From Paenibacillus sp. FSL R7-0273 (lineage in GTDB: Bacteria; Bacillota; Bacilli; Paenibacillales; Paenibacillaceae): 64,000 nucleotides of DNA. Under the pieces are notes generated by a model, which made no database searches, was not told the DNA's origin, and saw nothing but the letters and a program-made list of their open reading frames with translations. The stretch spans positions 3,979,501-4,043,500 of the forward strand of contig NZ_CP009283.1 of the NCBI RefSeq assembly GCF_000758625.1, given 5' to 3'. Of this stretch, positions 1-64,000 are shown in pieces (position 1 is the stretch's first letter; each line of letters opens with the position of its first letter). The position numbers were made by a program, and so were the translations under genes.

Positions 1-909
1 GAGCATTCCCAGATGCTGTCGGCAAGCTCTGAGGAGCTGCTGGCCAGCTCCGTGCAGACCGCTGAAGCCAGCAGCCATATCGCCGAAGAGATACAAGCTG
101 TAGCTGACGGCTCAGCCACCCAGCTCAGCGGCTCGCGTGAATGCAGCCGGGCAATGGATGAGGTGTCCACCGGGATTCAGAAGGTCGCGGAGTCCGTTAC
201 CGACATTTCCGGTGTTACCAGCTACACAACGGAGCAGGCTGTTCACGGAAGTGCCAAAATCTCTACTGTCAGCGGGCAGCTGGATATGATTCTCACTACC
301 TCCCAGGCATCTGCCGCCGTAATCCGCAAGCTGGATAATCATTCACAGGAGATCGGAACCATCGTTGGGCTGATCAGAGGGATTGCACAGCAGACTAATC
401 TCCTGGCACTTAATGCTTCCATCGAAGCAGCACGGGCCGGGGAGCACGGGCGGGGCTTCGCAGTTGTTGCTGAAGAAGTGCGTAAGCTTGCCGAGCAGTC
501 CAACCAGTCCTCCGGCCAGATCGCCTCGATCCTCTCCGAGGTTCAAAATCTGACAATGGAAGCCGTTGAGATGATGGATAAAGAGAGCGGCGAGATCAGC
601 CTCGGGCTTACCGGCATGCAGGAAGCAAAGGATACGTTTGATCAGATTGTCAGCTTCATTCAGGAAGTGAATCTGCAGCTGGAGGATGTCTCTGCCGCTG
701 CCCAGCAGATCTCGGCCAGCTCCGAGGAGGTCAGCGCTTCGCTGGCGGTTACCGAAGAAATAGCTGACACCTCCTTCAACAAAACCCAGAGCGTCGCCGC
801 TGCCTCAGAGCAGCAGCTGGCCACCATGAAGGATGTGGAAGGAGCAGTCAAATCGCTATCTGATATGGCTGAAGAGCTGCAGGAATTATCCGCCAGATTC
901 AAGGTTTAA
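1..909 (+). CDS. Methyl-accepting chemotaxis protein, C-terminal part (5' truncated by window edge)
   Basis: This is the cytoplasmic signalling half of a chemoreceptor, which relays ligand binding to CheA/CheW. The frame is open from base 1 with no start of its own, so the sensor and membrane part lies outside the window; the first internal ATG at 13 is not a real start. The conserved hairpin tip is visible ([20 protein letters not shown], followed by [18 protein letters not shown]), flanked by heptad-like Ser/Ala/Glu/Gln-rich helices where methylation sites normally lie. The protein ends in a short tail (LSARFKV) without a CheR-binding pentapeptide that I recognise. A strong bidirectional terminator follows 13 bases after the stop. 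Family assignment is secure; the ligand is unknown. Confidence 0.95.
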
Positions 910-921
910 CTACTGTTGATT

Positions 922-960
922 AAAGGCCGTCCGGAATGTATTTCGTTCCGGACGGCCTTT
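922..960. terminator. Bidirectional intrinsic terminator
   Basis: A 15-bp perfect inverted repeat (AAAGGCCGTCCGGAA / TTCCGGACGGCCTTT) with a 9-base loop. It is flanked by a T-rich end on the plus side and A-rich bases on the other. It lies between the convergent chemoreceptor gene and the small minus-strand gene at 964-1308, so it can serve both. Confidence 0.92.
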
Positions 961-963
961 GTT

Positions 964-1308
964 TTACACTGCCAGATGCACTGAGCCGTCCTCATGGATG
1001 TCAACCCGCTGGGCGCACAGCAGCATTCCCGGCCCGCTGGCGGTCCCCTTTTCACGGATATCCCGCTGTCTCCGCTCCCAGATTTCCCGGTCATGTATAA
1101 TATCATACTGATAATACTGCTCTGTACCCGCGGCTTCCATAACTTCTACAAAAACGAAATTTTCATTGAACAGCGAGCTGAACCACTCTGCAGCCTCGCT
1201 GCGGGAACGAAACACCGGCAGGTCTTGTTCAAACCTTTCGGGCAGATAACGCTGCTTCAGCCTGCCTATCCGGACATAGTACGTTTCTAGATTATCCTGA
1301 GTAATCAT
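964..1308 (-). CDS. Conserved hypothetical protein, 114 aa
   Basis: Small soluble protein of unknown function, start ATG at 1308. The sequence is charged, with a Tyr/Arg/Glu-rich first half (YYVRIGRLKQRYLPERFEQD) and no membrane segment, signal peptide or Cys motif. The middle holds a run EAAEWFSSLFNENFVFVEVM that looks like a helix-strand unit; the C-terminal part resembles a short beta region ending DIHEDGSVHLAV. It is followed by the shared terminator at 922-960. The upstream M14-type gene on the same strand is 103 bp away, so co-transcription is possible but not required. I do not recognise the family. The length, compact codon use and clean bounding by a terminator argue that it is real. 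Confidence 0.6.
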   Translation of the reverse strand: MITQDNLETYYVRIGRLKQRYLPERFEQDLPVFRSRSEAAEWFSSLFNENFVFVEVMEAAGTEQYYQYDIIHDREIWERRQRDIREKGTASGPGMLLCAQRVDIHEDGSVHLAV

Positions 1309-1411
1309 CCCTCTTCCCCCTCGGCATGAAATTTGCCTAAAAATATCATATTCCGGGACGGGTCTCCTATGACATTGAGCATTCCACAGGATGGAAGGGT
1401 CTCAGCAGCCT

Positions 1412-2089
1412 CTATCCCATCAACCCTGCCTTTTCTAAAAAAAGCGATACGATCTGCTGCTGATACTTCACCCTCAGAGCAAAATCAAGGCTCCAGCAGG
1501 TTTCTACCGTAACAGCCCGGGCACCCAGCAGCTGCACAGCCATCCTTGACGTACCGGACCGCTCCCGGTGCTTGATATTGAAGCGGTAAGCGGCTACCCC
1601 TACATTGCGGTTCATCGCATTAACGATCTGGCGGGCTGCAGCTGCTGCTCTCGTGCCCTTGCTGACCAGCAGCGTCTGGCCTACGCGCTTGCGGTTGAGC
1701 TGGGACAGTCCGTTAGCCTCATGCAGATCAAGATACCAGGACGGCCGGTGCTGCCGGGCAAGACGGAACAGCGCAGCAGACAGCGGATGAGAGGCCCGGG
1801 AAGATGAGAAATGAGGGAAACTCCGGTTCAAATCCGGCACCCCCCGGCTCTTCCGGCGGAATGCGCGCTGATTCACGAGCGGAACAAGGATCAGTCTGCC
1901 GCGGGCAAGCAGCAGTTCGCCGCGCCGGAATTTGCCTGCCAGCGTCTGCGCCGCACGAATGCTCGCCGGTTCATTGCCGTGGATGCCCGATACCACCATG
2001 AACACAGGACCCGGCCGATGGCTGTTAATCACATAATATGGGGTTGCATAGGACGTATCTGGCGCAAGGATATGCTTTGTAGCGGTCAC
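1412..2089 (-). CDS. Succinylglutamate desuccinylase/aspartoacylase-type (M14-fold) zinc hydrolase
   Basis: Predicted zinc-dependent deacylase or carboxypeptidase-like enzyme of the AstE/AspA branch of M14. The zinc-binding HxxE is in GIHGNEPAS (H37, E40), and a later YLDLHEANG supplies the third-ligand histidine typical of the family; TVETCWSLD near the C terminus is in the right place for the catalytic Glu. At 225 aa it is short for AstE (about 320 aa), closer to the stand-alone deacylase-like forms in Bacillota. The start is GTG at 2089, because GAGGAG lies seven bases upstream. No signal peptide, so probably cytoplasmic. Substrate is not deducible from context. Confidence 0.8.
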   Translation of the reverse strand: MTATKHILAPDTSYATPYYVINSHRPGPVFMVVSGIHGNEPASIRAAQTLAGKFRRGELLLARGRLILVPLVNQRAFRRKSRGVPDLNRSFPHFSSSRASHPLSAALFRLARQHRPSWYLDLHEANGLSQLNRKRVGQTLLVSKGTRAAAAARQIVNAMNRNVGVAAYRFNIKHRERSGTSRMAVQLLGARAVTVETCWSLDFALRVKYQQQIVSLFLEKAGLMG

Positions 2090-2231
2090 CGGGCAGCTCC
2101 TCCTCTATAGGGATATTACGTAAGCTCAGATATGCAGCTTATTCAGCGGACTGCGTGCTAGGATGAGGATAACTCCCTATAATGTATGCTGTCTGGCGGC
2201 CCCGGTATGGACATCCGCTGCTGCGGGTAAC

Positions 2232-2261
2232 AAAAAAGCGGAGCATCATAAGATGCCCCGC
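2232..2261 (-). terminator. Minus-strand intrinsic terminator not attached to any gene
   Basis: Ten-bp stem (GCGGAGCATC / GATGCCCCGC, one A-C mismatch) with a 4-base loop. On the minus strand it is followed by TTTTTT. No minus-strand gene ends here; the region upstream on that strand (2262-2481) is the leader of a plus-strand gene. It may terminate a short RNA. Confidence 0.65.
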
Positions 2262-2287
2262 CGATTTAATCCCAAATCCATACCCAT

Positions 2288-2316
2288 AATTTACCTTAAA
2301 AACAGCCGTTTGACAA
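2288..2316 (-). promoter_or_regulatory. Candidate minus-strand promoter for a very short transcript
   Basis: On the minus strand TTGTCA is separated by exactly 17 bases from TAAATT. Transcription would start near 2281 and run into the terminator at 2261-2232, giving an RNA of about 50 bases. There is no supporting evidence beyond this pairing of promoter and terminator. Confidence 0.35.
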
Positions 2317-2407
2317 GAAAAATGGAAATATAGGCTGAATAAAGTAATCCGCAGAGCGCCTGCTGCTGCCCTAGCTTAACAAGTCCCGATTCTGCCTCAG
2401 GCGCGCT

Positions 2408-2440
2408 TTGCGGCCGGAGCGAAGCCCATTCTATAATGGG
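2408..2440 (+). promoter_or_regulatory. SigA-type promoter with inverted repeat over the -10, for the C45-type gene
   Basis: TTGCGG at 2408-2413 and a perfect TATAAT at 2432-2437 with an 18-base spacer. The -10 sits inside an inverted repeat CCCATT-ctat-AATGGG (2425-2440), a possible operator. The start codon of the next gene is 45 bases downstream. The stretch 2090-2481 otherwise holds only the minus-strand terminator and promoter candidate. Confidence 0.6.
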
Positions 2441-2481
2441 TCTACTCTGCGCAGAGAATTAAGAATCAAAAGGAGCCAGAC

Positions 2482-3600
2482 ATGTCAATTAAAACAGCTG
2501 TATACCGGCACATTGTTACCGAAGGGTCTCACTATGAGGTCGGGCGCGCTCTCGGGGCTTATTTCAGACATAACCGGGAGCTTATGGACTTTCTGTCCTC
2601 CCCTTTTATGGAAGCCGATCCGCTGCTGCCAGATGCTGCAGAAATAGCGATGGAGCAATTCGAACAGTATTGTCCGGGCCTAAATCAGGAGATTCTGGGC
2701 TTTGCTGATGAAGCTGGCGTCCCGGCTGCGAACATTGTGTTCTACTATTCCTATATCCAGCCTACCGGATATTGCAGCCAGGCGGCCGTCAGCGCCGGGA
2801 CAGGAACAGACAGCCGCACTTACCATATGCGTAACTATGATTTTGGCTGGGAAGAGGCTCCCTATAATCAATTACTGCTCTGTACAACCAGAGTTACGGG
2901 AAAACCTGCGCATATCGGCTTTGCGCTTCAATTATTTGGCCGGTATGACGGAATGAATGAAGAAGGATTATGTATAACAACAACCTCCGGCCGGATAAGA
3001 CCAGCCCTGTCAGAAGCAGGTTTTGCATTTCCGGGGGTCGTACGTACGGTGCTCGACAGCTGTGCCACAGCCAAGGAAGCTGTTTCTCTGCTGCACAGCA
3101 TGCCCGTCTCCGACTTCCGGAATTTCCTCATTTCCGACAGGCACGGCTGTATTGCACTGGCCGAGGTGGCCGGAGCACATAAAGCATTTGAATTTCTGGA
3201 CCCGTCAGAAGCAGCCTTCCGCCGGCAGACCGTATCTGCCAATCATTATAATCTTGAAGCCATGCAGCCTCACAACCTGCAGATTATGCCAAACTCCCGC
3301 ACCAGAGCGCAGATTATGCAGACCGCTCTCAACAAAGCTGCTGACCCGCACGAGACACTTTCCGTCATGAAGCAACTAACCGCAAGGTCTTATCCGAAAG
3401 GCATCAGCTGCCATCACTACAGTGAGGGCTTTGGAACGCTGTGGTCCACGATCTGTGATAATGCAGCCCGTGAGCTGCATGTATGCTTTGGTTCACCGCA
3501 GCTGAATCCATGGAGCACCTTCGGCTGCAGCAGCCCACCGGGAATCAGCGAATATACTGCCAGGCTGCCGGATGAACCTTCAGGAGCCGGCTTCTGGTGA
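2482..3600 (+). CDS. C45-family peptidase / linear amide C-N hydrolase (acyltransferase-like Ntn hydrolase)
   Basis: Member of the Ntn-hydrolase superfamily related to acyl-CoA:6-aminopenicillanate acyltransferase and conjugated bile acid hydrolases, cleaving linear amide bonds. The 372-aa sequence has a pro-region of about 97 residues followed by GYCSQAA. Cys98 is the expected N-terminal nucleophile after autocleavage. HMRNYDF and a Gly-rich GMNEEGLCITTTSG segment match the family's strand pattern. The start is ATG at 2482 with AAAGGAG ten bases upstream. No signal peptide is evident. The physiological substrate is unknown. Next to it is a small hydrophilic protein gene with its own ribosome binding site. 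Confidence 0.82.
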   Translation: MSIKTAVYRHIVTEGSHYEVGRALGAYFRHNRELMDFLSSPFMEADPLLPDAAEIAMEQFEQYCPGLNQEILGFADEAGVPAANIVFYYSYIQPTGYCSQAAVSAGTGTDSRTYHMRNYDFGWEEAPYNQLLLCTTRVTGKPAHIGFALQLFGRYDGMNEEGLCITTTSGRIRPALSEAGFAFPGVVRTVLDSCATAKEAVSLLHSMPVSDFRNFLISDRHGCIALAEVAGAHKAFEFLDPSEAAFRRQTVSANHYNLEAMQPHNLQIMPNSRTRAQIMQTALNKAADPHETLSVMKQLTARSYPKGISCHHYSEGFGTLWSTICDNAARELHVCFGSPQLNPWSTFGCSSPPGISEYTARLPDEPSGAGFW

Positions 3601-3661
3601 ATCCAGGATAAAATACCAGCCGCCGACCCATACTATTCCTTAGCAAACGGAGGTGACATTC

Positions 3662-3832
3662 ATGCCTAAAAACAATGCCGATGCCAAATACAGCCGTGCC
3701 AATAATAAGGCCGACAGCAAAGACAACCAGCAGAATCACGCTTCTATCACGGAGATTCCGCAGATGACTGATCCGGACAAACAGTCCGATTATGTGCCGA
3801 GCTTAAACGGAGTAACCAAAAACGAAACCTAG
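3662..3832 (+). CDS. Small hydrophilic protein, 56 aa, unknown function
   Basis: Short gene with a near-perfect ribosome binding site (GGAGGTGA seven bases before ATG). The product has almost no hydrophobic residues, is rich in Asn, Asp, Lys and Ser (MPKNNADAKYSRANNKADSK at the N terminus), and has no Cys or Trp, a composition common in small spore or intrinsically disordered proteins. An intrinsic terminator starts 17 bases after the stop, so the 3' end is well defined. I do not recognise the family. A sporulation-associated role would be a guess from composition only. Confidence 0.6.
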   Translation: MPKNNADAKYSRANNKADSKDNQQNHASITEIPQMTDPDKQSDYVPSLNGVTKNET

Positions 3833-3848
3833 TATACCTGTTCCGCAG

Positions 3849-3887
3849 GCTGCCCAATGTCACGACATGACTTGGGCGGCTTTTTTT
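3849..3887 (+). terminator. Intrinsic terminator
   Basis: Stem GCTGCCCAATGTCA / TGACTTGGGCGGC (one mismatch and a bulge) followed by TTTTTTT on the plus strand. It closes the C45 hydrolase and small protein unit. Confidence 0.88.
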
Positions 3888-3945
3888 GCGGACTCATAAC
3901 CGGCATGAAAGCACCTGCATACGTTGACTTTTCAAGGCGCAGGGT

Positions 3946-3970
3946 GATAGTCTTTTGTTCTAAGACTGTC
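3946..3970. promoter_or_regulatory. Inverted repeat in the lacI-family gene leader
   Basis: GATAGTCTT and AAGACTGTC are inverted (8 of 9 positions) across a 7-base spacer, 22 bases before the regulator's start codon. A TTGACT at 3924-3929 lies upstream as a possible -35, with the GATAGT part of the repeat in the -10 position. It may be an operator or a leader hairpin. Confidence 0.4.
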
Positions 3971-3991
3971 ATACATAAAGGAGAATGCAGG

Positions 3992-4927
3992 ATGAAGAAA
4001 GCAACGATGAAGGATATCGCCCGGCTGGCTAATGTATCTGTCGCTACAGTCAGCTATGTGCTGAATAATGTGAAAAACCAGACGATCCCCGACCCTACCC
4101 GCCAGAGCATTCTTGCCATTGCCAAAGAGCTGAATTATGTTCCCAATCTGGCTGCACGCTCGCTTGTGGTTCAGCGGACCGGAATGGTCGGCATCCTCAT
4201 CAACAAATCTCCCGGCCTTCCCTACTGGAAGCGCCAAAGCTATATGTCCCTGACAGACAGTCTGGAGTCCAGGCTTACCGCTGCCGGCTATCATACGCTG
4301 GTGATCAGTCTTGATCCGCTGAACCCGGCGATGGATGTCATCCGGGAACGCAAGCTCGATGCCGTCTTCGTTGTGGATGTCCCGGATGAAATGTTTTACC
4401 GGATTTCTGCAAACTTCACGGACGGTGTGCCCCTGATTCTGATCAGCAGTCTGATTGATGACCGGATGTTTAATCAGGTTAATTATAACTTCCCCCAGGC
4501 GCTCAAGGCGGCTGTTTCTGCTGCGCCGACTTCCTCCTGCCTGATCATGGAGAGCTTTCACAACGCGGCGCTTGCCGGCTGGATTATGGGCAGCTCCGGA
4601 CTTGCCGCGGAAGATCTGTTTGTTATGGAAGGCAAAGACGGGGCTTCGGAAGAGCTGGAGGCTTTTTTGCTGCGCAGCCGCGGCAAGCAGGTTATTGTCA
4701 TTAATGAGTTTTTGGCAAAAGCGGTTGAACGCACCGGGCTCGCCGCCTCGGTTACAGCGCTATGTACATGCGGATTTCCGGAAATTGTACAGCCGGACAC
4801 ACGCATTATCCGGTTTCAGAATGACCGGGCCCAGACTGCCTTTGAACTGATGGTGAAGCTGAATTCCGCTCCGGATGATCCGGCAATTGCTGCGGGCAAC
4901 CAATTTTTAGTTGATGTTGCTCCCTGA
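3992..4927 (+). CDS. LacI-family transcriptional regulator
   Basis: DNA-binding regulator of 311 aa. The N-terminal LacI helix-turn-helix is clear (ATMKDIARLANVSVATVSYV, residues 4-23), followed by the hinge region and a periplasmic-binding-protein-like effector domain with GILINKSPG and later an FQN motif. The start at 3992 was chosen because AAAGGAGA lies upstream and the HTH begins there; an open frame extends 45 codons further but crosses the terminator at 3849-3887. The effector domain is somewhat shorter than the usual 330-340 aa total. The gene runs directly into the promoter of the MFS gene, with a LacI-type palindrome there, so it most likely controls that transporter. The ligand is unknown. 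Confidence 0.92.
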   Translation: MKKATMKDIARLANVSVATVSYVLNNVKNQTIPDPTRQSILAIAKELNYVPNLAARSLVVQRTGMVGILINKSPGLPYWKRQSYMSLTDSLESRLTAAGYHTLVISLDPLNPAMDVIRERKLDAVFVVDVPDEMFYRISANFTDGVPLILISSLIDDRMFNQVNYNFPQALKAAVSAAPTSSCLIMESFHNAALAGWIMGSSGLAAEDLFVMEGKDGASEELEAFLLRSRGKQVIVINEFLAKAVERTGLAASVTALCTCGFPEIVQPDTRIIRFQNDRAQTAFELMVKLNSAPDDPAIAAGNQFLVDVAP

Positions 4928-4939
4928 TTTCTTTATAAT
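4911..4939 (+). promoter_or_regulatory. SigA promoter of the MFS transporter gene
   Basis: TTGATG (4911-4916), 17-base spacer, TATAAT (4934-4939). The promoter overlaps the last codons and stop of the LacI-family gene. Confidence 0.8.
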
Positions 4940-4940
4940 A

Positions 4941-4956
4941 ACTTAAACGTTTAAGT
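4941..4956. promoter_or_regulatory. LacI-type operator palindrome
   Basis: ACTTAAACGTTTAAGT is a perfect 16-bp palindrome with the central CG typical of LacI/GalR operators. It lies immediately downstream of the -10 box, over the expected transcription start, which is a classic repressor position. Confidence 0.78.
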
Positions 4957-5016
4957 TAAGCAGTCAGGCAAAATCTGGACTGCTTCTTATGCCAAGTTCA
5001 ATTAGGGGGCTATGCC

Positions 5017-6279
5017 ATGATTCCATCTGCTGCCGGTTCCGGCCAGGCGTTACCTGAAGCGTCCGGTAAATATCCGGTTCTGCACAAGAACAGGACCTTT
5101 CTTTTGCTTTTCTCTGCAAGCACCTTGTCGGTTCTGGGTAACGCCTTTCATGCGCTGGCGCTAAGCCTGTGGGTACTGCAGGAAACAGGCAGCGCGAGGA
5201 TGATGAGCATCCTTACGATCAGCAATCTCCTCCTCTGCTCGCTGCTGGGCAGTGTGACAGGTACGCTGGCTGACCGGATGAACCGCAGGACGCTGATTCT
5301 GTGCTCCTATCTCGTCCAGAGCCTTACTGTGCTGGCCATTGCCTTCACGCTCACTCTGCATTCCCCGTCCTACATTCTTATCATCTGCCTGACTGGAATC
5401 GTGACCGCTGCCGGCCAGTTCCAGGCTCCGGCGTTCCAGGCTTCGCTGCTCCCTGTCGTCGGAAAAGATAATATACAGCAGGCAGCCGGCTGGATGACCC
5501 TGTCCGAGAATATTTCCCGTACACTAGGCTACGCTCTGGGCGGCATTTTCGTCACAGCCTTCGGGGGAGCCTGGGCGGTATTTGTGGAAGGGATGACGTT
5601 CATGCTGGCGTTGCTGCTGGTTGCGGCTGCCGGCGCTTTTGCAGGAAATACGGGTGCTGTGCTTACGGATCGTTCCTTCAAGCAGGATGTGGCCGGCGGC
5701 TTCCGCTACATCTGGAGCCATGCCTTTGCCCGGTCAGTTATCATTCTGCTGCCGGTGCTCACCATGTTCTTTCTGTCCTGCCTGATGCTTACCCAGGTGA
5801 TGGCGGTTCAGGTCTGGAAGGCAGCGCCCTTTCAGTTCGGACTGCTGGAGAGCAGCATACCGCTTGGCTACATGCTGGGGTCTGGGATGATTATTCTGGC
5901 GGCTAAAAGGCTAAAGCACCGGGGAATCATTGTGTCGGCAAGTCTGCTGCTGCTCGGACCGCTCTACCTGCTCCTCTCCCTCACTACCTCTATGAATGCG
6001 GCACTTCCGGTTATTCTGCTGATCGGCTTCACCTTCTCCTTCAGTACGCTGCTAATCAATATCATCCTCAGGCTCGAGGTGCCGGAAGAGCTGCAGGGCC
6101 GGATGTTCGGCGTCCTCGGCTCGCTTATGAGTGTCGCACCTCCGCTCGGACTTGCAGCTTTCTCGGCAGGGGCGGACGTATTTGGTGTATCTCAGGTAAT
6201 GGCAGCTGCAGGAGTTCTGCTGAGCCTGTTCGGAACTGCAGCAGTGTTAACGCTTAAGCAAATCCGCAGATATAAATAA
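5017..6279 (+). CDS. MFS transporter (MFS_3 / EntS-like efflux type)
   Basis: Twelve-helix major facilitator protein of 420 aa. After a 25-residue cytoplasmic N terminus it shows regularly spaced hydrophobic segments and the MFS loop 2-3 signature (GTLADRMNRRTL, residues 81-92). The pattern resembles the MFS_3 group that includes enterobactin exporter EntS and macrolide efflux-like proteins, so export of a small molecule is likely. The start ATG at 5017 is preceded by AGGGGG. An ATG five bases upstream is out of frame and stops at once. The gene is likely repressed by the adjacent LacI-family regulator through the palindrome at 4941-4956. Substrate is unknown; if the LacI ligand is a sugar, a sugar or glycoside exporter is possible. 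Confidence 0.86.
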   Translation: MIPSAAGSGQALPEASGKYPVLHKNRTFLLLFSASTLSVLGNAFHALALSLWVLQETGSARMMSILTISNLLLCSLLGSVTGTLADRMNRRTLILCSYLVQSLTVLAIAFTLTLHSPSYILIICLTGIVTAAGQFQAPAFQASLLPVVGKDNIQQAAGWMTLSENISRTLGYALGGIFVTAFGGAWAVFVEGMTFMLALLLVAAAGAFAGNTGAVLTDRSFKQDVAGGFRYIWSHAFARSVIILLPVLTMFFLSCLMLTQVMAVQVWKAAPFQFGLLESSIPLGYMLGSGMIILAAKRLKHRGIIVSASLLLLGPLYLLLSLTTSMNAALPVILLIGFTFSFSTLLINIILRLEVPEELQGRMFGVLGSLMSVAPPLGLAAFSAGADVFGVSQVMAAAGVLLSLFGTAAVLTLKQIRRYK

Positions 6280-6358
6280 AGCCAGCCGGGCTGTTTTATA
6301 GTAAACTATGTGAAATATAGGGAAGCAGCGCTTGACGCTAAACGGAGGTGATTGAAAA

Positions 6359-7144
6359 GTGAACCGCTTCAATGCGATTATGCGTTACCTGCGCCGTAAT
6401 CCGTTAAAAAATGTAACCCCGCTAAAGATGTTGACTGCCTATCCGCAGGTAATGGACTGTTATCTGGCCGAGCAGGCAGAGCACTGGGGAATTCTGCTGC
6501 TATTGCCGGCAGACGCCTATTATTATGACCGGCTGGCATACCCTGAAGCAGATTACATTGTGCTTATGGACTACAGCAGTCCCGAGATGCTTCCTGGGCT
6601 CATAAGCCGGATTCCTGCTGATACCAGCCTGGTGTTCAAGCTCCAGGAGGATACGAGACGGGCTGTCTCTCCGCATTTTCCGCTTACACATGTCCGCAGC
6701 TTCTATTCCTACAGCAGTCTGCCCGGACATCACTACCTACCGGACGAAGCTGCAGTGTTCAGCGGACAGATGGATGAGCGCCTGCTGCCGCTGTGGATGG
6801 AGAACGGCTATACACCGGAGGAGATCCGGCAGTATTTTGAGGACGGCGCTTTCTCGGTAGCTATTTACAAGGATACAACTCCGCTTAGTACCTGTATCGT
6901 TTTCCGCAACGAGGAGCAGATCTGGGAGATCGGGGCAGTACATACAGCGGAACCCGGCCGCAGGCAGGGGCTGGCTGCGCGTGTAGTCAAGACGGCGCTG
7001 CATCATACCTTGGCGCGCGGTTACATACCGAGATATCAGGTGCAGGATAATAATACGCCTTCAATACAGCTGGCTGAAGCCGCAGGTCTTACCCTGGCAG
7101 TCAAGCTGGAGCACTGGATCAATTACATCCCGCAGCAGAAATAA
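6359..7144 (+). CDS. GNAT-family N-acetyltransferase with N-terminal extension
   Basis: 261-aa protein with a C-terminal acetyltransferase fold: the acetyl-CoA binding loop region reads EPGRRQGLAARVV (motif A, Q/R-x-x-G-x-G/A-like) near residue 200, followed by the DNNTPSIQLAEAAGL segment. The first 130 residues are an extra domain (motif-poor, Tyr and Pro rich) seen in some Bacillota GNAT proteins. The start is GTG at 6359, because ACGGAGGTGATT lies nine bases before it. No substrate can be inferred. The gap from the MFS gene holds only a weak hairpin. Confidence 0.82.
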   Translation: MNRFNAIMRYLRRNPLKNVTPLKMLTAYPQVMDCYLAEQAEHWGILLLLPADAYYYDRLAYPEADYIVLMDYSSPEMLPGLISRIPADTSLVFKLQEDTRRAVSPHFPLTHVRSFYSYSSLPGHHYLPDEAAVFSGQMDERLLPLWMENGYTPEEIRQYFEDGAFSVAIYKDTTPLSTCIVFRNEEQIWEIGAVHTAEPGRRQGLAARVVKTALHHTLARGYIPRYQVQDNNTPSIQLAEAAGLTLAVKLEHWINYIPQQK

Positions 7145-7243
7145 ACGAAATTGAATCTGCTTAACACGAACCTTATGTAATATAATGGACGTATGAGCTT
7201 AATCAAACGCAGTAACTACTACTTATCTTAAAGGAGTTTATTC

Positions 7244-7606
7244 ATGAATTATCAACCGTATGGTCAGCAACAGGATTACTATCCTCCCCCGCCGCCACCG
7301 CCGGCCCAGACAAACGGCAAGTCCATTGCCTCGCTGGTATTGGGGATTCTCTCCATCGTGACCCCTTATATCGGCCTCCTGTTCGGAATCGTGGCGATTA
7401 TCCTGTCTGCGCTCTCCCTGAAGGAGATCCGTAACCGTTATGAAGGCGGCCGGGGGCTGGCCATTGCCGGGCTGGTCTGCGGAATTGTCGGCACGATTAT
7501 TTACGCCCTGCTCATTATTTTCTTATTACTTGTTATTTTCGCAGCCGTTAAAATGAACGATGTAGAAACAATCAGAACGCTAAATTTTAATACTAATGAC
7601 ATTTAA
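7244..7606 (+). CDS. DUF4190-type small membrane protein
   Basis: 120-aa protein with a Gln/Tyr/Pro-rich cytoplasmic head (MNYQPYGQQQDYYPPPPPPP) and two long transmembrane helices (about residues 28-52 and 74-100) separated by the short KEIRNRYEGGRGLA loop, the layout of DUF4190 proteins. Function is unknown; related proteins sit in the Gram-positive membrane, sometimes fused to other domains. An AAAGGAG site precedes ATG at 7244, and a TATAAT box is at 7181-7186 without a convincing -35. A terminator follows. Confidence 0.78.
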   Translation: MNYQPYGQQQDYYPPPPPPPAQTNGKSIASLVLGILSIVTPYIGLLFGIVAIILSALSLKEIRNRYEGGRGLAIAGLVCGIVGTIIYALLIIFLLLVIFAAVKMNDVETIRTLNFNTNDI

Positions 7607-7650
7607 GAGCGTTTCGCTCACGGTTGACAGAGCAGGCATAATCTAAAGCA

Positions 7651-7696
7651 AACAGCAGCAGACACCGGTTTCGATACCGGAATCTGCTGCTGTTTT
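7651..7696. terminator. Intrinsic terminator between convergent genes
   Basis: AACAGCAGCAGA / TCTGCTGCTGTT with an inner ACCGGT/ACCGG stem, followed by TTTTA on the plus strand. The tail overlaps the stop codon of the minus-strand response regulator gene. Confidence 0.88.
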
Positions 7697-8903
7697 ATTG
7701 CGCCGGGTTCCCCTTGGACAGCTGAATGTTGATGTTCGCCTGCTGGCGGTATTCGGTCGGTGTAAGCCCGGTCCTTTTGCGGAACATCTGGGTAAAATGC
7801 TTCACATCCTGATAACCGACCCGCTCGGCAATTCCGGCCAGCTTCAGCTTCGGATTCAGCAGCAGCAGCTTGGCCTGCTCCAGCCGGAGTGAGGTTACGT
7901 ATTCCTTATAGCCCTGTCCGGTCTTCTGCTTGAACAGCTGGCTGAAATAAGCCGGATTGAGGAAGACGACTGAAGCCATCCGCTCCAGAGAGAGATCCTC
8001 GGCATAATGCTCACGGATATAGTGCAGCGCCACCTCGACCGCCTTCTCCCCGCTGCCCTTCAGCGGCTCCAGCTCAAAGGCCGGCGAAGCCGAGGCCTCC
8101 CGCATCCGCTTCACCAGCTGCGGCACGCTGCTGAAGTCATGGCTTAAGCCGGAATGCAGCAGCTGGAAGGGGATTTTCAGATAATGGCTAAGATGCTCCT
8201 GCAGTTCCGCCTGAAATTGTCCAATCTGCGAATGATCGCCCAAAGTAATCAGACCCAGCAGGCTCCGGCGGTCATAGGTGACTACAAAACCGCGCCCGTG
8301 CCGCTCAACAAGCTCTGACAGCACATTTTCCACGATATAATGCTCCAGCCTTACCCCGCCTTCACCAGGATCAAGCTGCACCATCACAAGATAGTAGCTG
8401 CTGTAGTCCGCAATAAACGGGCTAAGATCAAGGTTGCCGATATCCAGTCCTGAAGCCAGTCGCTGAAATACCCCTTCCCGCAGGAAGCGCAGACTGGCCC
8501 GCAGCCGCTCCCCCTGTCTGGTAAGATCATGGTCCCTCTGGATCTCCTCCGTCAAACTGCTGATTATCTCCTGCACCTTGCTTTTACCGATCGGCTTGAG
8601 CAGATAATCCCTGGCACCCAGCCGGACGGCCTCCTGGGCGTAGGCAAATTCGCTGTGGGCGGAGATGACCACCCATTTCACATACGGAAATCTGCGCCTG
8701 GACATCTTCATAAATTCCAGACCGCTCATCCCCGGCATCAGAATATCGGTCAGAACAATGTGAATATGCTGCTCCTCCATCAGCCTGACCGCTTCCTCGG
8801 CCCGTTCCGCAACATACACCTCATACTCAGGGTAGAGATGCTTGATGGTGCGCATAATGCCCTCACGGATGACCCGTTCATCGTCGGCGATGAGTATGTT
8901 CAC
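7695..8903 (-). CDS. YesN-like response regulator with AraC-type DNA-binding domain
   Basis: Output protein of a two-component system. The receiver domain (residues 1-120) has the acidic pair D7/D8, phosphoacceptor D53 in LTDILMPGMSG and K103 in YLLKPIG. A middle region without strong similarity follows. The C-terminal 100 residues form a double AraC helix-turn-helix (VALHYIREHYAEDLSLERMA, then FSQLFKQKTGQGYKEYV and a second HTH ending TGLTPTEYR). The gene overlaps the kinase gene upstream by 4 bp, so the two are translationally coupled. It probably activates the ABC transporter operon of which it is the last gene. Confidence 0.93.
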   Translation of the reverse strand: MNILIADDERVIREGIMRTIKHLYPEYEVYVAERAEEAVRLMEEQHIHIVLTDILMPGMSGLEFMKMSRRRFPYVKWVVISAHSEFAYAQEAVRLGARDYLLKPIGKSKVQEIISSLTEEIQRDHDLTRQGERLRASLRFLREGVFQRLASGLDIGNLDLSPFIADYSSYYLVMVQLDPGEGGVRLEHYIVENVLSELVERHGRGFVVTYDRRSLLGLITLGDHSQIGQFQAELQEHLSHYLKIPFQLLHSGLSHDFSSVPQLVKRMREASASPAFELEPLKGSGEKAVEVALHYIREHYAEDLSLERMASVVFLNPAYFSQLFKQKTGQGYKEYVTSLRLEQAKLLLLNPKLKLAGIAERVGYQDVKHFTQMFRKRTGLTPTEYRQQANINIQLSKGNPAQ

Positions 8904-10666
8904 GTAATGGAATCTCCTTCCCCGGCGGGCGGCAGCAGGATTGAAACTCTTGTCCCGATTCCCGGATAGCTCTGAATCTGCAGCCCGTAGCTGTCCCCGA
9001 ACATATGCTGGAGGCGGCGGTGCAGATTCTGCAGGCCGATGCCGCCTTTGCCGGGCTCCCTGGGCCCTCTGCCGTCCAGTGAATCCAGCAGCCGCTGCAG
9101 CTCGGCTTCCGTCATGCCGTTACCGTTATCTTCTATTACTAATTTAAGTATATTGTCTTCTTCACAGGTATACACCTTGAGAATCCCCTGGCGGTCCAGC
9201 GGCTCCAGCCCATACTTAACCGCATTCTCAATGACCGGCTGCACCGTCATCTTCGGCAGCGTGATGCCCAGCCAGCGATCACCGATATCCGTTACAATCT
9301 GCAGCCGCCCTTCCAGGCGGATCGAGATGATGGCGAGATAATGGCCGGTCTGCTCCAGCTCTTCCGCAAGTGTCACTTCGGCCCCGTCCTCCCAGTGGCT
9401 GCTGTAGCGGAACATCGAGGACAGGGAGAGCACCAGCTCACCAAGCTGCTCGTTGCCCTCCTCATCCAGCATCCAATAGATCATATCGAGCGTGTTGTAC
9501 AGAAAATGCGGGTTCACCTGGGACTGCAGCGCGTGCAGCTCAGCGTTCTTTTCACTGACGGACGACAGCTTCACCCGTTCAATCAGCTCCTCGATCCGCC
9601 GGACCATCCGGTTGAAGGCTGCAACCAGAATGTTGATCTCCTGATACGAGGACACCTTGACCATCCCGCGGAAGTTCCCGACCTCCACCTGCCGCATTTC
9701 GCGGATAACCTTCTTAAGCGGTGAGGAAATGGTTCTTGAGACGATGAACGCAATCAGCGTGGACACCAGAATCAGAACCGAAATGACAATCAGCAGATAG
9801 CGCTTCAGCTCGACCAGCTCCACATTGAGATCCTTATCCGGCGTAATCGACATGACCCACCAGCCTGAAAAAGAAAGCTTCGAGGCCACAATCAGCCTGT
9901 CCGCCTCCTGCTTCACCATCACCTTCTCATAGACGGGCAAGGCTGGCAGATTCTCTACCGCCGGAGTAGGATCAGTAGCGGAGGAGACAAACCGGCCGTC
10001 CTGCGACATCAGATACACCTGGCTGTGCTCACCGAGCTTCAGATTATCCAGCGCATCCAGCACCGGCTCGGGATTGGTCTCATACAGCACAATGCCGATC
10101 GGCTTATGCTCATTGAGGTCAAAAATCTGCCGCCCGAAGGCAAATACAGGACTGTCCTCCACCTGGTCAATCAGCGAATGATCGTAGACGCCGAGCCAGA
10201 CCATTTTACCGGAGGATGCCCTCAGCTGCTTGTACCAGTCCGTTGCCCTGTAGTCCGGATCGACCACATTCATATAGTTGCCGTAATTATAGATTTTGCC
10301 CTTGTCGGTAATGACATGAATGCCTACGAGATCATCGCGCGAATAAAAAATAGAGCCGATAATATTCGTAATGGTCTGTTCATTTATGTAGGCCACCGCC
10401 GGTTCATCGGTTGTCTCATTCAGCAGGCGGACCATCTCAAAGTTATTGCTGAGTGACTTCGACAGCGCGTCATACCCCTTATAGAGGAGGGTGAACAGCC
10501 CGGCCGTCTGAGCGACGTTCTTTTGCGATAAATCACTGATCTTGTCATGCAGCTGCTCCGTTGTCCGGTTGTAATACAGCAGACTGACACTAAGCAGAAT
10601 ACTGGACATGCAAAAAAGAAACAGCAGAAACAACCGGTTATGGATGGAATGAAAGCCGTTTCGCAT
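8900..10666 (-). CDS. YesM-like sensor histidine kinase
   Basis: 588-aa membrane kinase. Two transmembrane helices (near residues 10-30 and 290-312) flank an extracellular sensor region of about 260 residues (Cache/dCACHE type). HAMP then follows, then the His_kinase domain with the phosphoacceptor in QSQVNPHFLYNTLDMIYWM, and an HATPase_c domain with ENAVKYGLEP and GNGMTEAEL. I start at 10666 because AAGGAGGAGA precedes that ATG with the right spacing; 25 upstream codons in frame lack a site. It lies downstream of two permease genes and the lipoprotein gene, and is the cognate partner of the AraC-type regulator. Confidence 0.93.
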   Translation of the reverse strand: MRNGFHSIHNRLFLLFLFCMSSILLSVSLLYYNRTTEQLHDKISDLSQKNVAQTAGLFTLLYKGYDALSKSLSNNFEMVRLLNETTDEPAVAYINEQTITNIIGSIFYSRDDLVGIHVITDKGKIYNYGNYMNVVDPDYRATDWYKQLRASSGKMVWLGVYDHSLIDQVEDSPVFAFGRQIFDLNEHKPIGIVLYETNPEPVLDALDNLKLGEHSQVYLMSQDGRFVSSATDPTPAVENLPALPVYEKVMVKQEADRLIVASKLSFSGWWVMSITPDKDLNVELVELKRYLLIVISVLILVSTLIAFIVSRTISSPLKKVIREMRQVEVGNFRGMVKVSSYQEINILVAAFNRMVRRIEELIERVKLSSVSEKNAELHALQSQVNPHFLYNTLDMIYWMLDEEGNEQLGELVLSLSSMFRYSSHWEDGAEVTLAEELEQTGHYLAIISIRLEGRLQIVTDIGDRWLGITLPKMTVQPVIENAVKYGLEPLDRQGILKVYTCEEDNILKLVIEDNGNGMTEAELQRLLDSLDGRGPREPGKGGIGLQNLHRRLQHMFGDSYGLQIQSYPGIGTRVSILLPPAGEGDSIT

Positions 10667-10747
10667 AAGACTCTCCTCCTTCGCCCTACCTGATCTGTCC
10701 TGCCGTTCCCTATTATAATTCCAACGCTTTTTGGAAAGCAACGGCCT

Positions 10748-11575
10748 TTAGCCCTTGACCGCCCCCGCGACCATCCCCTTCGTAATCCGGTTCGACAGGA
10801 AGAAGTAGATCAGGATCACCGGCAAGGCCCCCATGACGAGAAAAGCACCGATATTCCCGTAATTGACCGAATACTGGCTGACAAAGGTGTACACCCCAAA
10901 CGGCAGCGTCTTCAGCTTCTCGGCTGAGATGAACGTGGCGGCCAGAATATACTCATTCCAGATATTGATGAAGGTCAGAATGCACACCGTCATGACAGGC
11001 GGCACCGACACCGGGAGAATGATGCTGGTAAAAATCCGGTACACGCTCGCTCCGTCGATAAACGCCGATTCTTCAATCTCATGCGGAATGTCGCGCATAA
11101 AGCCCGACAGGATAAAGACCGCGACCGGTGTGGAAAAAGCGATGTACGGCAGAATCAGCGACCAGTGCGTGTTGAGGACATGGATATTTTTGAAAATAAT
11201 CATCAGCGGCAGCAGCGTGGCCTGCATCGGGATCATCATCCCCATCAGGAAAACAGTCATCACCACACCGCCGTACTTCCAGCGGAACCTGGAGATGGCG
11301 TAAGCCACCATAGACGACAGCACAATGACACATACCATCGTTATCCCCGTAACAAATACACTGTTGCCCAGGTACTTCAGATAATTGCCCGAGGTATAAG
11401 CCTCGCTGTAATTATGCCATTGAAACGATTTCGGCAAGGAAAAAAAGCTCCCGTCCATAATCTCCTCATTCGTCTTGAGCGAATACAGCAGCAGCCAGAG
11501 CAGCGGGTACAGCTGGGTTACTACAGGAACGGCGAACAGCAGATACACGATTCCTTTTTTGAATGTTTGCATCAC
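10748..11575 (-). CDS. Carbohydrate ABC transporter permease (MalG type)
   Basis: Second permease of a sugar importer, 275 aa, six transmembrane helices. The EAA loop characteristic of binding-protein-dependent permeases is present (EESAFIDGASVYRIFTSIIL, about residues 168-187), where the ATPase docks. The C terminus LSNRITKGMVAGAVKG is typical of CUT1-family MalG homologues. No ATPase gene is in the operon, as is usual for this family in Bacillota, where a shared MsmX/MsmK-type ATPase serves several importers. The upstream MalF-type gene ends 15 bases away. Confidence 0.94.
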   Translation of the reverse strand: MMQTFKKGIVYLLFAVPVVTQLYPLLWLLLYSLKTNEEIMDGSFFSLPKSFQWHNYSEAYTSGNYLKYLGNSVFVTGITMVCVIVLSSMVAYAISRFRWKYGGVVMTVFLMGMMIPMQATLLPLMIIFKNIHVLNTHWSLILPYIAFSTPVAVFILSGFMRDIPHEIEESAFIDGASVYRIFTSIILPVSVPPVMTVCILTFINIWNEYILAATFISAEKLKTLPFGVYTFVSQYSVNYGNIGAFLVMGALPVILIYFFLSNRITKGMVAGAVKG

Positions 11576-11589
11576 CGTGCACCCCTTGT

Positions 11590-12480
11590 CTAATTGAATT
11601 TACGGTCGATTCTATTAAAAATCATATTGATAAAGCCGGTGAACACCAGGCACACCGCAACGAGAAAGGTCGCGATCGCACTGCCGTACCCGTATTTAAA
11701 GGAGCCGAACGAGCTGTTGTACATATGCGTGGAAATCACGTCAGTTGCATGAGCCGGGCCGCCGGCAGTCATGACCATTACCAGATCAAAGGCCTGCAGC
11801 GAGCCGATAAAAGCAAGCACAATCGATATTTTGAAAATCGGGACGATCAGCGGCAGGGTGATGTAACGGTCGGCCTTGAAGCCGTCTGCCCCGTCGATTT
11901 TGGCTGCTTCATAGAGCTCATCGGGAATATTTTGCACACCTGTATATTGAATCAGCAGATGATAGCCGAAGTATTGCCAGAGGGATACGAAATACAGCGC
12001 GTACATCGCAATTTGCGGCTCTGTCAGCCAGTTATGCGTCCAGCTCTCCAGCCCCAGGGAGACCAGCACTCCGTTCAGCATACCGCCCATGGAGGTAGGA
12101 TTGTAGACGGTCTTCCACAGCTGTCCAATGATAACGACAGACAGAATAACCGGTGTAAAATAAATCGACACCAGCGTATTGCCTCTGCGCAGATAACGGT
12201 TCAGCAGAATAGCCATCAGCAGACACAGCGGAATTTCCACCATGGAGGCGACGGCGTACAGCAGGGTTCTTTTTACCGAAGGCCAGAACACAGGGTCATT
12301 AAGGAACATATCCTTGAAATTGCCAAGCCCGATAAACGTTGCCGCCGACAAGCCGTCCCACTTCAGCAGGCCAGTATATACGGACACCAGTATGGGTATG
12401 AACACCAGGCACACATATAAGAGCAGACACGGCAATACGAAGACGGCTATTGTACGCGCTGGCACCTTAAGAACTTTCAT
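11590..12480 (-). CDS. Carbohydrate ABC transporter permease (MalF type)
   Basis: First permease of the sugar importer, 296 aa, six predicted membrane helices. The EAA loop is YEAAKIDGADGFKADRYITL, about residues 180-199. The chosen start at 12480 has GGAGG eight bases upstream; an open frame continues 15 codons further, but no site precedes that ATG. It forms the channel with the MalG-type permease and accepts substrate from the lipoprotein encoded upstream. CUT1-type systems import oligosaccharides or glycosides. Confidence 0.93.
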   Translation of the reverse strand: MKVLKVPARTIAVFVLPCLLLYVCLVFIPILVSVYTGLLKWDGLSAATFIGLGNFKDMFLNDPVFWPSVKRTLLYAVASMVEIPLCLLMAILLNRYLRRGNTLVSIYFTPVILSVVIIGQLWKTVYNPTSMGGMLNGVLVSLGLESWTHNWLTEPQIAMYALYFVSLWQYFGYHLLIQYTGVQNIPDELYEAAKIDGADGFKADRYITLPLIVPIFKISIVLAFIGSLQAFDLVMVMTAGGPAHATDVISTHMYNSSFGSFKYGYGSAIATFLVAVCLVFTGFINMIFNRIDRKFN

Positions 12481-12631
12481 CTTTCCCGCCTCCAGATCAA
12501 GCAGATTCTTTATATCTATGCCCATTACAATCCGGCGCGGAGCAGCCTAAGCTCAGCTGTTATCCGCACCGGTGAAGGGGATTATGTGATGATGCCCGGC
12601 CGGAGCCGGTGAAGAGGTTAACCGTTAATGC

Positions 12632-14017
12632 TTACTCCTTGTTGGCTTCAAAAGCCTGCTGGTGCTCCTTGGCTACTGCCGCAGAATCCACCTTCTGCAC
12701 GAACAGATTCTGGATGCTGCTGAGGTGAACCTGTGCGGTGGCCGGATTCATCGTATTGTCAAAAGCGAGATCCCCGCCCTGCACCTGATTAAACAATCCG
12801 GCAATGTTAACAGCAAGATCAGAGTAGCCTGCCGCCTTCAGGTCACCGTCAACCTTTTGGCCGAGTCCTACGGCATTTTTCAGCTCGAACTGCTTTTTCG
12901 GCAGATTGGAGGCAAAGAAGTTGAGGAAATCCTTGGTTTCGGCCAGATGCTCGCTGTTTGCGGAGACCGCGAAGGCGCTGCCCGGGGCCAGCATGAACTC
13001 ATTCGGATTGCCTTTGCCGTTAACCGTCGGGAACTGGAATGCGCCTACCTTGCCGGCTACAGAGGAAGCGTCGATTGCACCCGTTTCCCAGGAGCCGATG
13101 ACCCACATGGCAGCTTTGCCGGATTTAAAAATATTGCCGCCGGCGTTGGCATCAATCGAGGTTGCCCCATCCGGGAAGGCCCCGGCCTGCACCAGCTGCT
13201 GGAACGCGTCTACCGCTTCAATGAACGCAGGGTCCTCGAACGTTTTCTTGCCGTCAAGCACATCCTGCAGGAAGCCCGGGCCGCCGTTGGTGCGCAGCAG
13301 GATATTCATGAACAGGAAGGAACCGGTCCAGGAGTCCTTTTCCCCGATCGCCAGCGGTGTGATGCCCTTCTCCTTCAGGATCTTGACGTCCTGCAGCATT
13401 TCCTCGAATGTAGTGGGCGTATTGGCAATGCCTGCCTGCTCGAACAGCTCTTTGTTGTAGTACACAACCTCGATGTTATTGCCGTCCGGGAGCGCGTACA
13501 CATTGCCGTCAAAGCTGTAATAGTCCAGTAAACCTTCCTGGTACGTATCCTTCAGCCCGTTCTGGTCCAGCATATCGTTCAGCGGGGCGAACAGTCCGGC
13601 ATCCACGAACGGCTTCATCTGCGCAGCGGGGTTAACAATTGTAATATCAGGGACTTCCTTGGAAGCGGCCTGTGTCTTTAATTTAACCTTTTGCTGATCC
13701 GTATTCAGCGTATCCAGCTCAATCGTGACGTTCGGATGCTCCTTCATGTACTGTTCAGTCAGCTCGTTGATCATCTTGTGTGAAGGCGTTGCCGGGTCCG
13801 GGTAGATGTTCTGGAACGTAAGTGTTACTTTTTTGCCGCTGTCCGGTGCAGGCTCTGCTGCATTTCCGCCGCTGTTGGCACTATTCGTGCTCTTAGGCGC
13901 GTTGGTGGCTGCGGATTCGTCAGCCTTATTGCCAGAGTTACCGCATGCGGCCAGGCTAAGTGCCATTACTACGCTGAATCCTATTGCCAGTGTTTTCTGC
14001 ATGTTTCTTTTGACCAT
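12632..14017 (-). CDS. Extracellular sugar-binding lipoprotein of ABC importer
   Basis: 461-aa solute-binding protein. It has a lipoprotein signal peptide with lipobox LAAC (Cys at about residue 26), a Ser/Asn/Ala-rich linker, then a cluster-B type binding fold with features of carbohydrate-binding proteins (YNKELFEQAGI; TPLAIGEKDSW; AMWVIGSWE). It delivers sugar to the two downstream permeases. The start is the ATG at 14017 with AGGGGG upstream. It is the first gene of the operon, behind a promoter with a cre-like element, consistent with catabolite control and YesN-type activation. Confidence 0.93.
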   Translation of the reverse strand: MVKRNMQKTLAIGFSVVMALSLAACGNSGNKADESAATNAPKSTNSANSGGNAAEPAPDSGKKVTLTFQNIYPDPATPSHKMINELTEQYMKEHPNVTIELDTLNTDQQKVKLKTQAASKEVPDITIVNPAAQMKPFVDAGLFAPLNDMLDQNGLKDTYQEGLLDYYSFDGNVYALPDGNNIEVVYYNKELFEQAGIANTPTTFEEMLQDVKILKEKGITPLAIGEKDSWTGSFLFMNILLRTNGGPGFLQDVLDGKKTFEDPAFIEAVDAFQQLVQAGAFPDGATSIDANAGGNIFKSGKAAMWVIGSWETGAIDASSVAGKVGAFQFPTVNGKGNPNEFMLAPGSAFAVSANSEHLAETKDFLNFFASNLPKKQFELKNAVGLGQKVDGDLKAAGYSDLAVNIAGLFNQVQGGDLAFDNTMNPATAQVHLSSIQNLFVQKVDSAAVAKEHQQAFEANKE

Positions 14018-14049
14018 GTCTGATATGCCCCCTAACTCGTGATAGGCTA

Positions 14050-14078
14050 ATTATCATTCGTTTAAGCGCTTCCAACAA
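14050..14078 (-). promoter_or_regulatory. SigA promoter with overlapping cre-like site for the sugar ABC operon
   Basis: On the minus strand TTGTTG (plus 14073-14078), exactly 17 bases, GATAAT (plus 14050-14055). In the spacer lies TGGAAGCGCTTAAA (plus 14061-14074), close to the cre consensus of CcpA with a palindromic AAGCGCTT core. Binding there would block RNA polymerase. Confidence 0.6.
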
Positions 14079-14216
14079 GGTGCGAACTGCAGAATAAAGG
14101 TTTGTTTTTTCTATATCCGCCGCAAACCGGTATGTGATTATCTTCATCTGTTGGTGGCGATAATGACTGTTATTGATTGGATTTCATTATTTTGCAACAG
14201 GGCAGGAGCGATAGGA

Positions 14217-15308
14217 TTGGTTAGAATATCCAGCTATCAGTTGTTTACCATCACATTCCTGTACCAATTGGGTACGACCATTATTTTTGGATTTGCAGCG
14301 GGTACGGGACGTGATGCCTGGATCGTTACGATCCTGTCTTCTATTGCCGGCATGATCATAATCTCAATGTACCTAGCACTGATGAATATGAATCCCGGAC
14401 TGACCCTGGTAGAGTGGTTCCCCAAACAATTCGGCAAGTGGATCGGCATCCCCATAGCCTGGCTGTATCCGCTCAGTTTTCTGTTCGACGCAGGCCGGGG
14501 GGTGGGTGCCCTAAGAGATTTGGTTCCTACCACGCTGCTGCCCAAAACGCCGCCGGTTGTCATTGTCGTTGCCTTTTTGCTAGTGCTCATATATGGCCTC
14601 TATCTGGGAATAGAAAATGTGGCCCGGCTGGGTGAAATATTAACGCCTATAATCCTTACCCTCTTCGGTCTCGAGATTGTATTGCTCTTAAACTCCCATA
14701 TTATCGAGTTTAAGCTTTTGCTGCCTGTATTATGGGATGGATGGGCTCCCGTTCTGAAAAGTGTCTATCCGGAGGGGATTAACCAGACCTATGGGGAGTC
14801 GATTGCCTTAGCGATGATCTGGACACTGGCCAAACCGCAGAAAAAGGTATGGAGAATAACCATGACCGCAACGATTCTGGCCTCGATATTTTTTCTTCTT
14901 TCTGATGTGCTGGCTATTACAGTTTTTGGGGATGCCTTCTTCAAAAGAAGCATATATCCGCTTTATTCCTTGACCGGGATGGTGAATATCGGAGGGTTTA
15001 TTACCAATTTGAACCCCTTTGTGGTCGTTTATTTTATCAGCACTACGTTCATTAAGCTGTATATTAAACTGTATGCCGCATTGCTGGGGTTCAAGGTTTT
15101 GCTGAAATTATCTAGCATCCGTCCGCTGATCTGGCCGGCTGCTGCCTGCACCTTACTCATCGGCTTTACCATTTCCACCAATATCATCAACCACATCTAT
15201 GTGATGGCTGTCAGGATCATTACGCCCTACGTCTGGGTACCCTTATTTATGGTAATACCGGCCATCCTGCTCCTGGTAACCTGGATACGCAGGAAAGCAG
15301 GCATTTGA
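14217..15308 (+). CDS. Spore germination receptor subunit B (GerAB/GerKB family permease-like)
   Basis: Integral membrane subunit of a germinant receptor in the inner spore membrane, of the APC-like GerAB family with about ten helices. The N terminus VRISSYQLFTITFLYQLGTT matches the typical start of GerB proteins. I chose a TTG at 14217 because GGAG lies eight bases before it and it gives the usual family length (363 aa). An open frame extends to another TTG at 14151 with an ATG at 14163, without a better site. It is oriented towards the gerA-gerC pair and convergent with it, rather than co-transcribed in the usual gerABC order. Confidence 0.88.
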   Translation: MVRISSYQLFTITFLYQLGTTIIFGFAAGTGRDAWIVTILSSIAGMIIISMYLALMNMNPGLTLVEWFPKQFGKWIGIPIAWLYPLSFLFDAGRGVGALRDLVPTTLLPKTPPVVIVVAFLLVLIYGLYLGIENVARLGEILTPIILTLFGLEIVLLLNSHIIEFKLLLPVLWDGWAPVLKSVYPEGINQTYGESIALAMIWTLAKPQKKVWRITMTATILASIFFLLSDVLAITVFGDAFFKRSIYPLYSLTGMVNIGGFITNLNPFVVVYFISTTFIKLYIKLYAALLGFKVLLKLSSIRPLIWPAAACTLLIGFTISTNIINHIYVMAVRIITPYVWVPLFMVIPAILLLVTWIRRKAGI

Positions 15309-15338
15309 AGAGGGGGATTATTTTTTAATCTCCTCTTC
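15307..15338. terminator. Bidirectional terminator overlapping the end of the gerC-type gene
   Basis: GAAGAGGGGGATTA / TAATCTCCTCTTC hairpin with a T-rich loop spans the ten-base gap between the convergent gerB and gerC-type stop codons and runs into the gerC coding end. Confidence 0.6.
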
Positions 15339-16505
15339 CCGCATCTGCACAGGTGCACCCGTTAAACCAACCCGTTTAACTTTAATATTCACCTTAACCG
15401 AAACGGCAACCTTCGGGAATTCCGCTTCCCAGCGGTTCTCTAATGAACGCCATTGCTTCGGATATTTACGGAAGATGGTATCGCCAAAATTAAGAATATC
15501 CGTCTTGTATTCAGTCTGGATCTTCTTGATCAGCTGAGTAAACTGCTTCTCTGCCTTTTTTTCCATTGCCTGCTCAATAAGCTTAAGGTTAGCTTCCTCG
15601 AACAGATCCAGATCGGTTCCATTCTCCATCAGATCGGCATTTCCGCTTAACGCAATACGAAATTCAATCTGCTCTCCAAAGACGGGCTTCATTTTACATT
15701 TTAAACGGCTTAATTGCGCGGTGACGAGCCCCGAGCCTTCCTGAATGTAGGCAGAAATGCTTTGATTATGCCCTCTTTTGAGCAGCCACAATACCTCTGC
15801 AGCTTCTTCCAGATTCAGAAAGCCCTGCAGCTTTAGGTCATTATCAAAAATGCCTATCCCTGAATAGGCAAATTGCATCTCCTTCTTCTCGTCCTGCGTC
15901 TTGGATAACGGTGTCTGGACATGCTCCATGGCCGGTACGATAGCCCCGCTTTGGGTGTGGCCATTTACAGAACGAAGCAGATTCATAAAGGTGACGTCTG
16001 CCACTTCATTTTGAGCCTGGTGCAATTTGAAATACTCTCTTTGCGAGAGGCTCCCGAACGGTGTTGTGCTTCTTAACAAATCTACGGCTAACCCGTCCTT
16101 GACGACAAACAAGTCATTTCTGAGCTGGGCCTCTGAGACCCGGGTATAGATGTCAATAATTTTTTGAATCCCCTGTCTGGCTACTTCTTCACCCAGCACA
16201 AGACTGGTGCGCTGTCCCCGGTTAATCTTTCTGGTGATTCTGGTCTGCATACTGACTGATGCCTGGAACACGTTCTCTCCTTTCGTTACTTCCGTGTAGG
16301 AGCCTTGCTGCTGGTTCCCTTCGCTGGAAGGGCCTTTGGAATTGAGCGCAAACTGATTGCTGAGTACAAATTCCCCATTCTCATCCAGGTCAATCCCTGC
16401 CCCCATCTGCAGGGCCTGATCATTCAGCTCTCTGCTGTCCCAGCAGCCGGTAATGAGGACCAGGCATAGACTAACCATTAAAGCTCCAGCTTTTTTGTTG
16501 AACAT
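15318..16505 (-). CDS. Spore germination receptor subunit C, Ger(x)C lipoprotein
   Basis: 395-aa lipoprotein subunit of a germinant receptor. The signal peptide ends in a lipobox ITGC (Cys at about 21) followed by WDSRELND, the hallmark of GerC proteins. The body contains the GerC three-domain pattern (MGAGIDLDENG near the start, QVNRGQ-like ITRKINRGQRTSLVLG in the middle). It is anchored on the outer face of the inner spore membrane. The AAGGGGGG site precedes the ATG at 16505. It lies 12 bases downstream of the gerA-type gene, so the two are one operon. Confidence 0.92.
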   Translation of the reverse strand: MFNKKAGALMVSLCLVLITGCWDSRELNDQALQMGAGIDLDENGEFVLSNQFALNSKGPSSEGNQQQGSYTEVTKGENVFQASVSMQTRITRKINRGQRTSLVLGEEVARQGIQKIIDIYTRVSEAQLRNDLFVVKDGLAVDLLRSTTPFGSLSQREYFKLHQAQNEVADVTFMNLLRSVNGHTQSGAIVPAMEHVQTPLSKTQDEKKEMQFAYSGIGIFDNDLKLQGFLNLEEAAEVLWLLKRGHNQSISAYIQEGSGLVTAQLSRLKCKMKPVFGEQIEFRIALSGNADLMENGTDLDLFEEANLKLIEQAMEKKAEKQFTQLIKKIQTEYKTDILNFGDTIFRKYPKQWRSLENRWEAEFPKVAVSVKVNIKVKRVGLTGAPVQMREEEIKK

Positions 16506-16517
16506 GAAGGTCCCCCC

Positions 16518-18092
16518 TTATCTGGTCGGTTTTGGCTCCTGTCCCTCGGGTATGCGTTCGAGACGATCCGGAGTCGTCTGCTTAGGCAGGTTGGTCATTT
16601 TCCAGCGCGGCGCCCTCCACAGGACATCATTTAAGCTCTCAGGCATCAGCGGGGCAACCGGACTGAAATACGGAACACCATACGAGCGAAGGCTCACCAG
16701 GTGAAGGAGTAGGGTAAGTGTACCGAGTGCAATTCCGTACAGCCCTAAGGTTCCGGCCAGAATCAGCATAACAAAGCGCAGCAGACGCAAAGCATAGCCC
16801 AGGGTGTAGCGCGGAATGGTAAAAGAGGCAATCCCGGTCCCTGCAACAATAATGACTACGGGTGCCGACACAATTCCCGCCTGCACGGCTGCCTGGCCGA
16901 TAACCAGTGCGCCTACAATGCTGACCGCCGATCCCACCTGCTTGGGCAGCCTGACCCCCGCTTCGCGCAGGCCTTCAAAAATCATTTCCATCATGAACGC
17001 CTCCACTACTGTCGGAAAAGGCGTGTTCTCCTGCGCTGCCGAGAAGTTGAGTACCAGACTGGTGGGAAGCATTAACGAGTGAAAGTTAACAATGGCAACA
17101 TACAGCGAAGGCAGAAATACCGATGTAGTCAACAGCACACCGCGGATTATGCGGACTGCGGAGGAATATAAGGAACGGTTATAGTAATCTTCGGCGGACT
17201 GCAGGCCTGCCCAGAAGGTAAAGGGGACAATCAGGACAAAGGGAGTGCCGTCCGTAAAAATAGCTACCTTGCCCTCAACCAGATTGGCAGCCACGATGTC
17301 CGGGCGCTCCGTGCTTTGGACTGTCGGAAACGGGGAGTGCGGCGCATCCTCTATGAACTCCTCTATGTAACCCGACTCCAGAACAGCGTCGATCTTGATT
17401 CGACCGATTCTGCTGCGGACCTCCTGCACAATCGTGTCCTTGACGGTTCCTTCGATGTAGGAGATTACAATATTGGTCTGTGACAGCTCCCCTACAGTCA
17501 AGCTCTCCATCTTCAAGCGGTGGGTTTTCAGCTTTCGGCGTATCATACTTGTATTTGTACGCAGCGCCTCAGTAAATCCTTCTCTTGGTCCCTTGACCAC
17601 CGGCTCTGAAGAAGGCTCCTCCACACTGCGGACATCTCCGCCCTTTAATTCTGCGCTGAGTCCAAGAGATTCATTGTTGAAGAGGATCACGGCATGGCCC
17701 TTTAGGATATCCTGGACAGCCTCATGCAGGCAGGTGAGCTTACGGACCGCAGCTACAGCTATAAGCTGGTTTTCAATCACTTCCCTTAGCTGCTCCGGCT
17801 GCCTGTCCTCCCTTAAGCTGTCCCGTATGACCGGCTCGAGGACAAACTGATCCAGGGCTTTTGTATCGACCAGTCCATCTATATAAATAATTAGCAGTCT
17901 ATGATCAGCTGCTAATAAAACTTCGCGGAAGACAACATCCGAGCAATTCCTGAAAAGCTCCCTTAAAGTCTGCTCATTGGTCAGAAGGTCTTCGCTTAGC
18001 TGTTTTTTAGGGGCGGCATGTTCAGGATCAGCGGGCAAATTCACTTTGGCTTTATCCGGTTTCCGGTTCTTTCGCTTGGACCACAACAGCAT
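16518..18092 (-). CDS. Spore germination receptor subunit A (GerA family)
   Basis: 524-aa GerA-type subunit. A hydrophilic N-terminal domain of about 280 residues is followed by several transmembrane helices (from FVLIVPFTFWAGL onward) and the conserved PFPTVVEAFMMEMIFEGLREAG stretch seen in truncated form here (EAFMMEMIFEGLREAG). The C-terminal tail is Pro/Arg-rich. Start at 18092, where GAGGTGA lies seven bases upstream; the TTG just before it is too close. It acts with GerC and, by family logic, a GerB subunit. A receptor-specific nutrient cannot be inferred. Confidence 0.93.
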   Translation of the reverse strand: MLLWSKRKNRKPDKAKVNLPADPEHAAPKKQLSEDLLTNEQTLRELFRNCSDVVFREVLLAADHRLLIIYIDGLVDTKALDQFVLEPVIRDSLREDRQPEQLREVIENQLIAVAAVRKLTCLHEAVQDILKGHAVILFNNESLGLSAELKGGDVRSVEEPSSEPVVKGPREGFTEALRTNTSMIRRKLKTHRLKMESLTVGELSQTNIVISYIEGTVKDTIVQEVRSRIGRIKIDAVLESGYIEEFIEDAPHSPFPTVQSTERPDIVAANLVEGKVAIFTDGTPFVLIVPFTFWAGLQSAEDYYNRSLYSSAVRIIRGVLLTTSVFLPSLYVAIVNFHSLMLPTSLVLNFSAAQENTPFPTVVEAFMMEMIFEGLREAGVRLPKQVGSAVSIVGALVIGQAAVQAGIVSAPVVIIVAGTGIASFTIPRYTLGYALRLLRFVMLILAGTLGLYGIALGTLTLLLHLVSLRSYGVPYFSPVAPLMPESLNDVLWRAPRWKMTNLPKQTTPDRLERIPEGQEPKPTR

Positions 18093-18181
18093 CAACGGAT
18101 CACCTCATACCTCATAACTTAAGTTCGCGTGACTATTATTAGCGTTTAAACTATGAATCATCCGTTCTTTTAAAGGCAAAT

Positions 18182-18221
18182 AAAAGCGGCAGCCAAGGAT
18201 ATCATTATCCTTGGCTGCCGC
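18182..18221 (-). terminator. Intrinsic terminator of the TerB-ATPase-helicase operon
   Basis: A 16-bp perfect stem (GCGGCAGCCAAGGATA and its complement, 18186-18221) with a TCAT loop, followed on the minus strand by TTTTATTT. It lies 26 bases after the helicase stop and separates this operon from gerA. Confidence 0.93.
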
Positions 18222-18247
18222 CTGTTGGGCCTGCAATCAGCGTTATC

Positions 18248-20446
18248 TTATTCTGCCGGCTTCCATTGCTTCAGAACATTTCTAAGGCCCGGAACATCCA
18301 GCCCGTCCAGGGAAAAGGCCTTGCGCAGCAGATCATGCGGGATGAATTCATCATATTTGCCGAGGTACGGGGCCTCATCCTTGCTGAGCAAGGACAGCGG
18401 GTCGGATGCAGCGGCAGTCTCGGCCAGGATCTCCGCCTCCAGCGTCTCCGCATCCGCCTTGCCGGCTACGACCATGTAATAGGGCTCCATCGGCACAACG
18501 GAGCGCAGGCCGAGCCTGCCCTTGAGGTTGTTCTTCAGCAGACGTTCCAGTGTGCGGAACTGCCTGCTGCCCGCCCAGGGCAGAATAAAGATCGAATCGC
18601 CCCCGGCCGGCAGCACCTCGCGGGTCAGCAGCCCGCTCTCCTTTGCCAGCCGGCGCGCCCGCTCCAGCCTGGCGGCAGCACTTGGCGCAAGGTACGGATA
18701 TATCGCTGTCGAGCCCAGCACTTCACGGATCTTGGTCATGATGCGGGTATGCACATCACCCCCGGCGCCAAGCCATAGGGTGTCTACCTTGCCTCGCGAG
18801 CTTTTGACATAGACCGCCTTATGGCGGTTGTCGACCTCTTCGATCTTCCACAGCTTGCCCGCCAGCGTGAAGCAGTAGCCCGGCGGCGGCACCGTGGTAA
18901 TGGAGCCGATCTCCTCGGTGCCGTTATACACGACATGCTCCTCATCGTCCTTGAACACCGCGTAGAAGCGGAAGTTGTTCACAATCTTCTCGCCGGCCAG
19001 GCCGATCAGCACCGTGCCCTCATCCATCCTCTCGATATGGCCCATCGCGATCATGTATTCCATAAAAGCATCATAGTCCGCCGGATCAATCCCGCGGAAG
19101 GAAGGGAGGGTCAATACCGCCTCCTTCAATTCCTCCGGCTCGGCTTCGCCCATGCTCTTGAGGATGCTCATCGTCTGATGATAGAGCAGACCTACCGGCA
19201 GCTGCCGTACGTTCAGCGGCTCGACCCATTTCTCGCGCACGTACAGCTCGATGACGGCAATGGCCCGCAGCAGCGTCCACGGCATCCGCGCGGGAAGCTG
19301 CGCCTCCTCGTCCTCCTCCTCGGGCGTGACGAAGATCATCTCGGACGCGGCATCGCCGCGCCGTCCGGACCGCCCCAGCCGCTGCACGAAGCTCGCGCAG
19401 CTGTAAGGCGCGCCGAGCTGCAGCACGCGCTCCAGCTCGCCAAGGTCAATGCCCAGCTCCAGCGTCAGCGTCGCTGCGGCAACGGCAGGGCCGGAGCCCT
19501 CGCGGAGCGCGGCCTCCGTCTCCTCGCGCAGCATCGCCGATATGCTGCCGTGGTGCACATGGAACACGTCGCGCTCCCCGCGCTTCGCGGCCACCCGCCG
19601 CATCTCGAGGATGGTCTCCTCCGCATCCGTGCGGCTGTTCGTGAAGACCAGCGCCTTCTTCAGATGCGTATGGTCGTAGATGAACCCGTAATAGGCCTGG
19701 CGCGCCTGCTCCAGCCGCTCGGCCTGCACCTCGTCCCGCGCATCCGGGAACGAGAAATGCTCCACGCTCAGCCGGAGCTTGCGCCCGCCCTGCGGCGCGG
19801 ACACCTCTACGCTCTCGCGCGTGCCGGCGGCCAGCCACTCCGTCACGGAGGCATAGTCGCTGAGCGTAGCGGAGAGCCCGATCCGCCGCGGATGGCAGCC
19901 GGCCATCCGCGAGATCCGCGCCAGCTGGCTGAGCACCTGGATGCCGCGGTCCGCGCCCATAAACGCATGCACTTCATCGACGATGATGAAGCGCAGATCA
20001 TGGAACAGGGCCGGAATGGCATTCGGCCGGTTCATCAGCAGGCCTTCCAGCGACTCCGGAGTAATCTGGAGGACGCCGGAGGGCTTCTGCATCAGCCTGG
20101 TTTTGTCCGCCTGCGGCACGTCGCCGTGCCAGTGCCAGACCGGGATATTGCCTTCGCGCAGCAAATCATTTAACCGTGTGAACTGATCATTAATCAGCGC
20201 CTTGAGCGGCGCGATATAGAGGATGCCCACGGAGTCGGACGGCCGCTCATACAGCTCGGTCAGCGCCGGAAAAAAAGCCGCCTCCGTCTTCCCCGAAGCC
20301 GTTCCGGAGGCGATCAGCAGATGATGCGGCGTGTCGAACAGCACGCGGCAGGCATCCACCTGGGCCTCGCGCAGCGTCTCCCAGCGGTTCTTGTAGATGA
20401 ACTCTTTAATAAAGGGAGCAAGCCTGTAGAACGGGTTGCTGCTCAT
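18248..20446 (-). CDS. DEAD/DEAH-box helicase, Lhr-like; Shango SngC-like / BrxHI-like
   Basis: Superfamily 2 helicase of 732 aa. Motifs in order: GTASGKT (Walker A, residues 48-54), APLKALINDQ (Ia), TPES (129-132), DEVH (157-160), SAT (192-194). The second RecA domain follows with FTNSRTDAEE, HHGS, TLELGIDLGE and QRLGRSGRRG (motif VI). The C-terminal part (about residues 450-732) resembles Lhr-type accessory domains. It overlaps the ATPase gene by 4 bp. With the upstream TerB-type and DUF2791-type genes it has the composition of the Shango defence system; Lhr-like helicases also occur as BrxHI in type 2 BREX. It probably unwinds DNA or RNA using ATP. The central part is unusually GC-rich. 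Confidence 0.9.
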   Translation of the reverse strand: MSSNPFYRLAPFIKEFIYKNRWETLREAQVDACRVLFDTPHHLLIASGTASGKTEAAFFPALTELYERPSDSVGILYIAPLKALINDQFTRLNDLLREGNIPVWHWHGDVPQADKTRLMQKPSGVLQITPESLEGLLMNRPNAIPALFHDLRFIIVDEVHAFMGADRGIQVLSQLARISRMAGCHPRRIGLSATLSDYASVTEWLAAGTRESVEVSAPQGGRKLRLSVEHFSFPDARDEVQAERLEQARQAYYGFIYDHTHLKKALVFTNSRTDAEETILEMRRVAAKRGERDVFHVHHGSISAMLREETEAALREGSGPAVAAATLTLELGIDLGELERVLQLGAPYSCASFVQRLGRSGRRGDAASEMIFVTPEEEDEEAQLPARMPWTLLRAIAVIELYVREKWVEPLNVRQLPVGLLYHQTMSILKSMGEAEPEELKEAVLTLPSFRGIDPADYDAFMEYMIAMGHIERMDEGTVLIGLAGEKIVNNFRFYAVFKDDEEHVVYNGTEEIGSITTVPPPGYCFTLAGKLWKIEEVDNRHKAVYVKSSRGKVDTLWLGAGGDVHTRIMTKIREVLGSTAIYPYLAPSAAARLERARRLAKESGLLTREVLPAGGDSIFILPWAGSRQFRTLERLLKNNLKGRLGLRSVVPMEPYYMVVAGKADAETLEAEILAETAAASDPLSLLSKDEAPYLGKYDEFIPHDLLRKAFSLDGLDVPGLRNVLKQWKPAE

Positions 20447-21762
20447 AGGTCAAACTCCGCCAGCAGGCCGTCCAGCTCATTCTCACCGTCTGCATCCGGT
20501 TTAATCGTCCGCTCCCCGACCAGCTTCTCAAAGGACAGCTCAGGATGCTGGCTCAGCGTGTGCAGCAGATCCATAAAATCACGCACAATTTCGCGCGGGG
20601 TCAGCAGCTCGTCCGCCCCCAGCCGGCCCACTGCTTCCTCCATGAAATGCACCAGCTGCTCCTGGGTCAGTCTTGCCTCATAGCCGTAGTGGAGGGCATG
20701 AATGTCCCGCAGCTTCTGCAGCAGCACCAGAATCTCTTCATGCGAGAGCATCTCCAGCGCAATGATCGGCCCGGTAAAATTATTAAGCCCCGCTGCACCG
20801 TAACGCCCTGCCACCAGCCGGGAACGTAGGGCTTCGTAGCTGAACAGGCCGCGCCGTCCGTCTTCAACGAACTGCGGCGTACCGCCGATGAAGATACCCA
20901 GTCGCTCCGCCTTGCCCTGCATCGTATCATTGAACATGGTCAGCAGCTTCTCATAATTGCTCTGCCGGGAGATGCTGTTAGTGATTTTGTATAGATTCAC
21001 ACCTTCATCAATGAACAGCAGCAATCCTTTGTAACCGATCGCCCCGGTGAACTCCGCCCAGAGCTTCATATAATCGTACCAGTTATCGTCGTCAATAATG
21101 ACACCGACACCCAGCGCCTTGCGCGCCTCTGTCCGGGTAGCGAATTCGCCCCGCAGCCAGCGCAGCGCATCCTGCTTGAGCTCGTCCTCGGCCAGCTTAT
21201 GGCCGTTCCAGTAAGAGGCCAGCACCTTGGCAAAATCAAAGCCGTGCACCAGCCCGCGCATACCGGATGCGACCGTATAAATACGCTGCTCCACTTCCTC
21301 TGCCAGCTGCGGGTCGTCCGGAGTAAGACCCTTCTCCTGCAGCACAGCCTGCTGAAGACCCATAATCCATTTCTGCAGCATGATCTCCAGCGCTCCCCCG
21401 TCCGGACGGGTGCGGGTCGACAAATGGCTCATCAGCTCCCGGTAGGTTGCCAGCCCCTGTCCTTTCGTTCCCACCAGCCTGCGCTCAGGCGACAGGTCGG
21501 CATCGGCGACCACAAAGTCACGGTCCATCGCATAGTTGCGGATAATCTGCAGCAAAAAGCTTTTACCGCTGCCGAACTTGCCGGTAATTAGCTTGAAGGC
21601 AGCGCCGCCGTCTGCGATATTCTCCATATCCCGGAGAATCGCTTCCACCTCTGGCCGTCGTCCTACAGCGATATGCTCCAGTCCGATCCGCGGCACGACT
21701 CCGGCAGTCAGGGAATTGACCAGGGCCGTTGTCATCCGCTTTGGTATTTTTAATTCACCCAT
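20443..21762 (-). CDS. DUF2791 / BrxC-BrxD-type P-loop ATPase; Shango SngB-like
   Basis: 439-aa ATPase. Walker A is GKFGSGKS (residues 61-68) and Walker B LLLFIDE (247-253); between them HLSTRTRPDGG and DNWYDYMKLW fit the DUF2791 pattern. Late arginine residues in REIVRDF may be in the AAA+ arginine-finger/sensor area. It resembles BrxD of BREX but lacks the pglX and pglZ partners. Its stop overlaps the helicase start by 4 bp, and its start follows the TerB-type stop directly (TAAATG), so three subunits are made in stoichiometric fashion. The likely role is ATP-dependent control of the helicase, by analogy with Shango. Confidence 0.85.
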   Translation of the reverse strand: MGELKIPKRMTTALVNSLTAGVVPRIGLEHIAVGRRPEVEAILRDMENIADGGAAFKLITGKFGSGKSFLLQIIRNYAMDRDFVVADADLSPERRLVGTKGQGLATYRELMSHLSTRTRPDGGALEIMLQKWIMGLQQAVLQEKGLTPDDPQLAEEVEQRIYTVASGMRGLVHGFDFAKVLASYWNGHKLAEDELKQDALRWLRGEFATRTEARKALGVGVIIDDDNWYDYMKLWAEFTGAIGYKGLLLFIDEGVNLYKITNSISRQSNYEKLLTMFNDTMQGKAERLGIFIGGTPQFVEDGRRGLFSYEALRSRLVAGRYGAAGLNNFTGPIIALEMLSHEEILVLLQKLRDIHALHYGYEARLTQEQLVHFMEEAVGRLGADELLTPREIVRDFMDLLHTLSQHPELSFEKLVGERTIKPDADGENELDGLLAEFDL

Positions 21763-23466
21763 TTAATCATTCACCTCATTAATTAAATACAGCAGCGGCT
21801 TCCATTCCTCAGCCAGCTCCCCGCCGTCGATCAGCAGGTCACCGAGCAGGTTCACCGCAAGCTCATTGATCTCATCATACAGCAGCTCCGCCATCGTTCC
21901 GGCTGCTGCAGCCATTATCTCAACCTGATCAAGCCCGTTATCCGCAGCCAGGGCCAGCAGCACCTGCCGGTGCAATGGAAGTAATTCTGCGCTTAGCTCC
22001 ACCCATTCTGCAGGAACACCGGCAGATGTCAGTACAGCAGCTTCTTCTTCAGCAGCAGTATTGTCCTCAAGCGGCTGGCCGTAATCCTGTTCCAAGCTTA
22101 TCTTGTCTTCTATTAGAATTTGCTCCTGTTCCACCACCGGCTCCTCATAAGCCTCAACCGTCAACAGGCTGCGGACAACCTCGGAATCACTCTGCAGCTG
22201 CTCCAGCTTCGCCCTGTCGATCACAACCGCCGGCCCCTTGGCCTCCTGCTCCGCTTTGCGGAATTCCCGCTGCAGATATTTGGTGATCAGCTCGTCCATG
22301 TCCGGGTCAATCCTTATATCCTTCAGCCGTCCGCGGAAGCCCGTCAGCTCCCGCAGCTTGTTCTCGGTCAGCCGGAACAGGCGGGTAATCAGGCTGCGCA
22401 GCGGCAGCAGCTTGCTGATCCGTACGACAGGCACAAGTACGGAATAGCCGTAACGTGAGATATCATAAACAGCACTGCGGAACAAATAGCGCTCCCGCAT
22501 GACCGGAGGACCCGGAGGGAATTTTTCAATCAGACGTGCGCCGTGCTTTCTCGCGACATAGGCATCGATTAAGGCTACTACCTGCGGTATGTAGCGTTCA
22601 GCCGCTTCTTTTCCTTCACCGGCATAGAACTTGGACTTGCTGATATCATAATCGGACATCACAGTCAGAACCTCAAAGGTCAGCTGCTCCGGGGCGGAGC
22701 TGAGACAGCGCAGCAGCTCGATTTCCGCCAGATCGCCGGACAGCCCGCGAGTGCGCGCAACAATTAGCGACAGCGGAACATCCAGCTTGTGCACAAAGGA
22801 GAAATCCGCCATCCAGCTGCCGAGATACTGGTCCAGCCGTTTATATTGGGCCCGGTAAGCTTCCCAGATCAGCCCCAGCTGCCGGTAACCGTCACCCGGC
22901 TCTCGCCAGCCGATACCGTTAATCAGCTCATACACATGCAGAAAAATGTAAGACAGATCCGTTTTGGGATAGCGCCCCTGTCTTACTTCATTCCGCCAGT
23001 AGAAGTACCAGCGGCTCTGCTCAGCGGTCATATGGCTGTAGCTAGGCCAGTAGCTTTTGAACGGAACAAGCTTCGCTTCATCTGCAGTCATATCCTCCAG
23101 CTCAGCCGCCCGCAGCACGAATTCGCTCTCCGTCTCCTTCTTGGCGGAGGAAACAGATACCGGAGTGCGCGGTAACGGAGGAGCAGACTTCATCCGTGGC
23201 TCCTTTGCCGGCACATTCCACTCTTTCGGCTGATCCGCCTTCTGCATATAAGGTTCCGCTGGCGCGGACGGACTGCCCTGCTCCAGATCCCACAGCTGCA
23301 GCTGCTGCGGAGCGGCTTCGTCAGGCTGTCTGCTTTTGTCTGTCTTTTTGTTAACCGCGCCGCCGCCCGGGCTGTGTCCGGATTCCCGCGGAGGAACCGC
23401 CATATCCTGTTCTGTACTCTCCCAGACCAGCTCTGAAAAATGCAGGCCCTCCCTGTCTCTCGCCAT
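21763..23466 (-). CDS. TerB-N/TerB-C domain protein; Shango SngA-like
   Basis: 567-aa protein, first gene of the operon. Residues 1-115 are low complexity (Pro, Gln, Glu, Lys). Residues about 130-190 contain FKSYWPSYSHMTAEQSRWYF, YWRNEVRQGRYP and LSYIFLHVYELING, which match the TerB-N module; the acidic C terminus with LLGDLLIDGG and EEWKPLLYLI resembles TerB-C. The start at 23466 (ATG) has GGGGAGA six bases upstream; a GTG five codons before lacks space for a site. TerB-family proteins have been linked to tellurite resistance and stress systems and, in Shango, to phage defence. A sensor or scaffold role is likely by association. Confidence 0.8.
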   Translation of the reverse strand: MARDREGLHFSELVWESTEQDMAVPPRESGHSPGGGAVNKKTDKSRQPDEAAPQQLQLWDLEQGSPSAPAEPYMQKADQPKEWNVPAKEPRMKSAPPLPRTPVSVSSAKKETESEFVLRAAELEDMTADEAKLVPFKSYWPSYSHMTAEQSRWYFYWRNEVRQGRYPKTDLSYIFLHVYELINGIGWREPGDGYRQLGLIWEAYRAQYKRLDQYLGSWMADFSFVHKLDVPLSLIVARTRGLSGDLAEIELLRCLSSAPEQLTFEVLTVMSDYDISKSKFYAGEGKEAAERYIPQVVALIDAYVARKHGARLIEKFPPGPPVMRERYLFRSAVYDISRYGYSVLVPVVRISKLLPLRSLITRLFRLTENKLRELTGFRGRLKDIRIDPDMDELITKYLQREFRKAEQEAKGPAVVIDRAKLEQLQSDSEVVRSLLTVEAYEEPVVEQEQILIEDKISLEQDYGQPLEDNTAAEEEAAVLTSAGVPAEWVELSAELLPLHRQVLLALAADNGLDQVEIMAAAAGTMAELLYDEINELAVNLLGDLLIDGGELAEEWKPLLYLINEVND

Positions 23467-23504
23467 CCGTAATCTCCCCACTCGTCTGCCATAGTAATTT
23501 CAAC

Positions 23505-23513
23505 ATTATATCA
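23505..23513 (-). promoter_or_regulatory. Extended -10 promoter of the TerB-ATPase-helicase operon
   Basis: On the minus strand TGATATAAT, an extended -10 (TGnTATAAT), 38 bases before the chosen TerB-type start. The -35 region is poor. A direct repeat GGTATATG occurs twice about 26 bases apart, the second copy abutting the -10. Confidence 0.55.
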
Positions 23514-23601
23514 TATACCTCGTCTGCCTGATGCAGCATATACCGGCATCCAAACGCTCCAGGGACACAGGTCTATTCGTTTTGTTATGTTTTCATAAAA
23601 A

Positions 23602-23633
23602 AAGACCCTGAGCGCCCTGCACCTCAAGATCTT
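23602..23633 (-). terminator. Intrinsic terminator of the ankyrin-repeat gene
   Basis: On the minus strand AAGATCTTGAG pairs with CTCAGGGTCTT (GU pairs included) around a 10-base loop, followed by TTTTTTT. It lies 17 bases past the ankyrin stop, so the downstream TerB operon needs its own promoter. Confidence 0.8.
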
Positions 23634-23650
23634 ATGATAGGCATTTGCCC

Positions 23651-24706
23651 CTAACGGGCATAATCAGGTTCCGGCATAGAAACGGGCTGAGGATTGGCAA
23701 GTACCCATTGTACCGCGAGCTCGCTTAATCTGGAAGGCTGCTCATTGCCGGCGATATTATGGAAACGTCTGGCGATTGAAGAGGCCTCCTCCAGAAGTCC
23801 AGGTTCTAAAGGTGCTCCTGTGCCCAAGTAACGGACCAGTGCATCCAGCATTTTACGGTAATCGGCATCCCAGTTTCCTCCGCCGTTATTAAGTATTTCA
23901 TAAGACACACGGCCTGTGATTCGGATGACCTCTCCCTGCAGCGTCTGGGCGTGCCCTGAAGCGGGGACAAGTAAATCCCACAGCTCCTGGTGCTGTAGCG
24001 GCCATGCCTCTGCTTTTACCTTAATAAAGGAGGTTCCATCATGTTTGTCCAATCTTGCTACAGGCTCGACATCAAATTGCCGGTACAGCTTCATCAGTGA
24101 ATGTACAGTGTGATCCAGATCCTCCTTATTGTAATTCGCTCTGACGAATTCAAAGTCCTTACCGATCCGGCATACAGATTCCTTCATCTCCGGCGTAATG
24201 GCGGCCCCGGCATCCAGCAGAACCTCCGAGATTTCCGCCATGCGGGTTATGTCGATATTACGGCATTGTAACAATGCTTTGGCAAGAGGTGTGTTTTTCC
24301 GCTTACTTTCCGCATGTACATTCGCGCCGCTGCTTACCAGCTCTCGTACCGCTGTGGTCCGGTAAGCTGCTGCTGCTGCATGCAGCGGGGTCTCATTATG
24401 GTAATCCAGAGCCTCAGCATTAGCGCCTAGTTCAAGCAGCAAGGGTACATTTCCTGACCAGGCTGCAGCCTGGGCATGAAGAGCGGTCCGCTTATAGGTA
24501 TCGGCAGCGTTAATGTCAGCTCCCTGCTTCACAAGCCAGCGGACCATTTCATCCGGAATTTGCCGGAAGCTAAGGGCGGTACCTTTACTGTAGCCCCCGC
24601 GTGCATCCCATTCGCAGCGTTCAAAAACCTCTTTCAGGTCAGAGATATTATTCGTTTTGATCAGCTGGTCAAAATTAGCAGGCAATGTTAATTTCTTTTT
24701 CCCCAT
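23651..24706 (-). CDS. Ankyrin-repeat protein
   Basis: 351-aa soluble protein with at least three ankyrin repeats between residues about 40 and 150 (e.g. KRTALHAQAAAWSGNVPLLL, NETPLHAAAAAY, NTPLAKALLQC), each with the TPLH-type turn. The C-terminal half has no repeats and no family I recognise. Ankyrin proteins act as protein-binding scaffolds, so a partner cannot be guessed. It is transcribed towards the TerB operon, but a terminator stands between them, so it is probably unrelated. No signal peptide. RBS AGAGGAAG precedes the ATG. Confidence 0.86.
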   Translation of the reverse strand: MGKKKLTLPANFDQLIKTNNISDLKEVFERCEWDARGGYSKGTALSFRQIPDEMVRWLVKQGADINAADTYKRTALHAQAAAWSGNVPLLLELGANAEALDYHNETPLHAAAAAYRTTAVRELVSSGANVHAESKRKNTPLAKALLQCRNIDITRMAEISEVLLDAGAAITPEMKESVCRIGKDFEFVRANYNKEDLDHTVHSLMKLYRQFDVEPVARLDKHDGTSFIKVKAEAWPLQHQELWDLLVPASGHAQTLQGEVIRITGRVSYEILNNGGGNWDADYRKMLDALVRYLGTGAPLEPGLLEEASSIARRFHNIAGNEQPSRLSELAVQWVLANPQPVSMPEPDYAR

Positions 24707-24828
24707 CTTATCTTCCTCTCCTTTATAAATAGATAAACAGCAGGCAACTTCTTGAAAACTATCCTAAAGGAGGATTCCATGGGCATTCAAACACTCCGAC
24801 GGGCTGTCCCTGCGCTGCATCATCACAC

Positions 24829-24854
24829 AAAAAACCGCCGGATCGCTCCGGCGG
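24829..24854 (-). terminator. Intrinsic terminator of the NiaP-like transporter gene
   Basis: CCGCCGGA / TCCGGCGG stem with a TCGC loop; on the minus strand a TTTTTT run follows. It lies 33 bases downstream of the transporter stop. Confidence 0.9.
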
Positions 24855-24886
24855 CACAGTCAGCTATATGGGTGTATAGGCCCTGC

Positions 24887-26101
24887 TCAAGTCAATTCCG
24901 TTCCCTTTGTCTCTTTACCGAGCAGCAGCACTGCAAATGCTCCGATTAATATCGTTACGAAGAACAGCATAAAAATCGTACTGATGCTAACATCCTTCCC
25001 TACCATCACACCTACCAGCAGCGGGGCAATAATGCCGCCGATCCGCCCGAAGGAGGTAGCCAGCCCCACACCGGTCGAACGGACCGCTGTCGGGTAGAGC
25101 TCAGGACTATAGGCATACATACCGCCCCAGGCCCCCAGATTGAAGAAGGACAGGCAGATTCCCGCAGCCATCAGCATCCCTTCTGTTGTGGCATTGCCGA
25201 ACCAGGCGGCACTGACAGCCGTCAGCAGAAGATAGATGACGAGTACGAATTTACGGCCGTACTTCTCAATGAAATATGCGGCAGTGAAGTAGCCGGGCAG
25301 CTGGGCCAGCGTCATAATCAGCACGTACTCAAAGCTCTTGACCAGGCTGAAGCCCTTCAGCACCATGACTGTAGGAAGCCAGAGGAACATTCCATAATAG
25401 GAGAATACAACGGTAAACCAGAGAATCCACAGCATGATCGTTGACCGCCGGTATTCCGAGGACCAGACCGCTGTAATACGCTTGCCCAGCGGCACAGGCT
25501 TCTGCTTCTTCATCTCTTTGTAGCGCGGTGAATCATCGATAGCCTTGCGCAAGTACAAAGCGTATAGTGCCGGAACCGCACCTATCGCAAAAGCAACCCG
25601 CCAGCCATAGTCGGGGATGACGAAGAAAGCGATTAAAGCAGAAGCAATCCAGCCTACCGCCCAAAAGCTCTCCAGCAGAACAACAGCCCGTCCTCTCTCA
25701 GCAGCAGGCATGCTCTCGGACACCAGTGTCGAAGCTACCGGCAATTCTCCTCCCAGACCAAAGCCTGCAATGAACCGCAGCACACACAGTATGGCGAACC
25801 CTGTGGCAAATGCAGACAGGCCGCTTGCCGCAGAGAAGATTACCAGTGTCCACAGTAGAACTGATTTGCGTCCGAAGCGGTCAGCCAGCAGCCCGGCCGC
25901 CGCCGCGCCTACCGCCATTCCGACGGAATTTATACTGGTTAACAGCCCGATCTGCTCCGGACCCAGCTGCCATTCCTTGGCCAGCGCTGCAACGACAAAT
26001 GATATCATCCCGACATCCATCGCATCGAACATCCAGCTTAAGCCTGCGCTCAGCAGCAGCTTGCGCTGCTTCGGATTGCGTAACAGCGTCATTTGACCCA
26101 T
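24887..26101 (-). CDS. niaP: NiaP-like MFS transporter (niacin/nicotinate uptake type)
   Basis: 404-aa sugar-porter-type MFS protein, closely like B. subtilis NiaP (YceI) as I remember it: shared stretches around SWMFDAMDVG, GLGGELPVASTLVSE and FNLGAWGGMYAY, and an ending GKETKGTEL. The family carries nicotinate or nicotinamide for NAD salvage across the cytoplasmic membrane. MFS signatures ADRFGRKSVLL and YFIEKYGRKFVL are present. The start at 26101 gives the N-terminal length of B. subtilis NiaP; an upstream ATG at 26152 has AGGAG but the likely promoter would start inside its site. It lies downstream of the DUF1836 gene. Regulation by NiaR would be expected but I found no clear site. Confidence 0.82.
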   Translation of the reverse strand: MGQMTLLRNPKQRKLLLSAGLSWMFDAMDVGMISFVVAALAKEWQLGPEQIGLLTSINSVGMAVGAAAAGLLADRFGRKSVLLWTLVIFSAASGLSAFATGFAILCVLRFIAGFGLGGELPVASTLVSESMPAAERGRAVVLLESFWAVGWIASALIAFFVIPDYGWRVAFAIGAVPALYALYLRKAIDDSPRYKEMKKQKPVPLGKRITAVWSSEYRRSTIMLWILWFTVVFSYYGMFLWLPTVMVLKGFSLVKSFEYVLIMTLAQLPGYFTAAYFIEKYGRKFVLVIYLLLTAVSAAWFGNATTEGMLMAAGICLSFFNLGAWGGMYAYSPELYPTAVRSTGVGLATSFGRIGGIIAPLLVGVMVGKDVSISTIFMLFFVTILIGAFAVLLLGKETKGTELT

Positions 26102-26167
26102 CTTTCCAAGCCCCTCTTCCTTAATCCGGCTATGCGGTGCACCCGGAACCATTATTTACTCCTGTAC

Positions 26168-26196
26168 ATTTTAAATTTGCATGGGTCAAAAATCAA
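26168..26196 (-). promoter_or_regulatory. SigA promoter of the NiaP-like gene
   Basis: On the minus strand TTGATT, 17 bases, TAAAAT. It overlaps the end of the DUF1836 gene (stop at 26186). This would make the leader of the longer niaP frame too short, supporting the start at 26101. Confidence 0.55.
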
Positions 26197-26953
26197 GGAA
26201 TAAAGCGGCATTACAGTATTGTCTTGCCAGTGACTGAAAATAACAGGTCTGCACAGAAATTGCCGCTATCATCAGCATGTTGCGCACAGCGTCCTTCTCC
26301 GACGGGTTAAGATGCGTAAGCCTGTCCATCATTTTCTCCATCGCATCCTTCAGCGTGCTGTCCGTCTTCCAGGAATATTCGGTCCGGGCGCTGCGCTCGG
26401 CAATCCCCTGCGCCTGCAGCACTGGACTGCGCTTAATATCCTCAATCAGCTCTGCATAGCCGAAATACAGCTCCGCCGGCTCAACCAGATCATCGTCATC
26501 ACGCTCAGGCGCCAGGAACAGAATCCTGAACAGCTGGCGTATGCTTTCAAAATCCAGGGCCGCCTTAAGGTCATCTATTATATATAGAAGAGCTGCCTGA
26601 TTCACAGAGTATTTCCTGCCCAGCCTGGGAGAGCCCAGGTATTCCTTAAAATCGCGCTTGACCCAGTTCTGCATAGCGGTGCCTGATAAGGTGGAATATT
26701 CGATCAATTGGCCCAAGGCCGCGATGTCAGCGAGCGACAAACCGTTAATTGACGTACCTTTAATGATTTTTTGCATGATCGGCGGGATATCAGTGGACAA
26801 AAAAGCAGTGAGCGACATCCCCCTGCGTACTTCCTCCTGATGAAATTTCGCCCACGCCTCCTGCAGGATGTTCAGCGTGTTGCGTTCACTTTTTTCCGTC
26901 AGGGACAGCAAGAGAGCAGACATTTCCTTACGGCTTAATGAGAAAGCTTGCAT
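26186..26953 (-). CDS. DUF1836 protein, possible DNA-binding regulator
   Basis: 255-aa soluble protein. The region LGQLIEYSTLSGTAMQNWVK followed by KYSVNQAALLYIIDDLKAAL is the DUF1836 pattern, which resembles a MerR-like winged helix (a helix pair followed by a strand with RKYS). Start at 26953 with GGAGGGG upstream; 19 upstream codons in frame lack a site. The gene is divergent from a CNNM-type transporter across an intergenic region that holds a perfect 20-bp palindrome. A regulatory role on that palindrome is an inference from this arrangement. Confidence 0.68.
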   Translation of the reverse strand: MQAFSLSRKEMSALLLSLTEKSERNTLNILQEAWAKFHQEEVRRGMSLTAFLSTDIPPIMQKIIKGTSINGLSLADIAALGQLIEYSTLSGTAMQNWVKRDFKEYLGSPRLGRKYSVNQAALLYIIDDLKAALDFESIRQLFRILFLAPERDDDDLVEPAELYFGYAELIEDIKRSPVLQAQGIAERSARTEYSWKTDSTLKDAMEKMMDRLTHLNPSEKDAVRNMLMIAAISVQTCYFQSLARQYCNAALFLDF

Positions 26954-27000
26954 TGATGGCACCCCTCCGCCATTTGATTTTTTAACCGAAAGTTCGTACA

Positions 27001-27020
27001 ATGAGTTCATATGAACTCAT
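27001..27020. promoter_or_regulatory. Perfect 20-bp palindrome in divergent intergenic region
   Basis: ATGAGTTCATATGAACTCAT equals its reverse complement. It is followed by a partial half-site (ATGAGT at 27025-27030) and preceded by AGTTCGTAC at 26991-26999. It sits 48 bases from the DUF1836 start and 49 bases before the CNNM start, where an operator for either gene would lie. Confidence 0.72.
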
Positions 27021-27068
27021 AATATGAGTATAACCTATTTTAACGACGAGAGGGATGGTAAAGATTTT

Positions 27069-28388
27069 ATGGGTATAGGACTCAGTTTGACGTTGGTGGC
27101 TATTTTGATTGTTTTAACCGCTTTTTTTGTAGCGACGGAATTTGCAGTGGTACGGCTTAGAGGCAGCCAGGTAAGCCAGATGGTCCTCGACGGCAAGAAG
27201 AATGCTTTGGCTGTGCAGCGGGTAGCGGCTAACCTCGACGGTTATCTCTCAGCCTGTCAGCTCGGGATTACGATTACTGCACTCGGGATCGGGGCACTCG
27301 CTGAACCGGCCTTTGAGCAGCTGATTCTGCCTCTGTTCGATATGGCGGATGTCAGCCACAGTATAAGTGAGCCTATCGCATTCGCACTGGCATTTATCAT
27401 TGCCACATTCCTGCATGTTGTTGTGGGTGAGCTTGCTCCTAAGACAGCTGCCATTAACATTCCGGAAAAAATCGGTCAATTTACCTCACCGCTGATCATT
27501 TGGTTCTACAAAATTCTTTACCCTTTAATTTGGCTGATGAACGGCTCGGCCAATATGCTCGTCCGCCTGTTCGGTATGAAACCGGCCAGCGAGCACGGAG
27601 ATGCGCACTCTGAAGAAGAGATCCGACTGATCCTCTCCGAGAGCTACGAGAACGGCAAGATTAACAAAGCCGAATATGGTTATGTGAACCGGATCTTTAA
27701 TTTTGACGAAATGCTGGCAAAAGAAATTATGGTGCCGCGTACCGACATGATCTGCCTGTTCACTGACAACTCCCTGCAGGAGAATTTTGATATTATCCGC
27801 AGAGAGCAGTATACCCGCTTCCCGGTGGCGGACGGCAGTAAAGACAATATTATCGGGATGATCAATACGAAGCAGCTGTATCTGCAATACGACAATAATA
27901 ATACTGAGTTTGATTTCAAAAAACTGATCTTGCCGCTTCTGACTGTATCTGAGGTAACTCCGGTCAAGACCCTGCTGACCCGCATGCAGATGGAACGCGT
28001 ACATATCGCTCTGCTGCTTGACGAATACGGCGGAACCTCCGGTCTTATCACGATTGAAGATATTCTGGAAGAGATCGTCGGCGAAATCCGTGACGAATTC
28101 GACGGTGACGAGAGCAAAAATGTGGAGCAGCTGGATGAATCCCGCTACCTGTTCGACGGCAAGGTGTCTCTGATGGAGCTTAAACAGCGCGGCGGTATCG
28201 ACCTGCATGATGATGAAGTAACCACGATCGGCGGCTGGCTGTATAGCCATATGGCTGAGCCTGCTATCGGCAAGAGCATTAATCATGAGCATATTACACT
28301 GACTGTCCGTGAAATGAACAAGAACCGGATCCGCAAGGTCGAAGTGTTTATCGGCGAGAAAGACACTGAAGGGCAATTATCGGAATAA
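27069..28388 (+). CDS. CNNM/CBS-domain transporter (HlyC/CorC family)
   Basis: 439-aa membrane protein of the hemolysin-C/CorC family, thought to export or gate Mg2+ or Co2+ across the cytoplasmic membrane. Domains in order: DUF21 membrane domain with about four helices (from LSLTLVAILIVLTAFFVATE), two CBS domains (VPRTDMICLF... and VSEVTPVKTL...VHIALLLDEYGGTSG), then a CorC_HlyC C-terminal domain. EYGGTSGLITIEDILEEIVG is the classic CBS2 end. Start at 27069 (MGIGLSL) fits the family; a frame 15 codons longer has no site. A paralogue lies at 57927-59243. Confidence 0.92.
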   Translation: MGIGLSLTLVAILIVLTAFFVATEFAVVRLRGSQVSQMVLDGKKNALAVQRVAANLDGYLSACQLGITITALGIGALAEPAFEQLILPLFDMADVSHSISEPIAFALAFIIATFLHVVVGELAPKTAAINIPEKIGQFTSPLIIWFYKILYPLIWLMNGSANMLVRLFGMKPASEHGDAHSEEEIRLILSESYENGKINKAEYGYVNRIFNFDEMLAKEIMVPRTDMICLFTDNSLQENFDIIRREQYTRFPVADGSKDNIIGMINTKQLYLQYDNNNTEFDFKKLILPLLTVSEVTPVKTLLTRMQMERVHIALLLDEYGGTSGLITIEDILEEIVGEIRDEFDGDESKNVEQLDESRYLFDGKVSLMELKQRGGIDLHDDEVTTIGGWLYSHMAEPAIGKSINHEHITLTVREMNKNRIRKVEVFIGEKDTEGQLSE

Positions 28389-28407
28389 TATTATATACAA
28401 TACCAAG

Positions 28408-28436
28408 AGGCGCTCCTGTGACGGAAGCGCCTTTAT
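28408..28436 (+). terminator. Intrinsic terminator
   Basis: AGGCGCTCC pairs with GGAAGCGCCT (one bulged base) with a TGTGAC loop, followed by TTTATTT. It ends the CNNM transcript. Confidence 0.8.
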
Positions 28437-28462
28437 TTGTGCCTTACAGCTATGCAGATAAG

Positions 28463-28969
28463 CTATTCAAGAATTTTGCCCATATAATATTCGTCTATCC
28501 ATTCTCCGTCTATGTATAACGACTTTTTCTTCATCCCTTCGATCTCAAAGCCGCATTTCTTATAGAGCGCAATACCCCGCTCGTTATGCGCCATAACTGT
28601 AAGCTCCAGCCTTACAAGCCCTTCGGCGCGCGCCCATGCCTCCATCTCCCGGAATAGTCCGCTGCCGATTCCCATGCCCTGGAACTGTCTGCGGATACCG
28701 ATAACAATATAGGCGCTGTGCCTGATCCGTTTCAGCTCCCCGCCGCTTACCGATATGTATCCGGCAAGCTCACCGTCTGCTTCGGCACCGATCAGAATAG
28801 AATTCGCCGAATTCCCCGTGCTTTCAATTCTCTCTCTGACTTGCTGCACACTTGTCTGCCGTTCCTCCGGCTCCAGCAGCATAAATGCCGTCTCCTCATC
28901 CAAGGAGTGCTGCAGGCTGAGCAGGCTGCCGGCATCATCCGGAACAAGCTCTCTGTATATTAAACGCAT
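28463..28969 (-). CDS. GNAT-family N-acetyltransferase
   Basis: 168-aa acetyltransferase with the acetyl-CoA loop RRQFQGMGIGSGLFREME and the C-terminal NERGIALYKKCGFEIEG strand-helix typical of RimI/PaiA-like GNAT proteins. Length is close to a single-domain GNAT. It starts at ATG 28969 with GGAGGATT seven bases upstream. Substrate unknown; a second unrelated GNAT gene lies 38 bases upstream on the same strand, so both may be co-transcribed. Confidence 0.88.
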   Translation of the reverse strand: MRLIYRELVPDDAGSLLSLQHSLDEETAFMLLEPEERQTSVQQVRERIESTGNSANSILIGAEADGELAGYISVSGGELKRIRHSAYIVIGIRRQFQGMGIGSGLFREMEAWARAEGLVRLELTVMAHNERGIALYKKCGFEIEGMKKKSLYIDGEWIDEYYMGKILE

Positions 28970-29007
28970 TATAAAATCCTCCGTTACAATTCAGGTTATT
29001 GGTTTAC

Positions 29008-29478
29008 TTAATCCAGGTACTTCTTAAACAGCCGGCTGCCCCCGCCGTCATAGCCCAGATGTTCATAAAAACGGTGGGCGTCTGCCCTGCGGGCATTGCT
29101 TGAGAGCATTACTTTTATGGCTCCCCGGCTCTTAGCCGTTTCTTCGGCATGACGCATTAGAATGGCTCCTAATCCCTGCCCGCGTACATGTGAGGCAGTC
29201 ACGACACGTTCAATAACAGCGAAAGGGCGGTCGCTGCATAGCGCATCCATACACAGATGTAGATGCACCGTAGCTACGATCTCACCTTGTATCTCATAGA
29301 CTAACAAAAAGCTGTCCGGATTTGTGCGGATGGCGCTAAGCCGGTCCGGAGATACCCGGATGTCGGAATGATCCGGCAGCAGCTGCCGGTATAAGGCTTC
29401 GAGCGCGCCGGCATCCTGCGGCAATGCTTCTCTGATGGCACCAAACTGATTCAGAATCGGACTTGTCACAGCAAGCAT
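29008..29478 (-). CDS. GNAT-family N-acetyltransferase
   Basis: 156-aa single-domain acetyltransferase: motif A is HVRGQGLGAILMRHAEETA, preceded by IERVVTASHVRG and followed by NARRADAHRFYEHLGYDG. The start is ATG at 29478 with TAAGAGGAGG six bases before. It is separate in sequence from the GNAT at 28463-28969, with only the shared fold in common. Substrate is unknown. It faces the divergent potassium-transporter gene across about 140 bases. Confidence 0.88.
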   Translation of the reverse strand: MLAVTSPILNQFGAIREALPQDAGALEALYRQLLPDHSDIRVSPDRLSAIRTNPDSFLLVYEIQGEIVATVHLHLCMDALCSDRPFAVIERVVTASHVRGQGLGAILMRHAEETAKSRGAIKVMLSSNARRADAHRFYEHLGYDGGGSRLFKKYLD

Positions 29479-29573
29479 AACCTCCTCTTAGTAAACAGCA
29501 CAATTTAACATAATCAAAATTATTCGACTCAATCTCCCCTTCTCCTGCCCCCTTAGTGACCGGCAGCTACTTA

Positions 29574-29582
29574 TGCTATAAT
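29574..29582 (+). promoter_or_regulatory. Extended -10 promoter of the Trk/Ktr gene
   Basis: TGCTATAAT, an extended -10 with a perfect hexamer, 39 bases before the TTG start. No convincing -35. Confidence 0.6.
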
Positions 29583-29620
29583 CTTGAAGGATAATTACAA
29601 GACTTCGGGGGATTGATGGT

Positions 29621-30967
29621 TTGGCTAATATATCACTGGGGCATTTAAAACTGACACCGCCCAAAATACTGTCTCTTGGCTTCATAGCGCTGATTGCAAT
29701 CGGGACACTCCTGCTCTGCTTGCCGGCCGCTTCAACCAGTGGACGGATTTCTTTTATCGATGCCTTATTCATGGCCACGTCTGTAACCTGTGTAACCGGG
29801 CTTGCCGTAATCGATACCGGAACCCAGCTTACCGTGTTTGGCCAGATCGTCCTGCTGGTGCTGTTCCAGTTCGGGGGGCTTGGCTTTGTTACCATGGCCA
29901 CATTGATTACGCTGGTGCTGAATAAAAAAATCTCCCTTAAGGAACGCCTTCTGCTTCAGGAATCAATGAATCAGAACTCTATGCAGGGCATTGTAAAGCT
30001 GATCCGCCGGGTGCTCATCTACTCCCTGGTCATTCAGCTCATCGGGGCCCTGCTGTTTTCGCTCAGGTTCCTGATGGATATGCCTGCCGGCAAGGCGCTT
30101 TATTACGGGCTCTTCCATAGCGTCTCTATCTTCAACAATGCCGGCTTTGACCTGTTCGGTGATGTTCACGGGCCGTTCAGCGGGCTTACGCGTTATGTGG
30201 AGGACCCGATAGTCAATATCACGTCCATGCTGCTGATTTTCCTCGGCGGAATCGGCTTTATCGTGTTGTCTGATATCGTTGACTTCCCGAAGCGCAAACG
30301 GCTGACTCTGCATTCCAAGGTCGTGCTTTCTGCCTCGGCAGCACTCATTCTTGTCGGCGCGGCGATCTTTTTCTGGCTGGAGCTGAATCAGGCTCTTAAA
30401 CCACTGCACGCCGGCGGCAAAATTATGGCGTCCTTCCTGCAGGCCATAACCCCGCGCTCCGGCGGTGTGACAACGATTGATATTCCGCTGCTGCGCGAAT
30501 CGACGCAGTTTATGATGATCCTGCTGATGTTCATCGGCGCAGCTCCGGGTTCCACCGGCGGCGGGATCAAAATCACCACCTTTGCCATCCTGGTCGTCAC
30601 CGCCTACAGCAAAATCAGAGGCAAAGAGGACATCGTCATGTTCCGGCACCGGATTTCCAAAGACAATGTCTATAGAGCGATTACGATGACACTCCTCTCT
30701 CTAATGCTAATCGTTATTGCCACCATGCTGCTGTCCGTTACGGAAAGTGCTGATTTCCTGACTGTGCTGTTTGAGGCGGTATCCGCCTTCGGCACCTCCG
30801 GCATTACGATGGGCCTGACACCTGAGCTGACCACCCCGGGTAAAATACTGGTCATCATCCTGATGTTTGTCGGCCGTACCGGCCCGCTTACGCTGGCCTA
30901 TGCAATTAAGCCCAAGAAGAACAAAGAGCTCTTCCGCTATCCCGAAGGCAATATTACGATCGGATAA
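29621..30967 (+). CDS. TrkH/KtrB-type potassium transporter membrane subunit
   Basis: 448-aa K+ channel-like protein of the Trk/Ktr/HKT superfamily. The four pore loops with glycine filter residues are visible: VTCVTGLAVI (P1), NNAGFDLFG (P2), PRSGGVTTID (P3) and SAFGTSGITMG (P4). Each is flanked by membrane helices. The C-terminal YAIKPKKNKELFRYPEGNITIG is typical of KtrB. KtrB works with a KtrA/KtrC regulatory subunit, not found here, so a partner elsewhere is likely. Start is TTG at 29621 with GGGGGA upstream. No c-di-AMP riboswitch precedes it, unlike kimA in this window. Confidence 0.92.
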   Translation: MANISLGHLKLTPPKILSLGFIALIAIGTLLLCLPAASTSGRISFIDALFMATSVTCVTGLAVIDTGTQLTVFGQIVLLVLFQFGGLGFVTMATLITLVLNKKISLKERLLLQESMNQNSMQGIVKLIRRVLIYSLVIQLIGALLFSLRFLMDMPAGKALYYGLFHSVSIFNNAGFDLFGDVHGPFSGLTRYVEDPIVNITSMLLIFLGGIGFIVLSDIVDFPKRKRLTLHSKVVLSASAALILVGAAIFFWLELNQALKPLHAGGKIMASFLQAITPRSGGVTTIDIPLLRESTQFMMILLMFIGAAPGSTGGGIKITTFAILVVTAYSKIRGKEDIVMFRHRISKDNVYRAITMTLLSLMLIVIATMLLSVTESADFLTVLFEAVSAFGTSGITMGLTPELTTPGKILVIILMFVGRTGPLTLAYAIKPKKNKELFRYPEGNITIG

Positions 30968-30968
30968 C

Positions 30969-31015
30969 AAAATGCGACCCTTAGCAGGCAGCTGATGCCC
31001 TAAGAGTCGCATTTT
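30969..31015. terminator. Bidirectional intrinsic terminator
   Basis: AAAATGCGACCCTTAG / CTAAGAGTCGCATTTT (one mismatch) with a 15-base loop, T-rich on both strands. It serves both the potassium transporter gene and the convergent 31021-31296 gene. Confidence 0.9.
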
Positions 31016-31020
31016 TGTTG

Positions 31021-31296
31021 TTATTCTGCAGGCTCCTCCTGGGTGTCCAGAGCGGCATCCAGCAGCTGGTTAAAGAAATCATCATCATTCTCCAGCAGCC
31101 CGTCCACCTCCAGGAACTGCTCCTCACTGCCCGGTTCTCCGGCAAAGCTCAGGCTGTAATCCCATTCACTGCCTCTTTTGCTGAAAAAGGTAATCTCATA
31201 AGGGGAGGTGTGCTGCTCTACGGTGAACACGGTTCTCCCGATAAAGCTCTTGTCCTCCTCACGTTTCAGCTCTGCCTTAATAATTTCCACGTTCAT
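31021..31296 (-). CDS. Small acidic protein of unknown function, 91 aa
   Basis: Soluble 91-aa protein, rich in Glu and Asp (LENDDDFFNQLLDAALDTQE at the end). The body EIIKAELKREEDKSFIGRTV is a likely beta-alpha unit and resembles proteins annotated as conserved hypotheticals in Paenibacillus. Start at 31296 (MNVEIIK) because AGGAAG lies just upstream; a frame 28 codons longer lacks a site. No motif of an enzyme, no membrane segment and no Cys. The convergent K+ transporter shares its terminator. I do not recognise the function. Confidence 0.62.
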   Translation of the reverse strand: MNVEIIKAELKREEDKSFIGRTVFTVEQHTSPYEITFFSKRGSEWDYSLSFAGEPGSEEQFLEVDGLLENDDDFFNQLLDAALDTQEEPAE

Positions 31297-31380
31297 GCTG
31301 CTTCCTGCCTTTCTTCTGATCAATCTCACATTCACAGTATAGCATTTATATACGTTAAATTCCCTCTCTTTACGGCGCAA

Positions 31381-31409
31381 TTGACTTTTTTCATCCGGCG
31401 GTTAATAAT
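31381..31409 (+). promoter_or_regulatory. Promoter candidate of the first M29 aminopeptidase gene
   Basis: TTGACT (31381-31386) and AATAAT (31404-31409) with a 17-base spacer. A TACAAT at 31414-31419 is an alternative -10. The gene begins at 31462 with GGAGG 10 bases before. Confidence 0.5.
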
Positions 31410-31461
31410 TTAGTACAATGCTTTACAGAAGTAAAAATAGAAAAAATATGGAGGAAAACCA

Positions 31462-32694
31462 ATGACTGATTTTGCAGCAAAGCTGAGTAAGTATGCAGAC
31501 CTTGCCGTTGAGGTTGGCGTTAACGTCCAGCCGGGCCAGACTCTGGTTGTGAATGCACCGGTTGCCGGAGCCGAATTTGTACGCCTGATTACTGCCAAAG
31601 CGTATAGCCTGGGAGCAAGTCTGGTTAAAGTGAACTGGAGCGATGAATTTGTTACCCGCCAGCAGTTCGAGCATGCCGCTCCTGAAGTCTTCACCAAAGC
31701 ACCTACCTGGTTCGCCGGTGAAGTAACGGAATTTGCCGAGAACGGTGCAGCCTTCCTGAATGTAATCGCAGAGAACCCGGATGCCCTGAAGGGTATTGAT
31801 CCGGAGCGGATTGCGAACTTCCAGAAGACACGCGGAGCCGCCCTCAAAAAATACCGTGAGCTGCAGATGTCTGACAAGGTCAGCTGGAGCATTGTTGCCA
31901 TCCCGTCGCAGGCCTGGGCAGATAAAGTATTCCCGGATGCACCGGCTGAGGAACGCGTAGATAAGCTTTGGGAGGCTATTTTCCATACGGTACGCCTGGA
32001 TCGCGAAGATCCTGTTGCCGCCTGGCAGGAGCATCTGGACACGCTGGAGCAGAAGGCTGACGTCCTTAACGCCAAGAAATACAAAAGCTTGCATTACATA
32101 GCACCGGGTACCGATCTTACAATTGAGCTGCCGAAAGGCCATCTGTGGGCACAAGGCGACAGTATTAATGCCAAGGGCCATTCCTTTGTTGCCAATATGC
32201 CAACCGAGGAAGTCTTTACAGCACCGCTTAAGACCGGAGTCAACGGAACAGTCAGAGCCACCAAGCCGCTCAGCTACGGCGGTAATATTATCGACGGCTT
32301 CTCCATCACCTTTGAGAACGGCCGTATTATCAGTGTCAGTGCCGAGCAAGGCCAGGATTCACTGGAGTATCTGATTGGTCTCGACGAAGGCGCCAAGTAT
32401 CTGGGTGAGGTTGCACTCGTGCCGCACAAGTCACCTATTTCCGAATCGAACATCCTGTACTTCAACACCCTGTTTGATGAAAATGCCTCCAACCACCTTG
32501 CGATCGGTACAGCTTATGCCTTCTGTCTGGAAGGCGGTAAAGAAATGACCGAGGATGAGCTGGTTTCAAACGGCCTTAACACCAGTGTGACCCATGTTGA
32601 CTTCATGATCGGCTCGTCTGAGATGGACATCTACGGAATCAATGAAGACGGTTCACAGGAGCCTGTTTTCCTGCAGGGAAACTGGGCATTTTAA
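31462..32694 (+). CDS. M29-family aminopeptidase (AmpS/PepS type)
   Basis: 410-aa cobalt/zinc aminopeptidase of the M29 family (like AmpS and thermophilic aminopeptidase T), which removes N-terminal residues from peptides in the cytoplasm. The metal-ligand regions are recognisable: NMPTEEVFTAP, EVALVPHKSPISESN, and a C-terminal NTSVTHVDFMIGSSEMDIYG that supplies H and D ligands. Full family length. The ATG at 31462 has GGAGGAAA upstream. A second gene of the same family follows after 33 bases, so the two are a tandem duplication and probably one transcript. Peptide salvage is the likely job. Confidence 0.93.
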   Translation: MTDFAAKLSKYADLAVEVGVNVQPGQTLVVNAPVAGAEFVRLITAKAYSLGASLVKVNWSDEFVTRQQFEHAAPEVFTKAPTWFAGEVTEFAENGAAFLNVIAENPDALKGIDPERIANFQKTRGAALKKYRELQMSDKVSWSIVAIPSQAWADKVFPDAPAEERVDKLWEAIFHTVRLDREDPVAAWQEHLDTLEQKADVLNAKKYKSLHYIAPGTDLTIELPKGHLWAQGDSINAKGHSFVANMPTEEVFTAPLKTGVNGTVRATKPLSYGGNIIDGFSITFENGRIISVSAEQGQDSLEYLIGLDEGAKYLGEVALVPHKSPISESNILYFNTLFDENASNHLAIGTAYAFCLEGGKEMTEDELVSNGLNTSVTHVDFMIGSSEMDIYGINEDGSQEPVFLQGNWAF

Positions 32695-32727
32695 ACTAAA
32701 CAGAGACATTTGAGGGGAGCTGGACCA

Positions 32728-33957
32728 ATGCTGGATTTCAAGCAAAAGCTGGATAACTACGCACTGCTTGCAGTAAAAATCGGAGTCAACGTCCAACAGG
32801 GCCAAACCTTGGTTATCAATGCAGATATCGAGTCTGCAGAGCTGGTGCGTCTGATTGTACGTCAGGCCTATGAAGCAGGAGCTAAGCAGGTCAAAGTGAA
32901 TTACAGCGATGAGCTGGTAACACGGGCACGATATGAGCTTGCCCCGGCCGAAAGCTTTCTGGAGCCGCCTAAGTGGCATGCGGATGAATTGGAGGATTTG
33001 GGTAAAAAGGGTGCGGCTTTCCTGAACGTAGTATCCACTAACCCGGATCTGCTGAATGGCATTGAAGCCAGCCGGATTGCCGATAATCAGCGTACAGCCG
33101 GTACAGCTATGGCTGCATACCGTGAAATGCTGATGTCCAATCAGATCAGCTGGAGCATCGTAGCCTACCCGTCGCCTTCCTGGGCGGCGAAGGTGTTCCC
33201 GGATGCCGCACCTGAAGAACAGGTTGGACTGCTGTGGGATGCAATCTTTAAGGCGGTCCGCGCCGATCAGGAGAACCCGGTTGAAGCCTGGAGCCGGCAC
33301 CTTGGCGGCTTGAAGCAGCGCTGTGATATCCTGAATGAGCGGAAATACCGCAAGCTGCATTACACGGCTCCCGGCACTGATCTTACTCTTGAGCTGCCGG
33401 AAGGACATATCTGGTGTCAGGCCGGTGCGGTTAACGGCCGCGGCGTGCCGTTTCTCGCCAACATTCCGACTGAAGAGGTATTTACAGCACCGCTCAAGAC
33501 CGGTGCGAACGGTACCGTCAGCAGCACCAAGCCGCTAAGCTACGGCGGTAATATTATTGACCGCTTTACTTTAACCCTTGAGAACGGAAAAGTAACCGAC
33601 TTCACGGCAGAGGTAGGCTATGAAGCGCTGGCTTCCCTGCTGGCTATGGATGAAGGTGCGGCATACTTCGGTGAAGTTGCCCTGGTTCCTTACCACTCCC
33701 CGATCTCCGAGAGCGGCATTCTATACTTTACCACCCTGTATGACGAGAATGCTTCATGCCACCTGGCATTGGGAGCGGCTTACGCCTTCACGCTTCAGGA
33801 TGGTATTCATATGACCAAGGATCAGCTTGCTGAGCATGGAATGAACCACAGCCTTACTCATGTGGACTTTATGATGGGTTCACCTGAGATGAACATTGAC
33901 GGTATTACTGATGACGGCAAGTCAGAGCCAATCTTCCGCTCCGGAAACTGGGCATAG
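32728..33957 (+). CDS. M29-family aminopeptidase, tandem paralogue
   Basis: 409-aa second copy of the M29 aminopeptidase. The same ligand regions occur (NIPTEEVFTAP, EVALVPYHSPISESG, HSLTHVDFMMGSPEMNIDGI). Overall the two copies look clearly homologous with many substitutions, so the duplication is old. Start at 32728 because AGGGGAG lies before it; the frame opens six codons earlier at a TTG. Loss of HK in VPHKSP (here VPYHSP) next to the Glu ligand may change substrate preference. A terminator closes the pair. Confidence 0.93.
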   Translation: MLDFKQKLDNYALLAVKIGVNVQQGQTLVINADIESAELVRLIVRQAYEAGAKQVKVNYSDELVTRARYELAPAESFLEPPKWHADELEDLGKKGAAFLNVVSTNPDLLNGIEASRIADNQRTAGTAMAAYREMLMSNQISWSIVAYPSPSWAAKVFPDAAPEEQVGLLWDAIFKAVRADQENPVEAWSRHLGGLKQRCDILNERKYRKLHYTAPGTDLTLELPEGHIWCQAGAVNGRGVPFLANIPTEEVFTAPLKTGANGTVSSTKPLSYGGNIIDRFTLTLENGKVTDFTAEVGYEALASLLAMDEGAAYFGEVALVPYHSPISESGILYFTTLYDENASCHLALGAAYAFTLQDGIHMTKDQLAEHGMNHSLTHVDFMMGSPEMNIDGITDDGKSEPIFRSGNWA

Positions 33958-33994
33958 AATCAGTTCTGCGATACTGTTTATGCTGCAAATAGTA

Positions 33995-34035
33995 AGCCCC
34001 CTGCTGTGCTCGCCGAGCACAACAGGGGGCTTTTT
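33995..34035 (+). terminator. Intrinsic terminator of the aminopeptidase pair
   Basis: AGCCCCCTG with inner TGTGCTCG pairs to CGAGCACA and CAGGGGGCT, followed by TTTTT. Confidence 0.93.
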
Positions 34036-34160
34036 GCTCAATTTCAACCTTTCGCTCAAAATTCGTTCACAATATCGTTGAATTTTATTCACAAATATGT
34101 CACAATACATTTAAGGATTGTATTGCTAAATATAATCCATGAATAGTAGGAGGGAACGCT

Positions 34161-34334
34161 ATGAAAGAGTCGATGTCCCCGGAGCAGGAGCAGCCCGAAA
34201 CCGGGCGCCCCAAGCTTCAGCCGCCGACGGACGCAAGCATCGTAGCCTCCAACGCAATCAAATACACAGCCTACATCATGCTTTTATTCGGATTCCTTTA
34301 TTTTCTGATTGCCTATCTGGCGCCCATGCTGTAA
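34161..34334 (+). CDS. Small single-pass membrane protein, 57 aa
   Basis: Short gene with a strong site (GTAGGAGGGAACGCT before ATG) and a TATAAT at 34131-34136. The product has a 30-residue polar N terminus, rich in Glu, Pro and Gln, followed by one membrane helix (AYIMLLFGFLYFLIAYLA) and almost no tail. It does not match any family I can name. Small proteins of this shape often act as accessory subunits or regulators of membrane complexes, but the neighbours give no clue. The following palindrome (34360-34373) and terminator define its 3' end. Confidence 0.65.
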   Translation: MKESMSPEQEQPETGRPKLQPPTDASIVASNAIKYTAYIMLLFGFLYFLIAYLAPML

Positions 34335-34359
34335 GGCTGACTGACTATATAATCGTTTT

Positions 34360-34373
34360 GGTAAGCGCTTACC
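34360..34373. repeat. 14-bp perfect palindrome, cre/LacI-operator-like
   Basis: GGTAAGCGCTTACC is a perfect palindrome with a core like the CcpA cre consensus. It lies between the small membrane protein gene and its terminator rather than in front of a gene, so function is unclear. Confidence 0.4.
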
Positions 34374-34422
34374 GGGATGTTCTGCCGGCCGTTTCCGGCC
34401 AACGGGACATCCCTCGTTTTTT
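34374..34422 (+). terminator. Intrinsic terminator
   Basis: GGGATGT pairs with ACATCCC, enclosing an inner GGCCG/CGGCC hairpin, followed by TTTTTT. Closes the small membrane protein gene; its T tail abuts the stop of the convergent gene at 34421. Confidence 0.82.
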
Positions 34423-35110
34423 ATAGAGACAGCACCTTACGGATCCACACCTTGGCCTCATTCGACCACCGGGCTTCCATAGCCGTTTGCAGCCATTCTG
34501 AGGCTTCTTCACGCGATCCTCCGAAGACGTGCAGGCTGTTCTCCTTCATCCAGTGTCCGGCCGTCTCAAACGAAGTGCTGTTCCAGCCGTTGACCTCACC
34601 TTCTGCATTCAGCCGGGCTTTGACTCCTGAGATCACAATATCTGCTGTGCCCTGCAGCTCGTTCAGGGCATTATCAAATGCGGTCTTCTTCTCCTTGGCT
34701 CTCATCTCCGCCAGTGTACGAAGCTCGCGTGTCTCTATCCCCTCATTGCCGCGGATGATCTGCAGCAGCTGTACGGCCTCCCTGCTGGCCAGCCCGTTGT
34801 TGTACCGCTCTTCCAGCTCCGTCGGGCTTCCCACAGCCTTTACAAAGGCCGGGAACCATTCCCTGGAGACCAGAATGGCCTTCTTGCGGATGAACTTGCC
34901 GTAGCCCGCCAGACCTTCGCCGGGAAATCTGGCCCGCCAGGACCAAGGATCAAGCTCTGACCCGGTATGCCAATTCTCAGCCTTAGTCAGCCCGTTAAGC
35001 GAAGGATGCCCCGGAATCAGCTGGGCAAGCGGAAGAATCCCCAATCTGGATACTACCTCCGTCATTTCCTCAAAGGTGGTTACAATCGTGTGTCCTTCTG
35101 AACTGCTCAT
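34421..35110 (-). CDS. Uncharacterised protein, possibly AlkZ-related
   Basis: 229-aa soluble protein. The segment KAENWHTGSELDPWSWRARF followed by AILVSREWFPAFVKAV is a pattern I associate with proteins annotated as AlkZ-related (the DNA glycosylase superfamily of HTH_42 type), but I cannot verify this. No catalytic residue can be named. Start at 35110, as GGAGG lies seven bases before that ATG; an ATG two codons earlier is too close to the site. It is 44 bases after the TetR gene on the same strand, so it may belong to the MBL-TetR operon. Confidence 0.55.
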   Translation of the reverse strand: MSSSEGHTIVTTFEEMTEVVSRLGILPLAQLIPGHPSLNGLTKAENWHTGSELDPWSWRARFPGEGLAGYGKFIRKKAILVSREWFPAFVKAVGSPTELEERYNNGLASREAVQLLQIIRGNEGIETRELRTLAEMRAKEKKTAFDNALNELQGTADIVISGVKARLNAEGEVNGWNSTSFETAGHWMKENSLHVFGGSREEASEWLQTAMEARWSNEAKVWIRKVLSL

Positions 35111-35154
35111 TGCCATTCCTCCTTAATATTTGCCCGCTTTACAGGCCTTGTGTG

Positions 35155-35730
35155 TTAATCTCCGGTTCTCATACAGCCGATTCCGGCAAGGTACGATTCA
35201 ATCAGCCGGGTCAGGCTCTCGTTCAGATCCAGCGGTATTCCGAACCCGCCCTTGTTCTTCAGAGACGAGAAGCCGTGCAGAATGCTGCGCAGTCCCCGTA
35301 CCGCGTGCAGCTCTCCGCTCGTGCCCAGCTCATAGCCGGACAATACCTCGATGATCAGGCGAAGTACCTCGTCACCTGCCTCCTCCAGTGCTGTATTCCC
35401 TGCTTCCGGCGCTTGTATGGTAGTTTCGTACAATCCGGGGCGCCGCTCCGCAAAAGCAACGTATGCCCTGCTCATGGAATGGATCGCCTCTCCGCCGCTT
35501 ACTCCCTCCAATGAGGCTGACATCTCTGTATACAGCTGTTTAAGCCCGTATACAGCCAGCAGAGTGCGAAGCTCCTTGAGCCCGTTAACATGATTATACA
35601 GGGATGGGGAACGTACGCCCAGCTTGGCCGCAAGCAAGGCCAGCGTCACTCCTTCCATCCCGTGCTCATCCGCAAGCTCCGCAGCGGCAAGCACCAGTGT
35701 CTGTGTGTCCAATCCGGCTCTGGGAGACAT
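35155..35730 (-). CDS. TetR/AcrR-family transcriptional regulator
   Basis: 191-aa repressor with an N-terminal helix-turn-helix (EGVTLALLAAKLGVRSPSLY, about residues 26-45, then NHVNGLKELR). The C-terminal ligand domain has the FSSLKNKGGFGIPLDLNESL tail of the WHG-type TetR subgroup. Its start codon directly follows the stop of the MBL gene (TAAATG), so the two are translationally coupled. Two inverted repeats in the MBL promoter are the natural binding sites, so this is an autoregulated unit. The ligand is unknown, perhaps a substrate of the hydrolase. Confidence 0.92.
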   Translation of the reverse strand: MSPRAGLDTQTLVLAAAELADEHGMEGVTLALLAAKLGVRSPSLYNHVNGLKELRTLLAVYGLKQLYTEMSASLEGVSGGEAIHSMSRAYVAFAERRPGLYETTIQAPEAGNTALEEAGDEVLRLIIEVLSGYELGTSGELHAVRGLRSILHGFSSLKNKGGFGIPLDLNESLTRLIESYLAGIGCMRTGD

Positions 35731-36450
35731 TTAACGGCCTCCTTTGCCGAGGGAGTGCTGCGCTTTCCGGATCGCCTGCTCCATTTCCCCGGCGGGTTCT
35801 GTCAGCAGATTGCCATGTCCTACCGCCAGTACAGCCGGTGACAGCTCTCTGAGCTTAATGGCGCTTGCCAGCGCCTGCTCTTTATTCCAGGTTGCCATGG
35901 CCGGAAAAGGAAAGAACGGCACTACGGTGCCTGCTACAGCCGTCCTGCCGAAAGCCTGGAAGGCATCGCCGGCAATGATTGCCCTGCTGCGGCTGTCCAT
36001 AAAGGACATCGATCCCGGAGTATGGCCCGGTGTGCTGATGGCCTGAAGGGAGCCGACCTGATTACCATCCTTGAGCACAACATCAGGTCTGGTCGTTAGC
36101 TTGTTAGGCACTGATCCTTTAATGGGTGTCTGCGGCTCATCCGGCCGTAACGACCGGTCTCCTCTTAAAAGGGCTGCATCCCGTTCAGATATATATACTT
36201 TCGCTGCAGGAAGCCGTCTCTTCAGCTCATCCAGCGCCCCCACATGATCTCCGTGGGCATGAGTCAGAATTATTCGTGTAATCGGTTTGTTTAGTCTGGC
36301 GGCAGTGGAAAGAATGCCGTTTACGCTAAAGGGCATGGCTGCATCAATCAGAGTCAGCTCCGTTTCTTCGACAACAAGATAACAATTTACAGGAAAAAAA
36401 TTCGGCAGCCAGGTAAGCTGCACTAAATCTCCAATATGAGTAGTTCTCAT
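35731..36450 (-). CDS. Metallo-beta-lactamase fold hydrolase
   Basis: 239-aa MBL-fold enzyme with metal-binding motif THAHGDH (H64, H66, D68, H69), later zinc ligands in STPGHTPGS and IIAGDAF, and a His near the C terminus in AVGHGN. Binuclear metal hydrolases of this type include lactonases and glyoxalase II-like thioesterases; the lack of a signal peptide argues against a beta-lactamase. Start at 36450 with GGAGGG five bases upstream. Co-transcribed with the TetR gene that probably represses it; substrate unknown. Confidence 0.9.
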   Translation of the reverse strand: MRTTHIGDLVQLTWLPNFFPVNCYLVVEETELTLIDAAMPFSVNGILSTAARLNKPITRIILTHAHGDHVGALDELKRRLPAAKVYISERDAALLRGDRSLRPDEPQTPIKGSVPNKLTTRPDVVLKDGNQVGSLQAISTPGHTPGSMSFMDSRSRAIIAGDAFQAFGRTAVAGTVVPFFPFPAMATWNKEQALASAIKLRELSPAVLAVGHGNLLTEPAGEMEQAIRKAQHSLGKGGR

Positions 36451-36465
36451 AATATCCCTCCACAA

Positions 36466-36482
36466 AACTAATGATATTAGTT
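36466..36482. promoter_or_regulatory. TetR-type operator, site 1
   Basis: AACTAAT-GAT-ATTAGTT inverted repeat, downstream of the -10 and 16 bases before the start codon of the MBL gene. Its centre is 25 bp from that of site 2, so dimers would bind on a similar helix face. Confidence 0.78.
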
Positions 36483-36484
36483 AC

Positions 36485-36513
36485 AATATAAACTAATACC
36501 ATTAGTTTTACAA
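36485..36513 (-). promoter_or_regulatory. SigA promoter of the MBL-TetR operon, with operator site 2 in the spacer
   Basis: On the minus strand TTGTAA (plus 36508-36513), 17 bases, TATATT (plus 36485-36490). The spacer is almost exactly the second inverted repeat AAACTAAT-ACC-ATTAGTTT (36490-36508), so a bound repressor would cover the promoter. Confidence 0.82.
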
Positions 36514-36515
36514 GC

Positions 36516-36544
36516 AAAAAAAGAAGCACCCCTAAGGATGCTTC
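36516..36544 (-). terminator. Intrinsic terminator of the pst operon
   Basis: GAAGCA pairs with TGCTTC (36523-36544) with a CC/GG extension; on the minus strand TTTTTTT follows. It lies 20 bases past the pstB stop. Confidence 0.82.
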
Positions 36545-36563
36545 CTTTCATGCCTAACCGGAC

Positions 36564-37337
36564 TCAGCCGAAACGGCCCATAATGTATTCCTGGGTCATC
36601 TGGTTCTCCGGATTGCTGAATACCTTCTCGGTCCTGTCATATTCCACAAGCGAACCAAGATAGAAGTAAGCCGTGTAATCCGAAATACGTGCTGCCTGCT
36701 GCATATTGTGTGTAACGATAACAATGCGCAGCTCCTCTTTGAGTTCCTTGATCAGCTCCTCCACCTTGCCTGTGGATACAGGGTCAAGTGCGGAAGCAGG
36801 CTCATCGAGCAGGAGGATTTGCGGGTTAACCGATAAGGCGCGGGCGATGCACAGACGCTGCTGCTGGCCGCCGGACAAGGCAAGCGCGGAATCCTTCAGC
36901 CGGTCCTTGACCTCATCCCACAGGGCGGCGCGGCGCAGGCTGCTCTCAACAATCTCATCCAGCGCAGCTTTACCTTTGATGCCGTGATATTTTGGACCAA
37001 AGGCGATATTGTCATAAATGGATTTGTAGAACGGATTCGGCTTCTGCCAGACCATTCCGATCTTCTGGCGCAGCTTGATAACATCTGTACCCTGAGCATT
37101 AATATCCACTCCGTCAATCCAGATGCTGCCCTTGGTTGTTGAGCCGGAAATATCGTCATTCATCCGGTTCAGCGAACGCAGAAAGGTCGATTTACCGCAG
37201 CCCGAGGGGCCGATCAACGCTGTAACTGTATTTTGGGCAAAAGGAAGGCTAATTCCCTTTACCGCTTCGTAAGTCCCGTAGAAAATGCTAAGGTTCTCTG
37301 TCTGAAATGATTCGCGCACCGCTGCCGCTGTTCCCAT
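36564..37337 (-). CDS. pstB: Phosphate ABC transporter ATP-binding protein PstB
   Basis: 257-aa ATPase powering phosphate import. Walker A GPSGCGKS (residues 43-50), Q-loop in MVWQKPNPF, signature LSGGQQQR, Walker B LLLDEPAS and the switch His in IVTHNMQQ are all present; [16 protein letters not shown] and the ending EYIMGRFG are typical of PstB. It is the last gene of pstSCAB. Start ATG 37337 with AGGAGGAG upstream. Confidence 0.97.
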
Positions 37338-37373
37338 CTCTTACTCCTCCTGTTTATCTCTAATGAATACCTG

Positions 37374-38270
37374 CTAGTTTACTCTTTTGGATGCTGTCAG
37401 CTTCCGGTAGATATATCTTCCGAAGAAACGGGCCAGCAGGTTGAACAGCAGCACTGTTATTACGAGTACCGCCGAAGCTCCGGCTGCAATTTGTATCGCA
37501 TCAGGTGCAAGACCCTCACTGTTAATTTTCCAGATATGAACCGCCAGCGTCTCAGCCGGACGGAACGGGTTCAGCGGTGAGTTGGAATGCAGCGGATTCC
37601 AGTCTGAGAAATTCAGACGCGGGCTGCTCATTCCGGCAGTGAACATAAGTGCTGCAGCTTCACCAAATACACGGCCTGCAGACAGGATGGTTCCGGTAAT
37701 GATCGTAGGCAGAGCTACCGGGAACAGCACCGAGGTTACAATCTTCCACTTGGACAGCCCCAAGGCGAAGCCGGCTTCCTTCTGCGCTTTCGGTACTGTT
37801 CGGAAAGCCTGCTCCGTAATCCGCACCATCAGCGGCAGATTGAAGAACGTAAGGGCGATAGCGCCTGAAATCAATGAGAATCCGAGGTCAAAATAGTTCA
37901 CGATCAGCAAGAGGCCGAACAGGCCGACGACGATCGAAGGGAAGGACGACAGTACTTCCACAATCAGCCGGATAAAGTTCGTAAGCTTGCCGGGACGGGC
38001 ATATTCCGCCATGAAGATACCGGCGCCAAGGCCGAGCGGAACTGTAATAAGCAAGGTCAGCACGAGCAGGTAGAGCGAGTTGAACAGCTGCGGCCCTACC
38101 CCGCCGCCTGCACGGATTTTTTGTGGTGCAGAGGTTAAGAAATCCCAGCTGATATGGTTGAGCCCCCGTACCAGGATGTAACCCAAAAGGCCAATCAGTA
38201 TGGCTACAATAAGCAATGCGAAAAAGACGATGAAGGTAGTGGCTATTTTGTCTGCTGTTTTCGGCTTCAA
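37374..38270 (-). CDS. pstA: Phosphate ABC transporter permease PstA
   Basis: 298-aa inner-membrane subunit with six helices. The ABC permease loop GLSKWKIVTSVLFPVALPTI is clear, as is the C-terminal FFGRYIYRKL tail. It pairs with PstC to form the phosphate channel. It begins with TTG, overlapping the stop of pstC by 4 bp (TTGA), with GGAG upstream, so the two subunits are coupled in translation. Preceding the pstB gene by 36 bases. Confidence 0.95.
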   Translation of the reverse strand: MKPKTADKIATTFIVFFALLIVAILIGLLGYILVRGLNHISWDFLTSAPQKIRAGGGVGPQLFNSLYLLVLTLLITVPLGLGAGIFMAEYARPGKLTNFIRLIVEVLSSFPSIVVGLFGLLLIVNYFDLGFSLISGAIALTFFNLPLMVRITEQAFRTVPKAQKEAGFALGLSKWKIVTSVLFPVALPTIITGTILSAGRVFGEAAALMFTAGMSSPRLNFSDWNPLHSNSPLNPFRPAETLAVHIWKINSEGLAPDAIQIAAGASAVLVITVLLFNLLARFFGRYIYRKLTASKRVN

Positions 38271-39169
38271 ATCTTATTTCTCCTTTCGAGCATTCTTACG
38301 AGGAGGACGAATACAAACGTCATCAGCATAAGAACCAGCGCCATACTCCACAGCGCGTTATTTAACGTCGACCCCATTGTTGTGTTCCCCATGCTGAGCG
38401 TAATGACACTCGTCAGCGTGGAGGCCGATTCAAAGAGTGAGCGCGGCACGAAAGGCGCATTACCTATAACCATCTGGACAGCCAACGCTTCACCGAACGC
38501 GCGGGCCATCCCCAGCACTACGCCGGTCATGATGGCCGGCATTGTAGTCGGGAGAATGACCCGTGAGATCGTCTGCCAGCGGGTGGCACCAAGCGCAAAT
38601 GAAGATTCTTTCAAATTTTGCGGCAAAGAAGAAAGCGCATCTGCAGCCACGCTTGTTATCGTCGGAAGGATCATGACCGACAGCACAAGCGCGCCTGCAG
38701 CAACCCCGATGCCCTGGCCGGGAAACGTATCCCGAAGGAATGGAACAATAACACTGAGGCCTACAAAGCCGTATACGACGGATGGAATACCGGAGAGCAG
38801 CTCAATTACCGGCTGCAGCAGCTTTTTCCCCCACCCAGGGACAATTTCAGTCATGAACAGTGCTGCACAAATACTCAGCGGGCTTGCAATCAGCGCTGCA
38901 AGCAGTGTTACCAGGAATGAACCGGAAATAAACGGCAGTGCCCCGAAGGAAGGGGTAGCTGCTTCAGGCGCCCATTTTGTCCCAAAGAGGAAATCAGTCA
39001 GGCTCACTCTGCCGCTGATAAAGTTAGCTAAACCTTTGGACGCTACGAAATAGACCATTGAAACAATGATCACGATTAGAAGCAGTACGCAAAAGGACAT
39101 ATAAATACGTCCAACCATGTCCTCAATATGATGTTTTTCGATCTTTTTTTTGTTTGTTTTTCCCCGCAA
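38267..39169 (-). CDS. pstC: Phosphate ABC transporter permease PstC
   Basis: 300-aa permease subunit. Six membrane helices with the permease loop GATRWQTISRVILPTTMPAI; the N terminus carries a Lys-rich cytoplasmic stretch (RGKTNKKKIEKHH). The start is TTG at 39169 with AGAGGGAGC upstream. A short hairpin with T-rich tail between pstS and pstC can reduce expression relative to the binding protein. Both permease genes starting with TTG suggests low translation. Confidence 0.95.
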   Translation of the reverse strand: MRGKTNKKKIEKHHIEDMVGRIYMSFCVLLLIVIIVSMVYFVASKGLANFISGRVSLTDFLFGTKWAPEAATPSFGALPFISGSFLVTLLAALIASPLSICAALFMTEIVPGWGKKLLQPVIELLSGIPSVVYGFVGLSVIVPFLRDTFPGQGIGVAAGALVLSVMILPTITSVAADALSSLPQNLKESSFALGATRWQTISRVILPTTMPAIMTGVVLGMARAFGEALAVQMVIGNAPFVPRSLFESASTLTSVITLSMGNTTMGSTLNNALWSMALVLMLMTFVFVLLVRMLERRNKI

Positions 39170-39196
39170 GATGCTCCCTCTTTCTAAAGTGAAAAG

Positions 39197-39219
39197 AGAG
39201 GCAGAAGAGCTCCGCCTCT
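39197..39219 (-). terminator. Partial terminator/attenuator between pstS and pstC
   Basis: AGAGGC / GCCTCT stem (minus strand) followed by CTTTTC. A weak hairpin of this kind in the pstS-pstC gap would keep PstS in excess over the membrane subunits. Confidence 0.5.
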
Positions 39220-39265
39220 AATTCACATGAAGTTCTACTGGATAATATCCTGTGTAAAGCCTTGT

Positions 39266-40219
39266 TTATTTCGCTGTTACGTTACCTTCAACATCACGGG
39301 AAACCTGCATTGCTGAAGCAGGAATGTAACCCAGCTCAACAACATCACCGTTCTGTACTTCATCCGTCAGCATGTAATCAAGGAATGCTTTTACAACTTC
39401 ATTAGGTTCACCGTTAGTGTACATGTGCTGGTAAGCCCACACCGGATAGTCACCGCTCACTACGTTGTCTACGGAAGGTTCAACACCGTCGTAGTTAATA
39501 GTCTTAACCGTTTCATCAAGGTAGGACAGTGCCAGGTAACCGATCGCTCCCGGAGTTTCACCGATCATTTTCTTAACGGTACCGGAGGAATCCTCTTGTA
39601 CAGAGCCTTGAAGGTCTTCTGTCTTCGTTCCAAGTGCGAAGGCTTCAAAGGTAGCACGTGTACCGGAGCTGCTTGGACGGTTGATGATCTGAATCGCCTG
39701 GTCGGCACCGCCAACCTCGCTCCAGTTAGTGATTTTACCAGTGAAAATGTCAACCAGCTGCTGTTTAGTCAAGCTGTCAACACCTGCATCCGGGTTGGAT
39801 ACTGCTGAGATTGCAACAACCGCTACCTGATGGTCAACGAGTGCTTCCGCTTTTGCAGCATCGGCATCCTTCAATTTCTCTTCTGCGAATACGTCAGAGT
39901 TACCGATATCTACCTGGCCTTCAGAAACCTGGGTAAGACCGGTACCGCTGCCGCCGCCCTGAACCTGAATATCAACGCCGCTGTTAGCATCCATGAAGCT
40001 TTCAGCTGCCAGTTCAACCAATGGTTGTAATGCTGTAGAGCCTGAAGCCAGAATCGATCCGCTTAAATCTGCACCACTGCTGCTTTCTGTAGGTGTGTTT
40101 GTCGCAGCTGCGTTATTGCCCCCGTTATTAGTTGCCGCATTATTGCTGTTACCGCATGCCGAAAGTGCTACTACGCTTGTTAGTGCCAGAGCCATGATCC
40201 ACGATTTTCTGAATTGCAT
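39266..40219 (-). CDS. pstS: Phosphate-binding lipoprotein PstS
   Basis: 317-aa extracellular phosphate-binding protein. Signal peptide with lipobox LSAC (Cys at about 22), then an Asn/Ala-rich linker. The binding-fold motifs GSTALQPL, GGGSGTGLTQV, DIGNSDVF and NRPSSSGTRATFEAF line the phosphate pocket. It is the first gene of the pst operon. Its promoter region (40220-40471) is AT-rich with no Pho box I can identify with confidence. Induction by phosphate starvation is the family rule. Confidence 0.96.
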   Translation of the reverse strand: MQFRKSWIMALALTSVVALSACGNSNNAATNNGGNNAAATNTPTESSSGADLSGSILASGSTALQPLVELAAESFMDANSGVDIQVQGGGSGTGLTQVSEGQVDIGNSDVFAEEKLKDADAAKAEALVDHQVAVVAISAVSNPDAGVDSLTKQQLVDIFTGKITNWSEVGGADQAIQIINRPSSSGTRATFEAFALGTKTEDLQGSVQEDSSGTVKKMIGETPGAIGYLALSYLDETVKTINYDGVEPSVDNVVSGDYPVWAYQHMYTNGEPNEVVKAFLDYMLTDEVQNGDVVELGYIPASAMQVSRDVEGNVTAK

Positions 40220-40406
40220 TGATTTTGTTCCTCCTAAAGTTTGTGTTTTAGTGCACCATTGAATCTGCTTCTACAAAACTCACTTTGGAAGCTTCCTCTA
40301 TGTTGTCTCTCCGCTTTACTCTTCTTATTCTAGAGCTCGTTCGTTAGAGAAAAGTCTTCGTTTTGTAAAGCGAAAGATAAAAATACTAATAGAAAATGTA
40401 TATTGT

Positions 40407-40423
40407 TATAGATATAATCTATA
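40407..40423. promoter_or_regulatory. Inverted repeat in the lysR-pstS intergenic region
   Basis: TATAGAT-ATA-ATCTATA, with TATAAT (40413-40418) inside it. It is 49 bases before the LysR start. LysR-type regulators usually bind inverted repeats near their own promoter. Confidence 0.5.
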
Positions 40424-40471
40424 TTAGATAGATAAAGTAACATCTGTTCACCATTTAAGCGGAGGAAAGTC

Positions 40472-41359
40472 ATGAATATAACCAAACTGCAAATCGTAGT
40501 CCTGATCGAAAAATATAAAAAAGTTACAGATGTCGCCGCCGAGCTCGGCCTTAAGCAGCCCACCGTGTCCTTTCATATGAAAAGCCTGGAGACAGAGCTC
40601 GGGACCTCCCTGTTCCAATACCGCAGCGGCAGAGTTTTGTTAACGGAGGCCGGACGGGCGCTTTACCAGTATGCAGTGCGGATTGTATCGCTTGCTGTAG
40701 AGGCCGAGCGCAGTGTCAAACAATTTTCTTCCCTCACTTCCGGGAACCTGGAGCTGGAAGCTTCCTATATACCTGGTACATATACTTTGCCAAAAATACT
40801 CTCCCGATTCATTCACCTTCATCCCGGGATCGATGTCACAATGAACGTACACAATGACGCTTCACTCAGGGAGCGGCTGCGCAGCCGGGATATTCAGCTG
40901 GCAGTGCTTCATATGACGGACAATGACAATGAAGCCTTTCAGACACAGGATATCGCAGCGGATGAGACGGTGCTCATATTCGCGCCGGATCATCCCTTGG
41001 CGCAGGAAGCAGTGCTGACGCCAGAGCTTGTAGCACTTGAGCCCTGGATTCAGCATGAGCAGGCCTCATATCTGGCTAATGCAGCGGACAGCTGGGCGCA
41101 GGCCAATACTGTACGGCTGTGGAATCATGCTGTTGTAAACTCCCCTGAAGCCTATAAAGGGATGGTCATGGAGGGCGGAACCATAGGCATATTCTCCAAA
41201 GCCGGCATCACCGCAGAGCTGGCTTTAGGCAGCCTGCACTGCGCCCCGCTTCCCGGCATTAAGCCGGCAGCTACGCGTTTTGCAATCGCCTGGCGCAAGG
41301 ATCAGGCATTAACGCCACTGCAGCAGGCTTTTTTAGATACGGCATCAGGTATAAATTAA
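40472..41359 (+). CDS. LysR-family transcriptional regulator
   Basis: 295-aa regulator with the LysR helix-turn-helix at the N terminus (KKVTDVAAELGLKQPTVSFH, residues 16-35, then MKSLETELGTSLF), then the substrate-binding domain typical of the family (TYTLPKILSRFIHLHPGIDV). Start ATG at 40472 with GCGGAGGAAAG upstream. It is divergent from pstS across about 250 bases. LysR proteins often control the adjacent divergent gene, but a role in phosphate control here would be unusual; PhoP is the known regulator of pst in Bacillota. Confidence 0.92.
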   Translation: MNITKLQIVVLIEKYKKVTDVAAELGLKQPTVSFHMKSLETELGTSLFQYRSGRVLLTEAGRALYQYAVRIVSLAVEAERSVKQFSSLTSGNLELEASYIPGTYTLPKILSRFIHLHPGIDVTMNVHNDASLRERLRSRDIQLAVLHMTDNDNEAFQTQDIAADETVLIFAPDHPLAQEAVLTPELVALEPWIQHEQASYLANAADSWAQANTVRLWNHAVVNSPEAYKGMVMEGGTIGIFSKAGITAELALGSLHCAPLPGIKPAATRFAIAWRKDQALTPLQQAFLDTASGIN

Positions 41360-41404
41360 ATCATCAGGTTAATATTTAATAGCATTAATAAAATAGATAA
41401 CAAA

Positions 41405-41455
41405 AAACGGACTGTTCCGTCAGCTTTCAGAAAAGCACTGACGAACAGTCCGTTT
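41405..41455. terminator. Bidirectional intrinsic terminator
   Basis: AAACGGACTGTT / AACAGTCCGTTT with an inner CGTCAG/CTGACG stem, A- and T-rich flanks. It separates the LysR gene from the convergent methyltransferase gene. Confidence 0.92.
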
Positions 41456-41463
41456 ATTTAGGT

Positions 41464-42300
41464 CTATCTCTTTTCGGCTACCAGGGTAAAGGTTTTGGGG
41501 ATGCCTTTGTCATACACATCCGATGACAGGTTCGGCTCCTCTGCCAGCTCGCTGATGATAAGCCCGCTGCGCGCCGCAGCCGTCACCAGCTCGCCGAGTG
41601 TCCAGCGCCGCCAGTACACGACACTTTGCTTCACTTCGCTTCCGGGCACCTGGCCGGCAGACGGGAGATATTTGGAGTAGGATACCTTCTTCTCCTCCAG
41701 TGTTGTGTCGAAGTAATCGCCGTCCACTTTATGCTTGCGCACCTTGGCGGTGGACCCTTTTGAGGAAATCAGCTTGGTCGTAACCGGGTGAAAGTCACGC
41801 AGGACGAACCGGCCTCCGGAAGTAAGCAGCCGGCAGACCGTATCCATAAACGGTGCAAGCTCGGTGAAGTAATGGACGATGCCCATTTCGGCAAATACAA
41901 TGTCATAAGAACCGTCCAGCACCTCCTCCGGCAGCTTCAGAACATCTGACACCAGATAATTGAGCTCAACTCCGGCTGCCTCTGCCAGCTCTGCAGCATA
42001 TCTGGCATTAGCCTCGGAGAAATCAGCCACACTTACTTCTGCACCAAGCAGAGCAAGCGCAACCCCCTTCATCCCGTTCGAGCCCATGAGGTTCATAATC
42101 TTCCTGCCCTCAATCTCCCCAAGGTAATTATTAAGCGGGAACAATCTGCCCTGCGGGTCCTTCTTCAGCTTAGCAGCCGCTTCTGCCGGTGTCCCGAATC
42201 TGCTTGTCCAGGCAGCATACGTATCCTCGTTCCAGGTCTCTTCACTGGATGGAACCGCAGTCTGCGGTTCCTGTTGTTCATTCAAATTCTGTTCATTCAT
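41464..42300 (-). CDS. SAM-dependent methyltransferase
   Basis: 278-aa class I methyltransferase with SAM-binding motif I around IMNLMGSNGMKGVALALLGA, an acidic residue after strand 2 (EVSVADFSEANARYA), and YDIVFAEMGIVHYF as motif post-I/IV. The N terminus has a Gln/Glu-rich stretch and a proline-type helix (EETWNEDTYAAW). This arrangement is common in Bacillota enzymes with unknown substrate; small-molecule methylation is more likely than DNA. AAGGGG upstream of ATG at 42300. Confidence 0.86.
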   Translation of the reverse strand: MNEQNLNEQQEPQTAVPSSEETWNEDTYAAWTSRFGTPAEAAAKLKKDPQGRLFPLNNYLGEIEGRKIMNLMGSNGMKGVALALLGAEVSVADFSEANARYAAELAEAAGVELNYLVSDVLKLPEEVLDGSYDIVFAEMGIVHYFTELAPFMDTVCRLLTSGGRFVLRDFHPVTTKLISSKGSTAKVRKHKVDGDYFDTTLEEKKVSYSKYLPSAGQVPGSEVKQSVVYWRRWTLGELVTAAARSGLIISELAEEPNLSSDVYDKGIPKTFTLVAEKR

Positions 42301-42340
42301 TATATTAAATACCCCTTTTATACATTTGAAATGGAATTAC

Positions 42341-43255
42341 CTATGATGCTGTCGGCAGTGTTTCTGCCGCCGGTGCTTTTTTATTGCGGCCGGCATACAA
42401 ATAGACTGCCAGTCCGCTCATGACCAGGATGCCGCCTGCCCATTGCAGGCTGTTGAGTCTTTCACCCAGCAGCACGAACGCCAGGATGCTGGCACCGACC
42501 GGCTCACCCAGAATATTCATGGATACTGTCGTAGCCGACACATACTGCAGCAGCCAGTTGAACAGGATATGGCCAAATACAGTAGGTACTATAGCCAAGA
42601 GCACAAAAATCCCCCACTCCTTGGGCGGATAGTCAAAGAAAGGGATGCCGGCAGCCAGGTTGTAAACGGCAAACACTACAGAAGCGGAGAGAAAAACAAT
42701 CAGGCTGTACAAATAAGAAGGCATACGGGAGACCAGGCGCTGGCCTACCATCATATGTACGGAGACCGCGATTGTACCGCCGAGCGACAGCAGGTCACCT
42801 TTTAGATTATCTGCTGACAGCCCGATGTCGCCCCAGCCGATGAACACTGTCCCAAAAATGGCAATCCCCAGGCCGAGAATCGCAGCTTTTGTACTTCTTT
42901 CCTTATATAGCACATATGAACCGATCATAATGAATACCGGCTCCAGCGCCATAATCATCGTTGAACTCGCTACAGAGGTGAACTTGAGCGAGCCCATCCA
43001 CAGCAGGAAATGCAGTGCCAGCATGAAGCCGGAGAATCCGAGCAGGAGCCAATCCTTCTTCTTAAGCGCGAAGGCAGCCCCGCTGTAAGGCCGGACGAAG
43101 GGCAGCATCAGCAGCGAGGTGAATAATAGCCGGTACATCCCCTGTATGGAAGCCGGTGCAGATGACCATTTTATAAAAATAGCGGAGAATGAGATGGCCA
43201 CAATACCGGTCAGCATGAGCAGCGGAACGGGAACCGGCGGTTTTTTGAGATTCAC
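42341..43255 (-). CDS. EamA/DMT-family transporter
   Basis: 304-aa membrane protein of the drug/metabolite transporter superfamily: ten hydrophobic helices arranged as two EamA repeats, with the repeat ends SSTMIMALEPVFIMIGSYVLYK and TTVSMNILGEPVGASILAFV (shortened here to under 20 residues: SSTMIMALEPVF and ILGEPVGASILAF). Probably exports a small metabolite or amino acid. Start is GTG at 43255 with AAGGA nine bases upstream. Separate from the upstream dehydrogenase gene by a terminator at 43335-43362. Confidence 0.88.
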   Translation of the reverse strand: MNLKKPPVPVPLLMLTGIVAISFSAIFIKWSSAPASIQGMYRLLFTSLLMLPFVRPYSGAAFALKKKDWLLLGFSGFMLALHFLLWMGSLKFTSVASSTMIMALEPVFIMIGSYVLYKERSTKAAILGLGIAIFGTVFIGWGDIGLSADNLKGDLLSLGGTIAVSVHMMVGQRLVSRMPSYLYSLIVFLSASVVFAVYNLAAGIPFFDYPPKEWGIFVLLAIVPTVFGHILFNWLLQYVSATTVSMNILGEPVGASILAFVLLGERLNSLQWAGGILVMSGLAVYLYAGRNKKAPAAETLPTAS

Positions 43256-43334
43256 AGGGCAGCGTCCTTTCAGGGTTGAAGACCATAATTTAACCTAACT
43301 TAGAGCTTATATCCTGACTGCCCTTTCAGTCAAC

Positions 43335-43362
43335 CAAAAAACCCGCCGGAGAATCCGGCAGG
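43335..43362 (-). terminator. Intrinsic terminator of the dehydrogenase gene
   Basis: GCCGGA / TCCGGC stem extended by CCT/GGG; on the minus strand TTTTTTGG follows. Confidence 0.85.
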
Positions 43363-43388
43363 CTGTCTCTGTTCACACTTATATTCAG

Positions 43389-44525
43389 CTACGGCTTCAG
43401 TATAACCTTGATGCAATCCTCTTCCTTCTCCCCAAACACCTTATAGGCATGCTCTCCCTGGCTGATCGGAAGACGGTGGGTGATAATATCCGTAGGATCG
43501 AACTTGCCTTCCTTGATCATCTGGTACAGGAGCGGCATGTAATGGATAACCGGTGCCTGGCCCATTTTGAGGCTTACATTGCGCTCAAACAGATGACCCA
43601 GCGGGAACATGTTATAGTTAAGGCCATACACACCGATAAGCTGGATCGTACCAAACTTGCGTACCACCTCCGATGCAATCCGGAATGCGCCGAGTGAGCC
43701 TCCCTGGAGCATCAGAGCAGTCTCTACCTTTTCTACCACTGTCTTCTTGGCATCAAGGCCTACGCAGTCAATAACCACATCTGCACCGCCGCGTGTAATT
43801 TCCTTCAGATGGACTTCAATGTCCTTGATCTTTTCAAAATTAAAAATTTCCACATTGTTGGTCCGTCTGGCATGCTCCAGCCGGTATGGCACATGATCAA
43901 CAGCAATAACCCGCGAAGCGCCCTTCATCCAGGCAAACTTCTGGGTCAGCAGCCCGACCGGACCACAGCCCAGTACAATAACTGTATCTCCCGGCTTTAC
44001 TCCTGCATGCTCAACGCCCCACCAGGCAGTCGGCACAATGTCAGACAGGAACAGCAGCTTTTCGTCCTCCATCTCCGCATCCTCCGGAACCACAAACGGC
44101 CCGAAGTTACCGTAAGGCACACGAAGCAGCTCTGCCTGCCCTCCCGCAAATCCGCCGTACGAATCGGAATAACCGAGCATACCGCCGGTATCCTTGGCAT
44201 CATTCGCGTGATCGCACTGGCTCTCCATCTCATGCTGGCAGAAGTAACAGTGTCCGCAGGCGACGTTGAACGGTATAATAACGCGGTCCCCTTTTTTGAC
44301 TCTGGTTACATCCGGCCCGACATCCTCAACAATCCCCATCGGCTCATGCCCGATGACATAATCATCATGCATGCCCGGAATTGCCCCATTGTAAATATGC
44401 AGATCCGAGCCGCAAATGGCTGTAGAGGTTACCCGGATCAGTATATCATCCTTTTTCTCAAGCTTGGCATCAGCAACTTCTTTTACTTCCACTTTCTTCT
44501 TTCCCTGGTAAGTAACAGCTTTCAT
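43389..44525 (-). CDS. Zinc-dependent alcohol dehydrogenase family, formaldehyde-dehydrogenase-like
   Basis: 378-aa medium-chain dehydrogenase. Catalytic zinc ligands: C in STAICGSDLH and H/E in GHEPMGIVEDVGPDV; four Cys of the structural zinc in ACGHCYFCQHEMESQC; NAD-binding GCGPVG. This resembles the glutathione-independent formaldehyde dehydrogenase/threonine dehydrogenase-like group, which often serves aldehyde detoxification. Start ATG 44525 with AAGGAG about 11 bases upstream; a GTG four codons earlier overlaps that site. Confidence 0.9.
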   Translation of the reverse strand: MKAVTYQGKKKVEVKEVADAKLEKKDDILIRVTSTAICGSDLHIYNGAIPGMHDDYVIGHEPMGIVEDVGPDVTRVKKGDRVIIPFNVACGHCYFCQHEMESQCDHANDAKDTGGMLGYSDSYGGFAGGQAELLRVPYGNFGPFVVPEDAEMEDEKLLFLSDIVPTAWWGVEHAGVKPGDTVIVLGCGPVGLLTQKFAWMKGASRVIAVDHVPYRLEHARRTNNVEIFNFEKIKDIEVHLKEITRGGADVVIDCVGLDAKKTVVEKVETALMLQGGSLGAFRIASEVVRKFGTIQLIGVYGLNYNMFPLGHLFERNVSLKMGQAPVIHYMPLLYQMIKEGKFDPTDIITHRLPISQGEHAYKVFGEKEEDCIKVILKP

Positions 44526-44626
44526 GATGAGGACCACTCCTTCGAAAGTAGGGTTATAACAAAGCCTATTATGTTATAACCCCAAAATCCTGCAGATTAT
44601 CCCCGATCCAGAAAGTTTAGCAATGT

Positions 44627-45472
44627 TTACAGCGCCCCTTCTTCCGTCCCTGCAGGCGGATACAGCAGCGGCGAATACATCATCAGCGCATGATTGTCAG
44701 CCACAGCCTCATCTCCGGCCAGCTCTCCGCTGCGCGTCAGCACTCTGCGGCGGATCCGGTTGCTGCGGATATAACCGCCCCACGGCTCCAGGCTGATTAC
44801 ATGCTCCGCTTCATAAATTTCATACTGATACAGCTGCTCAGCATCACATCTCCACTCCCCGTGCAGATGAGCGTCATCCAGGTATAGCTTCAGCTGATAG
44901 GTATGCTCCGTATGATTGGTGAGCTGCAAATCCAGATAGTTATAAGCACAGGTCGCACCGCTGCCAAAGGGCTGGGTACGCTTCTCATCCGGAAACACAT
45001 CATAGCTGTGGCGGTGCCGCTCCGTTACTGTCAGCGGGGTATGCAGAGCCATCCAGTAGATCAGATTCGACAGCTGGCAGAGGCCTCCGCCCGTTCCGGA
45101 GCGGAACCCGCCATAGAATAACACCATACCGTCCAGATAACCTTTACGGCGGGTCGGCTTGCCGATGCTCTGCCAGTAGGAGAAGGTTTCACCCGGCCTG
45201 ATCAGCAGTCCGTCAAGCCTCGCTGCCGCCAGTTTCAGGTTAGTTATTTTGTTATACTGCAGCTGCATGTCCACGTTACGAAGCTTACGAAGCAGCGGGG
45301 TCGCATGAGCGGCGGCTGTATAAGCCAGCACCTCCGCACTGTGAGTCCTTGCCCTTGTACCTGAGGCGGTCAGCCACTGCCAGTATCTTTTCCAGGTGTA
45401 GTACCGCTTCCCGGCAAACAGCCTCAGTCTTGAGCGGCGGATCGGCTTCATTGCAGCTTTGGCTTTACTCAT
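44627..45472 (-). CDS. VanW-family protein
   Basis: 281-aa protein with the VanW core: KITNLKLAAARLDGLLIRPG, ETFSYWQSIGKPTRRKGY and GGGLCQLSNLIYWMAL (residues about 90-160). VanW proteins are associated with the cell wall and vancomycin-resistance loci, but their activity is unknown; the Cys in GGLCQLSN is strictly conserved in the family as I know it. No signal peptide at the N terminus, where a Lys/Arg-rich stretch lies instead. It overlaps the cysteine hydrolase gene by 4 bp (ATGA), so the two are coupled. Confidence 0.9.
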   Translation of the reverse strand: MSKAKAAMKPIRRSRLRLFAGKRYYTWKRYWQWLTASGTRARTHSAEVLAYTAAAHATPLLRKLRNVDMQLQYNKITNLKLAAARLDGLLIRPGETFSYWQSIGKPTRRKGYLDGMVLFYGGFRSGTGGGLCQLSNLIYWMALHTPLTVTERHRHSYDVFPDEKRTQPFGSGATCAYNYLDLQLTNHTEHTYQLKLYLDDAHLHGEWRCDAEQLYQYEIYEAEHVISLEPWGGYIRSNRIRRRVLTRSGELAGDEAVADNHALMMYSPLLYPPAGTEEGAL

Positions 45473-45990
45473 GCAAAATCGATTTCGTCTGCCGGGCGAA
45501 GGCTGGCGAATCTTCCGCCGAGCACCCCGTTATGATGGCGCACAATCTCTTCCCCGCTGAAATTCGCGTTATCAAACGTGCTGTGCGCATCCTGAACCAG
45601 AGTACTGCGGTAACCCATGCTGTAAGCACGCCGGCAGGTAGTATCAAGGCAGAATTCTGTCTGCATGCCGCAGATGACAAGCTCGGTGACCCCCAGGCGC
45701 TGTAGCTCCTCATGCAGTGTTGTGCGGTGAAACGCATCCCAGGTCGGCTTTTCCACTACAGTCTCGCTGCTCAAGGGAGTGATCCGGCTGCTGATCTCCC
45801 AGGTAGGCAGTCCTTTAGTATATTCCTCATCCTCCGTATGCTGTATGTAGACAACCGGCACTCCCGCCGAGCGCGCCTTACCGAGCAGTGCAACAATACG
45901 GTCCATGACCTGTTCCCCGTCGTAAAGGCTCATTCCAGGATATGAAAACATCGCTTCCTGCACGTCAATAATCAATAATGCCGTAGTCAT
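45469..45990 (-). CDS. Isochorismatase-family cysteine hydrolase
   Basis: 173-aa alpha/beta hydrolase. The catalytic Asp is in LLIIDVQEAMF (D9), a Lys follows in VVEKPTWDAF, and the nucleophilic Cys lies in CGMQTEFCLDTTCR (the second Cys of the motif). The family includes nicotinamidases, isochorismatases and related amidases; the NAD-type metal-binding Asp/His set is not obvious, so substrate is undecided. Start ATG 45990 with AAGGAGG. Coupled with the VanW gene downstream. Confidence 0.9.
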   Translation of the reverse strand: MTTALLIIDVQEAMFSYPGMSLYDGEQVMDRIVALLGKARSAGVPVVYIQHTEDEEYTKGLPTWEISSRITPLSSETVVEKPTWDAFHRTTLHEELQRLGVTELVICGMQTEFCLDTTCRRAYSMGYRSTLVQDAHSTFDNANFSGEEIVRHHNGVLGGRFASLRPADEIDFA

Positions 45991-46150
45991 TAATAATTCC
46001 TCCTTAGATTTAATGGTAGATTAAGATACAACTGCTTCCTGCATACAAGCTGTGAACCGGACTGCATCCGGAAGCGCAGAGACAGCATAAATTCCAATAA
46101 ATAACTCTTCTAATACTATAGTAGTGATTCATGACATTCAATATCAATCT

Positions 46151-46198
46151 AAAAAAAGGGTCATGTGCAGCCATCCTCAGATGGTGTACATGACCCTT
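46151..46198 (-). terminator. Intrinsic terminator of the queuosine operon
   Basis: AAGGGTCATGT / ACATGACCCTT stem (46156-46198) with a long loop, followed on the minus strand by TTTTTT. It lies 14 bases past the queE stop. Confidence 0.9.
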
Positions 46199-46211
46199 AA
46201 GCCGGTTGCAG

Positions 46212-46934
46212 CTATTTCCCGCGTTTATTATGCCAGATTAGCGCATGCAGCTGCGGGAGTACTCTTACCCGGTTCATAGCCGGGTCGCCAATGACCAGAT
46301 TGAACAGCCACTCCAGCCGGCCGAGCAGACGGGCAGAGATATCTCCCGGCTCCGTGACATCCTCGTTTCCTGGCTGCAGGAACATCGGAATCTCCGGATA
46401 ACGCCGGTGAACTTCCCGTGCGTAAGCAAAATCCTCCTCGTTGAATACAACTACCTTCAGGCTATGGGCTGCTTTGCCCGCCTGCTGCAGCTTATCAATA
46501 ATATCATCCAGCTTCCCCCAGTCTGTCGGCATACCCGAGCTGGGCGGCTTTGGACTGATGGTCAGCACATCAATATCATAGAACCAGTCCTGCCAGCGGC
46601 TGCCCTGGGTTTCGATGGCCGCCTGGATGCCGCGTTCATGGAGCAGCTTCACAAAGGCAGCCATACCCTCGCCGATCAGAGCCGGGTTGCCGCCGGAGAT
46701 CGTTACACAATCAAAGTTATCGCCGGCAAGCGCCAGCAGCTCAGCCAGGATCGCTTCCGGCTCCATCAGCTGCACCTTATCCTTGGCGGAGCCGTCCCAG
46801 GTGAATGCGGAATCGCACCAGCCGCAGCGGTAATCACAGCCGTAGGTGCGGACGAACATCGTTTTGACGCCGATGACGGCCCCTTCTCCTTGGATCGTCG
46901 GGCCGAAAATTTCAATTACAGGAATTTTACTCAC
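46212..46934 (-). CDS. queE: 7-carboxy-7-deazaguanine synthase QueE
   Basis: Radical SAM enzyme that converts 6-carboxytetrahydropterin to 7-carboxy-7-deazaguanine, a precursor of queuosine. The 4Fe-4S ligands are GCDYRCGWC, a CX3CX2C motif (C33, C37, C40). It also has GPTIQGEGAVIGVKTMFV and SGGNPAL typical of QueE. I start at the GTG at 46934, because GGAGG lies eight bases before it; a GTG two codons earlier is only two bases from that site. It overlaps the end of queD and is the last gene of queFCDE. Confidence 0.95.
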   Translation of the reverse strand: MSKIPVIEIFGPTIQGEGAVIGVKTMFVRTYGCDYRCGWCDSAFTWDGSAKDKVQLMEPEAILAELLALAGDNFDCVTISGGNPALIGEGMAAFVKLLHERGIQAAIETQGSRWQDWFYDIDVLTISPKPPSSGMPTDWGKLDDIIDKLQQAGKAAHSLKVVVFNEEDFAYAREVHRRYPEIPMFLQPGNEDVTEPGDISARLLGRLEWLFNLVIGDPAMNRVRVLPQLHALIWHNKRGK

Positions 46935-47409
46935 AATCACAGCCTCCGTGCAGCCGGTAGGCCGGCCCGTCCTCCGGAATATCCTCAGCCAGCACCTCCG
47001 CCCAGGAGGTCGGCGTTTCCCACAGCTTCACTGAATAAAGCGGCAGCTCAGCCAGCTTCAGCCGGTGGGCGATATAGGCAGACATATTCTCGACAGTGGT
47101 ACGGAAGCCCAGCAGCGCCACCTTGGAGCCGGTCTGGTTCAGCGTCTCCAGCACAGGCTCATTGCCCATGGCCAGAAAAGCGTGATCCAGCCGGTCCACC
47201 AGCTGCTGTTGTACGGTCGCCTTTATATCGCTGAAATCAATGACGAAGCCCTCATCCGAATGCCCGGCCTCCGCCAGGGGCTTGCCTTTGAGCATAACCT
47301 CCAGCTTATACGTATGCCCGTGCAGATTGCTGCATTTACCTTTATGCCCGACCAGCTGATGTGCAGAGTCAAAGGTGAATATTTTGCAGACTGTTACTTC
47401 ACCCAGCAT
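46927..47409 (-). CDS. queD: 6-carboxy-5,6,7,8-tetrahydropterin synthase QueD
   Basis: 160-aa zinc enzyme of the PTPS family producing 6-carboxytetrahydropterin from dihydroneopterin triphosphate. Zinc ligands H17 (DSAHQL) and H30, H32 (NLHGHTYK); catalytic Cys26 (GKCSN); later DHAFL and E in VKLWETPTSWAEV. The start ATG overlaps the queC stop by one base (TAATG), with GGGTGA upstream. It feeds QueE. Confidence 0.96.
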   Translation of the reverse strand: MLGEVTVCKIFTFDSAHQLVGHKGKCSNLHGHTYKLEVMLKGKPLAEAGHSDEGFVIDFSDIKATVQQQLVDRLDHAFLAMGNEPVLETLNQTGSKVALLGFRTTVENMSAYIAHRLKLAELPLYSVKLWETPTSWAEVLAEDIPEDGPAYRLHGGCDCE

Positions 47410-48071
47410 TACAGATCACCCTGCTTTCGTTCCGCCACATACTGCTCCAGCCCGCGCTGGCGCAGCAGACAGGCCGGACAGGTGCCGCAGCCGCTGCCGA
47501 TAATGCCGTTATAGCAGGTCAAGGTATGCTCACGGACATAATCGAACCGGCCAAGCTCGTCGGCGAGCTTCCAGGTTTCTTTTTTATCGAGCCACATCAG
47601 CGGGGTATGAATAACAAACTCATAATCCATTGACAGGTTAAGTGTCACATTTAATGATTTTACAAACACATCCCGGCAGTCCGGATAACCGCTGAAGTCA
47701 GTCTGGCACACTCCCGTAATAATGTTTGCATAGCCCAGCTGCTTCGCCATAATGGCTGCAAACGACAGGAACAGCAAATTGCGTCCGTCCACAAAGGTGC
47801 TCGGCAGCTCTCCGTCTTCCCCCGCTTCAATCGCAATATCATCCCGGGTGAGCGCGTTAGGCGCCAGCTGATTAAGCAGTCCCAGATCAAGAATGTGCTG
47901 CTTTACGCCGAAGGTAGCGGCAATCTCTTTGGCTACCTCTATCTCTGCCGCATGACGCTGGTTATAGTTAAAAGTAACGACCTGCACCTCTTCAAATTGC
48001 TGAAGTGCCCATACGAGGCAGGTGGTGCTGTCTTGTCCGCCGCTGAATACGACGAGTGCTTTTTTATTCAT
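47409..48071 (-). CDS. queC: 7-cyano-7-deazaguanine synthase QueC
   Basis: 220-aa ATP-dependent enzyme forming preQ0 (7-cyano-7-deazaguanine) from 7-carboxy-7-deazaguanine and ammonia. PP-loop SGGQDS at residues 10-15; C-terminal zinc cluster around [15 protein letters not shown]; a further Cys in LTCYNG. Classic QueC length. Second gene of the operon, with queD following by one-base overlap. Confidence 0.97.
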
Positions 48072-48101
48072 ACGTTTATTCTCTCCTCCCTTGCCTTCTG
48101 T

Positions 48102-48602
48102 CTACCGGTTGTCCACTTTCTCAGGATACAGGTCATGATTCATCAGCCGGTGCTCGGCCATGGCCTCATACTTGGTACCCGGACGCCCCCAGTTGCAGTA
48201 AGGATCAATGGAGATGCCGCCGCGCGGTGTGAACTTGCCCCACACTTCAATATAACGCGGATTCATCAGGGAGATCAGGTCATTCATAATAATGTTGACA
48301 CAGTCCTCATGAAAATCGCCGTGATTGCGGAAGCTGAACAGGTACAGCTTGAGTGATTTGGATTCCACCATTTTGATATCGGGAATGTACGAGATGTACA
48401 TCACGCCGAAATCGGGCTGCCCGGTTACCGGACACAGACTGGTGAACTCCGGACAATTGAATTTGACAAAATAATCGCGGCCGGGATGCTTGTTATCGAA
48501 CGCTTCCAGCACTTCCGGGTCGTAACCAAAATTATATTTGGTTCCCTGGTTACCCAGCAGGGTTACCTCCGGCATTTCCTCTTTCAGTCTGCCTTCTGAC
48601 AT
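48102..48602 (-). CDS. queF: NADPH-dependent preQ0 reductase QueF
   Basis: 166-aa unimodular QueF that reduces preQ0 to preQ1. Catalytic Cys57 in [14 protein letters not shown], substrate-binding [16 protein letters not shown] and the HEDCVN NADPH-site region are present. First gene of queFCDE, beginning 84 bases after a preQ1-I riboswitch. Its own site is AGAGGGG about ten bases before ATG, within a T-rich segment. Confidence 0.97.
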
Positions 48603-48685
48603 GACAAAAAACCCCTCTCTTTTCCCCCGGCTTGCTGCCGGAATAGGAAAGAAGAACGAGATTTCGAAAACTTGGCTCTACTAAA

Positions 48686-48718
48686 TAGTTTTTTATAGAG
48701 GGAGTTTGCGAACCTCTC
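48686..48718 (-). promoter_or_regulatory. preQ1-I riboswitch aptamer
   Basis: On the minus strand AGAGGTTCGCAAACT is followed by CCCTCTATAAAAAACTA, the class I preQ1 aptamer: P1 (AGAGG/CCTCT), loop with GTTC, and the A-rich tail that closes the pseudoknot. It lies in the queF leader, so preQ1 feeds back on the operon that makes it. The 84 bases up to queF contain CCGGC...GCCGG and an AGAGGGG that could pair with CCCTCT, probably the expression platform. Confidence 0.93.
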
Positions 48719-48734
48719 CTGTGCAGCTGCACAG
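48719..48734. repeat. 16-bp perfect palindrome before the preQ1 aptamer
   Basis: CTGTGCAGCTGCACAG equals its reverse complement and abuts the 5' end of the aptamer. It would form a stable 5' hairpin in the leader RNA. Confidence 0.6.
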
Positions 48735-48759
48735 AATCTTCTTATTTTTGTACTGGTGA

Positions 48760-48789
48760 ACTATATCATGTTTCCCCTTCCGCTGGCAA
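48760..48789 (-). promoter_or_regulatory. Promoter of the queFCDE operon
   Basis: On the minus strand TTGCCA (plus 48784-48789), 18 bases, TATAGT (plus 48760-48765). The start would lie about 20 bases before the 16-bp palindrome. Confidence 0.65.
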
Positions 48790-48890
48790 GCACATGCATC
48801 TGCTCAACGATTAATGATAACGGATGGATTCAATTGCACCGAAAGGGGTAACTTAAAATATAATCTCCTACATAAAGGATGGGATAGCTT

Positions 48891-49232
48891 ATGGAACAAG
48901 CCGTAGAGCAGCTTAAAGAATGGTTAGCCTCAGCAGCAGGACAGACGGTTGTCATAACCAAGCAAGAGCTTGACGACGTAGACACCGTTCATTTCAGCCT
49001 GGAGTCTGTGGATTACCGGAGCTCAGAGGATGTAATCGACGATTATCTTGGAGATGCCTTAATCCTCCGAGGAAGCGGAAATACGCTGAACGGGGACGGA
49101 GAGCTTGTGCCTCTCCCGCAGCCCAGCTATGAAATCGCAGTCAGCGGCCTGCAGCTGCATTCCGCAGAAGCGGACAAGGCGGAGCTGCAGACAGACCGTG
49201 CTAAATATACCATCGCTTTTGGTCAGGCATAA
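48891..49232 (+). CDS. Hypothetical protein, 113 aa
   Basis: Small acidic soluble protein, ATG at 48891. It contains a helix-like start (EQAVEQLKEWLASAAGQ) and an even spread of Asp/Glu. The middle (IVDTVHFS..SVDYRSSEDVIDDYLG) and the end (TDRAKYTIAF) look like beta structure. There is no Cys, no membrane segment, no known motif. It is followed by a strong hairpin. It may be a cytoplasmic protein with homologues in other Paenibacillus; I do not recognise a function. It is divergent from queF. Confidence 0.6.
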   Translation: MEQAVEQLKEWLASAAGQTVVITKQELDDVDTVHFSLESVDYRSSEDVIDDYLGDALILRGSGNTLNGDGELVPLPQPSYEIAVSGLQLHSAEADKAELQTDRAKYTIAFGQA

Positions 49233-49261
49233 CGTTCTATAACAATAGGGCAACAATAACA

Positions 49262-49291
49262 GGAGGCCGCAGCACATGTGCTGCGGCCTCC
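49262..49291. terminator. Strong hairpin between convergent genes
   Basis: A perfect 30-base inverted repeat (GGAGGCCGCAGCACA and its complement, no spacer). It lies between the 113-aa gene and murB; T-runs are poor on both sides, so termination may rely on the stem and on Rho. Confidence 0.65.
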
Positions 49292-49297
49292 TCCTGT

Positions 49298-50209
49298 TCA
49301 GTCTTCACCGATAATTCTGACTTCTGTCTCCAGCTCGATACCGAACTTATTCTTGACCTCAGCACGGACATGATGGATCAGCCCGATGTAGTCATTGGCC
49401 GTAGCATTGTCTGCGTTCACAATGAAGCCGGCATGCTTGAGAGATACCTCGGCCCCGCCAATTCTGACACCCTGCAGTCCGCTCTCCTGAATAAGCTGAC
49501 CGGCAAACCTGCCCGGAGGCCGTTTGAATACACTCCCGCAGGAGGGATATTCCAGCGGCTGCTTCGACTCCCGCAGATAGGTCAGCTCATCCATCTTGGC
49601 TTTGATAGCTGCCGGATCTCCCGGCTGCAGGGCAAAGCGCGCCTCCAGCACAGTATAGTCCCCGCCGGCAAAAATGCTGTGCCGGTAACCAAACTGCAGC
49701 TCCTCACCCTGCAGCGTTACTAGCTCTCCGGCCTTGTTGACAGCCAGTGCACTGTGCAGCACATCCTTGACCTCACCGCCGTAAGCACCGGCATTCATAT
49801 ACAGCGCCCCGCCTACGGTTCCGGGAATACCGCAGGCGAATTCCAGACCTGTCAGCTCCTGCTCCAGCGCAAAGGCTGATGCGTCGATAATTTTGGCTCC
49901 GCACTGGGCAACTAGGAGGCCGTTCTCTATAGTCATCTTATCCAAAATAGAAGTATACAGCACAATTCCCCGGATTCCGCCGTCACGGATAATAACGTTA
50001 GATCCGTTGCCCAGCACGGTTAAAGGGATATTATGCTCCCTGGCATATGTAACCACACGTTGAATTTCCTCATAGCTCGCAGGTGTTGCCAGAATGTCGG
50101 CAATGCCGCCGATTTGTGTAAACACATAGGTCTTCAGCATTTCCCGGCTTCTTACCGTTCCAGCCGGAAGAAGCTGCTGCAAATCCTTTTCGGTTTGGCT
50201 TATGTTCAT
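49298..50209 (-). CDS. murB: UDP-N-acetylenolpyruvoylglucosamine reductase MurB
   Basis: 303-aa FAD enzyme that reduces UDP-GlcNAc-enolpyruvate to UDP-MurNAc in peptidoglycan synthesis. FAD-binding residues lie in [20 protein letters not shown] and [20 protein letters not shown]; the catalytic region includes [10 protein letters not shown] and a C-terminal EVRIIGED. Type II (short) form by length, as in many Bacillota. Start ATG 50209 with AGGAG. It stands alone, not in a cell-wall cluster. Confidence 0.96.
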
Positions 50210-50283
50210 CTTTCATGCTCCTTTATAATCAATACATGATCCGGTGATCAGCCTGATTGATGGCATCCACAACTGTAACAACG

Positions 50284-50316
50284 AACAGGCTCCCTTGTCA
50301 ATGACGGGAGCCTGTT
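50284..50316 (-). terminator. Hairpin downstream of the FhuF-like gene
   Basis: AACAGGCTCCC / GGGAGCCTGTT stem with an 11-base loop; on the minus strand TTCGTTGTT follows. It lies between the FhuF-like stop and murB. Confidence 0.72.
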
Positions 50317-50367
50317 GCTGCTGCTGTGATAATAGAGCTTATGCGGACATTTTACGAAATATTATAG

Positions 50368-51189
50368 CTATGCATGTCCGGCAGATGCCGTCTTCCGGTA
50401 TTCCGTCCGGCGTGCGGACCGTTCTTCCTCTTTCAGCCGCGGGCAGGTATAGCAGTAGCTTCCGCCTTCGGTCCGGTAATAGAGACAGCAGCGGTTGCGC
50501 ATATTCACAGTCTTATCCGGCTCAGCCAGCGATTCGATCTTGCGCACCTTGACCTGAAACGGATTTCTTTTCAAGCCGAATATCTCTGCCGGCATTTCTT
50601 CGCACAGATACCTGTAGTCATCCAGCAGGGTATCCAGCAGGCTGACAGGAAGGCCACCGGAAGTAAAGACTTCAAGATAATAATTAAATTTGGTGGGCAG
50701 CTGTCCCCAGATTTCGCCCCCGGCCAGACCGGTGACACGGGACAGCATGGTTAGCAGCGGGGCAGCCGTATCCCGGTAGAACTGGCTCAGCTGCTCATTA
50801 CGCCACTCTGTCCGCTGCCCTGCTTCGGCCGGAGCCGGCTCAAAAGACCAGTCCTCCAGAGAGAAGGCGACACGCCAGTACCCCTGGGACGGAATGAGAT
50901 GCACGGACAGTGCAGACAGACTGATTACAGGAACTGAAGAATATACAGTGAGCGCGTATTGGACTGCAAGAGCCACATTACCGAAAGCTCCGGCAAAATA
51001 CGTTGCTGCCACCTTATCATCCAGACCTTTAATCAGCGGCCTGTAGCATTCAACAAAAGCGCTCATTCCGGCTTCATCAGCCATCTCCCCGGCATTAAAG
51101 GAATACACGGTGCCTTCAGGTATGCCGGGATGCAAATCAAACTTGCTGCTGAAGTCCTTTATCTGTTCCTGCTGCTGTGCTTCTGTCAT
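50368..51189 (-). CDS. FhuF-like ferric-siderophore reductase ((2Fe-2S)-binding)
   Basis: 273-aa protein with a C-terminal FhuF-type cluster motif: NRCCLYYRTEGGSYCYTCPR, a CC-x10-C-x2-C pattern that binds a 2Fe-2S cluster. FhuF proteins reduce Fe(III) from siderophores in the cytoplasm. The N-terminal 200 residues contain a helical domain and PVISLSALSVHLIPSQ. Start ATG 51189 with GAGGAGG. A FhuC-type ATPase gene ends 37 bases upstream on the same strand, so both are likely one iron-related transcript. Confidence 0.82.
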   Translation of the reverse strand: MTEAQQQEQIKDFSSKFDLHPGIPEGTVYSFNAGEMADEAGMSAFVECYRPLIKGLDDKVAATYFAGAFGNVALAVQYALTVYSSVPVISLSALSVHLIPSQGYWRVAFSLEDWSFEPAPAEAGQRTEWRNEQLSQFYRDTAAPLLTMLSRVTGLAGGEIWGQLPTKFNYYLEVFTSGGLPVSLLDTLLDDYRYLCEEMPAEIFGLKRNPFQVKVRKIESLAEPDKTVNMRNRCCLYYRTEGGSYCYTCPRLKEEERSARRTEYRKTASAGHA

Positions 51190-51225
51190 CTCATTTCCTC
51201 CTCCTGTTGCTTCCCTTAAACCTGC

Positions 51226-52032
51226 TTACAAACCGGCAGCCTTGTAAGCCGCCAGCTCATACGGCAGGCACAGCGGCACACCGGTCCGCGGATCGGCAAC
51301 GATGTCACATTCAATCCCGAACACCTTGCGGAGCACTTCCGGTGTCATAACCTCAGCAGGAGCCCCTTCACTGATGACCGTGCCTGCTTTGATCGCCACC
51401 ATATGCTGGGCATAACGGGAAGCATGGTTAAGATCATGCACGACCATAATAATGGTCCGTCCTTCCTCCTGGTTCAGCTTCTGCAGGAGCTGCAGCACTT
51501 CCAGCTGATGGGCCATATCGAGGAACGTGGTCGGCTCGTCCAGGAACAGGATTTCCGTCTGCTGGGCCAGAGCCATAGCGATCCAGGCGCGCTGGCGCTG
51601 GCCGCCGGAGAGACGGTCGATCGGCCGGTTATGGAATTCCTCCATGCCGGTTACTTGAATGGCATTAGCAATGATATCACGGTCTTCAGGCGTCATTGTG
51701 CCGAAGCCCTTCTGATGCGGATAACGTCCGTAGCTGACCAGCTCGGATACAGTCAGACCGTCCGGTGCGGTCGGGTTCTGCGGCAGGATCGCCAGCTGGC
51801 GGGCGACTTCCTTGGTTGACAGTGTATGGATAGATTTACCGTCCAGCATGACACTTCCGCTCTTCGGCTTCATAATCCGGGCCATTGTTTTAAGGATTGT
51901 GGATTTACCGGAGCCGTTAGCACCGACCAGAGCGGTGATTTTCCCTGTCGGCAGTGACAGGTTCAGCTCCTTCACAATGGTTGCTTCCGCGTACCCGATA
52001 CTTAGCTGCTCTGTGTTCAAACGTTCTGACAT
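51226..52032 (-). CDS. FhuC/FecE-type iron-siderophore ABC ATPase
   Basis: 268-aa ATPase for iron-complex import. Walker A GANGSGKS (37-44), LPQNPTAPDGLTVSELVSYG, signature LSGGQRQRAW, Walker B ILFLDEPTTFLD and switch His in VVHDLNHA. No permease or binding-protein gene is nearby, so it may serve several permeases, as YusV of B. subtilis and FhuC of S. aureus do. Start ATG 52032 with AAGGAG. It is followed by the FhuF-like gene. No Fur box was found with confidence. Confidence 0.93.
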   Translation of the reverse strand: MSERLNTEQLSIGYAEATIVKELNLSLPTGKITALVGANGSGKSTILKTMARIMKPKSGSVMLDGKSIHTLSTKEVARQLAILPQNPTAPDGLTVSELVSYGRYPHQKGFGTMTPEDRDIIANAIQVTGMEEFHNRPIDRLSGGQRQRAWIAMALAQQTEILFLDEPTTFLDMAHQLEVLQLLQKLNQEEGRTIIMVVHDLNHASRYAQHMVAIKAGTVISEGAPAEVMTPEVLRKVFGIECDIVADPRTGVPLCLPYELAAYKAAGL

Positions 52033-52220
52033 AATCCCACTCCTTAAATATTTATGTATAGTTGTATTTTGTATTAGTCCGGTTCAATTGAAATTCTTTA
52101 TCACTCAACTGATATTCTTTCTCATTTATCATTATCGCAAATATCTGAAAGTTGTACAAGAGTTCACACAAAAAGGCTGCCCCGTTATTAACGGAAGCAG
52201 CCGATGCTTGAATTACCTGT

Positions 52221-54038
52221 CTATTTGTGCAAATGATAGGGCACTGTTGCCACTACAATATCCTTCTGATTCATCAGGTAAGAGCGGATGAACAGGCTGG
52301 TCTGATTATGGAGGACGGCCTGCCACCAGTGCTTCGTAATAAACTGCGGAATCAGCACTGTAATATGGTCTGTAGCAGCAGTCTTCCACTCTATGGTATC
52401 AATAAACTTCACCAGCGGACGGATGATGCTCCGGTACCGGGAACGGAGAACGATCAGGCGCACGCCCGGATTCCATTCCTCCCACTTCTGCTCCATCTTG
52501 TGGATCTCTTCTTCATCAAACCCAACATATACAGCCACCACATTATCCGTCAGGGACTTGGCATAGCTGATCGAATGCAGTACAGCGCGCGTCACACCCG
52601 CCACAGGAACGACTACTGTGCTGCCTTTAATACAGGGCTTGTCGGTTGCCGGACAAATCCGCAGCTGATCCGCAGTATTGAGGTAATGGCGGTGAATCCG
52701 GTGAAAGACAAACATAACCACCGGCAGGAAGATGAACGCCATCCATACACTGGAGAATTTCGTAATAATAAAGATCAGGGTGATCGTAAGTGTGGTCAGC
52801 ATACCGACCGTGTTAACCGCAAACTTATTCTGCCAGCCCTTGGGTCTTGTTTTGAACCAGTGGACCATCATGCCGAGCTGGGACAGCGTGAACGGAATGA
52901 ATACGCCGACTGCATACAGCGGAATCAGACCTTCAGTATTTCCGTGAAAAGCGGCTACCAGCACTGCCGACAGGACGCCGAGAAAAATAATCCCGTTAGA
53001 GAAGCCCAGCCGGTCTCCGCGCACCATAAACGCATGCGGCAGATATTTGTCTTTGGCAAACATAAAGGCCAGCAGCGGGAACGCCGAATAAGCCGTATTT
53101 GCAGCCAGGAATAGGATGACAGCTGTAACCCCTTGAATGAAGAAGTACAAACCGCCGCGGCCAAAGGTTGATTCCGCAATTTGTGACACTACTGTGGCTT
53201 TTTCATCCGGGGTAACCCCATACCAGTAAGCCAGAAGGGTAATACCTGTGAACATCAGACCGAGGATAAGCCCCATCATCATCAGCGTTTTGGCAGCATT
53301 TTTTTCCGCAGGAGCCTTGAAGTTCGGGATGGCATTGGATACCGCCTCTACCCCGGTGAGGGCTGAGCAGCCGGAGCTGAAGGCCTTCAATAGCAGGAAC
53401 AGGCTGACATTGGACACGGCCGAGCCGATTTCAGGAACGCTGGCATGGGCGCCGCCGGTCAAATATTTGAACACCCCGGCACCGATCAGAAAGAAGATCG
53501 AAACGACAAATAAATATACCGGGATTGCGATAAAAGAGGCCGATTCCGTAACCCCGCGCAGATTGACGATCGTTAGCAGCAAAATGACGGATACAGCAAT
53601 AAGTACAGTATGATCATGCAAGGCTGGAAAAGCGGATGTGATCGCGTCCGTGCCCGCCGAGGCGCTGACGGCAACCGTAAGAATATAATCGACCAGCAGC
53701 GAGCCGCCTGCTAACAGGCCGGTGGGGACACCGAGATTGCTTTTAGCTACAATATAGGCCCCGCCGCCCTGCGGATAAGCAAAGATCGTCTGCCGGTAGG
53801 ATAAAATGAGGATGGCCAGCAGGCCCAGTACGGCAAGCGCGATTGGCAGTGAGTACCAGATGGCCGTGAAGCCTGCAGCCACCAGCACCAGGAGAATTTG
53901 TTCCGTTCCGTAGGCTACTGACGAGAGCGCATCAGAAGACAGGACAGCCAGCGCTTTCACCTTGGATAGCTTTTCCTGATCGAGCTCATTGGATTTCATC
54001 GGACGCCCGATCAATAGCCGCTTTACCTTGCTTACCAT
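52221..54038 (-). CDS. kimA: KimA-type potassium importer (APC/KUP-like)
   Basis: 605-aa high-affinity K+/H+ symporter. It resembles B. subtilis KimA (YdaO) over its whole length: RLLIGRPMKSNE at the start, KALAVLSSDALSSVAYGTEQ, YPQGGGAYIVAKSNLG (89-104), SAGTDAITSAFPALHDH and the ending VATVPYHLHK. Twelve membrane helices are followed by a cytoplasmic domain that in the family binds c-di-AMP. A ydaO-type c-di-AMP riboswitch and terminator lie in the leader, as in B. subtilis. Start ATG 54038 with AGAGGAA ten bases upstream. Confidence 0.93.
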   Translation of the reverse strand: MVSKVKRLLIGRPMKSNELDQEKLSKVKALAVLSSDALSSVAYGTEQILLVLVAAGFTAIWYSLPIALAVLGLLAILILSYRQTIFAYPQGGGAYIVAKSNLGVPTGLLAGGSLLVDYILTVAVSASAGTDAITSAFPALHDHTVLIAVSVILLLTIVNLRGVTESASFIAIPVYLFVVSIFFLIGAGVFKYLTGGAHASVPEIGSAVSNVSLFLLLKAFSSGCSALTGVEAVSNAIPNFKAPAEKNAAKTLMMMGLILGLMFTGITLLAYWYGVTPDEKATVVSQIAESTFGRGGLYFFIQGVTAVILFLAANTAYSAFPLLAFMFAKDKYLPHAFMVRGDRLGFSNGIIFLGVLSAVLVAAFHGNTEGLIPLYAVGVFIPFTLSQLGMMVHWFKTRPKGWQNKFAVNTVGMLTTLTITLIFIITKFSSVWMAFIFLPVVMFVFHRIHRHYLNTADQLRICPATDKPCIKGSTVVVPVAGVTRAVLHSISYAKSLTDNVVAVYVGFDEEEIHKMEQKWEEWNPGVRLIVLRSRYRSIIRPLVKFIDTIEWKTAATDHITVLIPQFITKHWWQAVLHNQTSLFIRSYLMNQKDIVVATVPYHLHK

Positions 54039-54129
54039 TGTTGTAACAGTTCCTCTCTTTGTTAGTTGAACCGGTTATACCGTGCGCTGTTTTCATCGCT
54101 TTCATAGGTGGATTTTCATAAATGCAGGC

Positions 54130-54166
54130 AAAAAAATAAGCCTACGGAAATGATCCGCATGCTTAT
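54130..54166 (-). terminator. Terminator of the c-di-AMP riboswitch
   Basis: On the minus strand TAAGCATGCGGA pairs with TTCCGTAGGCTTA around TCAT, followed by TTTTTTT. It lies between the aptamer and the kimA start, so ligand binding would stop transcription. The rest of the 54039-54129 gap holds only the kimA leader. Confidence 0.88.
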
Positions 54167-54180
54167 GGCATGGTCATTAT

Positions 54181-54312
54181 CCCACCTTTGCTTACGAGGT
54201 TAGCTGGCGGATTCGGGCTGTGGAAAGCCCTACGGCTGCAGGCTTTTGAGCCTGCTTCCGATTCACCCCGTCGGCCTTGCGGCCAAGTATGGTTCCCCCG
54301 ATTTCCCTGCGG
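54181..54312 (-). promoter_or_regulatory. ydaO-yuaA c-di-AMP riboswitch
   Basis: On the minus strand the conserved blocks appear in order: CGGGGGAACC (plus 54291-54300), GACGGGGTGAATC, a central variable hairpin (GCAGGCTCAAAAGCCTGC), AGCCCGAATCCG, CAGCTAACCTCGTAAGC, and AAAGGTGGG. This is the ydaO-type pattern that senses c-di-AMP. A short open frame on the opposite strand across this region is an artefact. Confidence 0.92.
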
Positions 54313-54348
54313 AAAATTCAGCGCATATTCAACTTCTCACAAGGCTTA

Positions 54349-54377
54349 ATGATAGTCTACAAATCATTTCCAGTAAA
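54349..54377 (-). promoter_or_regulatory. Promoter upstream of the c-di-AMP riboswitch
   Basis: On the minus strand TTTACT, 17 bases, TATCAT. It would begin the kimA leader about 30 bases before the aptamer. The remaining stretch 54378-54559 holds a small T-rich hairpin near 54515-54535 that could end bdbC, but nothing else I can support. Confidence 0.5.
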
Positions 54378-54559
54378 GCTGTGAAACAAATGAAAAGACA
54401 TGAAAAAACATCCAAAACCCGCAATTCCAAGATCGGGGATGAAGAGATCTTTCATTCTCTTGCATTATCCCTTTGTACCTTGGTTTTAGCGTGTTTTGGA
54501 TGTTAATTGTGACAAAAAAATCAGGAATGATCAGCGTTTAAAGCCCGCCTGCCGGCAGC

Positions 54560-54994
54560 TTATTCTGCGTCGGTTTCCTTGCGCCCTGTCCAGAGCAGAA
54601 CTGTAATCAGAACAAAGGCGGTCAAGGCCATCAGCGGAATGGTGATGAAGCCGAGAAGATTAATATAATCCTCATTGCAGGGAACGCCTATCGTACACGG
54701 AAGCACCTTGCTCAGTGCAGGAATCTTTTGCTCCGCATAGTGATAGATGGAGATGCTTCCGCCAATGATGCTCAGCGGCAATACGTAGGGGATAATTTTT
54801 TTATCCCCCCGGTATGTGGCAATTCCCAGCAGAAACAGCTGCGGATACATGAAGATACGCTGGAACCAGCATAGCTTGCAGGGCTCGAACTTCAAAACTT
54901 CGCTCAGGTATAGGCTTCCGGCCACAGCAATGATGGATACAAACCAGGCCAGATACAGACAATGTCGCCGGCAAAAGGCAGTAAAGCTTGTCAC
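54560..54994 (-). CDS. bdbC: Disulfide oxidoreductase BdbC (DsbB family)
   Basis: 144-aa membrane protein with four helices that reoxidises the thiol oxidase BdbD with quinone. Redox pairs: C39-K-L-C42 (EPCKLCW) and C100/C106 (PCTIGVPC), as in BdbC/DsbB. Starts with GTG at 54994, overlapping the bdbD stop by 4 bp (GTGA), so the two are co-translated. Supports disulfide formation outside the membrane, for example in competence pili or exported enzymes. Confidence 0.94.
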   Translation of the reverse strand: MTSFTAFCRRHCLYLAWFVSIIAVAGSLYLSEVLKFEPCKLCWFQRIFMYPQLFLLGIATYRGDKKIIPYVLPLSIIGGSISIYHYAEQKIPALSKVLPCTIGVPCNEDYINLLGFITIPLMALTAFVLITVLLWTGRKETDAE

Positions 54995-55746
54995 TCGGCA
55001 CTCACCGCTTTGGACGCGGCTTGAATCTGGGCGTCAATCGCCTCCATATTGAACGGCTCATCGACCATTACCCCGTTCACAAACAGCGATGGCGTAGAGG
55101 ATACACCGGATGCTGTTGCCAGCTGAATTTCACTGTCGATCTGACTCTTGTAGGTCTTCTCTTCAATATCCTTGCGGAGCAGATCATAATCAATCTGCAG
55201 ATTCTCCTTCTGTGCCAGCTCAACCAGGAAATCGGCTGTAGCCCATTCCTTGTTCTCATCGCCTTGATTCGCATAAATTGCATCATAGTACTTCCAGAAG
55301 GCATCGCTGTTCTGATTATACACAGACAATGCTGCAAGGGCAGCCGTTGTGGAATCAGGCCCGAGGAAAGCCAGGTTTACAAAATACAGGGCTGCCTTGT
55401 CCTGATTGACATATTCCTGCACCAGCTGCGGTTTGATTACACCTGCGAACTGGGCGCAGGCTGGACATTTATAATCGCCGAACTCGACGATTTTGACCGG
55501 AGCATCCTCACTGCCGAGTCTTGTCAGAGTGCTGTAATTGAATTCAACAGGCTCAGCTGCTGTGCCTGCTGTAGAGCTGTCTTTGTTCGCCAGCATGAAT
55601 AGCCCGGCAAAAATAACCGCCACCAGCACGATCGTAGCAACAATCACTATCAGTGTTTTCTTCTTCTGCTTCTCCATTTGCGCTACAAGCTGCTCATTTT
55701 TGCTTTTTGCAGGAAGTGCAGCGCTTTTGCGTTTGTTTTTGCCCAA
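54991..55746 (-). CDS. bdbD: Membrane-anchored thiol-disulfide oxidoreductase BdbD (DsbA family)
   Basis: 251-aa protein with a Lys-rich cytoplasmic N terminus, one membrane anchor (TLIVIVATIVLVAVIFAGLF) and a DsbA-type thioredoxin domain: active site C94-P-A-C97 (YKCPACAQF) and cis-Pro segment GVSSTPSLFVNG. It introduces disulfides into exported proteins and is recharged by BdbC. No lipobox. Its promoter carries a 19-bp AT palindrome. Confidence 0.94.
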   Translation of the reverse strand: MGKNKRKSAALPAKSKNEQLVAQMEKQKKKTLIVIVATIVLVAVIFAGLFMLANKDSSTAGTAAEPVEFNYSTLTRLGSEDAPVKIVEFGDYKCPACAQFAGVIKPQLVQEYVNQDKAALYFVNLAFLGPDSTTAALAALSVYNQNSDAFWKYYDAIYANQGDENKEWATADFLVELAQKENLQIDYDLLRKDIEEKTYKSQIDSEIQLATASGVSSTPSLFVNGVMVDEPFNMEAIDAQIQAASKAVSAE

Positions 55747-55789
55747 GTGAGAGTTCCTTTCTGTCCTGAGGACCGCTTAAATATGAATC

Positions 55790-55808
55790 ATATAATTTAA
55801 AATTATAT
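55790..55808. repeat. 19-bp AT-rich palindrome over the bdbDC promoter
   Basis: ATATAATTT-A-AAATTATAT, a perfect odd palindrome that includes the -10 box. It is a possible operator, although AT-rich promoters can form such repeats by chance. Confidence 0.5.
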
Positions 55809-55831
55809 AATTAAAGTTCTCACTTTGGCAA
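55802..55831 (-). promoter_or_regulatory. SigA promoter of bdbD-bdbC
   Basis: On the minus strand TTGCCA (plus 55826-55831), 18 bases, TATAAT (plus 55802-55807). Confidence 0.72.
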
Positions 55832-55839
55832 ACCCGGGC

Positions 55840-57756
55840 TTACACAGCCTCCGTATTCAGCTCCAGGGAGACCGTCTCTTCGAAGTCCTGAGACTGCTCA
55901 GGCTCCGTCACTGCGGACTCAAGCTTCAGGCTGAAGACAACCTCCGTCCCGCTGCCCGGCTCGGAATACATAATAATCCGTCCGTTCATCAGCTCCACCA
56001 GCTTTCTGCTGATGGCAAGACCCAGACCGGTTCCGGGATAGAGCCGGTTATACGAGGCATCCAGCTGGGTAAAGGGCTGAAACAACAAGGGCAGCTTGTC
56101 AGCAGGAATGCCTATACCGGTGTCCTTGATCCGGAAGGTATATTCTCCCTCGATTCCCTGCGAACGGCTGAATCCGACATGCACCGCCACCTCACCCGCC
56201 GGTGTGAATTTGACTGCATTGCCGATCAGATTCACCAGAATCTGGCGGATTCTCAGGCTGTCTCCTTTTACATAATCAGGGACATTTCCATCCACATTCA
56301 TCCGGAGCTGCAGCCCCTTCTCCTTGGCCGCGGCCTCGAACAGCCCGGAGCATTCCGCAAGCAAGCCCTGCAGGGGAAATGCTTCACTGCACAGCTGCAG
56401 ACCATCCGAATCCAGCCTGGAAAAGTCCAGTACATCATTGATGACATTCAGCAGCGCCTGACTGCTGTTAAACTGCAGCTGCAGCAGCTCCTGCTGTTCC
56501 GGATTTACTGCATCCTCGGCAAGCAGCTGATTGATCCCGATGATGCCGTTCAGCGGCGTACGGATCTCGTGGCTCATGGTTGTCAGGAACTCGCTTTTGA
56601 TCCGGTCCGCGCTTTCTGCCGCTTCCTTCGCTACGATCAGCTGCTGCTGAAACCGGATAAAGGCCGTGATATCCTCGGCAACCAGATATACCAGCTTCTG
56701 GTTGCCGTGGACGAGCGGAAATACGGTGGTGCTGCAGATTATAGTTCCGCCGGTTTTTATTTTCACCTCAAGCTCGATTTTGGAGGAATGGCCTGACACT
56801 GCACGGCCTACCGCCTCCTTCAGCATGGCTTCATCCTTCGGCGTACAGAAAATGCTCTTATAATCACCCAGCTCCTCGTTGCGGTAGCCGGTTGTCTGCA
56901 GCAGGGACGGGTTAGAGCTGATGACCTTCCGGCGGACCGGATCAATGCACAGCACCATGTCAGGACTGGAGTCGAATAAGGCTGTATAACGCTGCTCATT
57001 GAAGCTGGCTGAGAAAAGGACTCGCTGCCGGTCTCTGTAGAGCAGAATCATAACAGCTGTCACAATGACCAGAAAGGATACAGCCAAAGAGACTGCCAGC
57101 AGGGAATCAGGCAAAAGCGGGACAGTTCCGCTGTAATTGAAAGTCCCGGAAGCCGAGAATACCGCCCCGTTCATTGCTGCATAATGGGATGCGCTCAGGC
57201 AGGCAGCAAGCGTAAGCACCAGCAGTACCTTTGGCAATGTAAACATATTGTACGGTCCGGCAATCCACCTCGGATGATAGAAGCAGACTATGGCCGGAAC
57301 AATTAGCGCAAAGCCAAAGGAGATCAGAAGTGAGAGCAGGCTCTGCTCATAATTCCCGTAAAATTTCATCGACATAATGCCGCAATAATGCATAATCAGC
57401 AGCCCGCTGCTGAAAAGCACACCGCCGAACACCAAAAACAGCCGACTTCGGGTGTGCGGGCTGCTGAGCAGCAAAAAGAACGCATAAGAGGCTGCAACCG
57501 GAACAATCAGCGACAACAGCAGTAAGGGGAAATCATAGGCAACGGCTATGTCCGTCCGCATCGCCCGCATCCCGATAAAGTGCATGCTCCACATGCCCGT
57601 TCCGAATAAGCAGGACAGCATTAGAATAAATTTATGTCCCCGGCTGTCCCGGATCAGCCGTTCGGCTAGATCCAGAGAGGAGAAGCAGGACAGAAGCGCT
57701 ATAATAACAGAAAAGAGCACCAGCAGGTCACGGTAATGATCCGGATGTTGCAGCAT
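55840..57756 (-). CDS. MHYT-domain sensor histidine kinase with PAS
   Basis: 638-aa membrane kinase. The first 240 residues form seven helices of the MHYT sensor domain with MHFIGM, MHYCGI and SHYAAM metal-binding-like motifs. A PAS domain follows (SSPDMVLCIDPVRRKVISSN), then HisKA (phosphoacceptor in TMSHEIRTPLNGIIG) and HATPase_c (NAVKF, DTGIGIPADKLPLLFQPF, GTGLGLAIS). MHYT domains were proposed to sense O2, CO or NO through copper. No response regulator lies nearby, so its partner is elsewhere. RBS AAAGGAG before ATG 57756. Confidence 0.93.
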   Translation of the reverse strand: MLQHPDHYRDLLVLFSVIIALLSCFSSLDLAERLIRDSRGHKFILMLSCLFGTGMWSMHFIGMRAMRTDIAVAYDFPLLLLSLIVPVAASYAFFLLLSSPHTRSRLFLVFGGVLFSSGLLIMHYCGIMSMKFYGNYEQSLLSLLISFGFALIVPAIVCFYHPRWIAGPYNMFTLPKVLLVLTLAACLSASHYAAMNGAVFSASGTFNYSGTVPLLPDSLLAVSLAVSFLVIVTAVMILLYRDRQRVLFSASFNEQRYTALFDSSPDMVLCIDPVRRKVISSNPSLLQTTGYRNEELGDYKSIFCTPKDEAMLKEAVGRAVSGHSSKIELEVKIKTGGTIICSTTVFPLVHGNQKLVYLVAEDITAFIRFQQQLIVAKEAAESADRIKSEFLTTMSHEIRTPLNGIIGINQLLAEDAVNPEQQELLQLQFNSSQALLNVINDVLDFSRLDSDGLQLCSEAFPLQGLLAECSGLFEAAAKEKGLQLRMNVDGNVPDYVKGDSLRIRQILVNLIGNAVKFTPAGEVAVHVGFSRSQGIEGEYTFRIKDTGIGIPADKLPLLFQPFTQLDASYNRLYPGTGLGLAISRKLVELMNGRIIMYSEPGSGTEVVFSLKLESAVTEPEQSQDFEETVSLELNTEAV

Positions 57757-57880
57757 GCGCTCCTCTCCTTTCTTTTAAAAATGTACAAATAATGTATTAA
57801 CCTACCTTTACCCTCCAAGAAACGCCACGAATCGTCCAAATACTGGATGAACCGCATTTGCCTAATTGCCTGGGCATACC

Positions 57881-57916
57881 AAAAAGGCATAGCGCCTCTT
57901 TCCAGCGCCATGCCTC
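57881..57916 (-). terminator. Intrinsic terminator of the second CNNM gene
   Basis: GAGGCATGGCGC pairs with GCGCTATGCCT, followed on the minus strand by TTTTTGG. It lies 11 bases past the CNNM stop. Confidence 0.88.
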
Positions 57917-57926
57917 AATGTACAGC

Positions 57927-59243
57927 TTATGCTCCGGCTTCCTCAGTCAGGATCTGCAGCTTTAGCAGCTTAATCCGGGAAATCCGTTTGTTTTCTGTTT
58001 CCTCTACTACGAACAGGTGGCCGTCGAATTCGGCCGTCTGGCCCTTTTGCGGAGGATTCACCTCAAGCTTAGAATACAGCCAGCCTCCGACCGTATCATA
58101 ATCATCTGTCTCCATATGAAGCCCCAGCAGATCATTGATTTCTTCAATCAGCATAAGACCGTCGATGGAATATTCATCCTCCCCCAGCTTTTCTACGCCG
58201 GGACGCTCTTCATCGAATTCATCCTGAATCTCTCCGACAATCTCTTCCATGATATCTTCCAGGGTAACCATGCCGGAGGTACCGCCGTATTCGTCAATCA
58301 GTACCGCAATCTGTGTCTTCGCCCGCTGCATGACCTTCAGAAGCGCACTGATCTGGATGGACTCAGGTACTGTAAGAATCGGACGGATCAATTCAGAGTA
58401 CTGCGGTGTATTCTCGCGGATTAAATCCTTAATGTGAATGAACCCGAGAATATGGTCCTTATCGCCGTCACAGACCGGATAGCGTGTTCTCATCCCGTCA
58501 AAGGCAATTTCCAGATTCTCTTCCACCGGCAGATGGCTGTTCAGACAGATCATTTCGGTCCGGGGAATCATAATCTCGCGCGCCATAGTGTCGGCAAATT
58601 CAAAAATATTGTCTACCAGTGTCATTTCGGTATTGTCGATAAGGCCGCTCTTATTGCTCTCCTGCATAATAATCCGGATTTCTTCCTCCGTATGCGCTGT
58701 TGCCAGCTCCGATGCCGGTGCCAGACGGAAAATGCGCAGCAGGCCGCGTGCCAGGCCGTTCACGATCCAGATAAACGGATACATGATCCGGTAAAAGACA
58801 TTCATGGCCCCCGAAGTTAGCAGAAGCACCGACTCAGCCTTGTTAACCGCAATCGTCTTGGGAGCAAGCTCGCCGAGAACAATATGCAGCACTGTAATAA
58901 ACATAAAAGCAATAATCAGTGAAATCACATAAACAGCAGTATCGCCAAAGCCCAAACTTGTTACAAGCGGTCCGACAATCGTGGCTACCGCCGGCTCGCC
59001 GAGCCATCCGAGTGCAAGTGAGGCAAGTGTAATGCCCAGCTGGCAGGCGGACAGATAGGCGTCGAGGTTATGCACGATTTTTTTAGCCGCGAGTGCTCTC
59101 TTGCTGCCTTCCTCAATCAGTGATTCAATGCGGCCGCTGCGCACCTTGACCATTGCATACTCAACCGAAACAAAAAAGCCGTTAAACAGCACCAGCATGA
59201 TAATAAGACCTACATGTAATATACCGGGTAAAGGGTCGCTCAA
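57927..59243 (-). CDS. CNNM/CBS-domain transporter (HlyC/CorC family), paralogue
   Basis: 438-aa protein with the same architecture as 27069-28388: DUF21 domain (IIMLVLFNGFFVSVEYAMVK), two CBS domains (IPRTEMICLNSHLPVEENLE, then AQIAVLIDEYGGTSG-like KTQIAVLIDEYGG) and a C-terminal CorC_HlyC domain. Likely Mg2+ or Co2+ exporter. Start is TTG at 59243 after TAGGAG, which lies in the 3' arm of a 12-bp hairpin in the leader, so translation may be controlled by RNA structure. The paralogue lacks such a leader. Confidence 0.92.
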   Translation of the reverse strand: MSDPLPGILHVGLIIMLVLFNGFFVSVEYAMVKVRSGRIESLIEEGSKRALAAKKIVHNLDAYLSACQLGITLASLALGWLGEPAVATIVGPLVTSLGFGDTAVYVISLIIAFMFITVLHIVLGELAPKTIAVNKAESVLLLTSGAMNVFYRIMYPFIWIVNGLARGLLRIFRLAPASELATAHTEEEIRIIMQESNKSGLIDNTEMTLVDNIFEFADTMAREIMIPRTEMICLNSHLPVEENLEIAFDGMRTRYPVCDGDKDHILGFIHIKDLIRENTPQYSELIRPILTVPESIQISALLKVMQRAKTQIAVLIDEYGGTSGMVTLEDIMEEIVGEIQDEFDEERPGVEKLGEDEYSIDGLMLIEEINDLLGLHMETDDYDTVGGWLYSKLEVNPPQKGQTAEFDGHLFVVEETENKRISRIKLLKLQILTEEAGA

Positions 59244-59251
59244 ATTATACT

Positions 59252-59283
59252 CCTATCCACCGAGTCCTTGTTCAGCGGATAGG
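59252..59283 (-). promoter_or_regulatory. Hairpin sequestering the ribosome binding site of the CNNM gene
   Basis: On the minus strand CCTATCCGCTGA pairs with TCGGTGGATAGG (12 pairs with two GU) around ACAAGGAC. GGATAGG is followed directly by AG to form the GGAG site of the TTG start at 59243. The rest of the 330-base leader (59284-59576) holds an AAGGAGGTGGG just before the hairpin and a TATAAT at about 59400, but no element I can name. Confidence 0.6.
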
Positions 59284-59517
59284 CCCACCTCCTTCGTTTA
59301 TTCAGAGTGTCAGTCTGCGTCGTTGCAGCTGTTCCTTTCATCGTCAATTTCCCAATGCCTTCATCTCCTGACTGTAATCACGAATGTTAAAGATATACTG
59401 TATTATATTATTAAGGGCTGAATAAAAACAGGTATTATTAGTGTAAAAATATGATTTTGCTGCCAGTCTCAAGGACATCCCCTGAAATTGAATAGATTCC
59501 GGACCTCATAACGCGGC

Positions 59518-59557
59518 AAAAAAAGGGCAGTCCCGCTATTGAGGGTCTGCCCTTTTT
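59518..59557 (-). terminator. Intrinsic terminator of the cwlJ-gerQ operon
   Basis: AAAAAGGGCAG pairs with CTGCCCTTTTT with an inner CCC/GGG; on the minus strand TTTTTTT follows. It lies 20 bases past the gerQ stop. Confidence 0.92.
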
Positions 59558-59576
59558 AAGGAAATGCTACTGTGCC

Positions 59577-60020
59577 TTACCGGCAGTTCCGGGTAGGCGG
59601 ATTGCCGATTACGCCGGGATACTGGTACGCCAGCGGCTCATCAAAGGTGGCATAGTCGAAGTAGATCATCAGCAGCACGGTGCGCTGTCCGGTAACCGGA
59701 TCACTGATGATGATGTGGTCGCGGCCGGCAGCCTCAAGCACACCTTTGTATACTTTGGCATTCCACTCTTTGTTATTCTCGTATGTGTAGTAGAACGTTC
59801 CGACCTTGCCGAGGTTCAGCCGGAAAATATTTTCGATGTACGATTGTTCAAAAACGGGTGCGGTTGTAGGCACTACTGCTCCGGTCGGAGTCATCGGGCT
59901 TCCGCTGGTCACCTGGGGCGGCATGGTGCTGCCCGGATTCATGGTTCCCATCGGCATCATGGCCCCGCCGGGGTTGCTGCCGATCATATAAGTAACGGGA
60001 CGGTAAGGTTGGCTGATCAT
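59577..60020 (-). CDS. gerQ: Spore coat protein GerQ
   Basis: 147-aa coat protein needed for calcium-dipicolinate-triggered germination, anchoring CwlJ. The N-terminal half is low complexity (Met/Pro/Gly/Thr), the C-terminal half is the conserved GerQ domain (QSYIENIFRLNLGKVGTFYY, EWNAKVYKGVLEAAGRDHII, IYFDYATFDEPLAYQYP). Its Gln/Lys may be cross-linked by transglutaminase, as in B. subtilis. Start ATG 60020 with AGGAGG. It follows cwlJ in the same operon. Confidence 0.93.
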   Translation of the reverse strand: MISQPYRPVTYMIGSNPGGAMMPMGTMNPGSTMPPQVTSGSPMTPTGAVVPTTAPVFEQSYIENIFRLNLGKVGTFYYTYENNKEWNAKVYKGVLEAAGRDHIIISDPVTGQRTVLLMIYFDYATFDEPLAYQYPGVIGNPPTRNCR

Positions 60021-60110
60021 TTTTGTAAAACCTCCTAAGTAAATGTTGGCTCAGGGAGACAGCTCCGGTGAATGGATTCAGCCGTTCTGTCTCCTGCAGC
60101 CTGCGGTTGC

Positions 60111-60533
60111 CTAGTATACAGCCGGGCAATCCTCAGCGGTCGGGGTAAAGAAGCAATGGGCCTTATAACGTCCGGTATTCTGCTGGTTATACCACGTTGC
60201 CGGACAGGCTCCGACTGGACGGAAGAACCATAGGGCGTTGGAGGCCGGCCAGGTTCGTTCACCTGCGATAGCCCGTTTAGCCAGCCTAATGTCTGACTCT
60301 CTGGCACGCTGGTAAAAATAACTCTTCTGCGGGGCCTCGAAGCCGCCTGGACTCTGATACACCATATCGTTCACATTACGGATGTTGTTGAAGTCCAGAC
60401 AATTTCCGAGAATCCGGTTGACCCCGACATTGCCGACCATCAGCATGCCGGACTCCCCATCCTCCTCGGCTTCCGCCCTCATCAGCCGTGCCAGCACCCT
60501 CACATCTTCCGAGTTCGTTTTGATGACGGCCAT
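60111..60533 (-). CDS. cwlJ: Spore cortex-lytic cell wall hydrolase CwlJ
   Basis: 140-aa hydrolase of the SleB/CwlJ type that degrades spore cortex peptidoglycan on Ca-DPA release. Catalytic Glu is probably E21 in MRAEAEEDGESGM, followed by GNVGVNRIL and the C-terminal ALWFFRPVGACPATWYNQ. No signal peptide, in keeping with CwlJ made in the mother cell. Pairs with gerQ 91 bases downstream. A sigma-E-like -10 lies before it. Confidence 0.92.
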   Translation of the reverse strand: MAVIKTNSEDVRVLARLMRAEAEEDGESGMLMVGNVGVNRILGNCLDFNNIRNVNDMVYQSPGGFEAPQKSYFYQRARESDIRLAKRAIAGERTWPASNALWFFRPVGACPATWYNQQNTGRYKAHCFFTPTAEDCPAVY

Positions 60534-60563
60534 GTGTTCTCCTCCTTCTTTCCTGCTCGCTGT

Positions 60564-60571
60564 ATTGTATG
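60564..60571 (-). promoter_or_regulatory. SigmaE-like -10 element of cwlJ-gerQ
   Basis: On the minus strand CATACAAT, matching the sigma-E -10 consensus, 31 bases before the cwlJ start. The -35 (near TCACCT) is weak. Confidence 0.5.
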
Positions 60572-60639
60572 TGCATTCGCCTAAGAGGTGACAGTCCGTT
60601 ATGAATTTCTTGCCCGCCTCAGCTTCCCGTTACGGCAGA

Positions 60640-61395
60640 TCATGGCTCATAGATCATCTTGCGGGTCATGCCGCCGTCAATCACCAGCTGTGCTCCGGTA
60701 ATGAAGTTATTCTCCGGGGCTGTTAAATACAGGCAGGCCCTGGCTATATCCTCCGGCTTACCGACCCGGCCGACAGGATGCTGCTTATGGTCAATCTCAC
60801 GCAGCTCACTGTAATCCCCGGTTTCAATCCATCCCGGACTGATACAGTTCACGGTTATGCCATCCTTTCCCAGGGTTACAGCCATCGCATGCGTCAGGGC
60901 GGTTATCGCCCCCTTTGATGCGGCATAAGCCTCCGTATCAGGCTCGGACATCAGCGCCCGGGTAGAGGACAAGTTGACGACTGACCCGCCGCCCGGGTTA
61001 CTCCGCATATGTTTGGCGGCCTCCCGGGTCGCAAGAAATACGCTCCGGGCATTGGTATTAAGCACCTTATCCCAGACATCTGCAGACAGCTCGTACAATG
61101 AAGCTGCATGCGGATCAGCTATCCCCGCATTATTGATCAGAATATCGACCGTTCCATATTTCTCAGCCGTATGGGCAACCAGCGCGACAATCTGTTCCTC
61201 CGAGCTGACATCACAAGCTACAAATTCAGCCTGTCCCCCTGCTGCAGTGATTCCTCTTGCCGCTTCCTGCCCCAGGGCAGCATCCAGCTCCGCTACAACC
61301 ACAGTTGCTCCTTCCATAGCGTAAGCAGCCGCGACCGCTCTGCCGATCCCTCGGCCGGCGCCGGTAACAATTACTGTTTTATTGGCATAGTTCAT
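60640..61395 (-). CDS. SDR-family oxidoreductase
   Basis: 251-aa classical short-chain dehydrogenase. Cofactor motif TGAGRGIG (residues 11-18) with a later AELDAALG acidic site favouring NAD(H), NNAG, catalytic Ser in VNLSSTRALM, YAASK, and the C-terminal EDIARACLYLTAPENNFITG. Start at 61395 with AGGAGGAG; a frame 24 codons longer lacks a site. Substrate cannot be told from the sequence. Confidence 0.92.
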   Translation of the reverse strand: MNYANKTVIVTGAGRGIGRAVAAAYAMEGATVVVAELDAALGQEAARGITAAGGQAEFVACDVSSEEQIVALVAHTAEKYGTVDILINNAGIADPHAASLYELSADVWDKVLNTNARSVFLATREAAKHMRSNPGGGSVVNLSSTRALMSEPDTEAYAASKGAITALTHAMAVTLGKDGITVNCISPGWIETGDYSELREIDHKQHPVGRVGKPEDIARACLYLTAPENNFITGAQLVIDGGMTRKMIYEP

Positions 61396-61539
61396 TAATC
61401 GTTCTCCTCCTAAGCTGGGTATTGCAGCCATAATATAAATATCCCCTTGTTCCGGATATGGAAACAAGGGGATTGTACAGCAAACCTATTATATAGTAAA
61501 CAAGCTGCAGCCGTGACCGCCTGCTCATTCCGTATTACA

Positions 61540-61938
61540 TCATTCTGCAGTTGAATAATGGGGATGCCGCTGAAATCCGTGATACCTCGTTCCCTGATAG
61601 GTTAACATCCCCCTGTCCCCTTCCGCACTCATACCGAATTCACTTCCGTCCACCTTGAACTCCAGCCGCACCCCGTCCTGCAGCTCATAGGTCAGATAAT
61701 AAGTGGTGCTGGTCCGGCTGGACTGGCTGTCATCCTGAAGCTGCTGCTGGCGGACCTCGCTCCGTTTGCTTACAATGCGGGCGGGGATAGTGAGCAAGGG
61801 AGAGCTGTTATTGCGGCTCCATTGAAACAAGCCTCTGCCTGCAGATACTGCTACTATTCCAATCATCACCACAAGGAAGATCGGTATTACGGTTCCGGTA
61901 AGATCAAACATCCAAGAAGGATCCGAGCCCATTCCCAT
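61540..61938 (-). CDS. DUF2500 membrane protein
   Basis: 132-aa protein: N-terminal membrane helix (VIPIFLVVMIGIVAVSAG), then a beta-rich soluble domain with TIPARIVSKRSEVR, STTYYLTYELQDGVRLEFKV and GDRGMLTYQGTRYHGF, typical of DUF2500. The domain faces outside. Function is unknown in the family. Start ATG 61938 with GGGGGAA. Confidence 0.85.
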   Translation of the reverse strand: MGMGSDPSWMFDLTGTVIPIFLVVMIGIVAVSAGRGLFQWSRNNSSPLLTIPARIVSKRSEVRQQQLQDDSQSSRTSTTYYLTYELQDGVRLEFKVDGSEFGMSAEGDRGMLTYQGTRYHGFQRHPHYSTAE

Positions 61939-62092
61939 GCTTATTCCCCCTCATACCCCAAGTACTTGCCGCTTCCCGCGTTTTCACCGGGATGCTTCTG
62001 TACATGTATATGCCTTATCCCGGAAATACAGCATCACTAATCCTACAAATGTCCTAAAGCTGCAGCTTTTCCTGCTTCAATTCTCACCGCGC

Positions 62093-62135
62093 AAAAAAGA
62101 CCACTCTGTTCTCAGTTACGAGAACGTATGTGGTC
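62093..62135 (-). terminator. Intrinsic terminator of the Cys-rich small gene
   Basis: GACCAC / GTGGTC and GTTCTC / GAGAAC stems, on the minus strand followed by TTTTTT. It lies 28 bases past the stop of the Cys-rich gene. Confidence 0.85.
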
Positions 62136-62163
62136 TTTAGCTGCTTCTTGCCGCTCTATTATT

Positions 62164-62340
62164 CTATGCATGTACGAGATCAAGTAATTGTCTGGTTTCG
62201 TTATCTTCAGTCGGCATCATGCCGTTGTCAGCCCAGCAGGCTCTGCATTGTTCTTCGGTTTCACACAGGTGAGCGTCATCGCAGTTATAGCACAATTGCA
62301 GAAGGTTTCTAGTCACATAATCCGTTTCAAAAGTTTTCAT
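62164..62340 (-). CDS. Small Cys-rich protein, 58 aa
   Basis: 58-aa protein with five cysteines: C17-x2-C20, C26, C32-x2-C35 (LCYNCDD, LCETEEQCRACW), enough for one zinc site. Rest is acidic with NETRQLLDLVHA at the end. It starts at 62340 after AGGAGAG; a frame 24 codons longer lacks a site. It has its own terminator, so it is a self-contained gene. It may be a zinc-knuckle-like regulatory protein, but I do not recognise the family. The upstream 150 bases are very AT-rich. Confidence 0.62.
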   Translation of the reverse strand: MKTFETDYVTRNLLQLCYNCDDAHLCETEEQCRACWADNGMMPTEDNETRQLLDLVHA

Positions 62341-62502
62341 TATAATCTCTCCTATTCGTGGATGAAAGTTTGTGAAAAAATGAACTTGTTTTCTATGTGT
62401 TAAATATATCACAAGCTATTTTGTTTGTCATGTGATTTTTTTCACATTTTTAAAGAAAATTTGAAATACGTTTTTTTGTTCAATTTTTGGACAAAGCTTG
62501 TA

Positions 62503-63129
62503 TTAGTACAGCCTTTTGGTATAGCTCTCATTCAGCGAGGCTGATACCTGTTCTGCACTGATGCCGGGCAGCTTCACATGGTCTGCTATCATCTTCGGTA
62601 TATCAGGCAGCTGCTCCTTATCCGGCCAGGACTGCGGATTCCACAGGCTTGAACGCTTGAATGCTTTTGCACAATGGGTATAACATTCTTCCACTTCTAT
62701 TAAAATTCCGACCAGCGGTCTGCGGCCGTGAGCTTCCATCCTCTGAAGCAGCTGCTCATCCCGGACAATCGAGGCCCGTCCATTCACCCGCAGAGTCTCC
62801 TCAAGCCCCGGTATCATAAAAATCAGCCCCGCCCTCGGGTTGGACAACAGATTAATCAGCGAATCCATTCTACGGTTGCCGGGACGTTCGGGAATGACCA
62901 GCCGGTGCTCATCCAGAACAAGCGCAAAGCCCGGGGCATCCCCTCTTGGCGAAACATCAACATGACCGGCATGATCCGAGGTGGCCAGCATCAGAATGGG
63001 AGACTGGGCGATAAACCCCCGGCAATGCTCATCAATCACACCAATAACCTTATGCTGCACAAGTTCTCCCGGATAACCTAATAACTCACGCAGCTCCGCT
63101 TCCGTTCCAATGCTCTTATATTCAGACAT
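62503..63129 (-). CDS. Pyridoxamine 5'-phosphate oxidase-family (PPOX) flavoprotein
   Basis: 208-aa FMN-binding split-barrel protein, of the MSMEG_1061-like family: PILMLATSDHAGHVDVSPRG and RRMDSLINLLSNPRAGLIFM-type strand (NRRMDSLINLLSNP) around the FMN site, and LRVNGRASIVRDEQLLQRM in the typical place. Probably an F420- or FMN-dependent oxidoreductase of small molecules, cytoplasmic. ATG at 63129 with GGAGG; a TTG two codons earlier is too close. Confidence 0.85.
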   Translation of the reverse strand: MSEYKSIGTEAELRELLGYPGELVQHKVIGVIDEHCRGFIAQSPILMLATSDHAGHVDVSPRGDAPGFALVLDEHRLVIPERPGNRRMDSLINLLSNPRAGLIFMIPGLEETLRVNGRASIVRDEQLLQRMEAHGRRPLVGILIEVEECYTHCAKAFKRSSLWNPQSWPDKEQLPDIPKMIADHVKLPGISAEQVSASLNESYTKRLY

Positions 63130-63228
63130 AAGCAACCTCCATATGTATTTATTTCAACAGCAGCTGTCTATTATTGTATCAAAAAAAAGAAGACCGCATA
63201 GAGCAGCCTTCTCCTGATTAATAAAAGA

Positions 63229-64000
63229 TTACATCACCCGCCAGCTGACCCCGCCGTTGGTCGTCTGCAGCAGGATGGACCTGCGGTCCACCTCCTTCTG
63301 GATCAGCAGCCAGCCTACATCCTCCGAAATAAACTGGAGCTTCACGATTTCCGGATATTCCAGCAGCTTCGATTGGAGCACACTGCTGGCCGGAAGCTGG
63401 GTCCAGGTCTGCCCCTGGTTTAAGGTTTTGAAGATCAGATTGCCGTTAAGCATCCAGCCGGTTTCGGCATTGATAAAGGCTGGCGGCAGATAGCGGTTGA
63501 CTCCGGTCTGGCTGCTCAGCGCAAAATCAACAAATTTCCAGTTGTCCCCGCCGTTTGCCGTAAAATAACCGTTGTACGTAACACTGTTTTGCTTGTCGGT
63601 CTGGCAGGCTGCCGGAAGAAAGCCGGTGGTGTTGTTGCCGCCGAAAAATTCCGGTTCTCCGGTAATCACCTTGTCACAGCCCTCCCACTCTTCATTGACC
63701 AGAATCTCCTGGCCCGGATGCCAGGTAACACCGCTGTCGCTGGTCATATAAATTTTGGGCAGTGCACCGGTCTGCAGGGTCACCAGCCCATGCGTCTTGT
63801 TCTTAAAAATCATCCCGGTAACAATACCGGCCATCGGAACTGTATTATTTGGCAGGTTGGGATTATACTGTTCATTTTGCATGACCATGTTCCAGGTAGC
63901 GCCCCCATCCTTGGTGGCATAGAGCGCCTTGCTTGACTTCGTGGCATTTGCATCCCAGGCGGTCATAAGCCAGCCGTTCTGCGGTGAACTGAAATAAATG
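63229..64000 (-). CDS. BNR/Ycf48-like beta-propeller repeat protein (5' truncated by window edge)
   Basis: C-terminal 257 residues of a repeat protein; the frame is open to the window edge on the minus strand (reading IYFSSPQNGWLMTAWD before the internal Met), so the true start and any signal peptide lie beyond 64000. BNR/Asp-box-like units recur: ATKDGGATWNMV, TSDSGVTWHPG, TANGGDNWKFV, TLNQGQTWTQL, TTNGGVSWRVM. Each carries the S/T-x-D/N-x-G-x-T/S-W signature. Such propellers occur in sialidase-like and Ycf48-like extracellular proteins; here the function is unknown. Confidence 0.85.
   Translation of the reverse strand, partial: IYFSSPQNGWLMTAWDANATKSSKALYATKDGGATWNMVMQNEQYNPNLPNNTVPMAGIVTGMIFKNKTHGLVTLQTGALPKIYMTSDSGVTWHPGQEILVNEEWEGCDKVITGEPEFFGGNNTTGFLPAACQTDKQNSVTYNGYFTANGGDNWKFVDFALSSQTGVNRYLPPAFINAETGWMLNGNLIFKTLNQGQTWTQLPASSVLQSKLLEYPEIVKLQFISEDVGWLLIQKEVDRRSILLQTTNGGVSWRVM

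Follow-up and report, generated by a model that had tools for sequence, protein, structure and literature searches.

The three-gene operon at positions 23466-18248 (minus strand) of the window, by which we mean the whole 64,000-nucleotide stretch of the soil bacterium Paenibacillus sp. FSL R7-0273 analyzed here, is a Shango locus by operational models and not a BREX locus. We regard it, with moderate confidence, as a chromosomal Shango transcription unit that has been retained genus-wide as resident immunity against invaders. The genes run in the order sngA (21763..23466), sngB (20443..21762) and sngC (18248..20446), all on the minus strand, and each was called as an open reading frame (ORF) and matched by Pfam and PADLOC profiles. 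The tail-to-head coupling of three ORFs reported in the initial annotation was confirmed: sngA and sngB join at TAAATG, and the start and stop codons of sngB and sngC overlap by 4 bp as ATGA (20443..20446, minus strand, read from the sequence), a spacing of -4 found in 38/38 regions in which both ORFs were picked. SngA has 567 amino acids from the ATG at 23466, as does an identical (100%) database protein, and a GTG at 23481 would extend the ORF to 572 amino acids; SngB and SngC have 439 and 732 amino acids.

The products of these adjacent genes score 360 (SngA), 681 (SngB) and 802 bits (SngC) against the PADLOC Shango models, in line with the composition first proposed, and the corresponding proteins of an Escherichia coli plasmid Shango score 349, 618 and 936 bits, so that the earlier term 'distant member' was too weak. 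Since SngB is a homologue of BrxD and SngC of BrxHI, the pair could derive from type 2 BREX, either as a variant or as a remnant BrxD-BrxHI dyad that has lost the rest, but this we find barely credible. SngB reaches 168 bits where the curated cut-off for BrxD is 350 bits, and 0/388 family genomes hold a BrxD at that cut-off. The genome itself has no BrxC, its lone match to the BrxC/BrxD family (PF10923) being SngB, and in a tree of SngB plus SngC, rooted on two BrxD-like loci, the operon clusters with Shango loci and not with the root. BREX membership was rejected on the sub-cut-off BrxD score, the missing BrxC and the family-wide count, in agreement with the initial annotation; PglX, PglZ and PglW were likewise absent among the 19 window genes scanned. 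The profile search that it had recommended thus placed Shango far above BrxD (162 bits) and BrxHI (415 bits, for SngC).

The description of SngA as a TerB protein held for the two wings of the domain architecture and failed for its core. Pfam recognizes TerB_N (117 bits, residues 107-308) and TerB_C (47 bits, residues 401-551), both present in 41/41 Paenibacillaceae SngA proteins scanned, but the TerB core (PF05099), searched at E values up to 1, was found in 0/41, and profile-profile comparison aligned SngA over the two wings only. Because SngA lacks this core, the locus is filed as a Shango variant; the table of one review gives a TerB core domain for Shango, descriptively and not as a PADLOC model requirement (PMC10952713), and this mismatch counts against resident immunity. 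The first 80 residues hold no membrane-like segment either, and the joint absence of anchor and core suggests a trigger that would be cytosolic and would not need the core. The variant shows that a Shango can be maintained with neither part. Links between Ter modules and stress have been described, and the two TerB domains of SngA would suit a Ter-like operon for metal or oxidative stress rather than immunity; we hold this to be highly unlikely, as the core, the part tied to tellurite, is the part absent in 41/41 proteins and SngA is encoded together with a helicase and an ATPase.

SngB matches BrxC_BrxD (PF10923) with 547 bits and carries Walker A at residue 61 and Walker B at residue 247. 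SngC belongs to the SF2 DEXH helicases and is related to both BrxHI and Lhr (DEAD 88 bits, Helicase_C 56 bits, and WH_Lhr at a sub-threshold 20 bits), and SngC, BrxHI, DruE and DpdJ have been grouped, in the part of the source available, as immune helicases of a potentially distinct clade (PMC12278908). That the motifs of both enzymes are intact, as noted from the single sequence, holds across 39/39 aligned genomes, in which GxxGSGKS and DE of SngB and GTASGKTEA, DEVH, SAT and QRxGRSGRR of SngC are unchanged while adjoining positions vary. Structure models were of low confidence. The AlphaFold2 model of SngA has a mean pLDDT of 64.7 and is confident chiefly at about 111-240 and 481-560; Foldseek gave no hit below E 0.001 for either SngA or SngB, the best SngB matches including BrxC at E 0.007, and profile searches of solved structures gave no relative below E 0.03 for SngA or at E 0.1 for SngB. 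Weak models and the lack of a PDB match below E 0.001 likewise count against resident immunity. No SngB was found in phage records or in viral contigs, where three pattern matches included no relative.

Each of the three proteins was found in 100/100 genus genomes searched (SngC at full strength in 98), as expected of the resident Paenibacillus version first suggested, versus 32/100 with the type I restriction gene hsdR over its cut-off. The accessory distribution that is usual for Shango, though not defining, was therefore not seen. The initial annotation had named co-conservation throughout Paenibacillus, combined with a housekeeping phenotype, as grounds against its reading; we found the co-conservation half only, in the 100/100 genus genomes. 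Our searches turned up no phenotype for any Shango of Paenibacillus, which counts against resident immunity too. Elsewhere in the family, strong SngB occurs in 119/294 genomes, and genus g18 has no genome among the listed SngB matches (counted from that list). A tree of the operon rejects monophyly of the genus, which gyrB plus recG accept, so the operon has been exchanged between genera. Despite such exchange it is absent from none of the 100 genomes.

Two genomes with broken genes (G034 and G009) were left out of trees, identities and dN/dS, reducing 41 genomes to 39. Decay of sngB in these two was rejected: gyrB and recG are split too in G034, and a second gyrB-family gene is split in G009, which makes errors in the same assemblies the likelier cause. 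Split or double SngB matches also occur in G020, G023 and G098. Over 11 hand-picked pairs, one of them saturated for SngA and SngC, dN/dS was 0.023-0.059 for SngB (11 pairs), 0.014-0.055 for SngC (10 usable) and 0.136-0.244 for SngA (10 usable), with 0.017-0.043 for gyrB and 0.017-0.047 for recG over the same pairs. SngB and SngC are thus under strong purifying selection, and SngA changes several times faster; its distances increase at about 6.8 times the rate of those of GyrB, linkers included.

Universality, dN/dS of SngB and SngC close to that of recG, and the absence of any mobile-looking gene among the 19 window genes scanned would all fit a domesticated housekeeping machine, an ATPase-helicase complex retained for the upkeep of the chromosome (fork restart, R-loop removal, DNA repair) rather than against phage. 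A further point in its favor is a clamp-like Q[LI]xLW motif, QLQLW in the window, present in the SngA linker in 17/17 genomes of the window clade and missing from every other ORF in the regions; we take it to resemble the sliding-clamp motif, although other clades have no clear equivalent and the clamp reading is only a lead. This reading is possible but unlikely, since SngA diverges so fast, the operon has moved between genera, fewer than half of the other family genomes and none listed from g18 hold a strong SngB, and relatives elsewhere are anti-phage in the available account (PMC10250203). The operon lies among metabolic genes, and this neighborhood, together with its universality, is unusual for a defence system and weighs against resident immunity.

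Downstream of sngC lies a strong terminator (18184..18223, minus strand) with an 18-pair stem of -34.1 kcal/mol and a T-rich tail. About 40 bp upstream of the sngA start we noted by eye a candidate extended -10 like site, TGATATAAT (23505..23513, minus strand), which a consensus scan did not list. An ankyrin gene lies upstream of sngA, and between the two is a hairpin followed by a T run (23596..23640, minus strand; -15.7 kcal/mol, z -3.4), a possible terminator that was also picked by eye and not listed by the scan. In the window, the SOS-type pattern GAACN4GTTC is absent from the 420 bp upstream of the sngA ORF, leaving SOS control of this operon unsupported. It occurs within that distance in 7/41 regions, and a longer form with at most one mismatch occurs in 5 regions; SOS control in regions other than the window is conceivable from these sites. 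An empty-site search with DUF1836 in 12 genomes of other clades gave three distant homologues (38-39% identity).

SngB ends in LAEFDL-COOH in the window, an instance of a near-invariant LAEF[D/E]L-COOH carried on a variable linker. This tail is present in 41/41 and 118/120 proteins versus 1/515 other ORF C-termini. By eye, tails of the LAxFx[LV] kind end 8/8 plasmid SngB proteins, and SngB-type tails occur in 9/9 other Bacillota loci of two main lineages, in 0/5 of a third and in 0/2 BrxD-like proteins. Because the third lineage has SngA (5 loci) and a different tail, we dropped the idea that the tail tracks SngA presence. The N-terminal tail of SngA is disordered, with an FSELVWE...PPR peptide, and holds a peptide loosely similar to the SngB tail. 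In one tail survey, two of 120 proteins lacked a definable tail and were left out. The strict SngB pattern occurs in 3/41 Paenibacillaceae SngA tails (0.8 expected), 0/120 close and 0/120 distant relatives, 2/7 plasmid proteins and 1/8 proteins of other Bacillota; a looser pattern, framed after the sequences were read, occurs in 39/41 SngA tails. A peptide common to the two tails thus has only partial support. The near-invariant SngB tail is a concrete, cheap handle on Shango mechanism.

If the operon is resident immunity, SngB, which its homology to BrxD would make an AAA+ ATPase of the ORC/Cdc6 type, would assemble on invading DNA and load or activate the Lhr-related helicase SngC, which by analogy would move 3'-5'. 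SngA, the fast-evolving subunit, would serve as scaffold and as the recognition or targeting part, perhaps held to its partners partly through short tail peptides; the strict SngB form is rare in SngA, which counts against this reading. Since the operon has no nuclease, the complex most likely does not itself cut DNA, and most likely the translocating helicase would disrupt the replication intermediates of the phage or pass them on to nucleases of the host.

Defence systems are generally regarded as transient in genomes. The operon is universal in the genus yet exchanged between genera and loci, which led us to a more speculative and rather doubtful proposal: that Paenibacillus Shango is an obligatory cellular machine between immunity and chromosome maintenance, one that no species can do without, with a lost or failing copy replaced by that of a relative. 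Its site of action would be the replication fork, where tail peptides would dock (the SngB end of LAEFEL type, the looser SngA counterpart and, in this clade, the clamp-like Q[LI]xLW of SngA). A defence system in 100/100 genomes that nonetheless passes from genus to genus offers a natural test of obligatory immunity.

Similar to the E. coli plasmid Shango, which is not the experimentally tested copy, the operon has three tightly coupled components in the same gene order, full-length SngB and SngC matches and an LAxFxL-type SngB C-terminus. Unlike the window protein, the E. coli SngA combines a TerB core with a membrane-like segment at its N-terminus. In the accounts available, the published copies, from E. 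coli and Pseudomonas aeruginosa PA14, are located in defence islands or hotspots, whereas the Paenibacillus operon is genus-wide; the PA14 system is described there as giving modest, 10-100-fold protection against many but not all tested phages (PMC10250203). The type 2 BREX dyad resembles the operon in having homologous ATPase and helicase genes side by side, but SngB falls far under the BrxD cut-off, no BREX gene was seen beside the operon, and the two BrxD-like proteins end without the SngB-type tail. BrxD is described as an ORC/Cdc6-type protein that pairs with BrxHI in a dyad and may load it, in a text whose available part is silent on Shango (PMC12839542). Hachiman (HamAB), as far as the available source describes it, likewise uses an SF2 helicase as the basis of an immune machine, but its nuclease effector HamA has no counterpart in the operon. 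The Shango of a Paenibacillus peoriae plasmid (NZ_CP011513) differs in its plasmid location, its 66% SngB identity and its 1052-amino-acid SngA, yet in the SngB plus SngC tree it branches as the sister of the genome copies from Paenibacillaceae and shares with them the lack of a TerB core match and an SngB tail, FADFEL, of the same kind.

The genes sngA (23466-21763), sngB (21762-20443) and sngC (20446-18248), all on the minus strand, form a single unit, with the sequence TAAATG at the sngA/sngB junction, an ATGA overlap between sngB and sngC, and a terminator with an 18-pair stem 3' of sngC. Two further features were picked by eye: a putative extended -10 like site some 40 bp 5' of sngA and, farther upstream, a hairpin followed by a run of T. 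Neither is listed by a consensus scan, whose promoter matches show no excess (3 versus 2.6 by chance). Spore germination genes lie downstream of the operon; on the upstream side are genes for an ankyrin-repeat protein, an MFS transporter and a protein with DUF1836. The ankyrin-repeat gene (23651-24706), immediately upstream of sngA, has a weak PADLOC match to PDC-M72A (43.5 bits) and falls outside any family common to at least three of the other 40 regions. The window also holds two tandem M29 metallopeptidase genes (31462-33957; strong matches for both), a PreQ1 riboswitch (48679-48722, 45 bits) and a c-di-AMP riboswitch (54174-54333, 76.8 bits) that precedes an amino acid permease gene.

The initial annotation had suggested a resident Paenibacillus version of the system, and the survey bears this out: SngA, SngB and SngC were each found in 100 of 100 genus genomes, and a scan of 19 window proteins showed none that looks mobile. 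SngB gave a single match in 95 of these genomes and two or three in 5, the multiple matches being pieces of one gene in at least four (G009, G034, G020 and G023). Because the SngC model also matches 13 of 14 control genomes, only strong SngC scores were counted; 98 genomes exceeded 750 bits, and the other two (G024, G025) are fragmented drafts. As a yardstick, these 100 genomes include 32 with an HsdR above its cut-off, or 46 when matches at E up to 0.001 are counted. SngB was present in 37/37 genus genomes versus 0/23 genomes of other families in the order. Across the family it matched in 221 of 394 genomes, none of them from genus g18; counted from the match list, it was strong in 219 of the 394, in 119 of the 294 family genomes outside the genus, and in 13 of 342 genomes of the phylum outside the family (one split). 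Among plasmid records, 692 of 72,556 matched SngB, mainly from Klebsiella (449) and Salmonella (144), and 542 of the matching plasmids were predicted to be conjugative. Given its genus-wide presence and these plasmid matches, Shango is resident here and largely mobile elsewhere. In P. cellulositrophicus, a member of the genus, the Shango copy lies on a replicon of 897 kb that is listed as a plasmid. Among the open-licence papers listed by a literature search, none, judged by title and opening of the abstract, deals with a Paenibacillus Shango or describes the system as core.

All three genes are present in the 40 fetched regions and the window. In three regions antisense ORFs were picked in preference, and sngC was recovered there by BLAST; the sngB/sngC overlap is -4 in all 38 regions with both ORFs picked. 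Among 80 named loci with 3-kb flanks, sngA was found in 78 and sngC in 78, the two loci without sngC being contig ends. Within the window clade the MFS gene recurs in 17/17 regions and the DUF1836 gene in 16/17; other clades have different neighbour genes. In trees built from 39 genomes, of which 27 belong to the genus, SngB plus SngC rejected the monophyly of the genus (log-likelihood difference 598, AU p about 2e-59, from a fast search in which the program warned that 5000 replicates are few) that gyrB plus recG accepted (AU p 0.27), and gyrB and recG showed no strong mutual conflict; the window clade itself is monophyletic in the SngB plus SngC tree. This discordance indicates that the operon has been exchanged between genera; still, none of the 100 searched genus genomes is without one, a combination that suggests strong selection to hold a Shango. 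The G+C content of all three genes tracks the host, with sngC on average 3 points above recG (in the window genome, sngC 63% versus gyrB 51% and recG 55%). Further afield, the TerB_N gene of a Burkholderia contaminans plasmid (L185) ends about 5 kb before sngB-sngC, not adjoining them; the genes that come after Shango encode, in Phaeobacter (L187), a DUF4297 anti-phage-associated protein, an ATPase and a DNA repair exonuclease and, in Natrinema (L186), a metallophosphoesterase plus an SMC-family ATPase.

SngA is the fast-evolving part of the system, as expected for a recognition subunit. Median identity within the genus (27 genomes) is 0.41 for SngA, 0.78 for SngB, 0.78 for SngC, 0.89 for GyrB and 0.815 for RecG; within SngA, it is 0.485 for the TerB_N domain and 0.289 for the N-terminal linker. 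In hand-picked pairs, several with dS >1, dN/dS was 0.136-0.244 for SngA, 0.023-0.059 for SngB, 0.014-0.055 for SngC, 0.017-0.043 for gyrB and 0.017-0.047 for recG.

LAEF[D/E]L or a near variant of it forms the SngB C-terminus in 41/41 copies and 118/120 database proteins, compared with 1 of 515 other ORFs that were called mechanically, and LAxFx[LV]-type ends occur in 8/8 plasmid Shango from bacteria and a haloarchaeon. The linker before this end is variable: the intact SngB copies examined in Paenibacillus measure 439-451 aa, those of the three g33 genomes 516-687 aa. A loosely similar peptide, by a pattern devised after the sequences were viewed, lies in the SngA N-tail in 39 of 41 cases (1.9 expected), with pairs such as NLATFTL (SngA) and GLANFKL (SngB) in E. 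coli, or LAEFTL and YAEFTL at locus L222. Because the strict pattern fails in most SngA (found in 3/41 from Paenibacillaceae, 0/120 close relatives and 0/120 distant relatives), docking of SngA and SngB at a common type of site should be taken as a lead rather than a result; the reading of Shango as an obligatory machine with docked tail peptides is thus set slightly lower, and we consider it rather unlikely.

The description of SngA as a TerB protein holds for its TerB_N and TerB_C wings and fails for the TerB core (PF05099), which is absent from all 41 Paenibacillaceae SngA. By precomputed Pfam, the core occurs in 0/120 close database relatives and in 114/120 relatives of Methylibium SngA, some of which may lie outside Shango operons. 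Within the N-terminal 80 residues, a membrane-like segment, called by a hydropathy threshold rather than a topology predictor, follows suit (0/41, 0/120 and 101/120, respectively) and is present in 5/7 plasmid SngA. A rooted SngB plus SngC tree of 47 loci splits three ways. The Bacillota-type group (support 0.71) includes the Paenibacillaceae genome copies (0.91), whose sister is a P. peoriae plasmid copy; a second group (1.0) unites the copies of E. coli, Salmonella, Arthrobacter, Natrinema, Phaeobacter and Methylibium, the last without a TerB core; and the remaining one is a deeper Bacillota lineage (1.0). Anchor loss is uneven in the Bacillota-type group, where one (L228) of the 8 loci from other Bacillota has the membrane-like segment; the deeper lineage has it in 5/5, and the TerB core in 0/3 scanned. 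In this third lineage (L218-L221, L233), three of whose five carriers (G289, G292, G295) belong to the window's own family, the SngA segment is membrane-like or of the TM2 kind, and SngB has a terminus of the RFQR/RFKK type. The P. peoriae plasmid Shango (L180, NZ_CP011513) encodes an SngA of 1052 aa, and the end of a plasmid dnaN gene lies about 6 kb ahead of this Shango. Some 400-900 residues precede TerB_N in the SngA of three g33 genomes and one Paenibacillus clade (L079-L081, L058, L059, L067); scans of two of these proteins (L081, L058) gave no Pfam match above cut-off in that stretch.

BrxD belongs to an ORC/Cdc6-type class and forms a dyad with BrxHI, possibly as its loader (PMC12839542), and SngC falls in a potentially distinct clade of immune helicases (PMC12278908). 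The loading logic of that dyad may also act in Paenibacillus Shango, with SngA as a possible scaffold. The next-best PADLOC families were BrxD for SngB (162 bits) and BrxHI for SngC (415 bits). The exclusion of BREX proved sound: SngB scored 168 bits against a BrxD cut-off of 350, which 0/388 family genomes reach, and its own genome holds no second BrxC/BrxD-family protein (1 match in total). Some database entries (P0121, P0135 and others) name SngB 'biotin carboxylase', probably a misannotation.

Among known systems, PA14 Shango gives modest protection against many but not all phages (PMC10250203). Plasmid SngA of E. coli, Arthrobacter and Phaeobacter differ in having the TerB core between the wings, and that of Natrinema has a core match slightly under cut-off. 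The Shango composition proposed from the initial annotation was recovered by the PADLOC Shango models, with 360, 681 and 802 bits for SngA, SngB and SngC. The same models gave 349, 618 and 936 bits for the E. coli plasmid Shango, so the window operon, earlier called a distant member, is no marginal Shango by operational definition.
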